DNA of 64,000 bases from Verrucomicrobiaceae bacterium (lineage in GTDB: Bacteria; Verrucomicrobiota; Verrucomicrobiia; Verrucomicrobiales; Verrucomicrobiaceae): contig JAEUHN010000004.1 of the NCBI GenBank assembly GCA_016795365.1, positions 248,001-312,000 of the forward strand. Reading direction: 5' to 3'. Numbering within the stretch: the stretch's first letter is position 1; each line of letters begins with the position of its first letter. A program made the translations under genes and the position numbers. The notes beneath the pieces were generated by a model, which was given only the letters and a program-made list of their open reading frames with translations, was not told the origin of the DNA and searched no databases. This document shows positions 1-64,000 of this stretch, piece by piece.

Positions 1-798
1 GGGCAGCAGATCGCCCGCAAGTTGTTCAATAGTGAATTGATCGAACGGCATGTTCGAATTCAGCGCACGAATCACCCAGTCACGATAGGCCCAGATCTCG
101 CGCGGCTGATCGCTGGGATAGCCCGAGCTGTCGGCGTAGCGAGCCAGATCCAACCACATTCGCGCCCAATGTTCGCCGTAGGCGGGTTTGGCAAGGTAGT
201 GCTGCACGACCTTCGCGAAGTCGAACGACGGCGAAGTCGAGAAGCGCTGGAGTTCTTCGAGTGTTGGCGGCAGTCCCGTGAGGTCAAGGGCCACACGTCG
301 CACCAGCGTCGCAGGGTCTGCGGGTGGTGAGAATCCCAGTCCTTCCTTGTGGAGCCGGTTCGTCAAAAAGGCGTCAATCGCCTGTCGATCCTTGCCATCC
401 GTCGCTGGCACCTTCGGGCGCGCAACGACCTCATAGCTCCAGTGCTTGCCCCACTTGGCCCCTTGCTTGATCCATTCCTTGAGCACCGCGAGCTGGGCCT
501 GCGAGACCGTCTTGTGGAGCTTCGGCGGAGGCATCACTTCATCAGGGTCCTTCGACTCGATGCGTTCGATGATCGCACTCTTCTCAGGATGCCCTGGGAC
601 GATCGCAATCACGCCATCATTCGACTTCTTGGCCGAGGCTTCCTCATCAAGACGCAGCCCAGCCTCGCGCTTCTTCTCGTCAGGCCCGTGGCAGAAAAAG
701 CAGTTCTCCGACAAGATCGGACGCACCTCGCGACTGAAGTCGATCGGAGTGGCCGAGAAACCGGACAAAGGCAGAGTGAGAGCGAGCAGGAAACGCAT
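1..798 (-). CDS. PVC cytochrome protein, PSCyt1 + DUF1549 (3'-truncated by window edge)
   Basis: The reading frame starts at the ATG complementary to 796-798 and stays open for 266 codons to the window edge, so the C-terminus (expected DUF1553) is missing. A short signal peptide ([16 protein letters not shown]) is followed by a planctomycete cytochrome c (PSCyt1) domain with a CFFCHG heme motif at about residues 33-38. After a DPDEVMPPP segment the DUF1549 domain begins, with [13 protein letters not shown] and [13 protein letters not shown]. It is a secreted, probably c-heme-carrying protein of the PSD1 class. These are abundant in Planctomycetes and Verrucomicrobia and usually sit next to a DUF1501 gene. 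Biochemical function is unknown for the family. Its stop lies outside the window. Confidence 0.9.
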
Positions 799-860
799 GG
801 GGATGAACACACTACGATTGGCAGGTCGCAAAATTGCGCCCGAGGTCTTGCACGATCGCG

Positions 861-3800
861 TCACACCTCCAGCACCTCAGCCAGATCGTCTTCGGTCAAA
901 CCGCTCATCATCGGCGAGGCATCGTCGAGCGCCGCCTCGATGAGCCCCCGTTTCTGCGCCTGGAGCTTGAGGATCTTTTCCTCCACCGTGCCACGCGTGA
1001 CAAGGCGCAAGGCCGTGACCACACGCTCCTGTCCGAGACGATGGGCACGGTCGATGGCCTGGGCTTCCACCGCCGGATTCCACCAGGGATCCATGAGCAT
1101 GACGTGGTCTGCGGCGGTGAGATTGAGACCATAGCCACCCGCCTTGAGGCTGATGAGGAAGACCTTCGTCTGCGCATCCGTCTGGAAGCGCTGCACCTGC
1201 TCACCTCGATCATTGCTCTGGCCATCCAGGTAACAAAACTGGATGCCATCGCGCTCGAGTTCAGCGCGCAACAAGTGAAGGAACTTCACGAACTGGCTGA
1301 AGACGATCACCTTGCCGCCACTGGTGAGGATCTCATCAAGGCGCTCGCGCCACATGCCCAACTTGCCACTGAGATCATAGGCACTCACTTGCTTCAGCAC
1401 CTCGGGATCGACGCCTGTCATTCGAAGATCGCAGCAGGCCTGACGCAGGCGCAGCAGCACGGTGAACATTGTCATCTTCGCCCCACCCTTGCCGCTGCGT
1501 TTGCGTGCATCGCGCACCTCGGATTGCCCTTCTTCGACGAGTCGTCGATAGACTTCCGATTGCGGTCGGGACAAGTCGCACCACAGCACCTGCTCGATCT
1601 TTTCGGGCAAGTCCTTGAGCACCTCTTTCTTCGTGCGGCGCAGGAAATACGGGCGCACCAGCTTGCGCAGACGCTCGCTCACCTTGCGGCTTTCGGGTGT
1701 GTTGATGCCTGCGGTAAGCGGCTTCTCGAAGCGATCCTTGAAGCTGTCGCGACTGCCCAGGTATCCGGGCATGAGGAAGTGATAGATGCTCCACAGATCT
1801 CGCACCCCGTTCTCCAGCGGCGTGCCGGTCAAAGCGAAGCGACGCTCCGCCTTCAATCCGCGCAAGGCCTTGGCAGCCTCGGTGTCGGGATTGCGGATGT
1901 AACTCGCTTCATCAAGCACCACCGCTGCATAGGTGTGCATGCGGTGAAGCGAGAGATCACGCACGACCAGTTGGTAAGTGGTGATGATGACGTGATGATC
2001 AGGCACTTCGGCGAAGCTTTCTTTGCGATCCGCTCCATGGATCGAAAGCACCTTCAGGTCGGGGGCAAAGCGCTCCAACTCGCGCTCCCAGTTCGCAATC
2101 AGCGACTTCGGACAAACCACGAGCACCGGGGCCGAGCGATCAAGCAGGCGAATCATCGAGATCGCCTGGAGCGTCTTGCCCAGGCCCATGTCATCGGCCA
2201 GCAAACCCGCCTTGGCTCCACGCGCCGAGGCCTCGAACCATCGAACGCCATCCATCTGGTAAGGGCGCAGAAGCTTGGCCAGATCGGGCAACCGCTCCGC
2301 CACCCATGCCTCGCTCTGCCATGAGGCGGACTGACGTTCCGCAAAGGTCTGATCGTCCGTGGTGAAAAGGAACTGCGCCTTGTCGGCACGCACCTTCACA
2401 CCCGTGGTCGTCATCTCGCTGTCGAGGTCGCGCAGGCTTTCCTCAAACTCCGCGCACGCCTCCTCATCGAGGAGATACTTCTTTCCATTCGGAGCCTGAG
2501 CATTGCGCCGCCCCGTGCGGATCATTTGCATCACCTCGGCTCGCGTGATGCGGAAGCCATCGGACGCCTCATACGCGATGTCCAAGGACAGCCAGTCATG
2601 GCCCGAGCGCTGCTCGTCCCGGTGCTGAGGCTCGAGCGTCCGCGGTGTGATGCGCAGCAGACCTTTCGTTGCTGCGCGCCAGCGTTCGCCTTCCACGATG
2701 CGGAACACGCGCTGCAATCGCGGCAACTCGCTCGCATAGAAACGCGCCACCTTGTCCTGCCCTTGAAGTCGAAGCGTGGTGCTGCTCGCCGCTTCAAATC
2801 CGTTGTCAAACAGACGCTCCGCCGCCGCTTTCTCGCGCTCGATGTTACGGGAGTAGAATCGGTGCTCGTGCTCAGTGGATTCGAGCGGAAACTTCACGCC
2901 GCTCACCTCGCTGAGCGATCCTTCCATCACGATCCATCTGGCCGTGCCATGGACGGCGTAAAGCCTTGCCTCCACCACCTGCATGGAACCGTCCAGGTGC
3001 AGCTCGAACTCGCATGGCAAGGGCATGAGATGCAAGGAACCGAGCGACTTGCCCTCGAGTCGGAGGATCAGCGATTCATCGAGAGCGGCCCGATGCTGCA
3101 CCAGCCATGCCAGAGAGCGAACCACCTTACCCGACTCGAAGACTTCGCCCACCAGACGACGCGTCTCGGTGTCGAGCGAAGGCAGAGCAAACAACGAGCG
3201 AGTCTCATGGCAGAAGCACCATGGCGCAGCGATGGGTTTGATCGATGAACTATCGAGCGTGAAGACCACATCCTCATCATCCTCGCTAGCGACCACGGGC
3301 AGCCGCACAGGGTCGAGTGCCACGCTCACCCTGATCTCATCCGTGATTGGAGCCGAGGGTTTGCCCGCGATCACCATCCCGTGCCCAGCAGCGGCATTGA
3401 GGAAGGTGGAGAGATCATTCTTCGTCAGCATCAGCGGCATCGACCCGGGCCTCAGCCCCTGCTCGCGCAACCAACCCGCTATCATCCCATCCGGCGCAGT
3501 TCCCGCTCCTGGCTCAAACTTCAAAAACACCGCTGCCTGGCCAGTGAAGGTGCCGTTGAGCAGATTGTCCGGCAGGAAGATGGAAAATCGCCCGGGTGGC
3601 GGTGCCTGAACAGTGGCAGCCATCTGAACGTTGGCCACAGGCCGTGGAGCATTCGCAGGGGCCGGTCGCGTCATCGTTTGCAATCCCGATGGTGCCTTCC
3701 GCAACGTGGACAAGGCCACCGCGATCGAATGCGCGCAGATCATCCCCCGCCCTCGCGACGTGGGACAGGTGCAGAGATTCTCCACATCGGTGCGAGAACG

Positions 3801-3968
3801 AATCGCCAGTCCGCTGGTATAGCGCTTGGGACCCTCGGTCACCAGGCCGCGAACGTCCGTGCCCTCACGCTTCACCTCGCCCACGACGCCACGCTCCAGC
3901 AGGCTGCGTGCTGCCTTCAGCACCTGCCACCCGCCGATGTCGCCCAACCATTTCTCTGTGATGTCCAT
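861..3968 (-). CDS. SWIM-domain SNF2-family DEAD/DEAH helicase
   Basis: A 1035-residue Swi2/Snf2 ATPase. The start is set at [13 protein letters not shown], where family-like sequence begins; the frame is open further upstream, but that extension runs towards the divergent parA. Near the N-terminus is a SWIM zinc motif ([16 protein letters not shown], about residues 70-85). The C-terminal half holds the SNF2 core: [10 protein letters not shown] (Walker A), LDEAS in the DExH position, LTGTPLEN (motif III), then the helicase C domain with [11 protein letters not shown] and DRAHRLGQ (motif VI). SNF2 ATPases translocate on double-stranded DNA and remodel nucleoprotein. Bacterial members are linked to RNA polymerase recycling or DNA repair, but the exact role here is not shown. 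It is divergent from parA with a 64-bp spacer. Confidence 0.93.
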
Positions 3969-4032
3969 TTTCTTTCTGGCACTGAGGGAGGTTTGTGTTG
4001 AAATACCGCCCTCGTAACGCCTAGCTCGTAAG

Positions 4033-4821
4033 ATGAGGATCGTCGCCATCGCAAACCAAAAAGGAGGAGTCGGAAAGACCACCACCGCCATCAATCTGTC
4101 TGCATGTCTGGCACAGAGAGGCGTCCGCGTGCTGCTTCTGGACCTCGATCCTCAAGGCAATGCCACCAGCGGACTCGGCATCGCTCAAGAAGATGGCGGC
4201 AGTCTCTATCCCGCGCTGGTGAGCAATATTGAAGCAAAGAAACTGATCCGCAGCACCCGCCTGCCCAACCTTTCCATTATTCGTTCGCACCAAGAACTCG
4301 CTGGCTGTGAAATCGAACTCGCCCAGCAAGGCAATCACCTGATCCGCCTTCGCGAGGTGCTCACGCCTTTGCGTTACAGCGGCCACTTTGATTACCTCAT
4401 CATGGACTGCCCGCCCTCCCTCGGTGTGCTGATGACCGGTGCATTGAGCGCTGCGGACGAACTCGTGGTCCCGATCCAGTGCGAATACTTCGGCCTCGAA
4501 GGTCTCTCGAAGATCGTCAACGTCGTGCAGCAGATCCGGGATTGCGGAGCTAATCCTAACCTCAATCTCGAAGGCATCGTGATGACCATGTATGATTCAC
4601 GCGCCAACCTCGCCCAGCAGGTGGTGAGCGATGTGCGGAACTACTTCTCTGAGATCATCTACAACACGATCATCCCGCGCACGATCCGGCTTGGCGAAGC
4701 CCCGAGCTTTGGCAAGAGCATCATCGAATACGATCCTGCTGGACGTGGAGCCCAGGCCTACCGGGCACTCGCCGAGGAATTCCTCGCCCGTCGCACCCCA
4801 GCTGCGCAGGCCGCCGCTTAA
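4033..4821 (+). CDS. parA: ParA/Soj-family chromosome-partitioning ATPase
   Basis: A 262-residue MinD/ParA-type P-loop ATPase. The deviant Walker A box (KGGVGKTTTAIN) is at about residues 10-21, followed by LLLDLDPQGNATSGLG (Walker A') and MDCPPSLGVL (Walker B). Length and lack of an N-terminal HTH match chromosomal Soj/ParA rather than plasmid type Ia ParA. ParA uses ATP-dependent DNA binding to move ParB-parS complexes. No parB follows: the next gene is convergent and their stop codons overlap in the palindrome TTAA (4818-4821). Partitioning in this genome would therefore need a ParB encoded elsewhere, or this is an orphan ParA positioning another cargo. Confidence 0.92.
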   Translation: MRIVAIANQKGGVGKTTTAINLSACLAQRGVRVLLLDLDPQGNATSGLGIAQEDGGSLYPALVSNIEAKKLIRSTRLPNLSIIRSHQELAGCEIELAQQGNHLIRLREVLTPLRYSGHFDYLIMDCPPSLGVLMTGALSAADELVVPIQCEYFGLEGLSKIVNVVQQIRDCGANPNLNLEGIVMTMYDSRANLAQQVVSDVRNYFSEIIYNTIIPRTIRLGEAPSFGKSIIEYDPAGRGAQAYRALAEEFLARRTPAAQAAA

Positions 4822-5915
4822 CGCTCGACTTTCTTCTCGAAGAAGAGGGTCATTTCATTGCGGTTCGACGGCAAATGCGTGCGTGAAATCAGGTGCAGCC
4901 CCGCGCGCTCCGCATCCGCTTCGACCGAGCTCATAATCGAGATCACCTCATCGAGCGACTCCACCTTGGGCAACTTCAAGGTGAAGATCACCAGCCCTTT
5001 ACGAACCAAGGCCTTCGATACTCGCACCACGTGGGCGATGGCATCAAAGGGCGAGCCATTGAGATCGCAGAGCACGGCCTCGTAGTTCCAGTCGGGCATC
5101 GGTGTGAACTCGGCCACGTTCTTCTTCACCACGATCAAGCCTGGCAGTCCCACCACACGAGGGTCCATCTTGCCCGTGTCCACCGCCGTCACCCGGTAGT
5201 GCCGTCTGAGCAGTTCCTTCGTCATCCCGCCAGGTGCCGCGCCGAGTTCCAACCAGCGCGATTGCTCCTTCGGCGGCGATCGAAACAAGCGCAGATGATG
5301 CAGCGCCTCCGCAATCTTCGCGCCCGCACGGCTCACCATGTCCTCGGCGTCGTGCGGCACAAATTTTGTCCCGCCAGGATACAGACCATTGCACCACGTT
5401 GGCGTTGCCAGTCCGCAGAAGAGTCCTTCGCGACCCACCATGCAGAACAGCGTTTTGCGATTGGGGTCCTGTTCCTCCACATCATTGATAGGAAAGGGTT
5501 CAAACACCTGCTTCAACCGCCCCCGCAGGTTTGACGCCAGCAACTTGTAATACGGATCTGGCGACGATGGATTGAGCGCTCCCACAAACAAAGCCTGCGG
5601 CGAGGTGGAGCCGAACTTCCTCACCATCGTTTGCGCTGCCTTCTCGATGAAGCCATCCATCTTGGCCGGATTACAGGGCCAGGAGTGTTGAATCGGCAAT
5701 GCCCAACGAATGAATGGTGCCACGGGAGAGTCTCGGAAGGCCTCAAGGCTCGGCACCTTCCACAAGCGGAAAGCTCCGGGAAACTTCTTTGTCTCCACGG
5801 CCCCGAGACGAGTCTTCATCTCCTCGACCACGCTCTCGAAAGCAGCCGAGATTCGCACCAGCACGGCATGCTCGGAAGGGACAGACACAGACGAAGGCTC
5901 GGAATCAGGACTCAT
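4818..5915 (-). CDS. RlmM-like 23S rRNA 2'-O-ribose methyltransferase (FtsJ fold)
   Basis: 365 residues from the chosen start MSPDSEPS, almost the length of E. coli RlmM. The C-terminal half is a Rossmann methyltransferase with the SAM loop WLELGAAPGGMTKELL, then AVDTGKM, AVLCDLNGSP and FTLKLPKVES. The Asp and Lys in the last two fit the K-D-K-E set of FtsJ/RrmJ-type 2'-O-methyltransferases. The N-terminal half is poorly conserved but occupies the place of the THUMP-containing region. RlmM modifies a 23S rRNA cytidine before ribosome assembly; substrate identity here is inferred. The frame continues upstream to an ATG at 5987, so the start is uncertain. The stop overlaps that of parA in a convergent arrangement. 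Confidence 0.72.
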   Translation of the reverse strand: MSPDSEPSSVSVPSEHAVLVRISAAFESVVEEMKTRLGAVETKKFPGAFRLWKVPSLEAFRDSPVAPFIRWALPIQHSWPCNPAKMDGFIEKAAQTMVRKFGSTSPQALFVGALNPSSPDPYYKLLASNLRGRLKQVFEPFPINDVEEQDPNRKTLFCMVGREGLFCGLATPTWCNGLYPGGTKFVPHDAEDMVSRAGAKIAEALHHLRLFRSPPKEQSRWLELGAAPGGMTKELLRRHYRVTAVDTGKMDPRVVGLPGLIVVKKNVAEFTPMPDWNYEAVLCDLNGSPFDAIAHVVRVSKALVRKGLVIFTLKLPKVESLDEVISIMSSVEADAERAGLHLISRTHLPSNRNEMTLFFEKKVER

Positions 5916-6050
5916 AAACAGAAGGGGCAGAAGTGGGACCGACGACATCGCCCCTGAGGCAAGTCCCCGCAACAGGCTTTCGCACATTCACCCAGTTCGT
6001 TGCTTTTTCCGCTCGGCAAGTCCAGCCCACTGAGCCAAAGACGAAGCGCC

Positions 6051-6410
6051 ATGCTCAAAGTCTATGCCTACAAAGGATGTTCCACCTGCCGCAACGCCAT
6101 CAAGTGGCTATGTCAGAATCACTTTCCCTTCATTGAGATTCCCATCCGCGAAACACCACCTTCCGTCACTGAACTGAAAGCCATGCTGGCCGCGCAATCC
6201 GGTGACCTGAAACGCCTCTTCAACACCTCCGGCCAGGACTACCGCGCCCTCGGCATCAAGAACAAACTCGCGGCGATGACCACCGACGAGGCGCTGCAAC
6301 TTCTCTCCACCAATGGCAACCTCATCAAACGACCCTTCGCCCTAAGTGCGGCCAACTCCGTCGGACTAGTCGGTTTCAAAGAAGAAGAGTGGAAGGCCTC
6401 GTTGCTCTAG
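6051..6410 (+). CDS. ArsC/Spx/YffB-family thioredoxin-fold protein
   Basis: 119 residues starting MLKVYAYKGCSTC. The CSTC redox pair at residues 10-13 and the late KRPF motif (about residue 100) are the signature of the ArsC/Spx/YffB family, and the length is normal for it. Members are either glutaredoxin-dependent arsenate reductases or, with a CxxC, Spx/MgsR-like regulators. No arsenic-resistance genes (ars permease, ArsR) are nearby, so an arsenate role is not supported and a YffB-like assignment is safer. The frame is open from 6000, but conservation begins at 6051. Confidence 0.85.
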   Translation: MLKVYAYKGCSTCRNAIKWLCQNHFPFIEIPIRETPPSVTELKAMLAAQSGDLKRLFNTSGQDYRALGIKNKLAAMTTDEALQLLSTNGNLIKRPFALSAANSVGLVGFKEEEWKASLL

Positions 6411-6514
6411 GGACTTACTGATCAAGTCATCCTCGGTCACAAAGCCAGCTGGGTCGCCATTCGTAACTACCCCGAAAGACCCTCCAGTTCGCAGGCGTAG
6501 GTTTGCCGTCCCTC

Positions 6515-7855
6515 ATGATGACCCCCATCAAGACCAACTGCGCTGGCATGGCGCGACGTGATTTCATCCAGCTCGGCTTTGGTGCCGTGGGCGGACTCAC
6601 GTTCACGCAGATCCAACAGCTCCGTGCCGAAGCCGCCGTGAGGCAGGGAAAGGTGAGTCCCGATCAGATCAATTGCATCCTCATCTGGCTGGACGGTGGG
6701 CCATCGCACTACGAGACCTTTGATCCGAAACCGGATGCGCCGAAAGAGATTCGCGGCGAGTTCAAGAGCATCAAGACCACGGTGCCGGGCGTGCACTTCA
6801 GCGAAGTCATGCCGAACCTGGCCAAGACCGCGCACAAGCTGACGATCGTTCGATCGATCTGCCACAAGGACCCGAACCACGGCGGCGGCAATCATTACCT
6901 CATGACCGGTGCACCGACGCCAGTGCCGGTCGGATGCGGTGCCTTCGTGAGCTTCCATCCGTCGTTTGGCTCGATGGTTTCAAATTCTCGCGGCGTGCGC
7001 GGCGGACTGCCCGCCTACATGACAATGCCAAACGTCTCGCGCAGCGGCGGACCAAGTTTCCTCGGCGCTCAGCATGCGCCGTTTGTGGTGGGTGGCAATC
7101 CTGCAAGCGAAGGCTTCCGCGTGCGCGATGTGGCGGTGCCTCAGTCGATCAGTGAAGGCCGGGCGATCGCGCGTCAGCAGCTTCGTCATTCCCTCGATAC
7201 CATGGAACGCATCGCCGCCCGCGTGGCAGACGATCCCACCGTGGGCTTCGACACCTTTTACCAGCAAGGCCTCGAACTCGTCACCTCGCCGAAGGCTCAA
7301 GCCGCCTTCGATGTCTCGAAGGAACCCAAGGCGATCCGTGAATCCTACGGCATGAGCGACTTCGGCCAGCGACTGCTGCTCGCGCGTCGTCTCGCGGAAG
7401 TGGGCGTGTCGTTCTCGGTCGTTTACTACGGTGGCTGGGACCATCATCGCGGCATCTTCAAGACGATGAAGGACGAAGCCGGTCCGAAGATGGACGAAGG
7501 CGTCGCCGCCTTGATCAACGATCTCGACCAGCGCGGCATGCTGGACTCCACGCTCGTCATTTGCCTGGGTGAATTCGGCCGCACGCCGAAGGTCAACAAG
7601 GACGCTGGACGCGATCACTGGCCAGGCGCGATGAGCGTGCTCATGGCTGGCGCTGGCATCCCGCGCGGTCAGGTGGTGGGAGCCACCGACCCGAAGGGTT
7701 ACTACGCCGCCGAGAACATCTACTCGCCTGAGGACTTTGCGGTTTCGCTCTACACCAAGCTGGGCATCGAGCCGCATCAGATCCTGCACACGAACACCGG
7801 TCGCCCCGTGCAACTCGTTAACGGTGGCAAGCCGATCAAAGAGTTGTTCGCGTGA
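6515..7855 (+). CDS. DUF1501 domain protein, Tat-exported
   Basis: 446 residues from the ATG at 6515; a TTG at 6503 in the same frame has a slightly better placed AGG and is an alternative start. The twin-arginine motif ARRDFIQLGFGAVGG (residues 13-27) predicts export of a folded protein. The body is typical DUF1501: LIWLDGGPSHYETFDPKP, PNLAKTAHKLTIVRS, GGWDHHRGIF, and the late CLGEFGRTPKVN. The fold belongs to the alkaline-phosphatase/sulfatase-like superfamily, but the reaction is undefined. It is the first gene of a tight module with the PPC-domain protein (4-bp GTGA overlap) and the PVC dehydrogenase, an order recurring in Planctomycetes and Verrucomicrobia. Confidence 0.93.
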   Translation: MMTPIKTNCAGMARRDFIQLGFGAVGGLTFTQIQQLRAEAAVRQGKVSPDQINCILIWLDGGPSHYETFDPKPDAPKEIRGEFKSIKTTVPGVHFSEVMPNLAKTAHKLTIVRSICHKDPNHGGGNHYLMTGAPTPVPVGCGAFVSFHPSFGSMVSNSRGVRGGLPAYMTMPNVSRSGGPSFLGAQHAPFVVGGNPASEGFRVRDVAVPQSISEGRAIARQQLRHSLDTMERIAARVADDPTVGFDTFYQQGLELVTSPKAQAAFDVSKEPKAIRESYGMSDFGQRLLLARRLAEVGVSFSVVYYGGWDHHRGIFKTMKDEAGPKMDEGVAALINDLDQRGMLDSTLVICLGEFGRTPKVNKDAGRDHWPGAMSVLMAGAGIPRGQVVGATDPKGYYAAENIYSPEDFAVSLYTKLGIEPHQILHTNTGRPVQLVNGGKPIKELFA

Positions 7856-9657
7856 GACTGCCGCTTTCCATCGTGAGCATGCTGGCGATGCTAATCGCGA
7901 GCAGTGCAACTGCGGCCAAAAAGGCCACGCCGCCGAGCATCACGCTGTTCCCGGCGGGTGCTCAGCGCGGCACAACATCGACCATCACCCTCAGTGGCAA
8001 GGTGGAAGGTGATGGCGTCGGCATGGCCATCGATTGCCCCGGTGTGCTGCTGACGATGCTGCCGAAGAATCAGGTGCAAGTTACGGTTGCAGCGGATGCG
8101 CCGCTCGGGTTGCACTTGGTGCATGTCTTCAATGAAAGCGGCGCCAGCGACCCGCGCTGGTTCAGCATCGGCGACCTGCCAGAGATTCAAGAGAAAGAAC
8201 CGAACGACGCGCTCACCGCCGCGATGCCAATCGACAAGCTGCCAGTGTGCATCAATGGCCAGCTCGAGAAGCGCGGCACGGCTGATTTGTTCTCCATCAA
8301 GCTCGACGCTGGACAGACGCTGACCGTGATCGTGGAAGGCTACGCGCTCGGCTCGCTCGTCGATCCGATCCTGGAATTGCGCGACGAGCACAACACCATC
8401 GTCTCCACTGAGCACGATGGTCGCAACCTCGACCCCGTGATGAGCTACCAGGCGACGAAGGCGGGACGCTACATTCTTCAGCTCGCTGGCTTCGCGCATC
8501 CGCCAGCTGCCGATGTGAACTTCGTCGGCGGCAGCGGCATCACGTATCGACTCCATCTCAGCGCGAGCGCCGCAGCATTGCGTGTCTTCCCCGCTGCGGT
8601 CTCACGCACCAGCAAGACGAAGCTCGATGTGCTCGGCAGCAGCATCGGCGACAAGGACAAAACGCTCGACTTTGATGGCAGTCGCCTCGTGGGACCTATC
8701 GCACTGGTCAAGACGACCAACGCCTTCCTGCCCGTCCCCGTTGCCGTGACCGACACTCCAGTGTTGCGCGAGACCAGAACGAACCATGACTTCGCGACCG
8801 CGATGCCACTGGCGGTTCCTTCGTGCGTCGGCGGTCGCATCATCAAACCGGGCGAAACTGACTTCTACGCGTTCGACGCCAAGAAGGGCAGCTACACGAA
8901 TGTGCGCCTGCTGGCCAAAGCACTCGGACTGCATCTCGATGCGACGCTCGCGATCATCGACAAGGACGGCAAGGAAATCGCGACTAATGATGACAGCGCC
9001 GAAGGCGAAGATCCGCTCCTCAGTTGGAAACCACCCGCCGATGGTCGCTACGCGGTGCGTGTAACTGATTTGTTCGGCAAAGGCGGCGACGACGCCGAGT
9101 ATGTGCTGCAACTCGGCCCCGGAGAAGAGACCTTTGCCGCGACGATCAGCAGCAAGCCCACGCTGGCCATCGAGGCTGGCAAGACCGCCGAGATCAAAGC
9201 CAAGCTCAGGCGCGTGAACGGCTACGCGGGTGATCTGATCGCTCGGGTCGTGGGTCTTCCTTCGGGCGTCTCCTGTGCCGATGTCGAAGCCCCGAAGAAG
9301 AACGGCGAAGAGTTCACGCTCAAGCTGCAAGCCGCCAACGATTCGACCGCCTTCAACGGCCCGATCAGCATAGTGCTCTGGACGAAGGAGGCGAAGGACA
9401 AACCGTTCCTTCATCGCACCGCCACGCTCGACCTGCGCGGCGAGAACCGTCGCGGTAGTTCCACGCTGGATGTCACCGAGCGTCTGTGGTTGACCGTCGT
9501 GCCCGCAGCGCCTGCGCTTCCGCCAGTGATCGTGTCAGCGCCAAAGCCAGAGGTTCCTCCCGCCCCGAAAGTTGAAGCACCGAAGGCCGCAACGCCCGCC
9601 AATGCTCCGAAACCGGAAGCGCCCAAGCCTGCTCAGCCGAAGCCGGCCACCAAGTGA
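7852..9657 (+). CDS. Secreted PPC (pre-peptidase C-terminal) domain protein
   Basis: 601 residues starting at a GTG whose bases overlap the TGA of the DUF1501 gene (GTGA), which implies translational coupling. A signal peptide (about residues 1-21, ending SSATA) is followed by two bacterial PPC beta-sandwich units. The first has EPNDALTAAMPIDKLP and GTADLFSIKLDAGQTL; the second has FATAMPLAVPSCVGGRI and GETDFYAFDAKKGSY. The last 40 residues are Pro/Lys/Ala-rich. PPC domains normally tail secreted proteases or act as binding modules; here they stand alone. The tie to DUF1501 suggests an extracytoplasmic partner. No catalytic motif was seen. Confidence 0.85.
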   Translation: MRLPLSIVSMLAMLIASSATAAKKATPPSITLFPAGAQRGTTSTITLSGKVEGDGVGMAIDCPGVLLTMLPKNQVQVTVAADAPLGLHLVHVFNESGASDPRWFSIGDLPEIQEKEPNDALTAAMPIDKLPVCINGQLEKRGTADLFSIKLDAGQTLTVIVEGYALGSLVDPILELRDEHNTIVSTEHDGRNLDPVMSYQATKAGRYILQLAGFAHPPAADVNFVGGSGITYRLHLSASAAALRVFPAAVSRTSKTKLDVLGSSIGDKDKTLDFDGSRLVGPIALVKTTNAFLPVPVAVTDTPVLRETRTNHDFATAMPLAVPSCVGGRIIKPGETDFYAFDAKKGSYTNVRLLAKALGLHLDATLAIIDKDGKEIATNDDSAEGEDPLLSWKPPADGRYAVRVTDLFGKGGDDAEYVLQLGPGEETFAATISSKPTLAIEAGKTAEIKAKLRRVNGYAGDLIARVVGLPSGVSCADVEAPKKNGEEFTLKLQAANDSTAFNGPISIVLWTKEAKDKPFLHRTATLDLRGENRRGSSTLDVTERLWLTVVPAAPALPPVIVSAPKPEVPPAPKVEAPKAATPANAPKPEAPKPAQPKPATK

Positions 9658-9714
9658 CAGCAGCGACCGAATCTTGAACTCGCACGCGGCGCAGCCCTTG
9701 CTACTGCTCCGCCC

Positions 9715-12324
9715 ATGTCTCCCGCACGACTTTCTCTTTTGCTCGCTGCCGCTGTGTCGAGCGTCCTGGCCCAGGACGCGCCGAAGGTGAACGACCCAGC
9801 GCTACAAGCCTCGCTCTTTGCTTCAGAGCCACTGATCCAAACGCCCATCGGCATGACCTTCGACAAGCTGGGGCATCTCATCGTTATCGAAAGCCAGACG
9901 CACTTTCGCCCGAAGAACTGGACCGGTCCCGAGCACGATCAGATCGTTTGGCTGCGCGACACGGATGGCGATGGCAAGGCCGACAAACGTGAGGTGATTC
10001 TTGGCGACACCACCATGACGATGGACATCGCTTTGCACCCCAGCGGCGATCTTTACATCTCGACGCGCAATGAGATCTTGCGGCTGCGCGACCAGGATGC
10101 GGAGGGCAAATTTCACAGCGTGGATCGCAAGCTCGTCTGGCTGGAGACCGAGGGGAAGTATCCGCACAACGGACTGAGCGGACTCGCCTTCGATGCGAAG
10201 GGTGATCTGTATTTCGGCATGGGAGAGAACCTTGGAGCTGCCTACACCATCAAGGGCACTGACAGCGCGACATTCAGCGATCAAGGCGAAGGCGGGAACA
10301 TCTGGAAGGTCACCGCCGACGGCAAACGACTGCGCAAGATCGCAACGGGCTTCTGGAATCCGTTCGGTGTCTGCACCGATTCGTTCGGCAATGTCTTCGC
10401 CACCGACAACGATCCCGACTCCAGCCCACCGTGCCGTCTGCATCACATCATCGAGGGCGGCGACTACGGCTATCAGTTCCGCTACGGCCGCAGCGGCTTG
10501 CATCCGTTCATCTCATGGAATGGTGAGTTGCCAGGCACGTTACCGATGCTCGGCGGCACTGGTGAGGCACCGTGCGACATCATCTTTTACGCACCACCGG
10601 CGAACCCGCAGTTCGCAGGCTTGAGCACGAAGTGGCACGGCACGCTGCTCGTTGCTTCGTGGGTCGATCATCGCATCGAGAGCTGGCAGCTCACGCCGAA
10701 GGACGGCACCTTCAAAAGCAAGCTCACGCTACTAGTGGAAGGTGGCCAGGACTTTCGTCCAGTGGCCTTTGCCACAGCACCGGATGGATCATTGTTCGTC
10801 AGCGACTGGGTGAAGCGCGACTACGAGTTGCACGGCCATGGTCGAGTGTGGCGAATCGCTGCGAAAGAGCCCGCGCCACTCGCCGCATCGCCGGTGAAGC
10901 CATGGCCGGTCGATCCCGACACCGAATTGCACGAGCGCATCATGTGGGGTCCCACGCCGAGCGACAAGGAAGTGGCACAGTGGCTGATGCTTCAGAAGCC
11001 CTACCTCGCTTCCGCTGTGATCTGGAGGCTGGCTCGTGAGGGGCAGCAGTTGCGGGATTTCTCCACGACCACGATGGGCGATCCCCATGTGGATGTGATG
11101 CTTCTCCTCGCCGCTCGCACGGCCTTGCAATTCGAAGGCGTGCCGCTCAACGACGTCGGCTCCCAGATGATCTCGCGGGCGCTTGCCAATGCCGATGACC
11201 GCGTGGTCCTGATCGCCTTGAAGTGGATCAGCGACGCCCGGCTTCCAGGCTTTGCACCTTTGATCGAGTCGCGGCTGAAAGACCCGGCTGTCAGTGCTTC
11301 CGTTTACTATGCGGGCATCACCACGCTGGCCCGTCTGGAGTCCGCCACCACTTCGGAAGCCCAGTTGGTCGAGCGATTGAAGAAAGACATCGCTGATCCT
11401 GAAGCTCCGATTTCGCGCAAGAAGCTCGCGCTCGAGATCATCCCTGATCGCGACAAGCACCTCACCAGCGAAATGCTTTCTCCGCTGCTGGGCAAGGCGA
11501 ACCCGGTGGAGAAGGAGTGGCTGGTTCACTTCATCGGCACGCTTCGCGATCCCAAGCGCCTGGAACTCATGCACCAGCTCGCCTTTGATGATCGACAGGA
11601 GGAAGCCGTGCGCATCGCGGCTCTACAGCATTGCTTGATCAGTGAAGTCGATGCCATCACCCTCACGGATATTGCGCTGGATGAAGCACGCTCCGACAAG
11701 GTCCGCCTTGGTGCCCTCCAGGCTCTGCAAGGCGCTCCTCTGAAACAGGAACTCAAGGACAAGCTGGCCAAGCTGGATCATCTGGCGATCAAGCCGCTCG
11801 TAGCCCGATTGCTCGGCAAGCCCTTCTTTCCGCTGACACGGCCGGACTTTGGCAACATCACGGTATGGAAGAACTACCTCCAGCAAGTGCCTGGTGACGC
11901 TGACTTGGCCAACGGACGGAACGTTTTCATGTCCCCGACGCTCGGCGGATGCGCCATGTGCCACCGTGCGGAAGGTGTGGGTGGCATCGCGGGTCCCAAT
12001 CTCGCCACCATTGGCAAAGCATCGGATCCCGCCTACCTGCTGGAATCACTGCTACAGCCGAATCGCAACGTCGCGCCCCAATACGAGGCCTTTATGCTGA
12101 CGACGACGAACGGCAAATCGACCACCGCCTTCCGGCTCATCGAGCGTGGGAACACCCACACGTATGTCGATATCGGCGGCAATGCCTTCGATGTGGACAT
12201 CAAGGAAATCGTGGCCCGCGCACCGCTGCCCGTCTCCATCATGCCCGAGGGTCTGGTCAACAAGCTCACGGACACTGAGATTCGGGACTTGATAGCCTAC
12301 CTGACTAGTCTGTCGAAGCGCTGA
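9715..12324 (+). CDS. PVC-type membrane-bound dehydrogenase with HEAT-like region and C-terminal cytochrome c
   Basis: 869 residues. A signal peptide (MSPARLSLLLAAAVSSVLAQ) leads into a six-bladed propeller of the glucose/sorbosone dehydrogenase type (QTPIGMTFDKLGHLIVIE, GSLFVSDWVKRDYELHG). The middle third is alpha-helical and HEAT-like. The C-terminal 130 residues hold a c-type cytochrome with GGCAMCHRAEGVGGIAGPNL, so a covalent heme is expected, and end in a helix typical of these tails (IRDLIAYLTSLSKR). The family probably oxidises a sugar or alcohol outside the cytoplasm and passes electrons to the heme. It lies 57 bp behind the PPC gene on the same strand, probably in one transcript. 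Substrate unknown. Confidence 0.92.
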   Translation: MSPARLSLLLAAAVSSVLAQDAPKVNDPALQASLFASEPLIQTPIGMTFDKLGHLIVIESQTHFRPKNWTGPEHDQIVWLRDTDGDGKADKREVILGDTTMTMDIALHPSGDLYISTRNEILRLRDQDAEGKFHSVDRKLVWLETEGKYPHNGLSGLAFDAKGDLYFGMGENLGAAYTIKGTDSATFSDQGEGGNIWKVTADGKRLRKIATGFWNPFGVCTDSFGNVFATDNDPDSSPPCRLHHIIEGGDYGYQFRYGRSGLHPFISWNGELPGTLPMLGGTGEAPCDIIFYAPPANPQFAGLSTKWHGTLLVASWVDHRIESWQLTPKDGTFKSKLTLLVEGGQDFRPVAFATAPDGSLFVSDWVKRDYELHGHGRVWRIAAKEPAPLAASPVKPWPVDPDTELHERIMWGPTPSDKEVAQWLMLQKPYLASAVIWRLAREGQQLRDFSTTTMGDPHVDVMLLLAARTALQFEGVPLNDVGSQMISRALANADDRVVLIALKWISDARLPGFAPLIESRLKDPAVSASVYYAGITTLARLESATTSEAQLVERLKKDIADPEAPISRKKLALEIIPDRDKHLTSEMLSPLLGKANPVEKEWLVHFIGTLRDPKRLELMHQLAFDDRQEEAVRIAALQHCLISEVDAITLTDIALDEARSDKVRLGALQALQGAPLKQELKDKLAKLDHLAIKPLVARLLGKPFFPLTRPDFGNITVWKNYLQQVPGDADLANGRNVFMSPTLGGCAMCHRAEGVGGIAGPNLATIGKASDPAYLLESLLQPNRNVAPQYEAFMLTTTNGKSTTAFRLIERGNTHTYVDIGGNAFDVDIKEIVARAPLPVSIMPEGLVNKLTDTEIRDLIAYLTSLSKR

Positions 12325-12402
12325 CACGTGTGCCGGCTCCGAATGCGGCACGGGGACAAAAACCCCTCGCCCTTCCCCGGCCTCTCGCTATGAACAGCCG
12401 CC

Positions 12403-14463
<2,061 letters not shown>

Positions 14464-14480
14464 AGGCCGGGTGCTCGACT

Positions 14481-15338
14481 TCAGCCCTTCGACTTCAGCG
14501 TCCTCACCATCTGCGCCAGGGCTCCGTAGCGAGGGCTGAAGATATAGGCGAGAATGAAGAGCACACCAAGCACCACGATGATCGTGGAGCTGATGTGCCA
14601 GCCCAGTGGATACGAAAGGAAGAAGGCAGCCACCGAGCCGAGCGCTCCAATGATTCCCCCACCCCAGAAAAGGGTTTTGGCGTTGTTGGTGAAAAGGTAA
14701 ACAGTGGCCGCCGGGGCGACCATGAGACCCACACTGAGGATGCAACCCACCGCCTGAAGGGACGAGATCAACACCAGAATCACGACACCAAACAGGGCGT
14801 AGTTCAAGAACAACACTGGGACCCCCAAGCTCGCCGCTACGTTGGGTTCAAAGAGAAGAATCAGCAGCGGGCGCTGCAAGGCGGTCAGCGTGAGCACAGC
14901 CAGAGCACTGATGCCAAAGGCGATCCACAGGTCCGCATCGGACATGCCCACGATGCTGCCGAAGAGCCACTCATCGAGCTTCTGCCGCACACTCATCCGC
15001 GAGAGCAGGATGTAACCGCCCGCGAAGGCTGCGGTGTAGAGGATGCCCAGCGCGGTGTCTTGATCGATGCGTGAGGTTCGCGCGACAAAGAGCGAGCCCA
15101 ACCCCACCATCATTGCGGCGAACACCGCTCCTGCGAGGGCACTCCATTGCGTGAGCCCAAAGATCAGCACCGCGAGCGCGAGCCCTGGCAGCAGCGAGTG
15201 CGACAAGGTGCCAATTTTCAGTGCACTTTTGCGCAAGACCACGTAAGCGCTCACGAAGCCATTCGAGAATCCAATCATGAGGCACGCGAGAAGCGCGCGC
15301 TTGGCGATGGGTTCGTGAAGGAACTCGGAGAGGGTCAT
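14481..15338 (-). CDS. Metal ABC transporter permease (ABC-3 / ZnuB-MntB family)
   Basis: 285 residues, very hydrophobic, with about eight membrane helices. The N-terminus (MTLSEFLHEPIAKRALLACL) and the segments AYVVLRKSALKIGTLSHSLL and GLMVAPAATVYLF are typical of the ABC-3 permease family (ZnuB, MntB, TroC/D), which imports Zn, Mn or Fe with a periplasmic binding protein and an ATPase. Neither partner is adjacent: upstream on this strand is an unrelated LRR gene and downstream is convergent dnaX. It must pair with subunits encoded elsewhere, or it is the second permease of a dispersed system. Metal specificity cannot be read from the sequence. Confidence 0.9.
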   Translation of the reverse strand: MTLSEFLHEPIAKRALLACLMIGFSNGFVSAYVVLRKSALKIGTLSHSLLPGLALAVLIFGLTQWSALAGAVFAAMMVGLGSLFVARTSRIDQDTALGILYTAAFAGGYILLSRMSVRQKLDEWLFGSIVGMSDADLWIAFGISALAVLTLTALQRPLLILLFEPNVAASLGVPVLFLNYALFGVVILVLISSLQAVGCILSVGLMVAPAATVYLFTNNAKTLFWGGGIIGALGSVAAFFLSYPLGWHISSTIIVVLGVLFILAYIFSPRYGALAQMVRTLKSKG

Positions 15339-15379
15339 GCGGGACCTAAACGCAACTTTCTTGCGAAGTCACGAAGCAA

Positions 15380-16498
15380 TCACGGTGAGATGCGAGCACC
15401 TGCCTTTTTGAGTTCATCGACGATCTTCTTCGAGGCATCGGTCAGCGGATTCCCACCCACATAGATGTTGCAATACGGTGCCCATTCCTTGGCCCCATCG
15501 AAGTCCTTCTTCATCATGCGCTGCAGCGGCGCGAGGTCGGCGATCTTGTTGTTGTCGAGGAAAAGGAACTGAAGCTCGGCGAGAGGCTCCAGCGGCGCGA
15601 TATCGACCACTTGATTGCCTTTGAGTGAAAGCATGGACAGCCATTTAAGCTGGCCGATGCCCGTGATGTTGGTGACCTGATTGCCTTCGAGGTAGAGGGT
15701 CCAGAGTTTAGGCAATTTGAAGACGGCGCTGGCGTCCTTGATCTGGTTGTTGGTGAGGTAGAGCGAGTTAAGCGTGGTCGCGTTTCCCAAAGCGGTGATG
15801 TCCTGGACCTTGTTGTTGGTGAGTTCCACATATTGCAGGCTCTTGAGAGTGCCGAGCGCCGAGATGTCGGTGACTTGGTTGTCGGCCAAATCGACAAACT
15901 GCAGACGCTCGAGCCCTTTCAGAGCGGAAATGTTGGCGATCTGATTCTTCGGCAGGGTGAGTGATGCCAGCTGCGTGCATTTTTCCAGGCCGCTGAGATC
16001 CTTGATGTTCATGCCGCGGCCTTCGATGATGGCCACCGTCTCCACGTCAGCCGCCGTGATCGGCTCCTGACTATCACGCTTGGCGAAGACCTGCTTCCGC
16101 ACAGCGGCTTCCAGGTTCTTGTCGGAGAAAACGGGGACAGGCTTGGGTGGGGGCGGAGCAGGTGCAGGCTTGGCTGCCGGGGCCGCGGCAGGTTTTGCAG
16201 GAGCTGGAGTAGCTGGTTTGGCTGGCGCTGGCGTTGCTGGCTTGGCGGCAGGGGTGGTCGCAGGTTTGGTAGGGGCGGGGGCTGGCGTGGCAGGCTTCGC
16301 GGGCGCTGGAGCTGGTGTCGCGGCAGGCTTGGGTGCAGGAGTAGCTGGCGGTGGCGTTGCTGCCGTTGGGGCCGGTGTGGCGGGCTTTGCAGGCGCGGGA
16401 GCCGCTGGTGCGGCTGGTTTCTCCGCAGGCTTCGTTTCCGCCGCAGGAGCGCTGAGAGCTATCGAGAGCAGGGAGGCAAGGAACAAACCGGGTTTCAT
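15380..16498 (-). CDS. Secreted leucine-rich-repeat protein with Pro/Ala-rich stalk
   Basis: 372 residues from MKPGLFLASLLSIALSAPAA, a clear signal peptide; the earlier in-frame ATG at 16582 adds residues with no export character. Residues about 20-122 are a low-complexity stalk of APAKPATP-like units. After VFSDKNLEAAVRKQVF begins a set of about seven to eight 22-residue internalin-type LRRs (consensus LxxLxLxxNQIxDISALxxL), ending with a capping segment containing IYVGGNPLTD. Such proteins are normally exported and bind protein or glycan partners through the concave LRR face. The repetitive stalk makes this region prone to length change. Confidence 0.88.
   Translation of the reverse strand: MKPGLFLASLLSIALSAPAAETKPAEKPAAPAAPAPAKPATPAPTAATPPPATPAPKPAATPAPAPAKPATPAPAPTKPATTPAAKPATPAPAKPATPAPAKPAAAPAAKPAPAPPPPKPVPVFSDKNLEAAVRKQVFAKRDSQEPITAADVETVAIIEGRGMNIKDLSGLEKCTQLASLTLPKNQIANISALKGLERLQFVDLADNQVTDISALGTLKSLQYVELTNNKVQDITALGNATTLNSLYLTNNQIKDASAVFKLPKLWTLYLEGNQVTNITGIGQLKWLSMLSLKGNQVVDIAPLEPLAELQFLFLDNNKIADLAPLQRMMKKDFDGAKEWAPYCNIYVGGNPLTDASKKIVDELKKAGARISP
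16140..16440. repeat. Low-complexity Pro/Ala-coding tandem repeat
   Basis: GC-rich degenerate repeats encoding KPATPAPA-like units in the LRR protein. Units of roughly 15-27 bp recur imperfectly (for example around 16200-16260 and 16290-16340). The complementary strand carries a long shadow reading frame rich in Gly/Ala/Val that is not a gene. Confidence 0.85.
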
Positions 16499-16581
16499 AA
16501 CAGAGTGGGGAGTCAGAGGGGTTGGATGAAGGCCTTCCAATACGCAGACCAAGCCTTGCAACTTTTGCGTTTCTCCCCTCA

Positions 16582-16926
16582 ATGCACACCATGATCAGTG
16601 TCACCGTCATTCTCGAAGTCGATCCCGCCCGCGTGGAGGAATTCCTGCCCATCGTCAAAGCCCAGGCCGAGGCGTCGTGTGCGGAGCCCGGTTGCTTGCG
16701 ATTCGAAGTCTCCCAGCAACTCGACAAGCCCAACGTCTTCGCCTTGTCCGAAATGTATGAGGACCGCGATGCGGTGGAGGCTCATTACGGCAGCGAACAC
16801 TTCGCCCGCTGGAAGGCCTCCGTCAGCGACGGGATCATCGCTCATCGCACCTCTTCCAGAGGGCTGGTGATTGATGGTGCCCCTGAGCCGCAAGCAGAGC
16901 CCGAACCGGACCTCGAAGAGACATAA
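16582..16926 (+). CDS. Antibiotic biosynthesis monooxygenase (ABM/YgiN-like) domain protein
   Basis: 114 residues with one ABM ferredoxin-like domain: ISVTVILEVDPARVEEFLPI, then EPGCLRFEVSQQLDKPNVFALSEMYEDRDAVEAH (shown here only as its conserved order), then HFARWKASVSDGI. The pattern GCLRFEV, then FALSEMYED, then HF is standard for small cofactor-free monooxygenases and YgiN-like quinol oxidases. The C-terminal 15 residues are acidic and Pro-rich. Two starts three codons apart (16582 and 16591) are possible. A monocistronic position between divergent LRR and convergent pilin genes gives no pathway clue. Confidence 0.85.
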   Translation: MHTMISVTVILEVDPARVEEFLPIVKAQAEASCAEPGCLRFEVSQQLDKPNVFALSEMYEDRDAVEAHYGSEHFARWKASVSDGIIAHRTSSRGLVIDGAPEPQAEPEPDLEET

Positions 16927-16957
16927 AAATGCCGCAGGAGCGAACTCCTGCGGCATC
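16927..16957 (-). terminator. Intrinsic terminator of the pseudopilin gene
   Basis: Perfect 12-bp stem (16929-16940 with 16945-16956) around the tetraloop CGAA. Read on the minus strand, the stem is followed directly by TTTTT, so it terminates transcription from the gene ending at 16984. In the plus direction it lies 3 bp past the ABM stop but has no T-run, so any plus-strand effect would be weak. Confidence 0.9.
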
Positions 16958-16983
16958 GGTGATTGAAGCGCTAGATCAAGCGA

Positions 16984-17670
16984 TTAGCGCTGCACGTCGA
17001 GGAACTCACCCTGCTCGGAGAACATGGTGAAGAGGTCCTTGCCGTTGGAGACGGACTTGAGCGGGACGCTGTCACCCTTGACGGATTCCAGCTGCTCGCC
17101 AGCGACGGAGCCGTCATTGCGACCCACGATGATTTTACCGCTCTTCCAGGCACGGCCTTCTTTCTTCTGGCCGGCGGCGTCGCAGTTCCACATGGGAGGC
17201 CATGAGCCACCGCCTGTGGGGTTTTCAAACACGATTGGAGCGTTACCCGAGGACGAGTCAGACAGGCCCTTGGTGAGTGCCCAGTGGTTTTCGCCAGCCT
17301 TGAGGGCTTCTTCAAAACCTGGGGCTTCACCAATGTTGTTGTCCGGCTCATAGGGGCTGGAGGAGCAGGTGAACGCGCGCTCGTCTTCGAGCAGACCGCG
17401 CTTGAAGAGGATGCGGAACGCATCATTCGCAGTCTGTGGATCGTCGCCCTTGTCGGAGTCAGGATAGTTGCCGTTGTTGTCACCGGCGTAGGATTTGAGC
17501 GAGATGAGGATCTGGCGGCAATTGCTGCTGCCCTGCATCAAGCGTGCGCGTTCCTGCACCTGGTTGAAGGCAGGCACAGCGAGGCCCGCCAGGATGGCGA
17601 TGATGGTGATCACCACCAGCAGTTCGATCAGGGTGAAGCCCTGACGATACCGGATGTAACGTGTTTTCAT
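16984..17670 (-). CDS. Type II secretion/type IV pilin-like protein (prepilin N-methylation motif)
   Basis: 228 residues. The N-terminus [18 protein letters not shown] is a class III prepilin signal: cleavage by PilD after Gly-11, then methylated Phe, Glu at +5 and one hydrophobic helix. The C-terminal region ([20 protein letters not shown]) resembles the H-X9-DG pseudopilins numerous in Verrucomicrobia and Planctomycetes, though it lacks the classic His. Single-gene unit with its own terminator. An AT-rich stretch with GATAAT (17695-17700, minus strand) 25 nt upstream could be a -10 element. The globular domain includes Cys pairs (SSNC, FTCSSS, WNCD). Whether it builds a pilus or a T2SS pseudopilus cannot be told. 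Confidence 0.9.
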
Positions 17671-17796
17671 GGGTATGAGTGCGTTTGGGTTGGTATTATC
17701 TATTTATGTGAAAGCCCATCCACCGGACGAGCTTTCGAAGTGATTAGACAGAAACGTCTTGTGGAACGCCAGAAAAATTTTCGCCCCCGCACGCCA

Positions 17797-18663
17797 TCAT
17801 CGTCTGGCCGTCATTAACTTCCTGTAATGTCTTGGCGGGTGACCAGTGAGCTTCAGGAACCACCGATTGAAATTGGCCAGGTTTCGATAACCACAATCGA
17901 AGGCAATGTCAGTGACCGGCTGATCGGACTCCGCAAGCAATCGGCATGCACGTCCGGTGCGGAGTTCATTCACATACTCGGGAAGCGACTTGCCCATGCG
18001 ACTCTTGAAGTAACGGCTGAACGCCCCGGCACTCAGGCTCGCCACCCTGGCCAGATCATCGCGAGAGAGTTCATCCACCAAGTTCTCTTCAATATATCGA
18101 AGAATGCGTCCCATGCGCTCCTGGTCGGTCGCCTCCAATGCCGGCCGGAAACTGGCGCTGGCCAGGGGCTTCAACTCCCCTGAACGCGAGAGCCCGTCGA
18201 GCACTGAAAGCAGTTCAACGATGCGAGTCAGCCCATCGAGTTTCGGCAGGGCCTGAAGACGACCCGAGATCTCCGCGAGGGTGCGCCCCGTGACCTGAAG
18301 ACCTCTTCGAGCACGAACAAGCAGTTTGTTAAGGCGATCCATCTCGGGCCTGGCCAGCCAGTCCGCTCCGAGAAAGTCGCGGCGAAATCTCACGATAACC
18401 GCCTGCACAGCGTGCCGGTCTATCGAAGGATCTTGCTGCCACACATGCGGCACGTCCGAACCGATGAGCACGCAATCACCATCACGTAGAGGCGAGATAC
18501 TGTCTCCAACAATACGGTATCCCTGGCTCTTGATCGCCAGTGTGATTTGCACCTCGGGATGAAAATGCCAGCGCGTGCCATAATCGGGACCGTCGATCAC
18601 TTCACAGTCAAATGACTCCTGCGGACGATGGGGCACTTGTTCGAGAATCGGAGGTCGAGCCAT
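17797..18663 (-). CDS. AraC-family transcriptional regulator with cupin sensor domain
   Basis: 288 residues. The N-terminal 90 residues form a cupin-like sensor (TRWHFHPEVQITLAI, PLRDGDCVLIGSDVPH). The C-terminal 100 residues contain two helix-turn-helix units: LSRDDLARVASLSAGAFSRY and VTDIAFDCGYRNLANFNRWF, then the signature GHPPRHYR. AraC proteins with this layout usually sense a small sugar-like ligand and control a neighbouring operon. Here neighbours are a pilin gene and, 92 bp upstream, tRNA-Gly, so no target is obvious; autoregulation or control of distant sugar genes is possible. Confidence 0.93.
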   Translation of the reverse strand: MARPPILEQVPHRPQESFDCEVIDGPDYGTRWHFHPEVQITLAIKSQGYRIVGDSISPLRDGDCVLIGSDVPHVWQQDPSIDRHAVQAVIVRFRRDFLGADWLARPEMDRLNKLLVRARRGLQVTGRTLAEISGRLQALPKLDGLTRIVELLSVLDGLSRSGELKPLASASFRPALEATDQERMGRILRYIEENLVDELSRDDLARVASLSAGAFSRYFKSRMGKSLPEYVNELRTGRACRLLAESDQPVTDIAFDCGYRNLANFNRWFLKLTGHPPRHYRKLMTARR

Positions 18664-18755
18664 GGCTCACGGGGTCATCGAAAACTCTTCATCGCAAATT
18701 AAACTTTCCTCTTGATCATCACGATGAATTCGACACCGTAGCGCCCTCAACTCAC

Positions 18756-18830
18756 GCGGGTGTAGCTCAGTGGTAGAGCACTTCCTTGCCAAGGAAGATG
18801 TCGCGCGTTCGAATCGCGTCACCCGCTCCA
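18756..18830 (+). tRNA. tRNA-Gly (anticodon GCC)
   Basis: 75-nt cloverleaf with 3' CCA encoded. The acceptor arms GCGGGTG and CACCCGC pair fully. The D arm is GCTC/GAGC, the anticodon stem CTTCC/GGAAG with loop TTGCCAA (anticodon GCC), and the T arm GCGCG-TTCGAAT-CGCGT has one G-U pair. It sits alone, 92 bp from the divergent AraC gene. Confidence 0.98.
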
Positions 18831-18852
18831 CTCTCCAAACGGAGAGTCTTTT
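18831..18852 (+). terminator. Terminator directly after tRNA-Gly
   Basis: CTCTCC-AAAC-GGAGAG followed by TCTTTT starts at the base after the tRNA CCA. A 6-bp stem with a U-rich tail fits intrinsic termination of the tRNA transcript. Confidence 0.85.
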
Positions 18853-18864
18853 GAAAGTGTGAGT

Positions 18865-19500
18865 TTAGATCTCAGCCACGGCTCTGATGGGCGAGCCATC
18901 GCGTCCTGCGAAATTGAGCGGGAAACCCGTGAAGATGAACTCCCGATCATCGGGCAGGGCATCCAGGTTGTTGAGCGATTCCACGATCACCATCTCGACT
19001 TCCTTGGCGAGCAAGGTGTGATGAACCTCCACGTAGTCCTTGCTTGGCGTTGGCATGTCCATGCCGATCATTCGCAGCCTTCTTGACGCGAGGTAACGTG
19101 CGGCTTCCTGCGTCATGGACGGAAACTCAGTGAAGAATCTCTCACTGCCGAACTCGCGATACCATCCCGTGTTGATCAGGATTCGTGAACCCGGAAGCAG
19201 CATGGCCTCGTGGTTCGCAAGATCGCCCACGTCGATGATGTCACCTGCCGCCTTCGGCACACGGATCATTCTTGCAGGCCCTTGAAACCATTCGAGCGGC
19301 ATCTGGTCGATCGTCTTGCCATCAGCCAGGAAGTGAAACATCGCATCCAGATGGGTGCCCTGGTGCGTTCCCATCGCGATCTTCGAAACGTTGCACTTCG
19401 AGGGAGAAGACGTGGTGCAATGGAACGTCACACTGAGAACAGGGTCACCAGGGAACGACGGCATACCGTCACGGAGCGGATGGCTGAGATCGACGAGCAT
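18865..19500 (-). CDS. Cyclase-family protein (kynurenine formamidase-like, PF04199)
   Basis: 211 residues from MLVDLSHPLRDGMPSFPGDP; an upstream in-frame ATG at 19536 adds 12 unlikely residues. The metal-binding motif GTHQGTHLDAMFHF (about residues 49-62) matches the HxGTHxDxPxHF signature, with Met in place of the usual Pro. Later IGMDMPTPSKDYVEVHHTLL supplies the second conserved block. Family members are Mn/Zn-dependent hydrolases such as arylformamidase or isatin hydrolase. No tryptophan-degradation genes are nearby, so the substrate is open. Confidence 0.88.
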   Translation of the reverse strand: MLVDLSHPLRDGMPSFPGDPVLSVTFHCTTSSPSKCNVSKIAMGTHQGTHLDAMFHFLADGKTIDQMPLEWFQGPARMIRVPKAAGDIIDVGDLANHEAMLLPGSRILINTGWYREFGSERFFTEFPSMTQEAARYLASRRLRMIGMDMPTPSKDYVEVHHTLLAKEVEMVIVESLNNLDALPDDREFIFTGFPLNFAGRDGSPIRAVAEI

Positions 19501-19602
19501 GATCGGATGTAAGGCGCACGTGAAGGGGACCGGCAACGGTTTTCAACCAATCCAGCCTTGCCACCATCGACTGCATCGTTTCACAATGCCGCCTCCAACC
19601 CG

Positions 19603-19812
19603 ATGAAGAAGAAAGCACGCAAAGCCGCCAAGGAATTTCCTGCCCGCCGAAAGTTCAATCTCCGCAGCGACTGCTCCGTCGCGAGCGCCAACCGTGAGAT
19701 TGAGGATGTCTTCGGTCTGCCTAGAGGTAGCGTGCGACTGCAACTCCCCAGCGGCAGGCGCGCTCGCTCAGACAAGTCCATTGGTGCCCTGCTTGCCGAC
19801 TACGACTGGTAA
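19603..19812 (+). CDS. Small basic hypothetical protein
   Basis: 69 residues starting MKKKARKAAKEFPARRKFN. The first 20 residues are strongly basic; the rest (REIEDVFGLPRGSVRLQLPS, then IGALLADYDW) looks like a small folded domain. No known family was recognised. The frame is also open upstream to 19558, but the basic start is the more natural N-terminus. It is flanked by a divergent cyclase gene and a convergent mgtE. Could bind nucleic acid, judged only from charge. Confidence 0.5.
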   Translation: MKKKARKAAKEFPARRKFNLRSDCSVASANREIEDVFGLPRGSVRLQLPSGRRARSDKSIGALLADYDW

Positions 19813-20019
19813 CTTCATAGAGTCCTTGATGAACCCGATCGCTGAGGCTCGACGCCCACAACCCCGCTTTGAATGACAAACCGCGAGGGAAATGGTTTAG
19901 AGTCAGATCGCGAGCATCAATGACCTGCCGATTCGAGAAGGCGAACGCATGTTTCACTGGCCCCAAGGCCGTCGCCCCGACGATCACCCCGAACTCCCCA
20001 AGCGTGGGCTGTGAGGGCT

Positions 20020-21222
20020 TCAGAGCACGAGCCAGTTCGCCAGCCCGAGGAAGAATCCCATGCTCACGATATCGGTGGCAGTCGTGAGGAAGATGCTGCT
20101 CGCGGTCGCTGGATCGGCGCCAAAACGGCGAAGAATCAGCGGGATCGTTGCTCCACACAATCCGCTGACGATGCAGCTCGCGACCATCGCCATGAAGACG
20201 ACCGCTCCGAGCATGAAAGCCTTCTCGTGATGTTTCATGGCGGCGTAGGCCCACATGCCAAGGCCCGCCGTCAGGCCCACAAGAATGCCATTGAGCAGCC
20301 CAAGCGTCGCTTCCTTCATCACCAGCTTGCTTTCCTGTCCGGTGCTTACGTCGCCAAGGGTCAGACCACGCAAGGCCACCGCCAGGGCCTGGCAGCCCGT
20401 GTTGCCGGATTGTCCGGCCATGACCGGGAGAAAGACGGCGAGGATCATCACCTTGTCGAGAGTCTCCTGAAACATCCCCACGACTCCTGCTGCCACGAAG
20501 GCCGTGACAAGATTGACTTGAAGCCATGGATGGCGGAATCGCAGGCTGCGCATCACCGGTGTCTGGAATCGCTCCTCCTTCTCCACACCCATCATCGTTC
20601 CCGCCTGCGCACTGATTTCGATGGCCCTGGCTTCGAACAAGTTCTGACCTCGCACCAAGCCGATAAGGCGTCGGTCTTCATCACACACAGGATAGACCGG
20701 ATAATGGCGGTTCACCGAGGCCTTCATAGCTTCGGTCAGAGCCATGCCTGGGCGCAAAGCAAACACATTGGTCCACATCACATCGCTTAGCTTCTTGTCA
20801 GGGTCGCCGAGCATCAGATCGCGCATGACCAGCACGCCGAGCAGGCGATTCTCTTCATCGGTCACGTAGCCATACGTGATGAACGCCTTCTTCGTCAGCT
20901 GGCGGAGCGCCTCGATGGTTTCACGAATCGTCGTCTGCGGACGGAAGACCGCCACAGGGGGCTCCATCAGCCAGCCCACAGAATCCTCGGGATACTGCTG
21001 GTTGTGCATCCACTGCCTCGCCTTCTCGATCGGTGCGGCGGCCAGCACAGCGCATCGCCGCTCGTCCTCCATCTCATGAAGCACCTGCTGCGCTATCATC
21101 GGATTCACCGTTCCCAAAGCCGCCACCGCCTCGTCGTCAGGACGCTCGGCCAGCATTCGAGCGGCCTCGTGCGGCGAGCGGCGGGTGATGTCTTCGGAAA
21201 GGGAAACAATCGGAGTATCCAT
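20020..21222 (-). CDS. mgtE: MgtE-family magnesium transporter
   Basis: 400 residues from MDTPIVSLSEDITRRSP. Domain order is that of MgtE: a shortened N-terminal MgtE-N helical domain (about residues 5-95), two CBS motifs (around PPVAVFRPQTTIRETI and NVFALRPGMALTEAM), a connecting helix, then five membrane helices. The membrane part contains LPVMAGQSGNTGCQALAVAL, which matches the Mg2+-selective pore region, and the terminal TTATDIVSMGFFLGLANW. The cytosolic CBS/N domains act as an Mg2+ sensor that gates the pore. At about 400 residues it is shorter than the usual 450, with the loss in the N domain. Confidence 0.95.
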   Translation of the reverse strand: MDTPIVSLSEDITRRSPHEAARMLAERPDDEAVAALGTVNPMIAQQVLHEMEDERRCAVLAAAPIEKARQWMHNQQYPEDSVGWLMEPPVAVFRPQTTIRETIEALRQLTKKAFITYGYVTDEENRLLGVLVMRDLMLGDPDKKLSDVMWTNVFALRPGMALTEAMKASVNRHYPVYPVCDEDRRLIGLVRGQNLFEARAIEISAQAGTMMGVEKEERFQTPVMRSLRFRHPWLQVNLVTAFVAAGVVGMFQETLDKVMILAVFLPVMAGQSGNTGCQALAVALRGLTLGDVSTGQESKLVMKEATLGLLNGILVGLTAGLGMWAYAAMKHHEKAFMLGAVVFMAMVASCIVSGLCGATIPLILRRFGADPATASSIFLTTATDIVSMGFFLGLANWLVL

Positions 21223-21365
21223 AGGTGCCGACTTTGCGGGAGCCACGCGTGCGTCACAAGCAGGAATTCAGGTCAGGCCTCGGGGGCAGTTTCTGGATTA
21301 CCAGATTGTCTCTTGAGCCAGCCGGAATCCGTCCTTTACTCCGCCTCCCTCCCCTACCCAACCAC

Positions 21366-22904
21366 ATGGCTATCACCCGCGCACTCCTCTCCGTCTCCGA
21401 CAAAACCGGCATCCTCGATTTCGCCAAAGGCCTGGAGGCCGCAGGCGTGGAAATCCTCTCCACCGGCGGCACCGCGAAGCACCTCAAGGACAATGGCGTC
21501 AAGGTGACCGACGTGTCCGACCACACGAAGTTCCCCGAGCTGTTCGACGGCCGCGTGAAGACGCTGCACCCCAAGGTCCACGGCGGCCTGCTCCAGCGCC
21601 GCGACAATGACGAGGACAAGCGCGATGCGAAGAAGCACGACATCCCGGTCATCGACATCGTGGCGATCAATCTGTATCCCTTTGAGCAGACCGTGGCCAA
21701 GCCCGGCGTGACACTGGAGGAAGCGATCGAAAACATCGACATCGGCGGCCCGTCGATGCTTCGCTCGGCGGCGAAGAACCACCGCTGGGTCACAGTCATC
21801 AGCGACCCGGACGACTACGATGTCGTGCTCGCTGAGATGAAGGAGAACGATGGCGACACTACACTCGGCACGCGCGAACGGCTGGCTTTGAAAGTGTTCC
21901 AGCGCACCAGCGCTTACGATGCGGCGATCGCTGCCTTCCTGAACAAAGAGCAGACCACACAGAAGACCTTTAGCATCAGCCTGCCGCTCTACGCCGACCT
22001 CCGCTACGGTGACAACCCGCACCAGAAGAGCGCGCTGTATGGCAACTTCGGCGACTACTTCAGCAAGCTCCACGGCAAGGACCTGAGCTACACGAATGTG
22101 CTCGACATCCAGGCTGCCGCCGCACTCGTGCATGAGTTCCGCCGCCCCACGGTCGCCATCCTCAAGCACACGAACCCGTGCGGTGTGGGATGCACCGATG
22201 AAGACTTGCGCGAGGCCTGGGACAAGGCCTTCGAGACCGACAAGCAGGCTCCCTTCGGCGGCGTGATCGTCACCAATCGCTCGATGACGCTCGGCCTTGC
22301 CAAGCTGATCAGCGAGATCTTCACCGACATCATCATCGCGCCGGACTTCGATGCCGATGCGCGTGCTCATTTGCAGAAGAAAAAGAACCTCCGCCTCATG
22401 CAGATGCACGAGAGTGTGAAGGAAGCACTCGCTGAGCCCGTGATCCGCAACGCCCCCGGCGGCATCCTCGTGATGGACAATGACTCACGTGCACTCGGCC
22501 TCGACGACCTGGAGACGAAGGTGAAAACCAAGCGCCCACCGACCCGCGAGGAACTCGAAGCCATGCGCTTTGCCTGGCGCATCGTGAAGCACGTCAAATC
22601 CAACGCCATCGTCTTCGCCAGCAGCGACCGCACGCTCGGCATCGGTGCCGGTCAGATGAGCCGCGTGGACTCCGCTCGCATCGCCGTGTGGAAGGCCGGT
22701 GAAGCTGGTCTCTCGCTCAAGGGCAGCGCCGTCGCCAGCGACGCTATGTTCCCCTTCGCCGATGGCCTTATCGCCTGCGCCGAAGCCGGTGCCACTGCTG
22801 CGATTCAGCCCGGCGGCTCGGTCCGCGACGAGGAAGTCATCGCCGCCGCCAATGAGCGCGATGTGGCCATGTGCTTCACGGGCGTGCGTCATTTCCTGCA
22901 TTGA
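21366..22904 (+). CDS. purH: Bifunctional AICAR formyltransferase / IMP cyclohydrolase
   Basis: 512 residues from [20 protein letters not shown], which is the conserved PurH start; the in-frame extension to 21225 is not conserved. The IMP cyclohydrolase (MGS-like) domain covers residues 1-200 with [13 protein letters not shown] and [13 protein letters not shown]. The AICAR transformylase domain follows with [15 protein letters not shown], the catalytic KHTNPCGVG and [20 protein letters not shown]. It performs the last two steps of de novo IMP synthesis in the cytoplasm. A strong stem-loop lies in the 132-bp gap before pdxJ. Confidence 0.98.
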
Positions 22905-22956
22905 TTCTCATCTCGTGCGCAGGCCCCCTGGCCTGGAACGCCCGCGATTCCTTCAC

Positions 22957-23003
22957 CGCCCATGATGCCGACCTCAACCGTCTTCGACATCATGGGCGAT
23001 TTT
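22957..23003 (+). terminator. Stem-loop after purH, probable terminator
   Basis: Perfect 11-bp arms CGCCCATGATG (22957-22967) and CATCATGGGCG (22988-22998) enclose a 20-nt loop and are followed by ATTTTCG. The position, 52 bp after the purH stop and 38 bp before pdxJ, fits a terminator separating the two units. The T-run is short. Confidence 0.65.
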
Positions 23004-23036
23004 CGTTTATCACCTCGCTAGCCACTGCTTCCAACC

Positions 23037-23783
23037 ATGCTCCACCTCGGCGTCAATATTGACCACGTCACCACTCTTCGGCAGGCGCGTTATCGCACCA
23101 TGCTCGACTCGCCCAATGCTGAACCTTCGGTGCTACAAGCAGCGCTGGAGTCGGAGGCTGCTGGCGCGCAATCCATCACCGTGCATCTGCGCGCGGACCG
23201 TCGTCACATCCAGGACGCCGATGTTTACCTGCTGCGCAAGAGCATCGCGACGAAGCTCAACCTCGAGATGGGCAACACGCCCGAGATCCTCGCCATCGCG
23301 CTCGATGTGAAGCCCGACTTCGTTTGCATGGTGCCCGAGAGCCGCGAGGAAGTCACCACCGAGGGCGGGCTCGACGTGCGTGCGCACTTCGCTGCGCTGA
23401 AGCCCACGGTCGCCGCGCTGGAAGCGAATGGAACGCGCGTCAGCATGTTCATCGATCCTGATCTCGATCAAGTCCGCGCCTCGCATGAAGTCGGCGCGAG
23501 CATGATCGAACTGCACACCGGCACGTTCGCGAATCACTTCGGAGCCGAGCGCGAAGCCGAAGTTGCGCGCCTCAAAGCCGCTGCTGAACTCGGTCACAGC
23601 CTTGGCCTTCAGATCAATGCCGGACACGGCCTGACCACGAAGAACCTGCCTGACCTCCGGGCAGTGCCGCACCTGCACGAACTCAACATCGGCCACCACA
23701 TCGTCTCACGCGCCGTCTTCATCGGCCTGCGCGCCGCAGTCGCCGAAATGCTCGACATGATGAAGACGTATCCCGCTGCATGA
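23037..23783 (+). CDS. pdxJ: Pyridoxine 5'-phosphate synthase
   Basis: 248 residues with the full series of PdxJ motifs: LGVNIDHVTTLRQAR at the N-terminus, ITVHLRADRRHIQD, LNLEMG, SMFIDPD, IELHTGTFA, INAGHGL and LNIGHHIVSRAVFIGL. The enzyme condenses 3-amino-2-oxopropyl phosphate with 1-deoxyxylulose 5-phosphate to give PNP in the DXP-dependent vitamin B6 pathway. The stop TGA overlaps the acpS ATG (ATGA), the same pdxJ-acpS pairing as in many proteobacteria. Confidence 0.98.
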   Translation: MLHLGVNIDHVTTLRQARYRTMLDSPNAEPSVLQAALESEAAGAQSITVHLRADRRHIQDADVYLLRKSIATKLNLEMGNTPEILAIALDVKPDFVCMVPESREEVTTEGGLDVRAHFAALKPTVAALEANGTRVSMFIDPDLDQVRASHEVGASMIELHTGTFANHFGAEREAEVARLKAAAELGHSLGLQINAGHGLTTKNLPDLRAVPHLHELNIGHHIVSRAVFIGLRAAVAEMLDMMKTYPAA

Positions 23784-24160
23784 AGCTGATCGGCATTGGC
23801 CTCGACCTCTGCGAAGTCGAGCGCATGAGAGACCTCATGACGCGACATGAGGGTCGCTTCGAATTGCGCACCTTCACCGAAGGCGAGCGCACCTACTGCA
23901 CGAAGAACGTCGATCCCGCGATGCATTACGCAGCGCGCTTCGCGGCCAAGGAAGCCGTGGCCAAAGCCCTCGGCACTGGCTTCGCCGATGGCGTGGGCTG
24001 GAGCGACATCGAAGTCATCCGTGCTGAGAGCGGCCAGCCCAGCATCCAGCTTCATGGCAGCACAGCACAGCGCGCCAAGGAGCTTGGAGCCAAACAAATC
24101 CACCTCACGCTCACGCATACCAAGGACACGGCGGCAGCGAGCGTGGTGATCATGGGTTGA
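23780..24160 (+). CDS. acpS: Holo-[acyl-carrier-protein] synthase
   Basis: 126 residues, normal AcpS length. IGIGLDLCEVERMRDL carries the Mg-binding Asp, and RFAAKEAVAKALGTGF the Glu/Lys of the 4'-phosphopantetheinyl transferase fold. AcpS transfers phosphopantetheine from CoA to ACP. Translation is probably coupled to pdxJ through the 4-bp overlap. The gene ends 6 bp before the convergent DUF1549 gene, with no clear terminator between. Confidence 0.97.
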   Translation: MKLIGIGLDLCEVERMRDLMTRHEGRFELRTFTEGERTYCTKNVDPAMHYAARFAAKEAVAKALGTGFADGVGWSDIEVIRAESGQPSIQLHGSTAQRAKELGAKQIHLTLTHTKDTAAASVVIMG

Positions 24161-24166
24161 GCCACA

Positions 24167-26062
24167 TCACTCAATGGTGATGAACTCGCTGCTGTTGAAG
24201 AGCACATGCCCGAGGTCGGCGAGCGCAGCCATGCGAGTGCTGGCGCTTTCGCGTTGAGCGACGAAGTCGAGAGCCTGCTGCCTGCGAAGGTCACTGGGAG
24301 GACGAGCGAGGGTCAGCATGAAGAGACGCTCGACGATCCTTGACACGTCGTCACCACCCTCGCGAACGGCGCGTTCGGCCAGGAATCGAGACTGGTCTTC
24401 CACGAACTCATCGTTCATCAAGACCAGCGCTTGCGTGGGCACGGTGCTCTGCAATCGCAGCGCACAGCTATCGGTTGTCGTCGGAGCGTCAAACAACTCC
24501 ATGCCCGGCATGAGGAGCTGCCGTTTCACATAAATGTAAATACTGCGCCGCCACTGCTCAGGCGACTCTTCTTTGAACACGGGCCACTTGTTGCGCTGGC
24601 TGGCATCGAGCAGATCGGCGCGGATGCGCGGCTTGATACCTGGGCCACCGAGCTTCAGATTGATCTTGCCGCTGGCGGTCAGAATGCTGTCGCGCAGCAC
24701 CTCTGCCTCCATGCGCTGGAGTGAGTTGAACCGCAGTGAGTCCGGCTCGCAGCGGCTTTGACGATACGTGGCGCTCATGACCAGGAGCTTGTGCAGCGGC
24801 TTGAGGTGCCCCCCATTTGCCATGAGTTCACGAGCAAGGAAATCGAGCAACTCGGGGTGACTCGGCTTCGCTCCCGTGAAGCCGAAATTGCTCGGCATCG
24901 CGACGATGCCCGTGCCGAAATGATGCTGCCAGACACGATTGGCCAACACGCGCCATGACAGTGCATTCGTGGGCGATGTGATCCACTCGGCGAGTGTGCG
25001 CCTGCGCAGCGAACTCGTGACTCCAGGCTTGGGGAAGGACACCGCTTTTGAGCCGAGCACGACGGGCACCGCTGGCTCCACCACCTCGCCAGGGCTCGCG
25101 GCCACACCACGCAAAAGCACACGCGTCGCGGGCACCTTTGGCGAGCGCTCAGTGAGGGCCATCACCTTGCTCGCATCCTTCACTTCCTTGTCATCTTTGT
25201 CCTTCGCCCCTTTGCCAAGGCCCAGCTTTTCAGTGCCGTTGAAGATGGCATACAGGCTGTAGTAATCATTGGCCAGCAGTGGATCGGTCTTGTGATCATG
25301 GCATCGAGCGCAACCCAGTGTAAGCCCCAGGAACACACTGCTCGTGGTGGAGATCACATCGTCCATCTGGTCCGCCTGATACTGGGCGAGCGCTTCCTTG
25401 GTCTTGCCCATGTTGTCATCGTTGCTGGGACCATTGCGACAGAAGCCGGTAGCAATCAGTGCCTGCTCATCGCTGCCCTCCACCTCGTCACCTGCAAGTT
25501 GCTCGGCTACGAAGCGGGCATACGGCTTGTCCTCGTTGAAGCTGCAAATGACATAGTCGCGATACTTCCAGGCGTAGGGCCGATCAAGGTCGTTGTGAAA
25601 GCCACCTGTGTCAGCATACCGCGCAAGGTCCAGCCAGTGCCGTCCCCAGCGCTCCCCATAATGTGGGCTCTTCAGCAGTCGATCCACCAGGTGCTCGTAA
25701 GCCGTGGGCGACTCGTCGTTTTCGAAAGCGATGACTTCCTCGGGCGTGGGCAGCAAGCCGATGAGATCCAGGGACAGGCGCCGGATCAGCACCGCCCGAC
25801 TGGCCTCAGGCGCGGGCGAGAGTCCCGCAGCCTCCAGCTTGGCGAGCACAAAGGCATCCACCTGATTGCGGGGCCACGACTTCAGCTTCACCTCAGGAGG
25901 TCCAGCTTGAGACAATGGCTGGAAGGCCCAATGCTTGCGTCCCTCCTCAAGTGTCGGCGCACCGGCACGCAAGCATGTGGCCAGCATGGCAAACCCGATG
26001 ATCAGAGGATGGACAAAACACAATCGCACGCGAATGCCTACAACGTCACAAGCATCCATCAA
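24167..26062 (-). CDS. DUF1549/DUF1553 (PSD1) protein with internal CxxCH
   Basis: 631 residues. The DUF1549 block is clear ([43 protein letters not shown]), as is DUF1553 (TLAEWITSPTNALSWRVLAN, QHHFGTGIV, the C-terminal LFNSSEFITIE). A c-heme motif LGCARCHDHKTDP lies between them at about residue 256. Unlike the gene at the left edge it lacks an N-terminal PSCyt1 domain. The start is uncertain: the ATG at 26062 gives 11 extra residues before a signal-like stretch, and a GTG at 26029 (MRLCFVHPLIIGFAML) gives a cleaner signal peptide. Divergent from the 26107 gene. Reaction unknown. Confidence 0.9.
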   Translation of the reverse strand: MMDACDVVGIRVRLCFVHPLIIGFAMLATCLRAGAPTLEEGRKHWAFQPLSQAGPPEVKLKSWPRNQVDAFVLAKLEAAGLSPAPEASRAVLIRRLSLDLIGLLPTPEEVIAFENDESPTAYEHLVDRLLKSPHYGERWGRHWLDLARYADTGGFHNDLDRPYAWKYRDYVICSFNEDKPYARFVAEQLAGDEVEGSDEQALIATGFCRNGPSNDDNMGKTKEALAQYQADQMDDVISTTSSVFLGLTLGCARCHDHKTDPLLANDYYSLYAIFNGTEKLGLGKGAKDKDDKEVKDASKVMALTERSPKVPATRVLLRGVAASPGEVVEPAVPVVLGSKAVSFPKPGVTSSLRRRTLAEWITSPTNALSWRVLANRVWQHHFGTGIVAMPSNFGFTGAKPSHPELLDFLARELMANGGHLKPLHKLLVMSATYRQSRCEPDSLRFNSLQRMEAEVLRDSILTASGKINLKLGGPGIKPRIRADLLDASQRNKWPVFKEESPEQWRRSIYIYVKRQLLMPGMELFDAPTTTDSCALRLQSTVPTQALVLMNDEFVEDQSRFLAERAVREGGDDVSRIVERLFMLTLARPPSDLRRQQALDFVAQRESASTRMAALADLGHVLFNSSEFITIE

Positions 26063-26106
26063 TCCTTCATCGCAAGGACATGACGCTGCCGACGTTCCTT
26101 TTCCTG

Positions 26107-26787
26107 ATGAAACTACTCTTCACACTCCTCGCCCTCGCTGCCACGACCTACGCCACCGACTATCCACGCGTCATATTCGCCGATGACTTTTCCGCCGAGG
26201 GATTTGGCAAGGCCTGGGGCCACTACAAAAGCTCCAGCATCGTGAAGGATGGGATGCTCGTCGGCATCACAGCGCCCACCTCAGATCACTCCGCCGTGGA
26301 TCACATTCGTCTCAAAGGGGAGCGAGACCTCGAAGTGTCCGTGAAGTTCCGTTTCGTGAGCGACAAAGCGAAGAGCTTCAATGTGTGGTTCGATGACAAG
26401 GACTACAAGGGCTCCCACGCCGGCCACATCTGCCAGGCGACCATCACCCCCACGGGAGTCAACGTTGCCGAAGCGAAGACGGGCGGCTTCAATCTTGAAG
26501 GCGGTCTCTACGATCGGAAGAAAGCCAATCAACTGACGGCCGAGGAGAAGAAGATGCTGGAAGGCAAAGCCCAGCGGTTCCCTGCCAAGATCTCGCTCCA
26601 AGACTGGCACACCCTTGTGGTGCAGACCGCAGGCGACGAGATCATGGTAACGATTGATGGCAAAGCAGTCGGCAGCTTCAAGTCCCCAGGCATCACGCAC
26701 GAGACGAAGTCCTTGGTCAGCCTCACGACGAATCCCGTCGATGTTCACTACGACGACTTCAGCATCAAAGGCGTCGCCAAGCCCTGA
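26107..26787 (+). CDS. Secreted DUF1080-like (concanavalin-fold) protein
   Basis: 226 residues from MKLLFTLLALAATTYA, a signal peptide; an earlier ATG at 26080 would spoil it. The body has the beta-sandwich pattern of DUF1080/family-16-like proteins: VIFADDFSAEGFGKAWGHYK, HSAVDHIRLKGERDLEVSVK, WHTLVVQTAGDEIMVTIDGK and a terminal VDVHYDDFSIKG. Many relatives act on or bind sugars, and some DUF1080 proteins are 3-keto-disaccharide hydrolases. It is the first gene of a long plus-strand run; the DUF1592 gene starts 20 bp downstream, so they are probably cotranscribed. Confidence 0.8.
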   Translation: MKLLFTLLALAATTYATDYPRVIFADDFSAEGFGKAWGHYKSSSIVKDGMLVGITAPTSDHSAVDHIRLKGERDLEVSVKFRFVSDKAKSFNVWFDDKDYKGSHAGHICQATITPTGVNVAEAKTGGFNLEGGLYDRKKANQLTAEEKKMLEGKAQRFPAKISLQDWHTLVVQTAGDEIMVTIDGKAVGSFKSPGITHETKSLVSLTTNPVDVHYDDFSIKGVAKP

Positions 26788-26807
26788 GCCGTGTCGGCGC
26801 ATCTGTC

Positions 26808-29189
26808 ATGACTCGAATCTTCCTGTCGATCATCTCCCCTGCCCTGATTTCGTCGGTCCTGGCAGCAGATGATCCAGGACTCACCCAACTGGTGAAGCCC
26901 TTCTTCACCGAGCACTGCACACGATGCCACGATGCGAAGAAGCAAAAGGGTGATCTGCGCGTGGACAACCTGACGGTGGACTACACTTCGCCCAAGGTGA
27001 TGGCGCATTGGGAGGAGATCATGAGCCGGATCAATTCCGGCGACATGCCACCCGATGATGAGCCTCGCCCCAAGCCTGAGGCAATTGCCCAGGTTTCCGA
27101 ATGGATCGTAACTCAACTCCGCGAGTCCGAGGCCAAACGCCAGGCGATGGGCGGTGACCAGATGGCTTTCCTCAAGCTCACGCGCGATGAGTATGCCAAC
27201 ACGATCCGCGACCTGCTCGGTGTCACCTTTGACCCCAAAGGTGCCAACGGCCTGCCCGAGGATCCGGATTGGAAAGGCTTCGAACGCATTGGGTCCGTGC
27301 TCACGCTTTCACCTGCGCATGTGGAGAAGTATCTCGCGGCAGCGGAAATGGTGCTCGATGAAGCCCTTTCGCTGCGCCCCGAACCGAAGCGCGAGCAGAT
27401 CGTGTGGACCGCGTGGGACATGCGTTGGAAGGATTTTCGCAAGGAATACGAAGCGCGCGGCATCGCCGACCAGGTGCGCATCGAGATCGTGCCGAACAAT
27501 TACACCACAGACACTTGGAACCTCGAAGTGAAGACCACGGGGGACTATCTGCTGCGCCTCAAGCTCAGCGGCCTGCGCCCCGAGGGCGGACGCGCACCTC
27601 GTCTGAAGGTGTATCTCTCGAACGTGGACAAAACGCTCATCGAGCAGGATGTGGATACCGCCGAGAACAAGCCGGTGACCATCGAGAAGCGCGTGCATCT
27701 CCTCGCAGGCAAGTATCCGGTGCGCCTCATCAACAGCGTTCCCGGACCTAACCCCGAAGGCCGTCGCTCACGCCATAGCGGAACGCCGAACGCCTTCACC
27801 ACCACGCGCAGTCGCGTGCCGTGGCAGCTCAAGCTGACGGACGATGACTTCAAGCCGATCCAGCTCACTCTCATCATTGATCGCGTGGAGTGGGATGGTC
27901 CCATTGTGGACTCATGGCCGACGGCAACGCACCAGCGCATCTTCGCGAGCAAAGATGCGCGCAGGATCGTGTCGACGTTCGCCGAGCAAGCGTGGCGTCG
28001 TCCCGTGAGCGAGGACGAAGTCAATCGCCTCGTGAAGCTCGTCGAGAAAGCGCAGGCACTCGGAGAAAACTTCGAAGGCGCGGTGAAGACCGCGCTCGTC
28101 GCCGTGCTGAGTTCGAAGAGCTTTGTGTATCTCGAAGAAGGTAGCACGAAGCAGCATGCGCCGACGCTCAGCAATTGGGACCTCGCCTCGCGTCTCTCCT
28201 ACTTCCTGTGGAGCACGAAGCCCGACGATCGCCTCCTCGAACTCGCTCGCAGCAACAGTTTGAAGCCGAACCTCGCCTCCGAGGTGAAGCGGATGCTTAC
28301 CGATCCCAAAGCCAACGCTTTCGCCGAGAGCTTTCCGCGTCAGTGGTTGCAACTGCGCAAGGTCGGCATGTTCCCACCCGACAAAGTTTTGTATCCCGAT
28401 TACGATGACAACCTGGAGCACAGCATGGTGGCAGAAACTGTCGCTTTCTTCGCCGAAGTGCTGCAACGCAATGGCAGCCTGCGCGATTTTCTCGACTCGG
28501 ACTGGACGATGCTCAACGAGCGCCTCGCCACGCACTACGGCATTGAAGGCGTGCGCGGCGATCAGATGCAGCGCGTTTCGCTGAAGCCCGAAGACCATCG
28601 CGGCGGATTGCTCACACAAGGCGCCGTGCTCAGCCTCACCAGCGACGGCACGCGGCATCGTCCTGTGCATCGCGGCGTATGGATGCTCGATGCCATCATC
28701 GGCAAACCTGCACCACCTCCGCCTGCGAACGTCCCCGCGCTCAGCACGCCCGATGCGAAGACAAAGAAGACCACGGTGCGCGAGAAGCTGGAGCAGCATC
28801 GCGCCGATCCAAACTGCAACGCCTGCCACACGAAGATCGACCCGCTCGGCATCGCCTTCGACAACTACGACGCCATCGGCCGCTGGCGAACCGTAGAGAC
28901 GATCAAGGACGGCATCGGAGCCGACCCCAAGCTCGATGCCAGCGGCACGCTCAGCGATGGCCGCCACTTCTCCGGCCCCGAGGAACTGAAGGAGATTCTG
29001 CTCAGCGACCTCGACAAGTTCGCCAGCGCCGTCACCGAGAAGCTCGCCACCTATGCGCTGCGTCGTGGCATGACTTTCTCCGATCGCGAAGAGTTGAAGC
29101 GCATCGTCGAGAAAGCAAAGGGCGAGGAATACAAGCTCACGTCCTTGATCGAGTCACTGGTGACGAGCCCGTTGTTTGTGAAGCGTTAG
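26808..29189 (+). CDS. DUF1587/1592/1588/1585 cytochrome protein (PVC)
   Basis: 793 residues. After a signal peptide (MTRIFLSIISPALISSVLAA) there is an N-terminal PSCyt-type heme site HCTRCHDAKKQKG (about residue 38), then DUF1587 (LTRDEYANTIRDLLGV), DUF1592 (WDLASRLSYFLWSTKPDD), DUF1588 (RGGLLTQGAVLSLTSDGTRH) with a second CxxCH (DPNCNACHTKIDPLG), and DUF1585 at the C-terminus (KLATYALRRGMTFSDREEL). Two c-type hemes are expected. In PVC genomes this protein is commonly next to a DUF1552 gene; here the DUF1552 gene is 14 kb away. Function is undefined, presumably extracytoplasmic redox chemistry on polymers. Confidence 0.93.
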   Translation: MTRIFLSIISPALISSVLAADDPGLTQLVKPFFTEHCTRCHDAKKQKGDLRVDNLTVDYTSPKVMAHWEEIMSRINSGDMPPDDEPRPKPEAIAQVSEWIVTQLRESEAKRQAMGGDQMAFLKLTRDEYANTIRDLLGVTFDPKGANGLPEDPDWKGFERIGSVLTLSPAHVEKYLAAAEMVLDEALSLRPEPKREQIVWTAWDMRWKDFRKEYEARGIADQVRIEIVPNNYTTDTWNLEVKTTGDYLLRLKLSGLRPEGGRAPRLKVYLSNVDKTLIEQDVDTAENKPVTIEKRVHLLAGKYPVRLINSVPGPNPEGRRSRHSGTPNAFTTTRSRVPWQLKLTDDDFKPIQLTLIIDRVEWDGPIVDSWPTATHQRIFASKDARRIVSTFAEQAWRRPVSEDEVNRLVKLVEKAQALGENFEGAVKTALVAVLSSKSFVYLEEGSTKQHAPTLSNWDLASRLSYFLWSTKPDDRLLELARSNSLKPNLASEVKRMLTDPKANAFAESFPRQWLQLRKVGMFPPDKVLYPDYDDNLEHSMVAETVAFFAEVLQRNGSLRDFLDSDWTMLNERLATHYGIEGVRGDQMQRVSLKPEDHRGGLLTQGAVLSLTSDGTRHRPVHRGVWMLDAIIGKPAPPPPANVPALSTPDAKTKKTTVREKLEQHRADPNCNACHTKIDPLGIAFDNYDAIGRWRTVETIKDGIGADPKLDASGTLSDGRHFSGPEELKEILLSDLDKFASAVTEKLATYALRRGMTFSDREELKRIVEKAKGEEYKLTSLIESLVTSPLFVKR

Positions 29190-29203
29190 TCCACTTCCAT
29201 CTC

Positions 29204-30568
29204 ATGAAGAAACACCTCAAACCCACTCCCACGCGCCGCGATTTCATCGCCACGGGCGCGGCGGTCCTCGGCTTCAATATCATTCCGCGTCATGTGCTCG
29301 GTGCGCCAGGGGTGCCGCCGCCCTCCGAGAAGCTGAACATCGGCAGCGTGGGGATCGGCGGGCAAGGCGGAGGCGTGACGAAGGACCTCGCGACCTTCCC
29401 GAACGTGCACATCGCTGCGCTTTGCGACGTGGAGCAGAAGCATGAGGCGACGATGGCGAAGCTGTATCCCCTGTATCCCGGCCGGCCTTTCTACCGCGAT
29501 TACAAGGAGATGCTGGCAACCGAGAAGGGCATCGACGCGGTGATGGTCGGCACGCCCGATCATTGGCATGCGCCGATCTCCATCGCGGCGATGCGGATGG
29601 GCAAGCATGTGTATTGTGAGAAGCCGCTGGCGCACAGCATCGAGGAAACGCGGATCATGGCGAAGGTGGCTGCCGAGATGAAGGTGGTGACGCAGATGGG
29701 CAACACAGGCCACGCCAGCGAAGGACTGCGGCTCACGAAGGAGTGGATCGACACCGGGGCCATCGGTGCGGTGAAGGAGGTGCACGTGTGGTCCGATCGG
29801 CCCGGCACGTTCTGGGATTCGCAAGGCAAACCACGACCCACCGAGAAGCTGCCGGCGCCAGAGACACTGGACTGGAATCGCTGGCAAGGCGCAGCGCCGG
29901 AGCATGACTACCATCCGCTCTACGTGCCACGCAAATGGCGCGGTTGGTTCGACTACGGCTGCGGTGCGCTCGGTGACATGATGGTGCACAACGCGGACCC
30001 AGCCTGGTATGCGCTCGACCTCGGCGCGCCGATAGCTGTGGAGGCTGAGACTTCGGAGAAGAACGCCGACAGCTTCCCGCTCTGGAGCATCGTGACCTGG
30101 CACTTCGCCGCCAAGGGCAATCGCGGTCCCGTGAAGTTGACGTGGTATGACGGCGGCAAGCAACCCGCGCCACCACCCGGCTTCAGCGCAGATCGCAAGA
30201 TCGGGGACAACGGCATCATCTTCCTCGGCGAGAGCGGCTCGATCATTGCGCCCGGTTGGTGCGGCACGCCGCGCATCGTGCCGGAGGCGAAGATGCAGAG
30301 CTTCAAGATGCCACCACGCAGCATTGAGCGCAGCCCCGGCCATCGCCTTGAATGGGTGAACGCCTGCCTCGCGAACAAGCCCGAAGATGCGAAAGCCAAC
30401 TTCGCCTACGCTGCGCCCTACACAGAAGCACTCCTCACCGGCGTGCTGCCGATTCGCCTCAACAAACGCATCGAGTGGGACAGCGCCGCGATGAAGGCGA
30501 CCAACGCTCCCGAAGCAGACTCGATGATTAGCAAAACGTATCGCAAAGGTTTTGAACTTCCCGTTTGA
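29204..30568 (+). CDS. Gfo/Idh/MocA-family oxidoreductase, Tat-exported
   Basis: 454 residues from MKKHLKPTPTRRDFIATGAA; the twin-arginine motif predicts export of a folded, cofactor-loaded enzyme. NAD(P)-binding residues follow (IGSVGIGGQGGGVTKDLA). The catalytic EKPLAHSIEETR block and the GNTGHASEG segment are standard for the family. Relatives oxidise or reduce sugar hydroxyls, and some perform NAD-recycling 3-keto glycoside chemistry. The 15-bp gap after the DUF1592 gene and the following gene starting 5 bp after its stop place it in one operon. With DUF1080 proteins nearby, a role in oxidative glycoside breakdown is plausible. Confidence 0.93.
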   Translation: MKKHLKPTPTRRDFIATGAAVLGFNIIPRHVLGAPGVPPPSEKLNIGSVGIGGQGGGVTKDLATFPNVHIAALCDVEQKHEATMAKLYPLYPGRPFYRDYKEMLATEKGIDAVMVGTPDHWHAPISIAAMRMGKHVYCEKPLAHSIEETRIMAKVAAEMKVVTQMGNTGHASEGLRLTKEWIDTGAIGAVKEVHVWSDRPGTFWDSQGKPRPTEKLPAPETLDWNRWQGAAPEHDYHPLYVPRKWRGWFDYGCGALGDMMVHNADPAWYALDLGAPIAVEAETSEKNADSFPLWSIVTWHFAAKGNRGPVKLTWYDGGKQPAPPPGFSADRKIGDNGIIFLGESGSIIAPGWCGTPRIVPEAKMQSFKMPPRSIERSPGHRLEWVNACLANKPEDAKANFAYAAPYTEALLTGVLPIRLNKRIEWDSAAMKATNAPEADSMISKTYRKGFELPV

Positions 30569-30572
30569 TTGT

Positions 30573-31670
30573 ATGCGGCGCTTTTCGACTCTCATCTTCC
30601 TCTCCATCGCGACAGCGGCCGCCGCAGCGGATCTGCCGCCGTGGGCCGCGCACGCGCCGAATGGTGACAGCGTGCGCGTGGCCGTCACACCACCGAGCAA
30701 TCAACGCTTTGAGCACCTCGCGTGGCCAAAGGCGGTGCGCACGGCAGACAGCACCATCGTGCTGGGTTATCTCGCGGGCACGCATCACGGCAGCGAGAGC
30801 TGTCCTGCGGTTTCGATTTCCACCGATGGCGGCAAGTCCTTCACACAGCCTCAGGTGCTGCGCGAGTTCGGGCCGGGGAAGGACTACGGGAACAGCGGCA
30901 ACATGGCGCTCGGCATCGCGCACGATGGCGCGGTGCTGCTGCTCGCCCATGGGCACACGGCGAACACGAGTCACATCTTTGGCTGGCGCAGCACCGACAG
31001 CGGGCGCACGTGGCAGGAGGTCAATACCTCCGCGCTCGGTCCGAACAAGACCGGTTCCTCCACGGGGACGATCGTGCAATTGCCCGGCAACAAGCTGATG
31101 GTGACCGGGCACTATCGGGAAGGATCGAAGCCCTACGTGAGCGGCATCTGGCAGTCCATTTCCACGGACGATGGTCTCACCTGGGGCGAGCCCCACATGG
31201 TGAACAACCTCAACGCAGGCGAGCCCGTGCTGGTGCGGTCTGGGAATCAATTGCTCGTCTTCATTCGCGGCCGAGGCCCCGCAGCTACGCGGCAGTTTGT
31301 CTCAGTGTCGAATGACTGGGGCGAAACGTGGCGCACCGATTTGCTCAACATCGCGCCGATCAACAAGCACACGTCCTCGCTCGCTCATCCCTTTGCGATG
31401 GTGAACCCGACGAAACCAAGTGAATTGATCGCCGTGACCTTCGAGCGTCCGGCACCGGGCAGCGCGCAGCTTTGGCGCGGCGATGCTAAGACACTGAAGT
31501 TCAAGCACGACCGCACGTTGATCGAACTGCCGAAGATCGAAGGCGATCTCAACACCGACTTCGGCTACGCTTGGCTGCTGCCGATGGAGGGAAGGAAGGC
31601 GCTCGTGTTCTACTATCACGGTCAAAAGCACGGTCCGAATCCGATCTGGGTGTTGGAAACGGAACTCTGA
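30573..31670 (+). CDS. Secreted BNR-repeat sialidase-like protein
   Basis: 365 residues from MRRFSTLIFLSIATAAAA, a signal peptide. At least four Asp-box motifs mark blades of a six-bladed propeller: STDGGKSFT, STDSGRTWQ, STDDGLTWG and SNDWGETWR. The fold covers exo-alpha-sialidases but also many related glycosidases, and the Arg triad cannot be confirmed by eye. The ATG is 5 bp after the stop of the oxidoreductase gene. It is paired with another sialidase-like gene 14 bp downstream, suggesting sequential action on the same glycan. Confidence 0.85.
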   Translation: MRRFSTLIFLSIATAAAAADLPPWAAHAPNGDSVRVAVTPPSNQRFEHLAWPKAVRTADSTIVLGYLAGTHHGSESCPAVSISTDGGKSFTQPQVLREFGPGKDYGNSGNMALGIAHDGAVLLLAHGHTANTSHIFGWRSTDSGRTWQEVNTSALGPNKTGSSTGTIVQLPGNKLMVTGHYREGSKPYVSGIWQSISTDDGLTWGEPHMVNNLNAGEPVLVRSGNQLLVFIRGRGPAATRQFVSVSNDWGETWRTDLLNIAPINKHTSSLAHPFAMVNPTKPSELIAVTFERPAPGSAQLWRGDAKTLKFKHDRTLIELPKIEGDLNTDFGYAWLLPMEGRKALVFYYHGQKHGPNPIWVLETEL

Positions 31671-31683
31671 TCATCGACGACTC

Positions 31684-32883
31684 ATGCGATCGCTCGTGCT
31701 TCTCCTCTTGTTGCTCTCGGCATTGATCTCCCGTGCCGAGCCGCTCGCCCAGGATTACACTATCGTGTTTCACAATCCCGACCGTGAGCGCTACGTCGAA
31801 GGTCCAGGTCTTGTCCGGCTTGATGACGGCACACTGGTCGCTGTGGTGCCCGTGGTCCCGCGCGAGGAATGGAGCAAGGAGCGACGGCTGACTCAGAGCA
31901 CGACGCACATCCTGCGCAGCGATGATCACGGGAAGACGTGGCAGGCGCTCGCGGACTTGCCATTCTACTCCGCCGTGCCGTGGATGCATCGCGGCGCGCT
32001 GTATCTGTTTGCGAACAAGCCCGGACCGCCAACGGCTCGAAACGAAGATCTCCTCATTCTCCGCAGCAGCGACGGCGGCAAGACTTGGTCTGAGCCGGTG
32101 ACGCTTTTCAAAGGCAACTACTGGAACTGCCACACGGCCATGGTCCAGCGCGATGATCGCATCTACTGGGCCATCGACGATCTCGCTCTGGGATCGAAGC
32201 GCGGCCCACGACTCGTCGCTGGCGATCTCAGCGGCGACGTGCTCGATCCGAAAGCATGGCGCATCTCGGAGCCGGTGAAGTTTCCCGGCGCGCCGAAGGA
32301 GATGTTCGATGCGAAGTTCGCCAGCCAGTCGGATCAATACCTCGAACCCAACGTAATCGAAGTGAATGGAAAGCTACGCGTGCTCTCCACCGTGAAGATC
32401 AAGCGCCAGACCACCAGCAATGTCTGCGCGGTGCTCGATGCTACCGACGACGGCACAAACCTTGATTTGAAGTTCACGCGCTACAACTCGATGCCCGGCG
32501 GCAATCTGAAGTTCTGCGTGCTGTGGGATGAGTCATCGAAGCTCTTCTGGGCCACGTCCAATCTGCCTGCCGATAGTGAGAACACGATCAACGTGAAGCA
32601 GGACAACTTTCGCGGCAGTGCCGGTGACCGTCGCTTCCTCATGCTGCACTATAGTCTTGATGCGCTGAACTGGTTCCCTGCTGGATGCATTGCTGCAGCG
32701 CCAAAGCTCTCGCAATCTTTTATGTATGCACGGCCCGTGATTGATGGCGATGATCTCGCCATCATCTGTCGCTCCAGCGTGAATGCCCCGAACCAGCACG
32801 ATGCCGACTACGCGACCTTCCATCGCGTGCGCGACTTTCGGAAGCTGGCGATGAATTTGAGGCCGGAGCACGGGCGCCAGTAA
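31684..32883 (+). CDS. Second secreted BNR-repeat sialidase-like protein
   Basis: 399 residues with signal peptide MRSLVLLLLLLSALISRA. Asp boxes RSDDHGKTWQ and SSDGGKTWS are clear. An early VEGPGLVRLDDGTLVAVVP resembles the first blade of sialidase-like propellers. It differs from the preceding gene in length and in the C-terminal half (GDRRFLMLHYSLDALNWFPA), so it is not a recent duplicate. Probably extracellular or periplasmic; substrate unknown. Confidence 0.82.
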   Translation: MRSLVLLLLLLSALISRAEPLAQDYTIVFHNPDRERYVEGPGLVRLDDGTLVAVVPVVPREEWSKERRLTQSTTHILRSDDHGKTWQALADLPFYSAVPWMHRGALYLFANKPGPPTARNEDLLILRSSDGGKTWSEPVTLFKGNYWNCHTAMVQRDDRIYWAIDDLALGSKRGPRLVAGDLSGDVLDPKAWRISEPVKFPGAPKEMFDAKFASQSDQYLEPNVIEVNGKLRVLSTVKIKRQTTSNVCAVLDATDDGTNLDLKFTRYNSMPGGNLKFCVLWDESSKLFWATSNLPADSENTINVKQDNFRGSAGDRRFLMLHYSLDALNWFPAGCIAAAPKLSQSFMYARPVIDGDDLAIICRSSVNAPNQHDADYATFHRVRDFRKLAMNLRPEHGRQ

Positions 32884-32923
32884 CCGTCCGGCAATAGTGA
32901 CGAGAGATGGCCGTTACCACGCC

Positions 32924-34414
32924 ATGACGACCTGTGTTTCATTTCTGACCTTGCTCGCGATGGCGTGCGCGGTCTGCATTACCTCATCCGCTGACGAGAA
33001 GCCCGACGTGCTCGTGATTCTCACCGATCAATGGAGCCCGCGCTACACGAGCTGGGATAATCCGCAGGTGCGCACGCCGCATCTCGACGGCGTCGCGAAG
33101 GAGGGCATGATCTTCGATGCGTGCTACACGACCTCGCCCGTGTGCATGCCAGCGCGGGTGTCGCTGCTGACCGGATTGTATCCGCACAATGCCGGGCACG
33201 GCATTTGGGGCAATGCGACGAGCTACTACCCGAAGCCGGAGGACGCGCCGATGTTTCAAGACATCAAGCGCGCGGGGCTGACGACGGCACAGATTGGCAA
33301 GACCCACTGGACGGCAGGCCCGGCTTGGCACGACGAGTTCAAGAACAGCGGCGGATTCTTCAAGGCACTTGGCCTCGATCATGTGGCAGACATTCCCGGT
33401 CCGCCGGACTCGACGAAATGGCGCGATCCCTACTCGCAGTATTTGCGGGAGAAGGGCCTGCTTCAGACCGTGGCCGATGATCTGCATGGTCGCTATGTGA
33501 AAGGCGAGTTCGAGCCGCGTGTGAGCGCGGCGAAGACGGAGGACTACCATGATTGGTTCACCACCGGCCTCGCGGTCGATTTCATTCGCGCGCAGGCGAA
33601 GGACAAACCGATGTGCCTCGTCGTCAGCCTGCACTCGCCGCATCCGCCGCTCGATGCGCCGGGCGACTACGCGACGATGTTCGATCCTAACAAGCTAACG
33701 CTACCTGCGAACGTGCCGGAGAAGTATCTGCGCGAAGGTCATGCGCTCGATCAAGTGGAGACGAAGCGGATGCTCGCGAACTACCTTGGCAAGATGGCGT
33801 TGGTGGATGATTGCATCGCGCGGCTTATCGACGCGATGAAAGCGCGCGGCACGTGGGATAAGACGCTGTTCGCCTTCACCGCCGATCACGGCGAGATGAT
33901 GGGCGGACATGGCTATCTCACGAAGGGAAGGTTTTACGAGGAGTCGGTGCGCGTTCCGCTCGTGGTGCGCTGGCCTGATCGTGTGAAAGCCGGCCGCAGC
34001 AAAGCTCCGGTGCAGATGATGGATGTGTATCCGACCATCGTCGAAGCTGTGGGTGGCGAAGTCAGCGCGGGACGACTCGCGAAGTCGCTGTTGCCCATCG
34101 CCACGGGGGAGCGGAAATCCATTCGTCCCGTCGCGATCAGCGAGATCGGCGACAAAGCACCGTTGCGCATGATGGTCTGCGATGCGCGCTACAAGTATTG
34201 GGCCGACGAAGAGCGAGAATACCTTTTCGATCTCGAAAGCGATCCATTGGAGCAAACCGATCTCTCCACCGCATCTGAGCATCGCGACACGCTGAGCCGC
34301 ATGCGCGAAAAACTGCTGACGCATCTTCGCTCCACTCAGACCAATCTCTCTGCTGGCTACAAGCCGAAGGTGCAACGGTTGCGTGAAGCGGAGGCCAGGA
34401 AGAATGGAAAATGA
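32924..34414 (+). CDS. Sulfatase (canonical CMPAR active site)
   Basis: 496 residues from MTTCVSFLTLLAMACAVC, a signal peptide; a GTG at 32897 would add nine residues. Type I sulfatase: VILTDQWSPRYTSW gives metal-binding Asp residues. The formylglycine site SPVCMPARVSLLTG (Cys-74) is an intact CxPxR. KTHWTAGPAW and FTADHGEMMGGHGYLTKG supply the remaining metal and sulfate ligands. It needs oxidation of Cys-74 to formylglycine by FGE or anSME, neither of which is encoded in this window. Hydrolyses a sulfate ester, probably on a polysaccharide, in the periplasm or outside. Relatives include choline-sulfatase-like and heparan-type enzymes. Confidence 0.95.
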   Translation: MTTCVSFLTLLAMACAVCITSSADEKPDVLVILTDQWSPRYTSWDNPQVRTPHLDGVAKEGMIFDACYTTSPVCMPARVSLLTGLYPHNAGHGIWGNATSYYPKPEDAPMFQDIKRAGLTTAQIGKTHWTAGPAWHDEFKNSGGFFKALGLDHVADIPGPPDSTKWRDPYSQYLREKGLLQTVADDLHGRYVKGEFEPRVSAAKTEDYHDWFTTGLAVDFIRAQAKDKPMCLVVSLHSPHPPLDAPGDYATMFDPNKLTLPANVPEKYLREGHALDQVETKRMLANYLGKMALVDDCIARLIDAMKARGTWDKTLFAFTADHGEMMGGHGYLTKGRFYEESVRVPLVVRWPDRVKAGRSKAPVQMMDVYPTIVEAVGGEVSAGRLAKSLLPIATGERKSIRPVAISEIGDKAPLRMMVCDARYKYWADEEREYLFDLESDPLEQTDLSTASEHRDTLSRMREKLLTHLRSTQTNLSAGYKPKVQRLREAEARKNGK

Positions 34415-34722
34415 GGGCGCGGTGGTAACGTTTTAATCGCGCCGCCATTTTTACAGCGTCCCTTTCTTCAAGGACTGCTTCTCGTTGCGATGCGAAACCC
34501 GACGCGCCGCTCACGGAGAGTATCAAAGCAAACGGAAGTAACGGCATTCATCATCACATCGCATGCGGCATGAGGAGAATCTTGGTGCTTCGTCCATTGG
34601 AATTTGTGGTGTTCTCAACGACATCAATCGTCCCATTCGGCTCGATCTTTGATTATTCGTCATGTGCATTATGAATCGCAGATGGTGCGCCCCATCAGGG
34701 CGAAATGGACTTATGTCGCCAC
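34415..34722. other. Intergenic stretch without recognised gene
   Basis: About 308 bp between a sulfatase and the frameshifted glycosidase gene. It is visibly richer in A+T than its neighbours and contains only short shadow reading frames. No convincing terminator, tRNA or repeat was seen. It may hold the promoter of the downstream gene, since the preceding operon seems to end here. Confidence 0.6.
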
Positions 34723-36745
34723 ATGGAAAACCCCCGTCATTTATTCTTTGCGGCATGGATGCTCGTCTTGAACTGCACGCAGTCAGCCGAAGTCCTGCGT
34801 GATGGTTTCGACTCAAGCTCCTTGACAGGTTGGAAGACGAAGGATGGTCAATTGAAGATCGCCAACGGCAGCGTGGAAGCAGGTGTGGGATTTGCCACAT
34901 TGCTGCGCGAGCAGGAGAGCCTTCAAGACGGGGTGATTGAAGCGGACGTAACCTATGAGCACGATGCACCGTTCGCCGCTCCGGGATTGCTCTTCCGCGT
35001 GGCGGAGGACTTCACAGGCTACGCGGTCTGTCTGCGGCAAGCGGAGAAGGGAAGCGATCCTATTCACGGCCCTTGGGAGCGGCCGGTGCTGCAGCTTTTC
35101 CGCATCGACAACAATGGCTGTAAGCTGCTGCAGGAATCCAAGGTCATGGGCTGCCGCTCTGGTCTGTCACGGCATCTGAGGGTCGCATGTCATGGCCCGG
35201 ACCTCTTTGTTTTTTTACGAAGACATGAAAACGCCGGTCATCCGCGAATTTGATGATCACTACGTCCGTGCAGGCAAGTGCGGGATCTTCAAAGACCCCG
35301 CTGGAATCGGGCGGTTTGACAACTTCGTCATTGGCACTCTCGATGCCATGCCGGAAGCGTCACTGCGCACGGACTGGTCATGGGTTCGCGGCGCGGTCTA
35401 TGTGCGCTCGAACGCGGTGAACGCCGTGCAGATGTGGCATGACTACTGGCCGCACACCGCGCTGTTGGACCGTGAGCTGGAACTTGCCTCGCTCTACGGC
35501 TTCAACATGATCCAGGCGTATCTTCACTGGATCGTGTGGGATCATGACAGCGCGGATTACTTGAAGAAGATCGACGACTTCCTCGCTCGTGCCGCGAAGC
35601 ATGGTTTGAAAGTGAACCTCATCTTTTGGGATGACTGCGGTAGCGTGGTGCCCAGCCTCACTTTTGCCGCGCCCGTGCCGGGGCGGCACAACTCCCAGAT
35701 GATGCCCAATCCCGCGCATTCGATCCGCGACAGCGCGACCGATATGCAGGCACATCGCGAACGTTTCGGCGGCTATGTGCGTGGCATCTCCGCGCGCTTC
35801 AAAGATGACCCACGCCTCTCCTTCTGGCAGATCTACAACGAAGGCATGGGCGCGAAGGAGCGGATCCGCGTGAGCGACACTGATACGAACATCAACCGCC
35901 TGCTTGGCTGGACGCGTGATTGGGTCAAAGGCACCGGCACACGCACTCCCGTTACAGCCACGGGCGGCGGCTTCTTTGGCCCGCAGTTCTCGGATTTTCC
36001 CAGCTACCACTCCTACAGTCCAAGCGGCCAGCCGTTACCGAATGCCGACGGTGGTCCCGAGCATCTCTGCACGGAGACACTCAATCGTCCTCATGCAGGC
36101 ATGGCCGCCTGCCTGCGTGACCTCGCGGGCAAGCGAAATGGCTTCGTCGTGTGGGAACTCATGATTGGTCGTGACAACTGTCGCTATCCGTGGGGACATC
36201 CCGATGGTCTGGCGGAGCCGAAGGAGCCTTTTCATGGCGTGATCTTTCCCGACGGCCATCCGTGGGACGCAGGCGAAATCAAGGCGCTCATGGGAGACGA
36301 AGCGTTCACCTCGCTCCAGAAGCGCGTCTTCAAGGTCGAATACTTCCAGGGCAGGTTCGCAGAGTTGAAGAAAGAATCCATCGCTCCCTGGATCGACTTC
36401 CATCTCGGAGACGAGCCCGGCTATGGTTCACCTGATGCGTCCGCAGGCATTGGCAAAGATGAATTTTCCATCCGTTGGAGCGGGCTGCTTCAGGCTTCTG
36501 AATCCGGCACTCATGTCTTTCATGCTGACAGCGATGGCGTCGTGCGTGTGAAGATCAATGAATTGATCGTGCTGGAAAAAGCTGCCGATGAACAACAGGA
36601 GAAGTCAGGTCAGATGGAGCTTCAGCGGGGCAAGATTTATTCCGTCTTGGTCGAGTATTCTCATGGCCGTGGCCCCTCCAGTTTTCACCTCACTTGGTCA
36701 GGCCCTGGATTCGAGAAGTGCCTTTTCAGACTGGATGCAAAGTGA
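34723..36745 (+). pseudogene. Putative glycosidase with PA14 domain, broken by a one-base frameshift
   Basis: Two overlapping frames make one protein. Frame A (34723-35253) has signal peptide MENPRHLFFAAWMLVLNC and a concanavalin-like domain with CHGPDLFVF. Frame B (from about 35210 to 36745) continues it with YEDMKTPVIREFDDHYVRAG. The shift falls in a run of seven T (35210-35216); six T would join the frames into 673 codons. Frame B holds a TIM-barrel glycosidase-like domain with SFWQIYNEGMG (Asn-Glu acid/base type) and a later FVVWELMIG, possible nucleophile Glu, then a PA14-like C-terminal domain (ESGTHVFHADSDGVVRVKIN). As read, frame A gives a truncated protein of 176 residues. Either a real mutation, transcriptional slippage, or a homopolymer sequencing error. 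Confidence 0.8.
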
Positions 36746-36788
36746 GTTGCCGACGTGCTGTTGAATTCTCGCAGCTTGGGTTCCGGCA

Positions 36789-36844
36789 TCACCGAGTTTG
36801 AAATGAAGCGGCTTCATACCAGGGCTTTCGCCAAGCCTCGGTGA
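36789..36844. repeat. Nested inverted repeat upstream of a sulfatase gene
   Basis: Outer arms TCACCGAG (36789-36796) and CTCGGTGA (36837-36844) enclose a hairpin ATGAAG-CGG-CTTCAT (36803-36817) and a short GGC-TTTC-GCC hairpin. The RNA could form a three-stem junction. It is 52 bp upstream of the sulfatase start. It may be a dispersed palindromic repeat or a structured leader; nothing in the primary sequence matches a riboswitch that I know. Confidence 0.45.
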
Positions 36845-36896
36845 ATTTGCAGGCATGTTCGGCGAAAAGGTATTTTCCTCTCCGCGTTTCAAGCAC

Positions 36897-38342
36897 ATGG
36901 CCCTCCTCCGAACCGTCATTTTCTTCTTCTCGGCATTCGTTACTTCATTCGCAGCGAAGCCCAACGTCTTGCTGATCATGACGGACGATCTGCGTCCTGA
37001 TCTCGGCTGCTACGGCGCGAAGCAGATTCACTCGCCGAACATCGACAAGCTTGCTGCAAGCGGGATGCTCTTCGAGCGCGCTTACTGTCAGGTGGCGGTG
37101 TGCAATTGCTCACGCAGCAGCTTGCTCAGTGGTTGTCGTCCAGACACGACGGGTGTGTTCGACAACCAGCACTTCCTTCGTCCGAACATGCCAGACGTAT
37201 TGACGCTGCCGCAGTTGTTCAAAAACAACGGCTGGCACTCGATGTCGCTCGGGAAGATTTTTCATCACAGCGAGAAGGAGCCGGGCGACGACCCGCAGTC
37301 GTGGAGCGAGCCGTCGTGGTATCACGCCGAAACTTATCGGAGCTGGTTCACGCAGGAGTCGAACGACATGATCAAGGGATTGAAGCAGAGCGGGTCGAAG
37401 CTCTCGCGTGGTCCGCCATTCGAGGCGTCGAACGAGCCGGATGATGTGTATCCCGACGGACAGATCGCGGCGAAGGCCATCGAGACGCTGCAACGATTGA
37501 AGACGATGGAGAAGCCATTCTTTCTCGGCGTTGGGTTCTTGAAGCCGCATCTGCCGTTCACGTGCCCGCAGAAATACTGGGATCTGTATCCGCCGGAGAC
37601 GATCAAGCTGCCGGACAATTACTTCCCGCCGAAGAACGTGCCCGAGCCCGCGATGCACAACTGGTATGAACTGCGCACCTACGGCGGCGTGCCGGCGAAG
37701 GGTGGCATCCCGGGTGCGATGGCACTGAATCTGATCCGCGGCTATCGCGCCTGCACGAGCTTCGTCGATGCACAGATCGGTCGCGTGCTCGATGAACTTG
37801 ATCGTCTCGGTTTGCGCGAGAACACCATCGTCGTGCTCCTCGGTGATCACGGTTATCACCTCGGCGAGAACGGCATCTTCACGAAGATGACCAACTTCGA
37901 ACTCGGCACGCACACGCCACTCATCGTCAGTGCTCCAGGACAGAAGGCCGGTCAGCGCACGAAGGCGCTCGTGGAGTTCGTGGACCTCTATCCGACGCTC
38001 GCGGAGCTGTGCGGCCTGTCGCTGCCGAAGCATCTCGAAGGCAAGAGCTTCGCACCGTTGTTCGACAAGCCCGAGCAAGCGTGGAAGCAGGCCGTGTTCA
38101 GCCAATACCTGCGCCCAGGCAAACCGCCCATCATGGGCCGCTCCATCCGCACGGAACAGTGGCGCTACACGGAATGGGTGAATGCAAAGAAGGAGTCTGC
38201 GGGAGTCGAACTCTATGACGAACAGGGCGACCCCGAGGAGAATGAGAACGTTGCCGGCGACGCGCGTCACGCCGCTGTCATCACGGAGCTGTCCCGGCGC
38301 TTGCACGAGGGATGGAAAGCTGCAACGCCACCCAGCCAATGA
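36897..38342 (+). CDS. Iduronate-2-sulfatase-like sulfatase with altered CNCSR active-site motif
   Basis: 481 residues from MALLRTVIFFFSAFVTSFAA, a signal peptide. Overall match to the iduronate-2-sulfatase group: VLLIMTDDLRPDLGCYG, IHSPNIDKLAASGMLFERAY, GCRPDTTGVFDN, GFLKPHLPFTCP, LLGDHGYHLGENG. The FGly site reads VAVCNCSRSSLLSG, so Cys-69 is present but the essential Pro of CxPxR is Cys-71. FGE recognition depends strongly on that Pro (Ala tolerated in some enzymes), so maturation is doubtful. The stop TGA overlaps the ATG of the next gene (ATGA), implying coupled translation. Confidence 0.93.
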   Translation: MALLRTVIFFFSAFVTSFAAKPNVLLIMTDDLRPDLGCYGAKQIHSPNIDKLAASGMLFERAYCQVAVCNCSRSSLLSGCRPDTTGVFDNQHFLRPNMPDVLTLPQLFKNNGWHSMSLGKIFHHSEKEPGDDPQSWSEPSWYHAETYRSWFTQESNDMIKGLKQSGSKLSRGPPFEASNEPDDVYPDGQIAAKAIETLQRLKTMEKPFFLGVGFLKPHLPFTCPQKYWDLYPPETIKLPDNYFPPKNVPEPAMHNWYELRTYGGVPAKGGIPGAMALNLIRGYRACTSFVDAQIGRVLDELDRLGLRENTIVVLLGDHGYHLGENGIFTKMTNFELGTHTPLIVSAPGQKAGQRTKALVEFVDLYPTLAELCGLSLPKHLEGKSFAPLFDKPEQAWKQAVFSQYLRPGKPPIMGRSIRTEQWRYTEWVNAKKESAGVELYDEQGDPEENENVAGDARHAAVITELSRRLHEGWKAATPPSQ

Positions 38343-39964
38343 ATCGCCGCTCCTTTCTCTCGTCCTCCGCTCAGACAGCGCTGATCGCTGCGACAGCATC
38401 TGGTGCCACAGAGCGCTCACGCAAAGCGCCCTTCCGCCTGCTCTACAGCAACGACACCACGAATATCATGTCCTGCATCAGCCCCTTTCATGCGAAGGGG
38501 GCGCCGTTCCGCAAGGAGATGCTGGAGGCGACGGTGGACGAAGTCGCGGGCAAGGGCGTGGACGCGCATCTGCTTCAGCCCGGGCTTGGCGTGGTGCCTA
38601 TGTGGCCGAGCAAGGTGCTGCCGCTCGACGAGCACTACGCGTGGATCAAGGAGCGCTACAAACAGAAGCCGGATTCGTTTGGCCAGTTCGTGCTTGATGG
38701 CGGCGATGTGGTGAAGGTCTTCATCGACCGTTGCCGTTTGCGCCAGCAGGCCGCGTTCATCTCGGTGCGCATGAACGACGCGCATCACAAGGAATTCGTG
38801 GACCCGAAGCCCGGAGACAAACCCGGTAGCAGCATCGGCATGAGCGTCACACGCTGGTATGCGGAGCATCCTGAGCATCGGATCAAACCAGGCTCGCTGC
38901 GTGGCGCTGATCTCGTGCTGAACTGGGCTGTGCCCGAGGTGCGCGCGCAGAAGCTCTCGCTCATCCGCGAGCTTTGCGAGAACTACGACATCGACGGCCT
39001 CGAGCTCGATTTCCTGCGCTTCTACAGCTTCTTCCGTCTAGACGAAACGACACGCGAGCAGCGCTGCGCCGTCATCACCGCCTTCGTGCGCGAGGTGCGT
39101 GATCTGGTGGATCGGACACAACGCGAGGGCCGTCGGCGCTGGCTATGCGCTCGCGTGCCTGCTTATCTTCCCGCGCTGGATGTGCTCGGGCTCGATCTCA
39201 GAGCGCTCGTCGCTGCGGGGCTCGACATGGTCAATGCGTCCGCGCACTACTACACCACGCAGCAGCAGCACCTCGCGGCGATCCGCAAGCAGTGCGAAGG
39301 GGCAGCGCTCTACTTTGAACTCTGCCACTCGACCTGGAACGGAGCCAAGCTGCGCGCGGGCTACGATGAAGCACCCTTCCGGCGTGCCACGCCAGAGCAA
39401 CTCCACACCACGGCGCACCTCGCCTATGCACGCGGCGCTGACGGCATGAGCCTCTTCAACTTCGCCTACTATCGCGAGCACGGAGGCGCGGGACGCGGGC
39501 CGTTTGCCGAGCCGCCGTTCGATGCGTTGAAAGGCTTGCGCGATCCCGCTGGGCTCGCCCAGCAGCCGCAACACTGGTTTATCGCGCCTGGCTGGCGGGC
39601 ACCGGGGGCCAAGCCGACCCAGGTGCCACGTGAGATCGACACGATGAAGCCAGCGAAGTTTGTGTTCGATCTCGCTCCGCCAAAGAACGGCTGGCAGCGA
39701 GATGGTCGGCTGCGCATCCAATTGCAAGCCGTGCAAGGCTTCAGCCACTGGTGGGCCACATGGAACGGAACGGCCCTCGCTCCCACGGATGACGTGTCGG
39801 AGCCCTTCGCCAATCCCTATCCGCCGATGCTTGGAACCGCTGAAACGCTGGTGGCTTGGACTGTGCCAGTCTCGTTGCTGCGAGCGGGTGTTCATCACCT
39901 CGAAATCACGCTGGAGTCGGGCGATGCAAATGTGATCAATTATGTCGATCTCGGCATCGCCTGA
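38339..39964 (+). CDS. Tat-exported TIM-barrel glycoside-hydrolase-like protein
   Basis: 541 residues starting at an ATG inside the stop of the preceding sulfatase (ATGA). N-terminus MNRRSFLSSSAQTALIAATA is a Tat signal. The next 400 residues look like a GH10-like/alpha-amylase-superfamily barrel: NYDIDGLELDFLRFYSFFR (acidic pair in a beta-strand end), DMVNASAHYYTTQQQH, YFELCHSTWNG, HLAYARGADGMSLFNFAYY. The last 120 residues form a beta-rich domain (HHLEITLESGDANVINYVDL). No exact family could be named. Coupling with the sulfatase suggests sequential desulfation and cleavage of one glycan. Confidence 0.75.
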   Translation: MNRRSFLSSSAQTALIAATASGATERSRKAPFRLLYSNDTTNIMSCISPFHAKGAPFRKEMLEATVDEVAGKGVDAHLLQPGLGVVPMWPSKVLPLDEHYAWIKERYKQKPDSFGQFVLDGGDVVKVFIDRCRLRQQAAFISVRMNDAHHKEFVDPKPGDKPGSSIGMSVTRWYAEHPEHRIKPGSLRGADLVLNWAVPEVRAQKLSLIRELCENYDIDGLELDFLRFYSFFRLDETTREQRCAVITAFVREVRDLVDRTQREGRRRWLCARVPAYLPALDVLGLDLRALVAAGLDMVNASAHYYTTQQQHLAAIRKQCEGAALYFELCHSTWNGAKLRAGYDEAPFRRATPEQLHTTAHLAYARGADGMSLFNFAYYREHGGAGRGPFAEPPFDALKGLRDPAGLAQQPQHWFIAPGWRAPGAKPTQVPREIDTMKPAKFVFDLAPPKNGWQRDGRLRIQLQAVQGFSHWWATWNGTALAPTDDVSEPFANPYPPMLGTAETLVAWTVPVSLLRAGVHHLEITLESGDANVINYVDLGIA

Positions 39965-39974
39965 CCTCTTTACC

Positions 39975-40829
39975 ATGAGACTGCTCGCTCTGTTCATCAC
40001 CCTCGCTGCCTTTTGTTCTTCGGCCCAAGCGGCTACGAAGAAGCTGAAGGTCTTCATCCTCGCCGGACAGTCGAACATGGAAGGCAAGGGCGATGGCAGC
40101 AAGCTCACGGCGGACGAGAAGGCCCGGCTGGCGAAGGCCGGACAGCATGTGCGGCTCGCCTACAACCATCAGCCCGTGGTGCCACTGAATGTGACGGACG
40201 CGGGCGCGGGGAACAAGAAGCGCTTCGGCATCGACTTGAGCTTTGGGCCTGAGTTGTTCTTTGGCCTCAAGCTCGCCGAGGCGTGGCCGGACGATGACAT
40301 CCTGCTGATCAAACGCTCGCAGGGGACCACGTCGCTTTACGGCGTCCGGAATCCGGAGTGGACCGCCGAGAAGGCCGCGAAGATGGGCGAGGAGAAGCTG
40401 GCGCCGCTGTATGCCGACCTGATCGCTTATGTGCGCGAGGTGCTGGGCGACAAGGACAAAGCTAGCTACGAGTTCTGCGGTGCGCTGTGGGTGCAAGGCG
40501 AGGCGGATGGCAATGTCTCCAAATGCGGTCCCTAACCCGCCGAAGCGTATGGTGCGAATGTGCAAAGTCTGATCACGCATCTTCGTCGCGATACGGGGGC
40601 GAGTGATCTGCCCTTTGTGATGATGCAAGTCGGCGCGCCCAAGGTGACCGAAGGCATGGAAGCCGCGACGAAGGCCATGAAGAACGTGGTGCTGGTGCCG
40701 CAGAGTCTTGATCCGGCAGCGCCGAACTTTCTGCCCAAGCACGCGGTTGGTCACTACAACTACGAAGGTCAGAAGCGCATCGGCTCCTTGATGGCGGAGG
40801 CGTTTTTGAAACTCCTGGCTCGGCGCTAA
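39975..40829 (+). pseudogene. SGNH sialate O-acetylesterase-like gene interrupted by in-frame TAA
   Basis: Signal peptide MRLLALFITLAAFCSSAQA, then FILAGQSNMEGKGDGSK (SGNH block I with nucleophile Ser), LSFGPELFFGLKLAEAWPDD and LWVQGEADGN. A TAA at 40533-40535 stops translation after 186 codons, but the same frame continues as PAEAYGANVQSLITHLRRDT and ends with FLPKHAVGHYNYEGQKRIG, the block V region with the catalytic His. Ignoring the TAA gives 284 residues, normal for the DUF303 esterase family. The truncated product would lack the catalytic Asp/His. A single base change explains the stop. Removes acetyl groups from sugars if functional. Confidence 0.82.
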
Positions 40830-40892
40830 TCGGTTCGGCGAACGCCAACAATTGTTGTCTCAAATCCTCCGCTAACTGCGGTTCCCCTCACG

Positions 40893-42269
40893 ATGAAACT
40901 CACGGCCCTGCTTTTCTCTCTCCTGGCGATCTTCTTCACGGCCACCGCCGCTGAAACCAAGAAGCCCAACATCATCTTCATGCTCGCGGATGATCTCGGC
41001 ATTCCGGGCATCGGTTGCTACGGCGGCGCTTACAAGACACCGAACATCGATGCGCTCGCGAAGTCGGGCACACGCTTCCAGCATTGCTTCGCGGCTCCGC
41101 TGCGCGCACCCTCGCGTGCGATGCTGATGACCGGACGCTATGCTTTTCGCACCGGTGTCAAAGACAACGGACTCGGCGCGCAAGCGACGCCGGACAAAGA
41201 TGGTTGCGTGGCTCAATACCTGAAGCAGGCAGGCTACAGCACAGCGGTGGCGGGGAAGTGGCGTCAGCTCACTTACTTCACGTCCAAGGAAGACGGTGCA
41301 AAGTGGGGCTTCGATGAGTTCCTCATCTGGGGCGCGGGCTCGCCTGAGGAAGGCGAGAGCGAGGGCAAGAAAAAGAAGAAGGACGCCGACGGCAACAAGT
41401 CGAAGCCGGATCGCTACTGGAACCCGGACTACAATCTCAATGGCAAGCCGCTGCCCGATTCAGAGGGCAAGTATGGCCCGGATGTGCTGCAGCAGTTCGT
41501 GCTCGACTTTGTGCGCCGTCACAAGGAGGGGCCGTTTTTTGTCTATTACCCGACGCCGTTGATTCACGTGCCCATCATGCCTACGCCTGATGACAAGGCG
41601 GCCGATGACAAGAAGATGAAGGGCAAGAAGGAGAAAGGCAAAGCCACCGACGAGTCGCTCTACGGCGGCAACATCCACTACCTCGACAAGCTCGTGGGCC
41701 AGCTCACTGCCGAACTCGACAAGCTGGGCATTCGTGAGAACACACTCTTTGTGTTCAGTGGCGACAACGGCAGCGTGCCGGTGGGCACCATTGACGGTCG
41801 CGACATCGAAGGCCACAAGCACACGATGCTGGAAGGCGGCAGTCGCGTGCCGCTCATCGCGAGTTGGCCGGGCACCACCCCGTCGGGCAAAGTGCTCAAG
41901 GACCTCGTCGATTTCTCCGACATGCTACCGACCTTCTGCGAACTCGGCGACGCGACACCCAATCCTGCGATCAAGCGCGATGGTCACAGCTTTGCCGCAC
42001 AACTGCGTGGTCAAACGGGCACGCCGCGCGAGTGGGCTTACGTTCAGCTTGGCTCGAATCGCTATGTGCGCACTGAGCGCTGGAAATTGACCGGCGAAGG
42101 CGAACTCTTCGATATGCGCGACGCTCCGTATGTGCAGTCACGCCGCGACCCCGAGAGCGCGGACGAAGACGCCACGACTGCGCGCAAAACGCTGCAAGGT
42201 GTGCTCGATTCGCTCAAGGACGACAGCGTGAAAGACGCGCCGAAGAAGCGGAAGAAGAAGACGAAGTGA
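40893..42269 (+). CDS. Sulfatase lacking the formylglycine cysteine (RAPSR)
   Basis: 458 residues with signal peptide MKLTALLFSLLAIFFTATAA. Overall arylsulfatase-A-like: IIFMLADDLGIPGIGCYGG, TPNIDALAKSGTRFQHCF, AVAGKWRQLTYF, FVFSGDNGSVPVG, VPLIASWPGTTPSGK. At the active site it reads APLRAPSRAMLMTGRYAFRTG in outline: the position of the FGly-forming Cys is Arg-71 (codon CGC at 41103-41105), while the rest of CxPSR is kept. A TGC-to-CGC transition would account for it. Without Cys or Ser the enzyme cannot form formylglycine. A Lys-rich insertion lies at residues 155-175 and the C-terminus is Lys-rich. Confidence 0.93.
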   Translation: MKLTALLFSLLAIFFTATAAETKKPNIIFMLADDLGIPGIGCYGGAYKTPNIDALAKSGTRFQHCFAAPLRAPSRAMLMTGRYAFRTGVKDNGLGAQATPDKDGCVAQYLKQAGYSTAVAGKWRQLTYFTSKEDGAKWGFDEFLIWGAGSPEEGESEGKKKKKDADGNKSKPDRYWNPDYNLNGKPLPDSEGKYGPDVLQQFVLDFVRRHKEGPFFVYYPTPLIHVPIMPTPDDKAADDKKMKGKKEKGKATDESLYGGNIHYLDKLVGQLTAELDKLGIRENTLFVFSGDNGSVPVGTIDGRDIEGHKHTMLEGGSRVPLIASWPGTTPSGKVLKDLVDFSDMLPTFCELGDATPNPAIKRDGHSFAAQLRGQTGTPREWAYVQLGSNRYVRTERWKLTGEGELFDMRDAPYVQSRRDPESADEDATTARKTLQGVLDSLKDDSVKDAPKKRKKKTK

Positions 42270-42272
42270 GAT

Positions 42273-42869
42273 TCAAATCAGCGCCAGCAGCAACGCAATG
42301 GTGGCAAAGCCCGCGCCGATGGTGATCCATCCCCAGGTGCGAGACACACGAATCTTCCACCAGAGGTAGAGGCCGGTGAGGATCCACATCAGCATCGACA
42401 CGCAGAAGACATCCACGACCATCGGCCACACATTGGCCCAGGCTCCCGTGCCGTTGTAGCCCGCGCGGAAGTGCATGCGGCGCAGCACTTCGATCCACGC
42501 AAACTTCTTCTTCTCTGCGGTCAGCTTGTGCTGATCGAGATCGTAAGTCAGTCGCATCGGTCGCATAAAGTTCTGCACATACATGACCAGCTTGCGACCC
42601 TGCTTCTGCACGCTGAAGGCACCGCGCCACGACTGGTCGGTGATGATGCGCGACGCAACGGCGCGCAAGTTGTCATCGCGCAACGGCTCGGCCAGCGTGT
42701 AGCTCTTCTCCCAGTCCGGCACGAATTGCGGGTCATCAGGATAGAACGAGTCGAAGGTGTCCGCGTGATTGAAGGTGAACGTGGAAAGGCCATAGACGAA
42801 AAACCACGGAATGAGCAGCATCCCGAGATACGAATGCGTGCGGCGGAGGATGAGGTGCGTGCTTTTCAT
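42273..42869 (-). CDS. PepSY-type three-helix membrane protein (paralogue B)
   Basis: 198 residues. TM1 (about 12-32) begins after LRRTHSYLG and ends at FTFNH. A roughly 110-residue extracytoplasmic part follows, then LRRMHFRAGYNG and two C-terminal helices (MVVDVFCVSMLMWILTGLYL and TIGAGFATIALLLALI). The layout matches PepSY_TM proteins, in which conserved His residues near helix ends bind heme in ferric/siderophore reductases. The three His positions RRTH, NH and MHFRxGY are shared with its neighbour. Second gene of a two-gene operon, 12 bp after paralogue A; convergent with the sulfatase gene, with 3 bp between the stops. Confidence 0.8.
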   Translation of the reverse strand: MKSTHLILRRTHSYLGMLLIPWFFVYGLSTFTFNHADTFDSFYPDDPQFVPDWEKSYTLAEPLRDDNLRAVASRIITDQSWRGAFSVQKQGRKLVMYVQNFMRPMRLTYDLDQHKLTAEKKKFAWIEVLRRMHFRAGYNGTGAWANVWPMVVDVFCVSMLMWILTGLYLWWKIRVSRTWGWITIGAGFATIALLLALI

Positions 42870-42881
42870 GCGTGGCGGGCC

Positions 42882-43481
42882 TCAGATGGTGAAGAGCAGC
42901 AGGGCGAAGAGTGCGACGCCGGCGAGGCCAAACACGGCACCCCAGCCGCGCGAGGGCTTGATCTCCCACCACATCCACAAGCCTGAGAGCACCCAGAAGA
43001 TGAGCGACACGACGACGAGATCGACGATCACGCCCCAGGCGAGGGAGGCGGCGTCTGACTGGTAGTAGCCGTGGCGGAAGTGCGAGCGGTTGAGGAACAT
43101 CGTTTTGTTCACCTGCTGGCGCTCGACGATGAGGCGGTTCGGCTCGCGCAGGTAGGTGATGCGATGCTCGGCGAACGCGCCGTGGCGGTTGATCACCAGC
43201 TTGGGCCCGTCCGAGTCGCCGTCCACGTGGAAGGGGCCGGACAACTTCAGTTCCGCCAGCACCTGTGCGGCGATGAAACGTTCGTCCGCATCCTTGGAGA
43301 ACTCCGCGTGATACTCACGCTCCTCGATCTTCTCGAAGGGCGGCGGCTTCACACCACCGCCCATGCCGAACCACTTGCCATGGTTTAGCACAAAGCCGCT
43401 CATCGCGTAGATGAGCAGCCACGGCGTCAGGAACAGCGCCAGATACATGTGGGTGCGGCGGATGAGCTTGGAGAGTTTCAT
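42882..43481 (-). CDS. PepSY-type three-helix membrane protein (paralogue A)
   Basis: 199 residues from MKLSKLIRRTHMYLALFLTP; the frame is open to 43595 but that extension is Arg/Pro-rich and unlikely. Same plan as paralogue B: TM1 ending FVLNHGKW, a soluble PepSY-like domain, LNRSHFRHGYYQ, then two helices (VDLVVVSLIFWVLSGLWMWW and VFGLAGVALFALLLFTI). The similarity in length, motif spacing and topology shows a tandem duplication. A heme-binding heterodimer is a reasonable inference. Divergent from the DUF1552 gene across 136 bp. Confidence 0.8.
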   Translation of the reverse strand: MKLSKLIRRTHMYLALFLTPWLLIYAMSGFVLNHGKWFGMGGGVKPPPFEKIEEREYHAEFSKDADERFIAAQVLAELKLSGPFHVDGDSDGPKLVINRHGAFAEHRITYLREPNRLIVERQQVNKTMFLNRSHFRHGYYQSDAASLAWGVIVDLVVVSLIFWVLSGLWMWWEIKPSRGWGAVFGLAGVALFALLLFTI

Positions 43482-43617
43482 GCAGGCGGGTAAGCGGGGC
43501 GGATAACGCAAGCGCCTGCGCCCATCGTTCGACAAACAAGGCCGTGAGCCCCGCATTGAAAAGGGCAGGGTCCTGCATGATGCTCGCCCAATCACCGTTT
43601 TTCACTGTCTTGCGCCC

Positions 43618-45015
43618 ATGTCTCACATCCAATCCCAACGCTGGCTCCTCAATCGACGTCACTTCCTGCACGGCCTCGGCACCACTGTGGCGCTGCCATT
43701 GCTGGATGCGATGATCCCGATGCGCGCTAGCGCCGCTGCTACCGCGAAGCCGAAGCGCAGTGTGTTCGTTTACATTCCCAATGGTGTGAACGGCATGGCG
43801 TGGCAGTGCAAGCAGTCGGGCAAGGGCTATGAGCTGTCGCCGTCGCTGAAGCCGCTGGAGAAGCATCGCGAGGACTTTACCGTCTTCAGCGGACTGCATC
43901 ATCCGAATGGCCTCGGGCAGGCACACGTGTGCGCGGACACGTGGCTCACGGGCGCGAAGATCGATGCGCAGAGCGGACGGAAGTATGAGAACACGATCTC
44001 GGCCGACCAGATGATGGCGGAGACCGTCGGGCAGCAGACGCGCTTCTCCTCGCTAGAGCTTTCGATCTCGTCGGGCACGGGACAGCCGTTCAACAGCTCA
44101 TCTCTCGCCTTCTCGCGCGACGGCGTGCCGCTGCCAGCGGAGGACAATCCGAAGACGATCTTCAACCGCCTCTTCGGCGAAGAACCCGGTGGCATCGCTG
44201 CGCAGCGCAATCGTCTGCTGAAGCGCCGCAGCGTGCTCGACGAAGTGCTGGAAGATGCCAACGCGCTGCGTCGCGAGCTTGGCAAAGACGACCGCACCAA
44301 GCTCGATGAGTATCTTCACGCCGTGCGCGACGTGGAGCAGCGCACCGAGCGGCTCGATGCCTGGCTCGATGTGCCCAAGCCGAAGCTTGATCCCAAGCTG
44401 GCCGCGCCTTTCCAGCGCGACGTGCCGAAGGCTCAAGCGGGCGAGTATTGGCGCACGATGTTCGACATCATCGTGCTCGCCCTGCGCACCGACATGACGC
44501 GCGTGGTGACTTACATGAACGGTAGCGAAGGCAACGGCCTCGCGATTCCCGAGATCCAGATCACGCAGGCGCGGCACAACCTGTCTCATCACAACGGCGA
44601 TCCCGTCGTGCTCGAACGCCTCGCGAAGAGCGACGCCTTCATCATGCAGCAGTTCGCGCACTTCCTGGATGAACTCACCAAGGTGAAGGACGGCGACGAG
44701 CCTCTGCTCAATCGCACGATGGTGCTCTTCGGCAGCGGCATGAGTTACGGCCACAGCCATTGCAACAGCAACCTGCCCATCCTGCTCGCCGGCGGCAAAG
44801 GACTCGGCTTCAAGCACGGCCAGCACATCGACTACAACCGCCCGCATCTCAAAGAAGACTACACGCTCAGCTACGACGAATGGCGCAGCCTCTGCGGCAA
44901 GCCCAAGGACGACAAGGCACGCCTCAGCAACGTGCTCGTAACCATGCTGCAAAAGATGGACGTGAAGGCCGAGATGTTCGTCGATAGCCTCGGCCCGGTG
45001 AGCGAGATCGTCTAA
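43618..45015 (+). CDS. DUF1552 protein, Tat-exported
   Basis: 465 residues. A twin-arginine motif (NRRHFLHGLGTTVALPLL, residues 12-29) is followed by the DUF1552 body: KRSVFVYIPNGVNGMAWQ, FSGLHHPNGLGQAH, VERLDAW-like coiled segment, DMTRVVTYMNGSEGNGLAIP, and the late LFGSGMSYGHSHCNSNLPIL. DUF1552, like DUF1501, belongs to a PVC-enriched family of unknown catalytic role that is usually paired with DUF1592 cytochromes; a DUF1592 gene is present at 26.8 kb but not adjacent. Confidence 0.93.
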   Translation: MSHIQSQRWLLNRRHFLHGLGTTVALPLLDAMIPMRASAAATAKPKRSVFVYIPNGVNGMAWQCKQSGKGYELSPSLKPLEKHREDFTVFSGLHHPNGLGQAHVCADTWLTGAKIDAQSGRKYENTISADQMMAETVGQQTRFSSLELSISSGTGQPFNSSSLAFSRDGVPLPAEDNPKTIFNRLFGEEPGGIAAQRNRLLKRRSVLDEVLEDANALRRELGKDDRTKLDEYLHAVRDVEQRTERLDAWLDVPKPKLDPKLAAPFQRDVPKAQAGEYWRTMFDIIVLALRTDMTRVVTYMNGSEGNGLAIPEIQITQARHNLSHHNGDPVVLERLAKSDAFIMQQFAHFLDELTKVKDGDEPLLNRTMVLFGSGMSYGHSHCNSNLPILLAGGKGLGFKHGQHIDYNRPHLKEDYTLSYDEWRSLCGKPKDDKARLSNVLVTMLQKMDVKAEMFVDSLGPVSEIV

Positions 45016-45022
45016 AGTAGCA

Positions 45023-45039
45023 GCGTCACTCCGTGACGC
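45023..45039. repeat. Small palindrome in the gap after the DUF1552 gene
   Basis: GCGTCAC-TCC-GTGACGC: perfect 7-bp arms with a 3-nt loop, 8 bp after the DUF1552 stop. No T-run follows, so it is a poor intrinsic terminator. It resembles the short palindromic elements often scattered in intergenic DNA of verrucomicrobial genomes. The rest of 45040-45216 shows nothing else. Confidence 0.5.
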
Positions 45040-45216
45040 GTGTATGGAGAGAACCAGAGCCACCTTTGCGCTCCGATCTCACGCCCACGCCGTCGCACTG
45101 AAACGAAGCCTCATCGCTGAGCGTGCCGAAGGTGAGTGCCAGCGATAAGGGCAAACCCGCGAAAGATTGGCCGTCCATTCACGACTTTGTTTTCGCTCAT
45201 TCAACTCCATCCTGCC

Positions 45217-45855
45217 ATGCGCCTGCTCAACTCACTCCTCGTCACCCTCGCTTTCACAGCCACCGCTTCGTTCGCCGCTGACGAAGGCTTCACCTCGATC
45301 TTCAATGGCAACGACTTCACTGGCTGGGCGGGACCGATCGACAACTACGAGATCAAGGACGGTGCGATCGCCTGCAAGGCAGGCAAGGGCGGCACGATCT
45401 ACTTCAACAAGGAGCTGACCGACTTCACCGTGCGTCTGGAGATCAAGCTCTCGCCCGGCGGCAACAACGGCCTCGCGATCCGTTACCCTGGCACCGGCGA
45501 CACCGCGTATGTCGGCATGTGCGAGCTGCAGGTGCTCGACGATAACGCGCCGAAGTATGCGAAGCTCGATGAGCGTCAGTATCACGGCAGCGCCTACGGC
45601 ATGGTCGCTGCGAAGCGTGGTCACCAGAAGCCAGTGGGCGAGTGGAACGTGGAGGAAGTCACGGTGAAGGGTTCGACGATCAAGGTCGTGCTCAACGGCG
45701 TGACCATCCTCGACACCGACTTGAGCAAGGTGGACATGGCCAACGTGATGGCGCACAAGGCGCACCCTGGCAAAGATCGCACGAAGGGCTTCTTCGGTTT
45801 CGCGGGGCACAACGATCCGATTCAGTTCCGCAACATTTCGATCAAGAAGCTGTAA
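45217..45855 (+). CDS. Secreted DUF1080 (3-keto-disaccharide hydrolase) protein
   Basis: 212 residues from MRLLNSLLVTLAFTATASFA, a signal peptide; the upstream in-frame ATG at 45136 is ignored. A textbook DUF1080: FTSIFNGNDFTGWAGPIDNY, GGTIYFNKELTDFTVRLEIK, GGNNGLAIRYPG, MCELQVLDD, WNVEEVTVKGSTIKVVLNG, and C-terminal FGFAGHNDPIQFRNISIK. Characterised DUF1080 proteins hydrolyse 3-keto-glycosides made by Gfo/Idh/MocA-type dehydrogenases, so this gene may cooperate with the 29204 oxidoreductase. The cupin gene starts 3 bp after its stop. Confidence 0.93.
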   Translation: MRLLNSLLVTLAFTATASFAADEGFTSIFNGNDFTGWAGPIDNYEIKDGAIACKAGKGGTIYFNKELTDFTVRLEIKLSPGGNNGLAIRYPGTGDTAYVGMCELQVLDDNAPKYAKLDERQYHGSAYGMVAAKRGHQKPVGEWNVEEVTVKGSTIKVVLNGVTILDTDLSKVDMANVMAHKAHPGKDRTKGFFGFAGHNDPIQFRNISIKKL

Positions 45856-45858
45856 GCG

Positions 45859-46218
45859 ATGTCATCGCCGATTTGCAAACTCGCTGAAGGCGATCTGGTG
45901 GATCAGCCATGGGGCGAGTTGCGCTGGCTCGTCTCCCGCAAGCTCGGCAACTCGACCACGATGACCTTTGGTCGGGTGACCATTCCTGCCGGTGTCGCGA
46001 ATCCGAGGCATCGCCATCCGAATTGCGATGAGATCCTGCACCTTCTGTCCGGGCGCATCGAGCATTCGCTCGGCGACCAGCGCTTCACAATGGAGCCGGG
46101 TGACACCATCTCGATCCCCGCTGGTGTGTGGCACAATGCACGAGCGCTTGGTGACAGAGATGCTGAGATGGTGATCAGCTTCTCCTCGGCGGATCGCGAG
46201 ACCGAGATGGAAGAGTAG
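45859..46218 (+). CDS. Small single-domain cupin protein
   Basis: 119 residues. Cupin motif 1 is NPRHRHPNCDEILHLLSGRI (His, His, Glu metal ligands) and motif 2 is MEPGDTISIPAGVWHNARAL (terminal His), so a divalent metal site is expected. No signal peptide, so cytoplasmic. It begins 3 bp behind the DUF1080 gene, likely on the same transcript. Small cupins act as sugar isomerases, dioxygenases or regulators; no choice is possible here, although a sugar-related role fits the context. Confidence 0.88.
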   Translation: MSSPICKLAEGDLVDQPWGELRWLVSRKLGNSTTMTFGRVTIPAGVANPRHRHPNCDEILHLLSGRIEHSLGDQRFTMEPGDTISIPAGVWHNARALGDRDAEMVISFSSADRETEMEE

Positions 46219-46263
46219 AATCGTGAGTTGTCCCCTCGGCGGCTGTCGCCACAATGCCTGCCC

Positions 46264-47862
46264 ATGCCGGACATTGTGCTCTCCACGCTCAACGCGAAAT
46301 ACATCCATGCCTCTTTCGGGCTTCGCTACCTGATGGCGAACCTGGGCGAGTTGCGTGAGCGCGCGTGCCTCGCGGAGTTCACGATCAATCAAGCACCCCT
46401 GGAAATCGCGGAAGCGGTGCTCGCGCATGAGCCGCGCATCGTGGGCTTCGGAGTTTACATCTGGAATGTCGAGCAGACGACGGCGGTGATCGGCTTGCTG
46501 AAACGCATTCGTCCCGACTTGATCATCATCATCGGTGGACCGGAGGTTTCGTATGAGACGGAAGGGCAAGAGATTGTGTCGCTCGCGGATCATGTGATCA
46601 CGGGCGAAGCAGATGTGAAGTTCGCGGAGGTGTGTCGCCAGTTGCTGAATGACGAAACCAGAATGAGGAATGACGAAGGAAGTCCGAATGACCGAAGCTC
46701 TTCGTCATTCGACATTCTGGCTTCGTCATTGCCGAAGCTGATTCCCGCTGAACTCCCGACTCTCGGCACACTTGCGTCACCTTATGAACTCTATTCGGAT
46801 GAAGACATCGCTCACCGCGTGATCTACGTGGAAGCATCGCGCGGATGCCCGTTCACTTGCGAGTTCTGCCTGTCCTCGCTCGACATCCCGGTGCGAGCGT
46901 TTCCGCTGGAGGCGTTCCTTGCTTCGATGCAGCGGTTGCTGGACCGAGGCGCCACGCAGTTCAAGTTCGTGGACCGCACATTCAATCTGCACTTGCCCAC
47001 TAGCATGAGCATCTTGCAGTTCTTCCTCGATCGCTGGCGCGATGGATTATTTCTTCACTTCGAGATGGTGCCCGATCGATTGCCGGAGCAGCTGCGTGCG
47101 CTGATCAAACAGTTCCCTCCCGGCGCGGTGCAGTTCGAGGTCGGCATTCAGACTTTCGATGATGCGACGTCGAAGAACATCAGCCGCCGGCAGAACCTCG
47201 CGAAGCTGGAGGACAACTTCCGCTTCCTCCGCGAGGAAACCGGCGTGCATATTCACGCAGACCTTATCGTCGGTCTGCCAGGCGAGAGCATCGAGAGCTT
47301 CGGTCGCGGCTTTGATCGGCTCGTGCGACTCGGCCCGCAGGAGATTCAGGTTGGCATCTTGAAGCGACTGCGCGGCACGCCCATCGTCCGGCACGATGAC
47401 GAGTATCGCATGATCTATGCTCCCCAGCCGCCGTATGAGATTCTGTCCACCCAGGACATCTCGTTCGCCGAGATGCAGCGCATGCGACGTTTTGCGCGCT
47501 ACTGGGACCTCGTGGCGAACAGCGGACATTTCACAAGCACTCTTAGGCTGCTCTGGGGCGATGGTGCATCACCCTTTGTCGAGTTCTTGCGCTTCAGCGA
47601 CTGGCTGCACGCCAAGCTGCAGCGCACTCATCAGATCGCCTTGCACATCATAGCGCAGGCACTGTTCGACTTCCTCACTCAAGTGAAGGACATGGATGCT
47701 GCGCTCGCTGCAGGGACACTCGAAGCCGACTGGCATCGCACGCCCAGCCGCGAGGCGCTGAATCTGCGCGGCATGAAAGGCACTCGCACGAGCGACTCAC
47801 CGATGAGCGCGCGGGTCCCGAAACGACAGTCGCGCCACACGCAGCCTGGAGGGTCGAGCTAG
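46264..47862 (+). CDS. B12-binding radical SAM protein (DUF4080-type)
   Basis: 532 residues from MPDIVLSTLNAKYIHASFGL. An N-terminal cobalamin-binding Rossmann domain (about 1-120: IVGFGVYIWNVEQTTAVI, LIIIIGGPEVSYE) precedes a radical SAM domain with the cluster motif SRGCPFTCEFCLSS and LIVGLPGESIESFGRG. The C-terminal 160 residues fit DUF4080. Class B radical SAM enzymes methylate or rearrange unactivated carbons; the substrate is unknown. Residues 129-156, the linker between the two domains, are encoded by an in-frame palindromic repeat. Cytoplasmic. The gene starts 45 bp after the cupin stop. Confidence 0.92.
   Translation: MPDIVLSTLNAKYIHASFGLRYLMANLGELRERACLAEFTINQAPLEIAEAVLAHEPRIVGFGVYIWNVEQTTAVIGLLKRIRPDLIIIIGGPEVSYETEGQEIVSLADHVITGEADVKFAEVCRQLLNDETRMRNDEGSPNDRSSSSFDILASSLPKLIPAELPTLGTLASPYELYSDEDIAHRVIYVEASRGCPFTCEFCLSSLDIPVRAFPLEAFLASMQRLLDRGATQFKFVDRTFNLHLPTSMSILQFFLDRWRDGLFLHFEMVPDRLPEQLRALIKQFPPGAVQFEVGIQTFDDATSKNISRRQNLAKLEDNFRFLREETGVHIHADLIVGLPGESIESFGRGFDRLVRLGPQEIQVGILKRLRGTPIVRHDDEYRMIYAPQPPYEILSTQDISFAEMQRMRRFARYWDLVANSGHFTSTLRLLWGDGASPFVEFLRFSDWLHAKLQRTHQIALHIIAQALFDFLTQVKDMDAALAAGTLEADWHRTPSREALNLRGMKGTRTSDSPMSARVPKRQSRHTQPGGSS
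46648..46730. repeat. Palindromic repeat inserted in frame in the radical SAM gene
   Basis: Arms 46648-46678 and 46700-46730 are inverted copies, 28 of 31 positions matching, around a 21-nt centre. Each arm itself begins and ends with an AATGACGAA unit, and a variant of that unit occurs in the centre. The element is translated as a Ser/Asp/Asn-rich linker. It resembles short dispersed palindromes but lies inside a coding region. Confidence 0.85.
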
Positions 47863-47929
47863 CGAGCACACCTCGATTCGTGCAAAGGCATTCCACCTTG
47901 CCATCGTATCCGCGTTCCCGAATCTGCCG

Positions 47930-49387
47930 ATGATGTTCACCTTGCTCCTGAGATTTGCCCTCGCCATCACGATCACCACCACTGCTGGTGCGGCGGAGTT
48001 CGTGTCACTGACCCAGACGAAGAAGGTTCACGGCGAACTCATCAGTGTGGATTACGTCCATCGAACAGGGCAGTTCCGGGACGATGCGGGCATGTGCGTT
48101 GACTTCGCGATGCCTCCATATGCCATCATGCAGTATCGCGGAGTCGAAGCAGATCTGCGTGAAGTGCCTTTGGGGACGATGCTCACGTTTGTGTTGCTAC
48201 AGCAAGCCGAAGGAGGTCCAGCACGACTCGTCACCACGGAGTCCAATGAACCCGCAGACCCTGGTCTTCAGAAAAAATTCGAGGAGTTTACCAAGGTCCG
48301 AGGCGTAGCCGGATGGATCGACAAAACGGAGGGCAAGGAGGTGACGGTCACCTTTTTCTCGGGCAATCCGGCTGCCTTTGAAAAGGCCTATGGCTCGGCA
48401 TTGAAGAAGGACAAGTCGGTGAAGGTGTGTGTGGCCAACGACGAACTGCGCACCTGGAATCCCCCGGTGGATGGCGAGAGCGGCACGATCACCAATGTGG
48501 TAAGGGTTCCCACGGATCGATTCGGCTGCAGCGGTTTTCAGATCACTGCACGTGTGTCCAATATGCTCGAAGGCTTTCGCCGGGGAAGCGTGGTGCGCGT
48601 TTTCCTGGATGGCTGGAAGGCACAGGACCAGTTCTATGGCGAGAGTCTCATGGGCTATGGCTTTGGCCGGATGATGAACCAGGAACTCGTCGAGAATGTG
48701 GCGAAGGAGTATCCCGATCAGTTCCCGTTCCGAACGGATGTGAGCAACACGCACTTGCCTTGGTTCAGGCTGAAGCCCGGGCAGGCTCCGCCGCCCTTTT
48801 CGGAGCATCTGGTGCTAGGCGAGTGGGTGAAGGGCAGTGGCAACTCGGGTTCGTTCCTCCTGGAGCGCACGGGCACGCCTGTGGACTTCACCTTGATTCC
48901 GGAAGGCAAGGTTCGCCACCTCAACGCAGATGCCACGCTGGAGAATATTCCTGCGGGCACGCGCTGCCGATTCCATCTCTACCAGGATGAGGCAGGAAAG
49001 TTCACCCTTGCCAGCTTGGTCACCGACGAATTCACCCGACTGGCCTCGAATGCGACGAGCTTGCAGATCGAATCCATCGAACCAGCTGCGGGCCGGATGC
49101 AAGTCAGCTGGCAACTGCCTGAGGTGAAGAACTACAACGGCGATATGGAACGCCCGCCGAGTTTCGCCCGCAGCCTCCTGATCCTTACAGACACCACGAA
49201 GATCTGGAGAATGGACAAGGCCTTAAAGATTACCGACCTCAAACGAGGCGATCTCATTCTGGTCAATGTCAGCGCCGAACTCCCTGGCAAGCCGTCTCGA
49301 TGCACGGAAGTGTGGGTGGGCAGCGAGAGTGCCAAGGCAGCGACGGACGCGCAGGCCGCGAAGCACAAGGCGCGATCCAAGCGCTAG
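47930..49387 (+). CDS. Secreted protein of unknown function with internal repeats
   Basis: 485 residues with signal peptide MMFTLLLRFALAITITTTAGA. No known family recognised. Internal similarity is visible: MQYRGVEADLREVPLGTMLT near residue 65 resembles VRHLNADATLENIPAGTRCR near residue 326, and two longer beta-rich blocks (from GWIDKTEG and from IESIEPAAG) contain parallel FARSLL/FQITAR and DLKRGDLILVNV/GFRRGSVVRVFL segments. The protein thus seems to be two copies of a two-part module. The C-terminal 25 residues are basic (AAKHKARSKR). Monocistronic, 62 bp before coaD. Confidence 0.75.
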   Translation: MMFTLLLRFALAITITTTAGAAEFVSLTQTKKVHGELISVDYVHRTGQFRDDAGMCVDFAMPPYAIMQYRGVEADLREVPLGTMLTFVLLQQAEGGPARLVTTESNEPADPGLQKKFEEFTKVRGVAGWIDKTEGKEVTVTFFSGNPAAFEKAYGSALKKDKSVKVCVANDELRTWNPPVDGESGTITNVVRVPTDRFGCSGFQITARVSNMLEGFRRGSVVRVFLDGWKAQDQFYGESLMGYGFGRMMNQELVENVAKEYPDQFPFRTDVSNTHLPWFRLKPGQAPPPFSEHLVLGEWVKGSGNSGSFLLERTGTPVDFTLIPEGKVRHLNADATLENIPAGTRCRFHLYQDEAGKFTLASLVTDEFTRLASNATSLQIESIEPAAGRMQVSWQLPEVKNYNGDMERPPSFARSLLILTDTTKIWRMDKALKITDLKRGDLILVNVSAELPGKPSRCTEVWVGSESAKAATDAQAAKHKARSKR

Positions 49388-49449
49388 ACAGCCAGGAGCA
49401 AAATTGCTTTCCATGCCCGATGAGGAGGCTAAGGATAGCGATCACTCAG

Positions 49450-49932
49450 ATGCACAAACGGAAAGCGATCTACCCGGGCAGCTTCGATCCCATCACGAAC
49501 GGCCACCTCGACGTGCTCCAGCGCGCGGCCGGTGTGTTTGATGAGCTTGTGGTCGCAGTCGCTCGCGACAACAACAAACAAAGCCTGTTCTCGGTGGATG
49601 AACGCGTGGAGATGATTCGCGAGGTCGTCGATCTGAGTCATGTCACCGTCGTGGCCTTTGACGGACTGCTGGTGGACTTCGCCGCTCAACAGAACGCTGT
49701 GGCGTTGGTCCGCGGGCTTCGTGCTGTATCGGATTTCGAGTTTGAGTTCCAGCTGGCTCTCATGAACCGCAAACTCTCGCCCACCCTGGAGACGGTCTTC
49801 CTCATGCCCCGCGAAGAGCTGACCTACATCAGCTCGCGAATCGTGAAGGAGATCGCACGCCTTGGTGGCAATATCGATCTCTTCGTTCCTCCAAATGTGG
49901 CGCGCGCCCTTCGAGAGCGTCTGCATACCTGA
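49450..49932 (+). CDS. coaD: Phosphopantetheine adenylyltransferase
   Basis: 160 residues, exact CoaD length, from MHKRKAIYPGSFDPITNGHL; the longer frame from 49300 overlaps the previous gene and is not conserved. The nucleotidyltransferase motif TNGHL carries the catalytic His. RGLRAVSDFEFEFQLALMNR and YISSRIVKEIARLGG are diagnostic. It adenylates 4'-phosphopantetheine in CoA synthesis. The yceD gene starts 10 bp downstream, so coaD-yceD-rpmF probably forms one operon. Confidence 0.97.
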   Translation: MHKRKAIYPGSFDPITNGHLDVLQRAAGVFDELVVAVARDNNKQSLFSVDERVEMIREVVDLSHVTVVAFDGLLVDFAAQQNAVALVRGLRAVSDFEFEFQLALMNRKLSPTLETVFLMPREELTYISSRIVKEIARLGGNIDLFVPPNVARALRERLHT

Positions 49933-49942
49933 TTCAATTCCC

Positions 49943-50437
49943 ATGCATCACCGACCTTTCCGCATTGACCTCAAGAACCTGCCAGATGGCGGCAAAGAGA
50001 TCGAAGGCACCTTGCCAGCGAGCTTTTTTGAACTCGACCCCAACGATACCGTGAAGGCGACCGGCCCGCTTCACTACCATCTTACCGTCGAGCGCGACGA
50101 TGATGATCTGGTCGTGACCGGCGAGATGTCCGCTCCGTTTGAGCTGGAATGCGGTCGATGCCTTCAACGCTTCCCCTACCTGGCCGATTTTCCGGACTTT
50201 CTGAGTGATCAAACGATTGAAGGCGAAGATTCAATGATCGACTTGACGGACCTCGTGAGGGAAGACATACTCGTCGCCCTTCCGAGCTACCCCCGCTGCG
50301 AAGACGGTAACGTCGAGCCGCGTCAATGCCCTGCTGAAGGCAAGTTCGATTCCACGGCGGAACCCGAGGATGACGAGCCCGCCAGCACGCCAGGCACCGC
50401 AGCTTGGGATGCCCTCGATCAACTGAAGAACCGTTAA
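49943..50437 (+). CDS. yceD: YceD/DUF177 family protein
   Basis: 164 residues from MHHRPFRIDLKNLPDGGKEI. The DUF177 core is visible: FELECGRCLQRFPYLADF (Cys pair), the acidic stretch, and the LTDLVREDILVALPSYPRC motif with the third conserved Cys. The acidic C-terminal tail ends AAWDALDQLKNR, the typical family ending. YceD is needed for 23S rRNA accumulation in E. coli and plants and is almost always next to rpmF, as here (15 bp). Confidence 0.93.
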   Translation: MHHRPFRIDLKNLPDGGKEIEGTLPASFFELDPNDTVKATGPLHYHLTVERDDDDLVVTGEMSAPFELECGRCLQRFPYLADFPDFLSDQTIEGEDSMIDLTDLVREDILVALPSYPRCEDGNVEPRQCPAEGKFDSTAEPEDDEPASTPGTAAWDALDQLKNR

Positions 50438-50452
50438 GACCCGTTACCTACC

Positions 50453-50641
50453 ATGGCCAACCCGAAGCGCAGAAAGTCCAAGTCCAAGCAGAAGATGCGT
50501 CAGTTTTCTAATCGCTGGAAGAAACCCCAGTTGAACGTCTGCGGCGAGTGCGGCACCCCAGTCCCAGGCCACACCGCCTGCCCTTCGTGCGGCTACTATC
50601 GTGGTCGTCAGGTGCTGAGCGTTGCTCCGGTCGCAGGCTAA
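50453..50641 (+). CDS. rpmF: 50S ribosomal protein L32
   Basis: 62 residues, MANPKRRKSKSKQKMRQF, then a zinc ribbon with two CxxC pairs (CGECG and CPSCG) and GYYRGRQVLSV. Standard L32 of the zinc-binding C+ type. Last gene of the coaD-yceD-rpmF unit, followed after 24 bp by an intrinsic terminator; the usual plsX-fabH genes do not follow. Confidence 0.98.
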   Translation: MANPKRRKSKSKQKMRQFSNRWKKPQLNVCGECGTPVPGHTACPSCGYYRGRQVLSVAPVAG

Positions 50642-50664
50642 TCTGTCCCGTCCCACTGTTTCTG

Positions 50665-50702
50665 ATCCCCGCCGGACGCGATGTTCCTGCGGGGATTTTT
50701 TG
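50665..50702 (+). terminator. Intrinsic terminator of the rpmF operon
   Basis: ATCCCCGC pairs with GCGGGGAT across a 16-nt loop and is followed by an uninterrupted T-run ending at 50702. Located 24 bp after the rpmF stop. Confidence 0.92.
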
Positions 50703-50744
50703 TTGCCTGTAAGAAAGTGGCCGCCTTCAGACGCATCTGGCCAC

Positions 50745-50774
50745 AAAAAACCCGGCTGCATTGCTGCGGCCGGG
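50745..50774 (-). terminator. Intrinsic terminator of the small exported-protein gene
   Basis: Arms CCCGGC (50751-50756) and GCCGGG (50769-50774) flank a partly paired 12-nt loop. On the minus strand the hairpin is followed by TTTTTT (complement of 50745-50750). It lies 26 bp past the stop at 50801, facing the rpmF terminator. Confidence 0.88.
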
Positions 50775-50800
50775 CTTCGGAAAGACGATGTCGCTATCGA

Positions 50801-51067
50801 CTAGGACTTCTCGACGGACTCAACCTTGCCGTGCGAGCTAACGACGGTCACCTTCTTGCCGACGAGCTTGTCGAGGCCATCAGCGCCCTTGGCCGAAGCG
50901 GTGAGGGTAAGCTTCACTTCCTTACCGCCGTCTTCGACGACGAGGGCCTTGGTTTCAGCGTTGAAGGACTTGAGCTTGCCCTTGTTGGTCACGGTCTTGC
51001 CGCAGCCAGCGGTGGCGGAACTAACGGCGATGCCGACGAATGCGAGAGTGAGAAGGATGTGCTTCAT
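50801..51067 (-). CDS. Small exported hypothetical protein
   Basis: 88 residues from MKHILLTLAFVGIAVSSATA, a signal peptide with probable cleavage before GCGKTV. Mature part is a small beta-rich domain (GKLKSFNAETKALVVEDGGK, LVGKKVTVVSSHGKVESVEK), reminiscent of OB-fold-like bacterial periplasmic proteins. The upstream in-frame ATG at 51127 is less likely. Single gene with its own terminator. Function unknown; a Cys near the mature N-terminus does not form a clear lipobox. Confidence 0.75.
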   Translation of the reverse strand: MKHILLTLAFVGIAVSSATAGCGKTVTNKGKLKSFNAETKALVVEDGGKEVKLTLTASAKGADGLDKLVGKKVTVVSSHGKVESVEKS

Positions 51068-51205
51068 GGATCTAGTATTTGAATCATTAACGAATTCCGC
51101 CGGAAGAGCCCGGAGGCATAGAGGCATCGAAGCCTAAATTGCGTCGGCGTGGCAAGATAAATCTTCAATCCTCACGAATATTCTCTAGCTCATCGTCCCA
51201 GCCTC

Positions 51206-51940
51206 ATGCCATCCTCCCCGCTCCTCATGCTCTTCAACGCCAGACCTTCGTTCCTGATCCCCGTCGTCACCCTCATGGCCGGATCGATTCTGGCTCATCC
51301 CATTCCAGACATCCCCGTGCACTCCAGTTTCGATGGCAAGGCTGGTGTGACCATTCGCATCGAGATCGATCCTCGATGCTTTGAGCTCGATCCGAACAAA
51401 GCCCCTTCCATGCTCACGAAGGATCTCGCAGCGCTTCCTGGCCCAAAGAAAGCAGAACTCAAAACTAAAGCTGAAGCCTACGCCGCACGTGCGGTTCAGT
51501 TCTTCTTTGAACCGGGACAGCAGGCGAAGCCTGCGTTTCAGTTTCAGTTCACGAGCCAGGAGAACGTTCCGCTCGCCAAACCCGATGACATCGTGGTCCT
51601 CACGGGGACGTGGAGCAGCCCCATCCCCAATGGAGCCAAAACCTACCACATCAAAGCCACGCCAGAAGGCACTCTCAGCGTGCTGAACTTCAACGAAGCC
51701 CGAGGTCAGAGACTCGAGCGTTTTCAGGTCTTATTCCCCGGCGAGACCGGCTACAAACTCGATCTCCAGACCCTTCAGCCGGTGGGGCCTGCCACTGTTG
51801 AGATCGTCGCCAGCGACAAAACGTCGGAGGATGAGTCAGGCATGACCTCCCCAACGATCAAGATTCCCTCATGGGCTGTGGCCATCGGTGCGATCGCCTT
51901 GATCGGCGTCGTGGTATTGATCAGAGGACGCAAGTCGTGA
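51206..51940 (+). CDS. Membrane-anchored exported protein of unknown function
   Basis: 244 residues. N-terminal signal sequence (SFLIPVVTLMAGSILA, cleavage near AHPIPD), a soluble region of about 170 residues with beta character (IPVHSSFDGKAGVTIRIEID, DDIVVLTGTWSSPIPNG), then a C-terminal membrane helix (SWAVAIGAIALIGVVVLIRG) followed by RKS. This is the topology of a type I anchored periplasmic domain. A later ATG at 51227 is also possible. Its stop is 1 bp from the convergent stop of the giant gene, with no terminator between. Confidence 0.78.
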   Translation: MPSSPLLMLFNARPSFLIPVVTLMAGSILAHPIPDIPVHSSFDGKAGVTIRIEIDPRCFELDPNKAPSMLTKDLAALPGPKKAELKTKAEAYAARAVQFFFEPGQQAKPAFQFQFTSQENVPLAKPDDIVVLTGTWSSPIPNGAKTYHIKATPEGTLSVLNFNEARGQRLERFQVLFPGETGYKLDLQTLQPVGPATVEIVASDKTSEDESGMTSPTIKIPSWAVAIGAIALIGVVVLIRGRKS

Positions 51941-51941
51941 C

Positions 51942-54900
51942 TCACTGAGGTGTGAGTCGCACACGCATGAAGCGCTTCACTCCCGGCCCCACGGGAACGT
52001 TGTCCCGCACGACCAGTTGATTGCTGGTGTTCACTTCCGTGACCAACCCAACGCTCGACCAGCTGGCTTCATCGCCAGGGTCACTGGTCGCTTCCACGGA
52101 CATCAAGACATCGGTCGCCGCAGGGTTTCGAGGCATGCTCAAGCGCAGATACTTCTCGGTGCTCACCGAAGTTAGTTCGACCACTTCAGGACTCGTGTTT
52201 CGCACCGTGCCATTGGTTCCCGCCGCATACTCGAGAAGATTCACGAGTCCATCACCATCGGCATCCAGGTTGCCCTCAGACAGGAGATTGGCCTCGTTGC
52301 CCACATTGTTCTGATCGAGCCATTTCGCGAAAGGCTGCGAGTAAGCTGTGAAGCTCAGGTCCCTGAAGCTGACCACGCCGCTGTCACTTGCCTGGAGACG
52401 GACTGCGTAGCTCCCACTCGCCGTGAATGAACCCGATGTGTCTGCCGCACTCGCATCACCAAAGACAATCGTATCGGGACCACCGACCTGGGACCACTGC
52501 GACGTCAAGCTAACGGGCAAAGGAAAGTTATCGTCGGTCACCGTTCCATCGAACGAGACGGGCGACACATCGCCGACCACCGCAGCGGTGATGACAGGTG
52601 CCTTGTTCAAGGGCACCACCGTGATGTTGCTGAACTTGGCGGTGTTGAGCACGCCCGCCGTTCCTCCGGCATTGTCCACGGCAAATCCGACAAGCACATT
52701 GGGGCTCATGATAATCGTCCGCGGACTCCCCAACTGCGCCCAGGTGCCAGGCACCCCGCCTGAGTCCGCTGCATGGAATGCCGTGATGCTGTTGCCCTGA
52801 CGGACCAGACGCATCCAGCGAATCTTGCCCGTGAAACTCGGCACTCCTCCCCCGCTCCCTCCGGCCACGCTCCGCCAGATGTAACCGCTGAAGGACCCCG
52901 TAGGAATGCGCCCCAGGTGTGCGTATGCACCGTTGTCCATGCTCTCGCGAATCTCGATGCCGCTCAGTGCATTGAGTGCGCCGCTCGTTGCGTCCGTGAG
53001 CTTGGCTGTGACGACGAGGTCACCGCTGTATTGCCAGCCATAGAACGCACCACTACCATCAAGGCTGCCCGTGGCCGCCACCGTGTAAGTCGTGCCATCA
53101 AATGCGAAGGTCGCCTGCGTGCTCGGCGATGTTCCGAAATCCTCGCTCACCAATGCCGGACCGCTCGGTGCGGGAGTGAGCGTGATGTTATCGAAGGTGG
53201 CCGCGCACAGCTGACCGGCAGTGCTGCTGTTTCCTGTCGCCGTCACACCGAGTTCCGCGGTGGTATTGATCATCGAGACCACCGTTGGCGTGCCGATGGC
53301 GGTCCAGTTGCTGCCATCCGCGGAATACGAGGCCGTGATGGTGTTGGAAGCACTCACACGATCAAGCTTTACCCAAATCGGAAGGCTGATCCCCGCTTGC
53401 GTCACCACGGTATCCGCAGTGCTCACCGTCGTTCGCGTGCGGAACTGCAAAGCTCCACCCGAGTATCCGAGCACGGCGCGATTGACGGATTTATTGAGGC
53501 TGTCGCGGATCGTCACACCGGCAAGTGGGGTCGCAGCTGGCCCACCAAGCGTCGTCAAGCGAGCGACGATGCTGCCATCGCCTGTCACCTGCCGAGCCAT
53601 AATGTGAGCACCGTCATTTGTGACCGATGCATAACCTGCGCCCATGCCCGTGAGCACATAGCTTCCGCCCACCCTGGCACTCTGACCGCGCTGCTGGGTG
53701 GTCGGACTCATGTCTTGCGCGATCCAATCCGTGGCAGCCACAGCGCTACCCACTACTACGGTCACCTGATCACTCACGGTGAACAAGGTATCCGAGGCCG
53801 TGAATTTCAAAACATAAACGCCATCCGCACTGAAGGTCACATTGCTACTAAGCGCATTGGGAGTCGAAATGGTGGCTGTTCCAGGACCACTGACCTGGCT
53901 CCATGTCGTCACCAAGGCTGCGGGCAATCCATCGTCTGTCGCAGTGGCACTCACCACGATCCCCTGCCCGCTGGCGACGAGCGCACCATTGGCACTGGGG
54001 CTATCGATAGTAATCGTCGGAGCGAAGTCATTATCGTGGATGACAATCTCGTCGTAGCCTGCACCACCAAGCGTGTAACTGCCTGCGCTAAGCTGCACGA
54101 GAACAGTCTCATCGCCCTCACTCGCGGTGTCGTTGATGGGCGAGACCGTGATGGTCTTGCTCGATTCATTGGCTGCAAAGCTCAGCGGCGACACCAGTGC
54201 CGTGAAGTCGGATCCACTGGTAGCCGAGCCACTCACCGTGAAGGCCACACTCAGTGTGCCTGTTGTTGGTGCCGTGCGGGTCACCGTGAAGGTAGCGGTA
54301 TTGCCAGGCGTCTCTGAGGCCTCGGGATCTGTGGCTGAAATGGTCACCGTGCTACGATCATCATCAGCGATGATCACGGTCGCAGTCGATGGCGATCCCA
54401 CCACGTAAGCAGCATTGGAACTAACCGTCTCAATCACCGTCTCATTGCCTTCGTTCGTCGAGTCATTGATCGGCGTCACGGTCACGGTGGCACTCGATGA
54501 TCCAGCGGGAATCGTCAGACTCAGCGGCGTGGCGATGGCCGTGAAGTCAGTGCCAGACACCGCTGTGCCGGTCCGCGCCAGCGACACGATCAAAGCATTG
54601 GTTGTGGGTCCGGTGCGGCTGACTGTAAAGACGCCCGGATCAAGCCCCGCCTCTGCGGCATTGGCATCAGTCGCCACAATGCTGACCACCGGCAGATCAT
54701 CATCCGTGATGGTGAAGGTGTGCGCGCTCTGCGTGCTCAGTGCCGCCCCCACAGGATTCGCCAGCGTGATTACCACTGTCTCGCCCGGCTCTACATCGCT
54801 GTCATCGAGAACCACGAGCGGAATGCTTGCCACCGTATCCCCAGGAGCAAGCGTCAGCGTCCCGCTCGCAAGGGTGAAATCGACATCGCCCGTCGCCGTT

Positions 54901-57900
54901 CCGCTGATGGTATAGTCCACCGTCACGTCCGAAGTCATCGGCGTGCTCAGAGACACGGCGATCGATTGTGTGCCGGCAGTCGCCTCAACGGCACTGCTCA
55001 AGGTTTGTGCAAAGCCGATATAGGGCAGCGCAGGACCCGTATCGTCGTCGTCGATCACATAGGTGAAGGTGCTGTTCGCACCCAGAATCGCATTCGCAGG
55101 GCTGCGCAGGACCACGGTGACGGACTCATTGGGCTCCGAGATCAGGTCATTGTTGATCGTCAGCATGATGTTCTTCGTCTGCTCCAGATCGTTAAACGTC
55201 AGTGTGCCCGTAGGCAGCGTGTAATCGACGCCAAAGCCGAACGCCGTCGTCACCGAGGTGCTGCGGGTGACAAACTCACTCATCGCGTTCGAGACCAGCC
55301 CGCAGTAGGCCGATAGAGATCGATAGTTGTTCATCTCACGAGCCATGATGCCGGCCTGCGCCGTGGTGGCACCACCGCTCTGCGTGAGCACCCGCGCCGC
55401 GATCGTGAAGTCGCCAGTGATGGTCTTGGCCACGAAATGACACTCATCTTCGGTGCTGCCGATCTGCTGGCCTGAGCCCACCACCGTATAGACTCCGCTG
55501 TTCAAGGAGTCGCTCCCTTGCGCGTTCACGTAGCCAATGGTGCGTCCGGTGAGCCCGCTCGCAGCGACTCCGTTGATCGTTACGTTATCAAAGGTCGCCG
55601 TGTGCAGCGAGCCATCAGACTTCGCACTCACGGCGAGACCTGCCTGCACATCCAAGCCCATGGGAATGGTCCGATTGGTGCTGGTTTGCACCCACGTCGT
55701 GCCATCGGGCGAAGACCAGCCACTGAACACATCGCCAGTGCGCTGAAGCTTGATCCAATAAGGGCGAACGTTGGTGAGAGTGCTGGTCGCGGATGCCGCA
55801 TTGCCAGTGGCAGGCAGACGATACGTCTGGCGTGCAACGGCCGTCTTCTCCATCAGCGTGCTCACATGAGAGACGTTGTTCGCGGTGGTCTGACGGATCG
55901 TCACACCGGCATTCGATGTATTGCTCCCACCCGAGATGCTGACCACCCGTGCGGTGACGGTGCAGTTCACTGAATTGGTGACCGCATACGAAACCAAGCA
56001 AGCGGTGTCCGTTGCCCCGTTGGTGCTCAAACCCGTGCCACCTGCAACGAGTGTAAACACTCCGCCCGCCTCACTGCTGGTGCTCGCAGGGTTGGTGGTG
56101 CCGATGCTGCCGAAGGTCGGCGTCAAACTGATCGTTGAACCCACATCCAGTCCTGTGATGCTCACATTGTCGAGAGTCGCAGTGCAACTCGTTCCCGATG
56201 CTGATGAGGCCGCCACAAGCCCGACGATGTAGGCGCTCGTGGTCGTCGTTGGCGAGCGTGTGCTGCTGAGGGTTGTCCAGGTGACCCCATCAACGGAGAT
56301 ATAGCTGGTGTGAACGGCGCCTGCACGCGTCACGCGAACCCAGTAAGGCAGGGCGATAGAAGCGTTCGCAGTCGCCGTCGATGCGCGAGATCCTGTATCG
56401 ACCACATACTCGACGCTCGTAGTCCCCGTCGATGGCGAGGCAAGTGTGACCGGCACCTCGACCGTTGTCGTGCTCTCGGGACCGGCCGCGCCAGTGGCGG
56501 AGAACTGAACGGTCTGCGCGCCTGTGTCGTTGTCGTCGAGGCAGATCGTGGCATCGAGAGTCTTCGAATAGCTGCCCGGCTCGGCATGGAACACGATGGT
56601 CTCTGTCCCTTCGAGCGCAGTGTCATTCAAACCGGTCTGGCTCAGGGTGAGATCGGCACCTGATGCACCAGCAGGAATGGTCAGCACGCCGGCTCGGGTG
56701 CCATAATCAAACGTGAGCGTGGCACTCGTCGTCACACTGAAATCCGCTGGCTGAGCTGTTCCTGGAGTGGCCGTGCCTTGCAGGGAGAAGTTCACGTCCA
56801 GCGCTGCCGCAGTCGATCCTGTTCGAGAGACATAGAATTTGAAAGGCGAAGTCGTGGCACCCTCAGTGATGCGCACGCCACCTCCCGAACTGATCTGCGC
56901 ATCTGCCCACACCGTCGGCTGATCATTGTCCCTCAGCCAGATGCTCGCACTTGAAGTGGGACCAAAGGTCGTCACGACGCTATTGGTGGTGATGCTGCAA
57001 ACAATGCTCTCGATGTCCTCAAGGTCAGTGTCGTTCACCGGCACCAGGGTGAGATCGACCGTGGCCGCGACAGCGCCAGAGGTAGCATTCATCACGATCG
57101 TGCCAGTGCCTGAGGCTGAATCATACGTGCTGCCTGCGGGAGAAGGGGGAAGGGTCACGGCGTAGTCAGCGACTCGTGTGGCCGTTCCTGTAAGGGCGAA
57201 AGGAATCGCCACTGTGCCGGAGCCCGATCCTTTCAAGGAGAAGCGAATGACACCCGAAGCCCCGCCCTCCACTGCCGTTGTGACGGCTGCCAGTTCAACA
57301 TACGGAACGTTTCCCGCACCATCATTGATCGTGATCGTCGCGGAGTTGTTGCTCCCAAGTTTGTAGTTCGTCGGACCAGCCCCGAGTTGCAGCAGCACCT
57401 GCTCAGGCGTCTCGCCAATGCCATCCCAGCGCGGCACGATGCTGATGCTTGCCGATGGCTTGCCCGCCGGAATTTGCAGGACTCCAGGCAACGGCTCGAA
57501 GTCCGCACCATTGAGCGCAGGAACTCCAGTGCTTGGATTGCCAGCGACGGAGTAGTAAACCGTCAAGGGCGAGCTAAGGTCTCCTGTCCGCGTGACCACA
57601 AAGGTCCCCGTGTTCGCCACGGCTCCGACGGCGCTCATGTCCACCTCTTGAGCCGTGGCATCCGTCGCGACCACGCTCACTACATTGGTGTCATCATCAA
57701 ACAAACTCACCGTCGCACTCGATGCGGTGGGACTGATCACATACGCAGCATTGGACGACAGTGTCACGCTAACGGTCTCCAAGGACTCCACGAGTGTGTC
57801 GGCGATCGGTGTGACGTTGATTGTGGCACTCGATGCTCCCGCCGGAATGCTCACACTGGTGCCGATCGACGTGTAATCCACCGCCGATGTCGCGGTCCCG

Positions 57901-60900
57901 CCCACGGCAAAATTGACCGTGAGTGCGTTGGTGGTCGCACCCGTTCGCGTCACGGTGAAAACGCCCGGCGAAGCAGTGCCTTCATCCGCTGTGTCCGTCG
58001 TGGCCTGCACGCGCACCTGAGGCAGAGTCGTGGTGTAAGGAGGCGAACCAGTCACGGTTTCGTTGTCTTCGATCACGATGGTCGCCGTTCCTGCATTAGG
58101 CGCGATCAGGTAACCAGATCCAGCACCGAGGGCGAAGATGACCGTTTCTGGACCTTCCACTGCCGTGTCTGCCGTCGGCGTGGTTAGAGCAATGTCGAGC
58201 GTGGCGCTGTCAGCCGGAATGGTGAAGGTGCTGAAGCCACCGGAACCAGAGGCGAGAGCGGGAGTCAATGTGTAGTCGCTGGTAGCTGAAGTTCCCGTCG
58301 CTGGATTCACGTTCACCACGAGAGGCAGACTCAAGTCCCCTGTGCGTGTGAGGCGAAAAGTGCCATTGTCCGTTCCACTGTTCTCGAGAGCCACGGCATC
58401 AGGTGCTGTGATGGAGACGATTGGCAATCCTTCGGCTTCGAAATTCGCCCCGGCAAAGTTGGGGCCGACGGTAATGCTATTGTTGAACAGCTCGCCAAAC
58501 GTGTAGCCATAAAGCGCAGGCGTCACGCTGTAGGTGTTCGCCGACAGATTGGCAATGGTGTAGTAGCCGTCTGAATCCGTGATCGTCGGGTTAACACCGT
58601 TGGCGGTGAGCAGCACGTTAGGCATGCCCACGCCGCCAGAGGTGATGCGTCCGCTGATGGTGTATTTGCTCCCACCGTTGCCCGTCGTGATCAGAATGGT
58701 GCGGGTGGCGCTGCCGCCCTTCATGTCACTCACAGTGCAGCTCACCACGTAACTGCCAGCGGTTGCCGAGAACGTGCGTGTGATCGTCGGTGAATTAGGT
58801 GACACCAGCTTCACCCCGGTATCACCCCAGTGCTGCCACTGATAAGCCAGTGTGTCGCCATCGGGATCAGTCGCATTCGCCGTAAAGGTGACCGTCGAAC
58901 TCACTGGCACCACCGTGGACGAAGCCGACAGGGTGAGCGTAGGAGCGTGATTGGAGCTGAAGTCCCCCATGTTGACCAGCACGTCCACATACTTGGGCGT
59001 GGTGCTGCTGACGCCCACCGTGGTGATGTAGATTCCCGCCTCGGTGTCGGCAAAGGTTTGCCCCAGGGCGATCGGTGCATCGTCCTTGTTATACGGTGAG
59101 CCCGGCGTGGTGTCGATGAGCTGGATGTTGCCACCACCACCACTCGAATACTTCCAGCCCAGGATCATGCCTTGATCCACCCACGGGCGCGTGGCGTTTC
59201 CCGTGTAAAGCTGACGCAGCTCTCCCCAGTAGGTATGTTGAGAATCCTTCGTGATGGTCAGCGCATAGCGATTGCGCGGATCGAGAATGGGCTGATCGAA
59301 GGCATGCAAACGATACAGCCCGCTCGAGGTGATGTTTTGCACGAAGTTCGACGGCATCCACTTCACCTGCACCTTCGCCGCCGCATTGTAGTGATCAGTT
59401 GGCACGCTGCCGCCCCCCATCACATCATAGCTGTCACCATACTCGGCATTGGCACCGGGACCGATGGCACTGGTGCCGGCAGTGTCCCAAAAGTTCGCAT
59501 GAGCCAGACCAAAGGCGTGGCCAATTTCATGCGCCGTCACGCCCACACTATCGCCATACACCCAGACCGTGCTCCCTCCACCCCAGCCGCCTGTGGGCCG
59601 AGCACCGCCGATCAGCCGCAGCACGGTCACATCGTAGTCATTGTAATCAAAGCCGATGCGCCGTGCCTCCTCGCGAGCGTGTGCCATCTCGAGCCCCAGG
59701 CCGTCGATATCACCGCCATTCGAACTGTCGCGCTGCACATACCAAGCTTCGTTCTTGGGCAGTCGGATTGGCGGTGTCACCGTCGTCAGCGTGGTTAGCT
59801 TGCCGAACGACGACTTGGAATAGTAGTCCGCCACGTTGCGCATGATCTCGTAGCACTTCGATTCGGTGGGCAGGTTGTTGTTCTGCACCTGGTCCTGGAA
59901 GCTCATCGGGATGTAGAGCACCTTCAGCTGCCCGATGGCAGGCGTCGGAGGCGCAGGCAGGGAGCCCGTCAGCGTCACCGGACCACCGGTGGCACCTTCC
60001 CCATACAGCAGCGTCTCTGTCAGCTGGGTCTTGTGATAGCCGCCGCAGAGGTAAATGATCTCATCGGGAGTCTCGACCACCGTCTCAGCCTGCTCGGGAG
60101 TCACCGGCTGATCCGCCTCCGAGGCGGCCAGCGTTTGCTTTCCCGAGATGGGGCAGTTCATCACCGCCGTCTTCGCACGGTCGGGAACTTCACCCACCTC
60201 CAAGACTCGAAGCGGCTCAGAGTTCACAGCGAACTCCCGATCAATCACGATCCCATTCAGCGGACGATCAGGCCACGGAAGCAGGTTCGGGTCAGGCTCG
60301 CCGGGCTTGGGCTTCAGCGGCAAATCGCCAGCCGGATACATGTTGAAGGCACCTTCATTACCGAGGGTGGCAATGCGGTGGGTGAGTGTCTTTCCCTGCA
60401 GCAGGACCTGCCCTGGCGGCGGCACGCCTTGGTAAACCATCACCGCGCCCCGCCGATTCACACGCCGCTCTAGCCATCCCAAGATGGCCGATGGAAGCTG
60501 CTGCCGCACCACCATGGGCACAGCGTTCTGAAGAGCCTCCCGGGGATTGTCCTTGATCAGCTCCTTCATTTGAGGGCGACGAGCCTCCGCCAGCTTGATG
60601 CCCTCCGGCACCAGTCGCTCCCGGTCCGCTCCCGACGCTGCGAGGTAGCGCTTCGACCACTGAGCGAAGGCCGCAATGGGTCCGCCGATGACTTCGTCCT
60701 TATCCTGCACTACCTCCTCTGAAGTGTGAATCACCTGTCGGCTGGAAACAGGAACCGTCGGATGACTAGGCTTTGTAGTCACATCAGGCGGGCAATAAAT
60801 ACAGGAAGACGCATCCGATGATAGGTCTCGACGCATTTGATGCCATCCCACCAAGACTGCGAAAACAGTAGCCACGACCAACAAAAAACGTGTGTGTGCA

Positions 60901-60911
60901 GCAAGGCGCAT
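51942..60911 (-). CDS. Giant secreted metzincin-type metalloprotease/adhesin with Calx-beta repeats
   Basis: 2989 residues with a signal/anchor at 7-24. A pro-region of about 330 residues precedes a metalloprotease domain with HEIGHAFGLAH (His-461, Glu-462, His-465, His-471) and a Met-turn-like YDVMGGG. Next come a PKD-like domain, a carboxypeptidase-regulatory-like domain (SGRITSGGVGMPNVLLTANG) and Calx-beta domains 1-5. Calx-beta 6 is split by about two concanavalin/DUF1349-like modules. Calx-beta 7-9, a PKD/REJ-like domain, two more such modules and another PKD-like domain follow, ending in DADGDGLVNLLEYAAG. No PEP-CTERM or LPXTG motif was seen. Calx-beta domains bind calcium and often form adhesins. 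Probably exported to the cell surface or medium. Confidence 0.9.
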   Translation of the reverse strand: MRLAAHTRFLLVVATVFAVLVGWHQMRRDLSSDASSCIYCPPDVTTKPSHPTVPVSSRQVIHTSEEVVQDKDEVIGGPIAAFAQWSKRYLAASGADRERLVPEGIKLAEARRPQMKELIKDNPREALQNAVPMVVRQQLPSAILGWLERRVNRRGAVMVYQGVPPPGQVLLQGKTLTHRIATLGNEGAFNMYPAGDLPLKPKPGEPDPNLLPWPDRPLNGIVIDREFAVNSEPLRVLEVGEVPDRAKTAVMNCPISGKQTLAASEADQPVTPEQAETVVETPDEIIYLCGGYHKTQLTETLLYGEGATGGPVTLTGSLPAPPTPAIGQLKVLYIPMSFQDQVQNNNLPTESKCYEIMRNVADYYSKSSFGKLTTLTTVTPPIRLPKNEAWYVQRDSSNGGDIDGLGLEMAHAREEARRIGFDYNDYDVTVLRLIGGARPTGGWGGGSTVWVYGDSVGVTAHEIGHAFGLAHANFWDTAGTSAIGPGANAEYGDSYDVMGGGSVPTDHYNAAAKVQVKWMPSNFVQNITSSGLYRLHAFDQPILDPRNRYALTITKDSQHTYWGELRQLYTGNATRPWVDQGMILGWKYSSGGGGNIQLIDTTPGSPYNKDDAPIALGQTFADTEAGIYITTVGVSSTTPKYVDVLVNMGDFSSNHAPTLTLSASSTVVPVSSTVTFTANATDPDGDTLAYQWQHWGDTGVKLVSPNSPTITRTFSATAGSYVVSCTVSDMKGGSATRTILITTGNGGSKYTISGRITSGGVGMPNVLLTANGVNPTITDSDGYYTIANLSANTYSVTPALYGYTFGELFNNSITVGPNFAGANFEAEGLPIVSITAPDAVALENSGTDNGTFRLTRTGDLSLPLVVNVNPATGTSATSDYTLTPALASGSGGFSTFTIPADSATLDIALTTPTADTAVEGPETVIFALGAGSGYLIAPNAGTATIVIEDNETVTGSPPYTTTLPQVRVQATTDTADEGTASPGVFTVTRTGATTNALTVNFAVGGTATSAVDYTSIGTSVSIPAGASSATINVTPIADTLVESLETVSVTLSSNAAYVISPTASSATVSLFDDDTNVVSVVATDATAQEVDMSAVGAVANTGTFVVTRTGDLSSPLTVYYSVAGNPSTGVPALNGADFEPLPGVLQIPAGKPSASISIVPRWDGIGETPEQVLLQLGAGPTNYKLGSNNSATITINDGAGNVPYVELAAVTTAVEGGASGVIRFSLKGSGSGTVAIPFALTGTATRVADYAVTLPPSPAGSTYDSASGTGTIVMNATSGAVAATVDLTLVPVNDTDLEDIESIVCSITTNSVVTTFGPTSSASIWLRDNDQPTVWADAQISSGGGVRITEGATTSPFKFYVSRTGSTAAALDVNFSLQGTATPGTAQPADFSVTTSATLTFDYGTRAGVLTIPAGASGADLTLSQTGLNDTALEGTETIVFHAEPGSYSKTLDATICLDDNDTGAQTVQFSATGAAGPESTTTVEVPVTLASPSTGTTSVEYVVDTGSRASTATANASIALPYWVRVTRAGAVHTSYISVDGVTWTTLSSTRSPTTTTSAYIVGLVAASSASGTSCTATLDNVSITGLDVGSTISLTPTFGSIGTTNPASTSSEAGGVFTLVAGGTGLSTNGATDTACLVSYAVTNSVNCTVTARVVSISGGSNTSNAGVTIRQTTANNVSHVSTLMEKTAVARQTYRLPATGNAASATSTLTNVRPYWIKLQRTGDVFSGWSSPDGTTWVQTSTNRTIPMGLDVQAGLAVSAKSDGSLHTATFDNVTINGVAASGLTGRTIGYVNAQGSDSLNSGVYTVVGSGQQIGSTEDECHFVAKTITGDFTIAARVLTQSGGATTAQAGIMAREMNNYRSLSAYCGLVSNAMSEFVTRSTSVTTAFGFGVDYTLPTGTLTFNDLEQTKNIMLTINNDLISEPNESVTVVLRSPANAILGANSTFTYVIDDDDTGPALPYIGFAQTLSSAVEATAGTQSIAVSLSTPMTSDVTVDYTISGTATGDVDFTLASGTLTLAPGDTVASIPLVVLDDSDVEPGETVVITLANPVGAALSTQSAHTFTITDDDLPVVSIVATDANAAEAGLDPGVFTVSRTGPTTNALIVSLARTGTAVSGTDFTAIATPLSLTIPAGSSSATVTVTPINDSTNEGNETVIETVSSNAAYVVGSPSTATVIIADDDRSTVTISATDPEASETPGNTATFTVTRTAPTTGTLSVAFTVSGSATSGSDFTALVSPLSFAANESSKTITVSPINDTASEGDETVLVQLSAGSYTLGGAGYDEIVIHDNDFAPTITIDSPSANGALVASGQGIVVSATATDDGLPAALVTTWSQVSGPGTATISTPNALSSNVTFSADGVYVLKFTASDTLFTVSDQVTVVVGSAVAATDWIAQDMSPTTQQRGQSARVGGSYVLTGMGAGYASVTNDGAHIMARQVTGDGSIVARLTTLGGPAATPLAGVTIRDSLNKSVNRAVLGYSGGALQFRTRTTVSTADTVVTQAGISLPIWVKLDRVSASNTITASYSADGSNWTAIGTPTVVSMINTTAELGVTATGNSSTAGQLCAATFDNITLTPAPSGPALVSEDFGTSPSTQATFAFDGTTYTVAATGSLDGSGAFYGWQYSGDLVVTAKLTDATSGALNALSGIEIRESMDNGAYAHLGRIPTGSFSGYIWRSVAGGSGGGVPSFTGKIRWMRLVRQGNSITAFHAADSGGVPGTWAQLGSPRTIIMSPNVLVGFAVDNAGGTAGVLNTAKFSNITVVPLNKAPVITAAVVGDVSPVSFDGTVTDDNFPLPVSLTSQWSQVGGPDTIVFGDASAADTSGSFTASGSYAVRLQASDSGVVSFRDLSFTAYSQPFAKWLDQNNVGNEANLLSEGNLDADGDGLVNLLEYAAGTNGTVRNTSPEVVELTSVSTEKYLRLSMPRNPAATDVLMSVEATSDPGDEASWSSVGLVTEVNTSNQLVVRDNVPVGPGVKRFMRVRLTPQ

Positions 60912-61002
60912 AGGATGATTTTCCCAAAAGTGTAGCGACTACACGATTGGAAAGCGATCCCCGTTAGAAAAAAGTGAAAGAAAGCCGCTCGTTCCTAAGC
61001 GC

Positions 61003-62619
61003 CTAGTCCTTCGACTTCCCCTTTCCTTTGCCTTTTCCCTTCCCTTTGGCACCGGCAGCAGGGTTGGCCTGCTTGCGAGAGACCTTTGGGGGAGGTGCGG
61101 TCGGATTCGTGTCTTTGAACTTCACCTGGAGGTCCTTCATCTGGGCGAGCAGCGATTCCTTGATGCTGGCGTAATCTGCATCAGCAATGACGGACTTCAT
61201 CTCGTTTGGGTCCTTGTTCAGATCGAACAGCTCCCACTCGTCGCTCTGGTAGTAGTGGATCAGCTTGTAGCCTGTCTCCGTGCGCACGCCATAATGGGGC
61301 GCGACGTGGTGAGGCTGCGGATACTCGTAGTAGTGATAGTAGTGCGCGGTGCGCCAGTCCTTCGGCTTCTCGCCTTTCAGGATCGGCAGAAAGCTACGTC
61401 CCTGCATGTCCTCGGGAATGGCCACGCCAGCGGCATCAAGGAAGGTCTCGGCGAAGTCCAGCGTGCTGACGAGATCCTTGTTCTCCGATCCAGCCTTCAC
61501 CACGCCCGGCCAGCGAACGAGCAGCGGCGTGTGCAGCGATTCCTCATACATCCAGCGCTTGTCGAACCAGCCATGCTCACCCAGGTAGAATCCTTGATCA
61601 CTGGAATAGACGACGATGGTGTTCTTCGCCAAGCCCGTCTCATCCAGCCAGGCGAGGACGCGACCCACATTCCGATCCACGCCCGCGACGGTGCTGAGAT
61701 AGTCCTTCATGTAGCGCTGGTATTTCCAGCGGACCAGATCCTTGCCCTGAAGGTTCGCCTTGCGGAAGGCAGCATCAATCGGGTTGTAGTGCGCATCCCA
61801 GAGGGCGCGCTGAGCATCGGTCATGCGGGCATACCAGCCCCCGCGCTTGGCACCCGAGCCTGGCTCATCGGCTTCACCAGGCTGCAACGGCATCTTCAAG
61901 TCCGAGTTCAGCGTCATGTGCTGATTAATGCCCATCTCGTGATTGCGAGCTGGCGAGGCACGGCCCTCGTAATCATCAAAAAGGTTGGGGGGCTCGGGGA
62001 TCGTTTCGTTGTCGTAGAGGCCGAGTTCCTGCGGGCCTGGCGACCACTCACGGTGCGGAGCCTTCTGCCAGTAGCAGAGCATGAAGGGCTTGCTCTGATC
62101 GCGCTCCTCCTTGAGCCACTTCATCGCTTTGTCTGTGATCACATCGCTCACGTAGCCTTCGATGTGCTCCTTGCCATTCTTCGTGATGAAGTCGGGATTG
62201 TAGTAGCTCCCCTGCCCTGGCAGCACCGCCCATTGATCGAAGCCCGTGGGATCACTTTCGAGATGCCACTTGCCGATGACGCACGTCTGGTAGCCCGCCT
62301 TTTGTAACAGCTTTGGGTAGGTCTGCTGCGTGTTGTCGAAGAACGACGAGTTGTCGGGGAAGCCGTTCACGTGGTTGTATTTGCCCGTCAGCACCGTGGC
62401 GCGGCTGGGACCGCAGATGGAGTTCGTCACCATGCAGTGGCGGAAGAGCATCCCCTCGCGGGCAATGCGATCGAGGTTCGGCGTCTTCGCGAATGAGGAT
62501 CCATAGGCCCCGATTCCCTTAAGCGCATGGTCATCGCTGAAGATGAAAAGGATGTTGGGCCGGTCAGCCGCCGAAGCGAACGAGACTATGGCGATCAAAA
62601 GCAAGGCGAGGCGTGTCAT
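61003..62619 (-). CDS. Sulfatase (canonical CGPSR active site)
   Basis: 538 residues from [20 protein letters not shown], a signal peptide; upstream in-frame ATGs (to 62817) would overlap the divergent gene. Active-site blocks: [36 protein letters not shown] (FGly Cys-69), [37 protein letters not shown]. The length and C-terminal blocks ([19 protein letters not shown]) suggest the N-sulfoglucosamine/heparan-type or alginate-like group. The last 25 residues are Gly/Lys repeats ([13 protein letters not shown]), possibly a polyanion-binding tail. The gene is divergent from the isomerase gene. Confidence 0.95.
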
Positions 62620-62731
62620 GGGCCGGAGAGAACGCAAGGATGTCCGCCACATTTCATTCACCCGAGAAATGCCCCGAAGCAGAACGCAACCTCTTGATTG
62701 GAGCCCTGTCGTTCGAGCGTTCTTGATCACC

Positions 62732-63643
62732 ATGTCCACCATCGACCGTCGCCAATTTCTCCGTCGTGCTAGCCTCGCCGCCGCTGCCACAGCCCTAAGC
62801 CCGACGGGTTCTCTCATCGCTGCATCCGATGTGCCGAACGCTCTGGTCGGCCGTCTCTACAAGACGCTCAAAGTCGGCATGATCAAAGGTGGCAGTTCAT
62901 TGACCGAGCGATTCAAGACAGCCAAGGCCGCAGGCTTCATGGGCGTGGAGCTCAACCTTCCCGGCGACAATGTGGAAGAGGCACGCAAGGCCATCACCGA
63001 GTCCGGACTGGTCGTCGATGGCAGCGTGTGCTCCTCCCATTGGTCCATCCGTCACACCAGCCCTGACGCAAACACACGGGCCAAGGCCTTGGAGAATCTG
63101 AAGCAAGTCCTGCGCGACACCCGGGCAGTGGGCGGGCACAGCGTTCTGCTGGTGGTAGGCAAGGGCGAGGATGGTCCCGAGAACGAGATCTGGGCGCGCT
63201 CCGTGGAGAACATCGCCAAAGCGGTCCCGCTCGCCGCCGAAGTGGGCGTGCAGATCGTGATCGAGAATGTATGGAACCAGTTCCTCTACGACCACAACGG
63301 AGGAGCCGATCAGAAGGCCGACAAGTTCGTGAAGTATGTCGATGAATTCCGCTCGCCCTGGGTGGGCATGCACTTCGACATCGGCAATCACTGGAAATAC
63401 GGCAGTATGGGCGACTGGATTCGCCAGCTAGGGCACCGCGTGCTGAAGCTTGATGTGAAAGGCTTCTCTCGCGCTCAAAACAAGTTCACCCCCATCGGCG
63501 AAGGCGACATCGACTACGCCGACGTGCGCAAGGCGCTCATCGAGATCAACTTCCACGGATGGCTCGCGGCGGAAGTCGCGGGTGGCGATCTCGCCGCCCT
63601 CACCAGCGTGGCCCAGCAGATGGACAAGGCGTTCGGACTCTAA
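62732..63643 (+). CDS. Tat-exported sugar phosphate isomerase/epimerase-like TIM-barrel protein
   Basis: 303 residues from [20 protein letters not shown], a Tat signal; the frame upstream to 62543 overlaps the sulfatase gene and is not used. The body is an AP-endonuclease-2-type TIM barrel: [33 protein letters not shown] (metal-ligand Glu), [15 protein letters not shown] (His/Asp), [26 protein letters not shown] in outline, and [12 protein letters not shown] (Glu). Proteins of this type epimerise or isomerise sugars; export suggests extracytoplasmic action with the adjacent divergent sulfatase. The stop abuts the MITE-like element. Confidence 0.88.
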
Positions 63644-63806
63644 CAGGCTGCGGAAAAACGCATGAGTCGCATCTTCGGGCGGGGCAGCACGATCTGCTTC
63701 GTTCTTTGGTTTGCCGTTGTATCAAGGACAGCGGCTGCACCATCCGCCTCGCATCTGATGCCGCCTCGCTCCGAATTTGCTGACACAGCTGTTTTTCCGC
63801 AGCCTG
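63644..63806. mobile_element. MITE-like element with perfect 16-bp terminal inverted repeats
   Basis: CAGGCTGCGGAAAAAC at 63644-63659 is the exact reverse complement of 63791-63806. Total 163 bp with no credible ORF. The left end starts at the base after a TAA stop and the right end is 6 bp from the stop of the convergent gene. No clear target-site duplication could be identified in the flanks (CTCTAA versus CTGGCC). It is probably a non-autonomous element, or a large bidirectional stem-loop. Confidence 0.7.
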
Positions 63807-63812
63807 CTGGCC

Positions 63813-64000
63813 TCAGCGCAGATACATAAACTCATTCGCCGCAAGCAAGCCCTGGCACACCAGCGCCCAGGCGCGCTCGGGTTTTTCAGTGGCAGAGACT
63901 TCGCGAACAAAGGCGAGCACGCGTGATTGCTCTTCCTGCGTGGCAGGACGGGAATAGAGGATCTGGTAGGCCTGATCCGCGCGCTGGGCATCGGTTTGGG
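63813..64000 (-). CDS. C-terminus of a DUF1553 (PSD1) protein (5' end outside window)
   Basis: Open on the minus strand from the window edge to the TGA at 63813-63815, encoding about 61 residues: DQAYQILYSRPATQEEQSRV, then ERAWALVCQGLLAANEFMYL-R as the last residues. This is the usual ending of DUF1553, where a row of late helices finishes in NEFxYxx. The remaining part of the protein, presumably with PSCyt1 and DUF1549, lies beyond the window. It is the third PSD1-class gene of this region. Confidence 0.85.
   Translation of the reverse strand, partial: QTDAQRADQAYQILYSRPATQEEQSRVLAFVREVSATEKPERAWALVCQGLLAANEFMYLR

Follow-up and report, generated by a model that had tools for sequence, protein, structure and literature searches.

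The gene at 40893–42269, on the forward strand of the window (the whole stretch of 64,000 nucleotides of Verrucomicrobiaceae DNA analysed here), raises the question of what to make of a protein that looks in nearly every respect like an ordinary secreted sulfatase, but that carries arginine at the position of the catalytic cysteine. Such a gene may be an enzyme recently lost, a binding protein, a new kind of enzyme, or an active sulfatase disguised by a wrong base. Its own sequence, the genes beside it and the sulfatases of its relatives were considered together.

Sequence and predicted structure of the sulfatase

The encoded protein, of 458 amino acids, is assigned as a secreted S1 (formylglycine-type) sulfatase by its Pfam match (PF00884, 5.6e-45) and by its AlphaFold2 model. 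It has a signal-peptide-like start, and the match covers positions 1–299 of the 301 of the profile, that is, the full domain. Codon and translation agree that CGC at 41103–41105 (forward strand) encodes Arg71, giving R-A-P-S-R at the place where S1 sulfatases have C-x-P-S-R, as the sequence-only reading had claimed, and the clade alignment puts this codon in the column of the catalytic Cys. The Arg71 column is the formylglycine Cys in all relatives, so that the true Cys is not displaced to another position. Only Cys or Ser can be converted to formylglycine (PMC5066984, PMC10154612), in agreement with the earlier claim that type I sulfatases need one of the two, and a SulfAtlas survey of 4058 sequences reports just Cys (78.9%) or Ser (21.1%) (PMC5066984). 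Within the C/S-x-P/A-x-R motif required for conversion, the protein studied here offers neither.

The remaining active-site residues, D33, D34, R75, K122, H225, D291, N292 and K309, are all kept; D33, D34, R75, H225, D291, N292 and K309 correspond to D13, D14, R55, H211, D317, N318 and K375 of AtsA and are invariant in the alignment. The earlier statement that every other sulfatase block is conserved holds for these residues and fails for GKWH, which reads GKWR owing to Arg124 (codon CGT, 41262–41264, forward strand). The His of this block is the proposed elimination base in AtsA. This His (AtsA H115) is 81% conserved in SulfAtlas (PMC5066984). Among 25 distinct rows of the clade, the position is occupied by Arg in 10, Ser in 7, Gly in 5 and Asn, Gln and His in one each, so that 24 of the 25 lack His, all of which except the window protein retain the Cys. 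Since the replacement is common to nearly the whole clade, Arg124 is ancestral and unrelated to Arg71, and it was rejected as a second hit in the gene. As an observation in its own right, this Verrucomicrobia sulfatase clade (L032–L065) is characterized by GKW[R/S/G]Q replacing GKWH (window positions 41253–41267), while its pocket, the Cys included, is otherwise retained.

The AlphaFold2 model, computed with the clade alignment, is confident, with a mean pLDDT of 85 and a pTM of 0.87. Residue 71 lies at the start of a helix spanning 71–80, which is where sulfatases hold formylglycine. The best PDB matches of the model are all S1 sulfatases (TM ~0.7): carrageenan sulfatases of S1_19 and human arylsulfatase A. 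Fold, signal peptide and metal- and sulfate-site residues are common to the window protein and to S1 sulfatases in general (PF00884, SulfAtlas S1). Compared with the closest solved structures, the carrageenan sulfatases PsS1_19B (6psm, 6prm) and Ps i-CgsB (6bia, 6b0j), at ~28% identity, the window protein has Arg for the formylglycine Cys and Arg for the GKWH His. Since formylglycine arises only from Cys or Ser, the Arg71 protein should fold without turnover; judged from its sequence, the product should be folded and exported and should not hydrolyse sulfate esters.

A partial parallel is offered by nine Lentisphaerae and Planctomycetes sequences inferred to be inactive in SulfAtlas, in which Ile or Leu replaces Arg55 (PMC5066984). 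Like the window protein, they have lost a catalytic residue of CxPSR in an otherwise normal S1 sequence, but there it is the motif Arg in nine sequences, and here the Cys in a single one. A literature search found no papers on pseudosulfatases, nor on Arg replacement in human iduronate-2-sulfatase.

Conservation of the catalytic cysteine

The window protein belongs to a Verrucomicrobia clade with GKWxQ, whose members are 66–70% (L061, L062, L063/L032), ~54% (L033, L064, L065) or, for tandem paralogues, ~48% identical to it. They share its architecture, GKW[RSG] and 48 of 49 invariant columns, whereas Arg for Cys is confined to the window protein. In all 24 other distinct members the codon is one for Cys (TGC in 15, TGT in 9), which is compatible with the proposed one-base step from TGC to CGC. 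The same column holds Cys in every one of the 100 sulfatase rows of other genomes that could be aligned, as well as in every formylglycine-type sulfatase found in the organism's own genome, with the gene at 40893–42269 as the sole exception; four further rows of that genome have Thr in the column and appear to belong elsewhere in the alkaline phosphatase superfamily. The check on whether Arg is conserved in homologues, suggested by the sequence-only reading, thus came out negative down to the closest relatives. The loci read, from 289 genomes within the order, 68 within the family and the GTDB species contigs, contained no conserved Arg subgroup, nor was a second genome carrying this locus found.

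With the nearest relatives only 66–70% identical, the window sulfatase sits on a long branch. At the 49 columns invariant among 26 relatives, it departs at one, the Cys, and is unchanged at 48. Its pairwise dN/dS values against relatives, 0.17–0.22, are the same as those between pairs of intact relatives, although they are rough (NG86, with dS of ~1.1–1.5). Its branch length (0.33) equals that of the intact L062 (0.34), and in relative-rate tests the gene evolved faster than L061 and L063, and not clearly faster than L062. A rough neutral bound, based on the chance of keeping 48 of 48 invariant codons under full neutrality, limits any unconstrained period to at most ~4–6% of the branch. As read from these comparisons, the gene shows purifying selection, which together with the invariant columns kept indicates that Arg71 would be either very recent or a base error. 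Arg71, private to this sequence and set in a gene otherwise kept by purifying selection, has the pattern of a recent inactivation. By contrast, the loss of a catalytic residue shared by orthologues, which defines a conserved pseudoenzyme, is not seen, all orthologues having the Cys.

The upstream acetylesterase gene and the gene run

A second anomaly, absent from the sequence-only reading, lies just upstream. The gene at 39942–40829 (forward strand) encodes a SASA-type (SGNH) carbohydrate acetylesterase and is interrupted by an in-frame TAA at 40533–40535: positions 2–226 of the PF03629 profile match across this one internal stop, and alignments with relatives from other Verrucomicrobiota continue before and after it. 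The gene ends 63 bases upstream of the sulfatase gene on the same strand, from which spacing and orientation the two probably form one transcription unit. The TAA and the Arg71 codon are 570 bases apart.

A codon-usage scan for stops inside coding sequence, applied to the whole contig of 367,867 bases with a sensitivity in long open reading frames of ~40%, returned four candidates, of which the TAA at 40533–40535 is the only clear nonsense codon. The other three were rejected as nonsense lesions and read as ordinary gene ends, with the start of the next gene following immediately. Given that 570 bases to each side span 0.3% of the contig, the proximity of the stop and Arg71 makes a shared cause probable, be it decay of the gene pair or a local problem of assembly quality. 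The stop bears directly on the choice among readings of Arg71.

The S1 sulfatase at 36855–38342 (forward strand; open reading frame and orthologue alignment) is intact and healthy, with two conservative departures at 182 columns. In its motif, C-N-C-S-R (near 37100), Cys replaces the Pro that follows the formylglycine Cys. The same replacement occurs in L191, an orthologue of 84% identity from another genus, for which reason it was rejected as a further lesion; all the more distant relatives that were read keep Pro or carry Ala there. The forward-strand gene at 38312–39964, just upstream of the acetylesterase gene, encodes a family-wide conserved protein with intact frame and no Pfam match. 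Of 212 invariant columns, 13 are changed in this copy, against 0–19 in other members, and a second copy is present in the same genome (G000:C1:202540-204114). Altogether, the run contains BNR-repeat sialidase-like proteins, three sulfatases and a sialate-type acetylesterase, contents that would fit the stripping of a sulfated, acetylated glycan.

Regarding maturation, this genome, 97% complete, contains more than 80 Cys-type sulfatases. By motif scan, none of the PF03781 proteins inspected (L080–L091, L238–L249) has the Cys pair of the canonical formylglycine-generating enzyme, and no anSME match in the genome scores as high as the TIGR03942 cut-off.

Explanations for Arg71

On balance, we favour the explanation that an ordinary S1 sulfatase has recently been inactivated within a decaying esterase-sulfatase gene pair. 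The exported enzyme would have been active until recently, and a single base change would have cost it its nucleophile. This loss would belong with the TAA 570 bases upstream; the acetylesterase and sulfatase genes, which probably served together to trim a glycan bearing sulfate and acetyl groups, would now be at the start of their decay. Weighing against decay of the sulfatase gene itself are its intact reading frame and the fact that no second lesion is seen in it.

A substantial, if clearly less probable, alternative is that the base at 41103 is a base-call, consensus or strain-mixing error, as the stop at 40533 would probably be too, in a part of this fragmented assembly where coverage would be poor; the real gene would then be an ordinary, active Cys-type sulfatase. 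In the sequence itself, a recent loss and a consensus error would be indistinguishable, and errors would likewise cluster locally. The departure from clade invariants at Arg71 only, under otherwise normal constraint, is what an error would leave, and two single-base anomalies within 570 bases, on a contig with no other clear nonsense codon found, fit a local dip in quality in an assembly of 55 contigs, 97.2% completeness and 1.45% contamination. On the other hand, no internal stop was seen in any of the genome's 87 matches to PF00884, so that the overall error rate is low, and the sulfatase gene is free of frameshifts.

A binding-only pseudoenzyme, in which Arg71 would make the sulfate pocket lectin-like for a sulfated glycan and be kept by selection, appears quite improbable. 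The fold and all other pocket residues are retained, and Cys-to-Ser sulfatase mutants do bind substrate in crystals (6psm, PsS1_19B C77S with kappa-neocarrabiose). Nonetheless, Arg is found in no relative, even at 66–70% identity, purely catalytic residues are unchanged too, and the adjoining acetylesterase gene is also broken. The related proposal that Arg71 is real and selected, making a secreted sulfate-glycan binder in which Arg71, Arg75 and Arg124 grip sulfate without cleavage, seems about as improbable. Activity without formylglycine, by way of another nucleophile or water, is scarcely credible: the one point in its favour is the intact state of the other active-site residues, whereas Arg is no nucleophile, Arg71 would occupy the helix start (helix 71–80 of the model) that holds formylglycine, and the literature treats formylglycine from Cys or Ser as required.

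Among the three options set out in the sequence-only reading, namely a dead protein, a binding-only pseudoenzyme and a wrong base, recent loss and base error are therefore left, while a conserved pseudoenzyme is disfavoured since no homologue has Arg.

Implications

The gene at 40893–42269 looks less like a novel type of enzyme than like an ordinary gene that was recently lost, or one altered by a base error. Automatic annotation would label it an active sulfatase, and it should be left out of the sulfatase count. If the base is real, the locus would document that sulfatase-rich Verrucomicrobia turn over sulfatases by loss, here through the joint failure of an esterase and the adjoining sulfatase.

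Follow-up and report, generated by a model that had tools for sequence, protein, structure and literature searches.

A circularly permuted ConA-like module within the sixth Calx-beta domain of a giant Verrucomicrobiaceae protein is probably an old, inherited nested insertion

The window, a stretch of 64,000 nucleotides from a Verrucomicrobiaceae bacterium, carries on its minus strand a gene for a giant secreted-type protein of 2989 aa. From the N- to the C-terminus, this protein consists of a metalloprotease-like N-terminus, a PKD domain and a carboxypeptidase-regulatory-like domain, followed by nine Calx-beta domains; ConA-like modules, PKD and a C-terminal domain are present as well. A metzincin-type motif, HEIGHAFGLAH, can be read from the sequence of the N-terminus. 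Pfam searches of the open reading frame returned a weak metzincin-like N-terminal match, PKD, six separate Calx-beta stretches and DUF1349 stretches, and domain HMMs of the family, built here, were used to resolve the nine Calx-beta domains and the ConA-like modules. The gene is adjoined by a sulfatase gene (PF00884, SGSH_C) at 61003-62817 on the minus strand, which would fit a role of the giant protein on sulfated polysaccharides. The features needed in the following are:

51942..60911, minus strand: giant secreted-type protein, 2989 aa (sequence, Pfam, family HMMs)
58677..60686, minus strand: metalloprotease-like plus PKD N-terminal part, residues 76-745
56373..56516, minus strand: Calx-beta 6, N-half, residues about 1466-1513 (sequence, homologue alignment, alignment to the intact Calx-beta 6 of insert-free relatives)
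56373..56380, minus strand: octamer CGACGGCG at the upstream junction, not conserved
56151..56372, minus strand: permuted ConA-like/DUF1349 module, C-half, residues about 1514-1587 (Pfam DUF1349 positions 104-177, family HMM)
55569..56147, minus strand: whole module B, residues about 1589-1781 (family HMM, module tree)
55245..55568, minus strand: permuted module, N-half, residues about 1782-1889 (family HMM, homologue alignment)
55242..55249, minus strand: octamer CGACGGCG at the downstream junction, not conserved
55026..55244, minus strand: Calx-beta 6, C-half, residues about 1890-1962 (family HMM, Pfam)
53169..53738, minus strand: unpermuted downstream module D, residues 2392-2581 (family HMM)
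52611..53147, minus strand: unpermuted downstream module E, residues 2589-2767 (family HMM)

An earlier note on this DNA had claimed that Calx-beta 6 is broken by about 377 residues, and that the insert starts in the middle of one module and stops in the middle of another. Both observations were borne out, the former by the Calx-beta profile together with the homologue alignment and the latter by the family HMMs. The C-half of Calx-beta 6 exceeds the gathering score of the Calx-beta profile (PF03160), and positions 40-110 of the family's Calx profile pick up again at residues 1884-1956. The N-half alone has no Pfam match, yet it aligns to the intact Calx-beta 6 of relatives. In the alignment, the insertion site corresponds to one turn of the domain, ...VEYxxxTG / TAxGxGVDYTL. 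Within the insert, module profile positions 93-191 precede a full module (residues 1593-1781) and positions 3-114 come after it, giving the register C-half, whole module, N-half. Both halves of the split module are found by the family HMM, and Pfam matches its C-half to DUF1349 (PF07081) at positions 104-177; on its own, module B reaches 21.2 bits against Pfam DUF1349, below the cut-off of 32.4. Unlike the DUF1349 ConA-like jelly roll, the split module has its halves swapped, and these are complementary without loss. Modules D and E, further downstream in this protein, show the unpermuted order, and the insert thus carries a circular permutation.

The arrangement is widely shared. Of 289 genomes of the order, 44 match the region at E below 1e-20, and no fewer than 38 distinct homologous loci within the class share the two junctions (39 loci counting the window). 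Homologues from the same genus, the same family and other families align straight across both junctions at 33-67% identity, and carriers of the insert include the cultured isolate Brevifollis gellanilyticus NBRC 108608 and Prosthecobacter MAGs. Across the 39 loci, the insert falls into two length classes, 369-387 aa with two modules (n = 32) and 181-187 aa with one (n = 7). In all 39, the last matched profile position of the module N-half lies at 111-121 (median 115); the match to the C-half begins at median position 110 and that to the Calx C-half at median 43; the split points on the N-half side vary little between loci. Phylum-wide matches to a single-module alignment were also considered and were not counted, since most of those outside the subfamily are tandem modules matched across a boundary, again C-half then N-half. 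These genomes commonly contain modules in tandem arrays.

A search for homologues lacking the 1131-bp insert, which the earlier note had proposed as a check, showed that all close homologues carry an insert with the same junctions, across several families of the class. For the subfamily, this is the result that the note had named as refuting its reading. Residues 76-745 served as the query for relatives, whether they had the insert or lacked it, and insert-free forms were found only in more distant paralogous subfamilies. An uninterrupted sixth Calx-beta domain is present in L097 from the window's own genome, in G007 of the same family and in paralogues in G010, G024 and G396. L097 is a 4192-aa paralogue whose N-terminus is related (36% identity) and whose Calx-beta 6 is unbroken. 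In a Calx-beta tree, which at 110 columns is weakly resolved, the reconstituted Calx-beta 6 clusters with the intact sixth domain of the insert-free relatives (14 rows, 87/94), and adjacent domain positions likewise cluster by number. Junction conservation, the length classes of whole modules and the intact Calx-beta 6 of relatives are matters of direct observation.

Structures were predicted with AlphaFold from an alignment of 16. The two-module region of the window gave a pLDDT of 79.8 and a pTM of 0.59, with low confidence at the second junction, and the one-module relative L124 gave a pLDDT of 80.7 and a pTM of 0.76; the junction loops are of low model confidence. Foldseek returned only weak matches to the window's two-module model, none below E 0.001, and the fold argument therefore rests on the one-module relative. 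The L124 model matches the Calx-beta domains of NCX1, CBD1 (3gin) at a target TM of 0.77 and CBD2 (2qvm) at 0.82, over about 298 columns that span the insert. It further matches ConA lectins and the engineered circularly permuted glucanase 1ajo. The two Calx halves of L124 are predicted to form a complete beta-sandwich across the insert, and the model and its structure matches agree with a permuted guest standing as a whole domain inside its host. The proposal that the split domain refolds around the modules is thus supported by the L124 model, with a whole Calx-beta domain around the insert, but not by the window's own two-module model. The host resembles PF03160 and the NCX1 domains in the Pfam match of its C-half and in the match of the one-module model to whole CBDs; it differs from them in that one turn is interrupted by 181-387 residues.

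The order of events was approached through trees of the modules and of the N-terminal part. The module tree joins module B and the permuted module as a sister pair (98/94), and the family f2 modules that are permuted and present singly attach outside this pair. The N-terminal tree unites 28 split proteins in one clade (99/95) whose basal members are single-module f2 forms, and three further single-module forms, L159, L089 and L058, occupy three separate places within the two-module clade. L058, which is the same record as L124, has exactly one module fewer than the two-module L118. Taken together, the two trees and this comparison indicate that the insert probably began as one permuted module, which was then duplicated where it stood, and that one module was lost again on at least three later occasions. 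Both trees were midpoint-rooted, and the direction of change is therefore read from parsimony and the module tree rather than from an outgroup. The long-branched L092 falls with the insert-free group, and because of it a single clade of all split proteins is borderline (p-AU 0.047); an older gain followed by losses is therefore possible. As a separate observation, the permuted module of L090 and L092 (both f2) clusters with the unpermuted downstream f2 module (97/87), which hints at the donor or at a later exchange between the two positions.

Several explanations can be weighed against these data. The earlier note had explained the arrangement by a DNA circle of two modules that integrated recently through a crossover at an 8-nt microhomology. 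The two copies of CGACGGCG do lie at the junctions, exactly 1131 bp (377 codons) apart and both in codon phase 1, and collapsing them or circularising the segment makes both domains continuous. On comparison with the homologues, however, the octamer pair is a coincidence and weak evidence. There are 11 copies of CGACGGCG in the window against 7.0 expected, and when stretches of this size are drawn at random in pairs from the same reading frame, about 4.6% of the pairs share a word of at least 8 nt. Each copy specifies (S/T)-T-A with codons that the strain commonly uses, within Ser/Thr/Ala-rich loops. Not one of 20 tested homologues carries the octamer at its two junctions; the longest words shared between their junctions measure 4-8 nt and differ, the nearest homologue having another 8-mer. 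The octamer was also considered as a target-site footprint and rejected, being near chance and absent from both junctions in the homologues. Further evidence against a recent circle is that the junctions are identical in several families, in homologues down to 33% identity, and that no empty site was found among close homologues. Moreover, module B appears to be a later duplicate and the basal relatives have one module. If the ancestral insert was one module and the second arose by internal duplication, a two-module circle need never have existed, and we regard its recent integration as scarcely credible. Of the original proposal, the interrupted Calx-beta domain, the permuted modules and the predicted refolding stand, while the circle with microhomology gives way to the conserved junctions, the unshared octamer and the trees.

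The remaining alternatives fare differently. An assembly error might be suspected in a region so rich in repeats, but the same order is found in many independent assemblies, one of them from a cultured strain, and this explanation was set aside as having a negligible chance. Half-domains at both edges would also result if an array of Calx-beta domains and modules had undergone two independent deletions that fused half-domains by chance, without a nested fold. Such deletions would not be expected to break both domain types at matching points and leave complementary halves, and the L124 model rebuilds an entire Calx-beta domain; this explanation is improbable. An ancestral circle of one module, formed by recombination between tandem modules and integrated long ago, is a better candidate. 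The permuted register would follow automatically, the insert spans one module period exactly and is complementary at the same loop, and tandem arrays that could supply such a circle are frequent in these genomes. Yet a template switch, or a duplication followed by trimming, of one array period would yield the same product, and the original junction sequence has decayed; we consider this circle unlikely, although far less so than the recent one.

We favor, at a probability of about 0.86, an ancient and inherited nested insertion, in which a permuted ConA-like module entered the turn of Calx-beta 6 and was duplicated later, the octamer being there by chance. In the ancestor of the subfamily, one DUF1349-type module, running C-half then N-half, would have been inserted. 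The simplest route to this first permuted copy would be the copying of one module period from a tandem array, starting and ending in the same loop. Calx-beta 6 would still make one fold from its two halves, with the permuted jelly roll standing out from the host. Tandem duplication within the insert would then have converted C-half, N-half into C-half, whole module B, N-half, and single-module forms would have reappeared several times afterwards. Judging from its domain families, the giant protein is likely one that is secreted, sits at the cell surface or acts on a matrix; its Calx-beta array may serve as a rod on the metalloprotease-like protein, with the inserted modules as side-mounted, putative binding domains.

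A second nested insert was observed in relatives of the giant protein. It is about 260-280 aa long and consists of roughly seven units of WAVGDGGTILKWNGT-type repeats, with a propeller-like character to which Pfam gave no confident name. This insert splits Calx-beta 4 in L041 (residues about 1280-1540), L043, L044, L045, L051, L054, L118 and L122, and Calx-beta 5 in L055 and L105; the window has no such insert. It represents a real presence/absence polymorphism among the relatives.

The insert in Calx-beta 6 adds to a known type of event, the nested and permuted domain insertion, although no account of this Calx-beta case turned up in the literature search. The closest known case, with the fold here being a predicted one, is the swaposin, a circularly permuted saposin inside plant aspartic proteinases that has been explained via permutation by duplication in tandem arrays (PMC3320104). 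As in the swaposin, a domain in the order C-half, N-half lies inside another protein and its normal-order form occurs in tandem arrays. Here, in contrast, the guest is a beta jelly roll in a small bacterial Calx-beta domain and is present in one or two copies, always as whole modules. Domain insertion is common, and nested insertions of the form A1-B1-C-B2-A2 are known (PMC13114784); the main text of that survey does not contain the words "Calx" or "concanavalin". The two-module form follows the same scheme, namely Calx N-half, module C-half, whole module, module N-half and Calx C-half. Whereas B in the survey is an ordinary inserted host, B is circularly permuted here and C is B's own duplicate.

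Whether the Calx-beta domains form a bacterial counterpart of the swaposin system is, in our estimate, evenly balanced. They would act as repeated docking hosts, with one or two copies of the permuted module, gained and lost as whole units, in the turn of Calx-beta 6 and, in many relatives, the propeller-like repeats in a neighboring hairpin of Calx-beta 4 or 5. If this is true, nested insertion, duplication and loss could be traced stepwise within one system. A pattern of half-domain against half-domain, however striking, need not signal a recent DNA event. The family offers a natural series, from the intact host through one permuted guest and two guests to loss back to one, that is suited to studies of how nested and permuted domains evolve.
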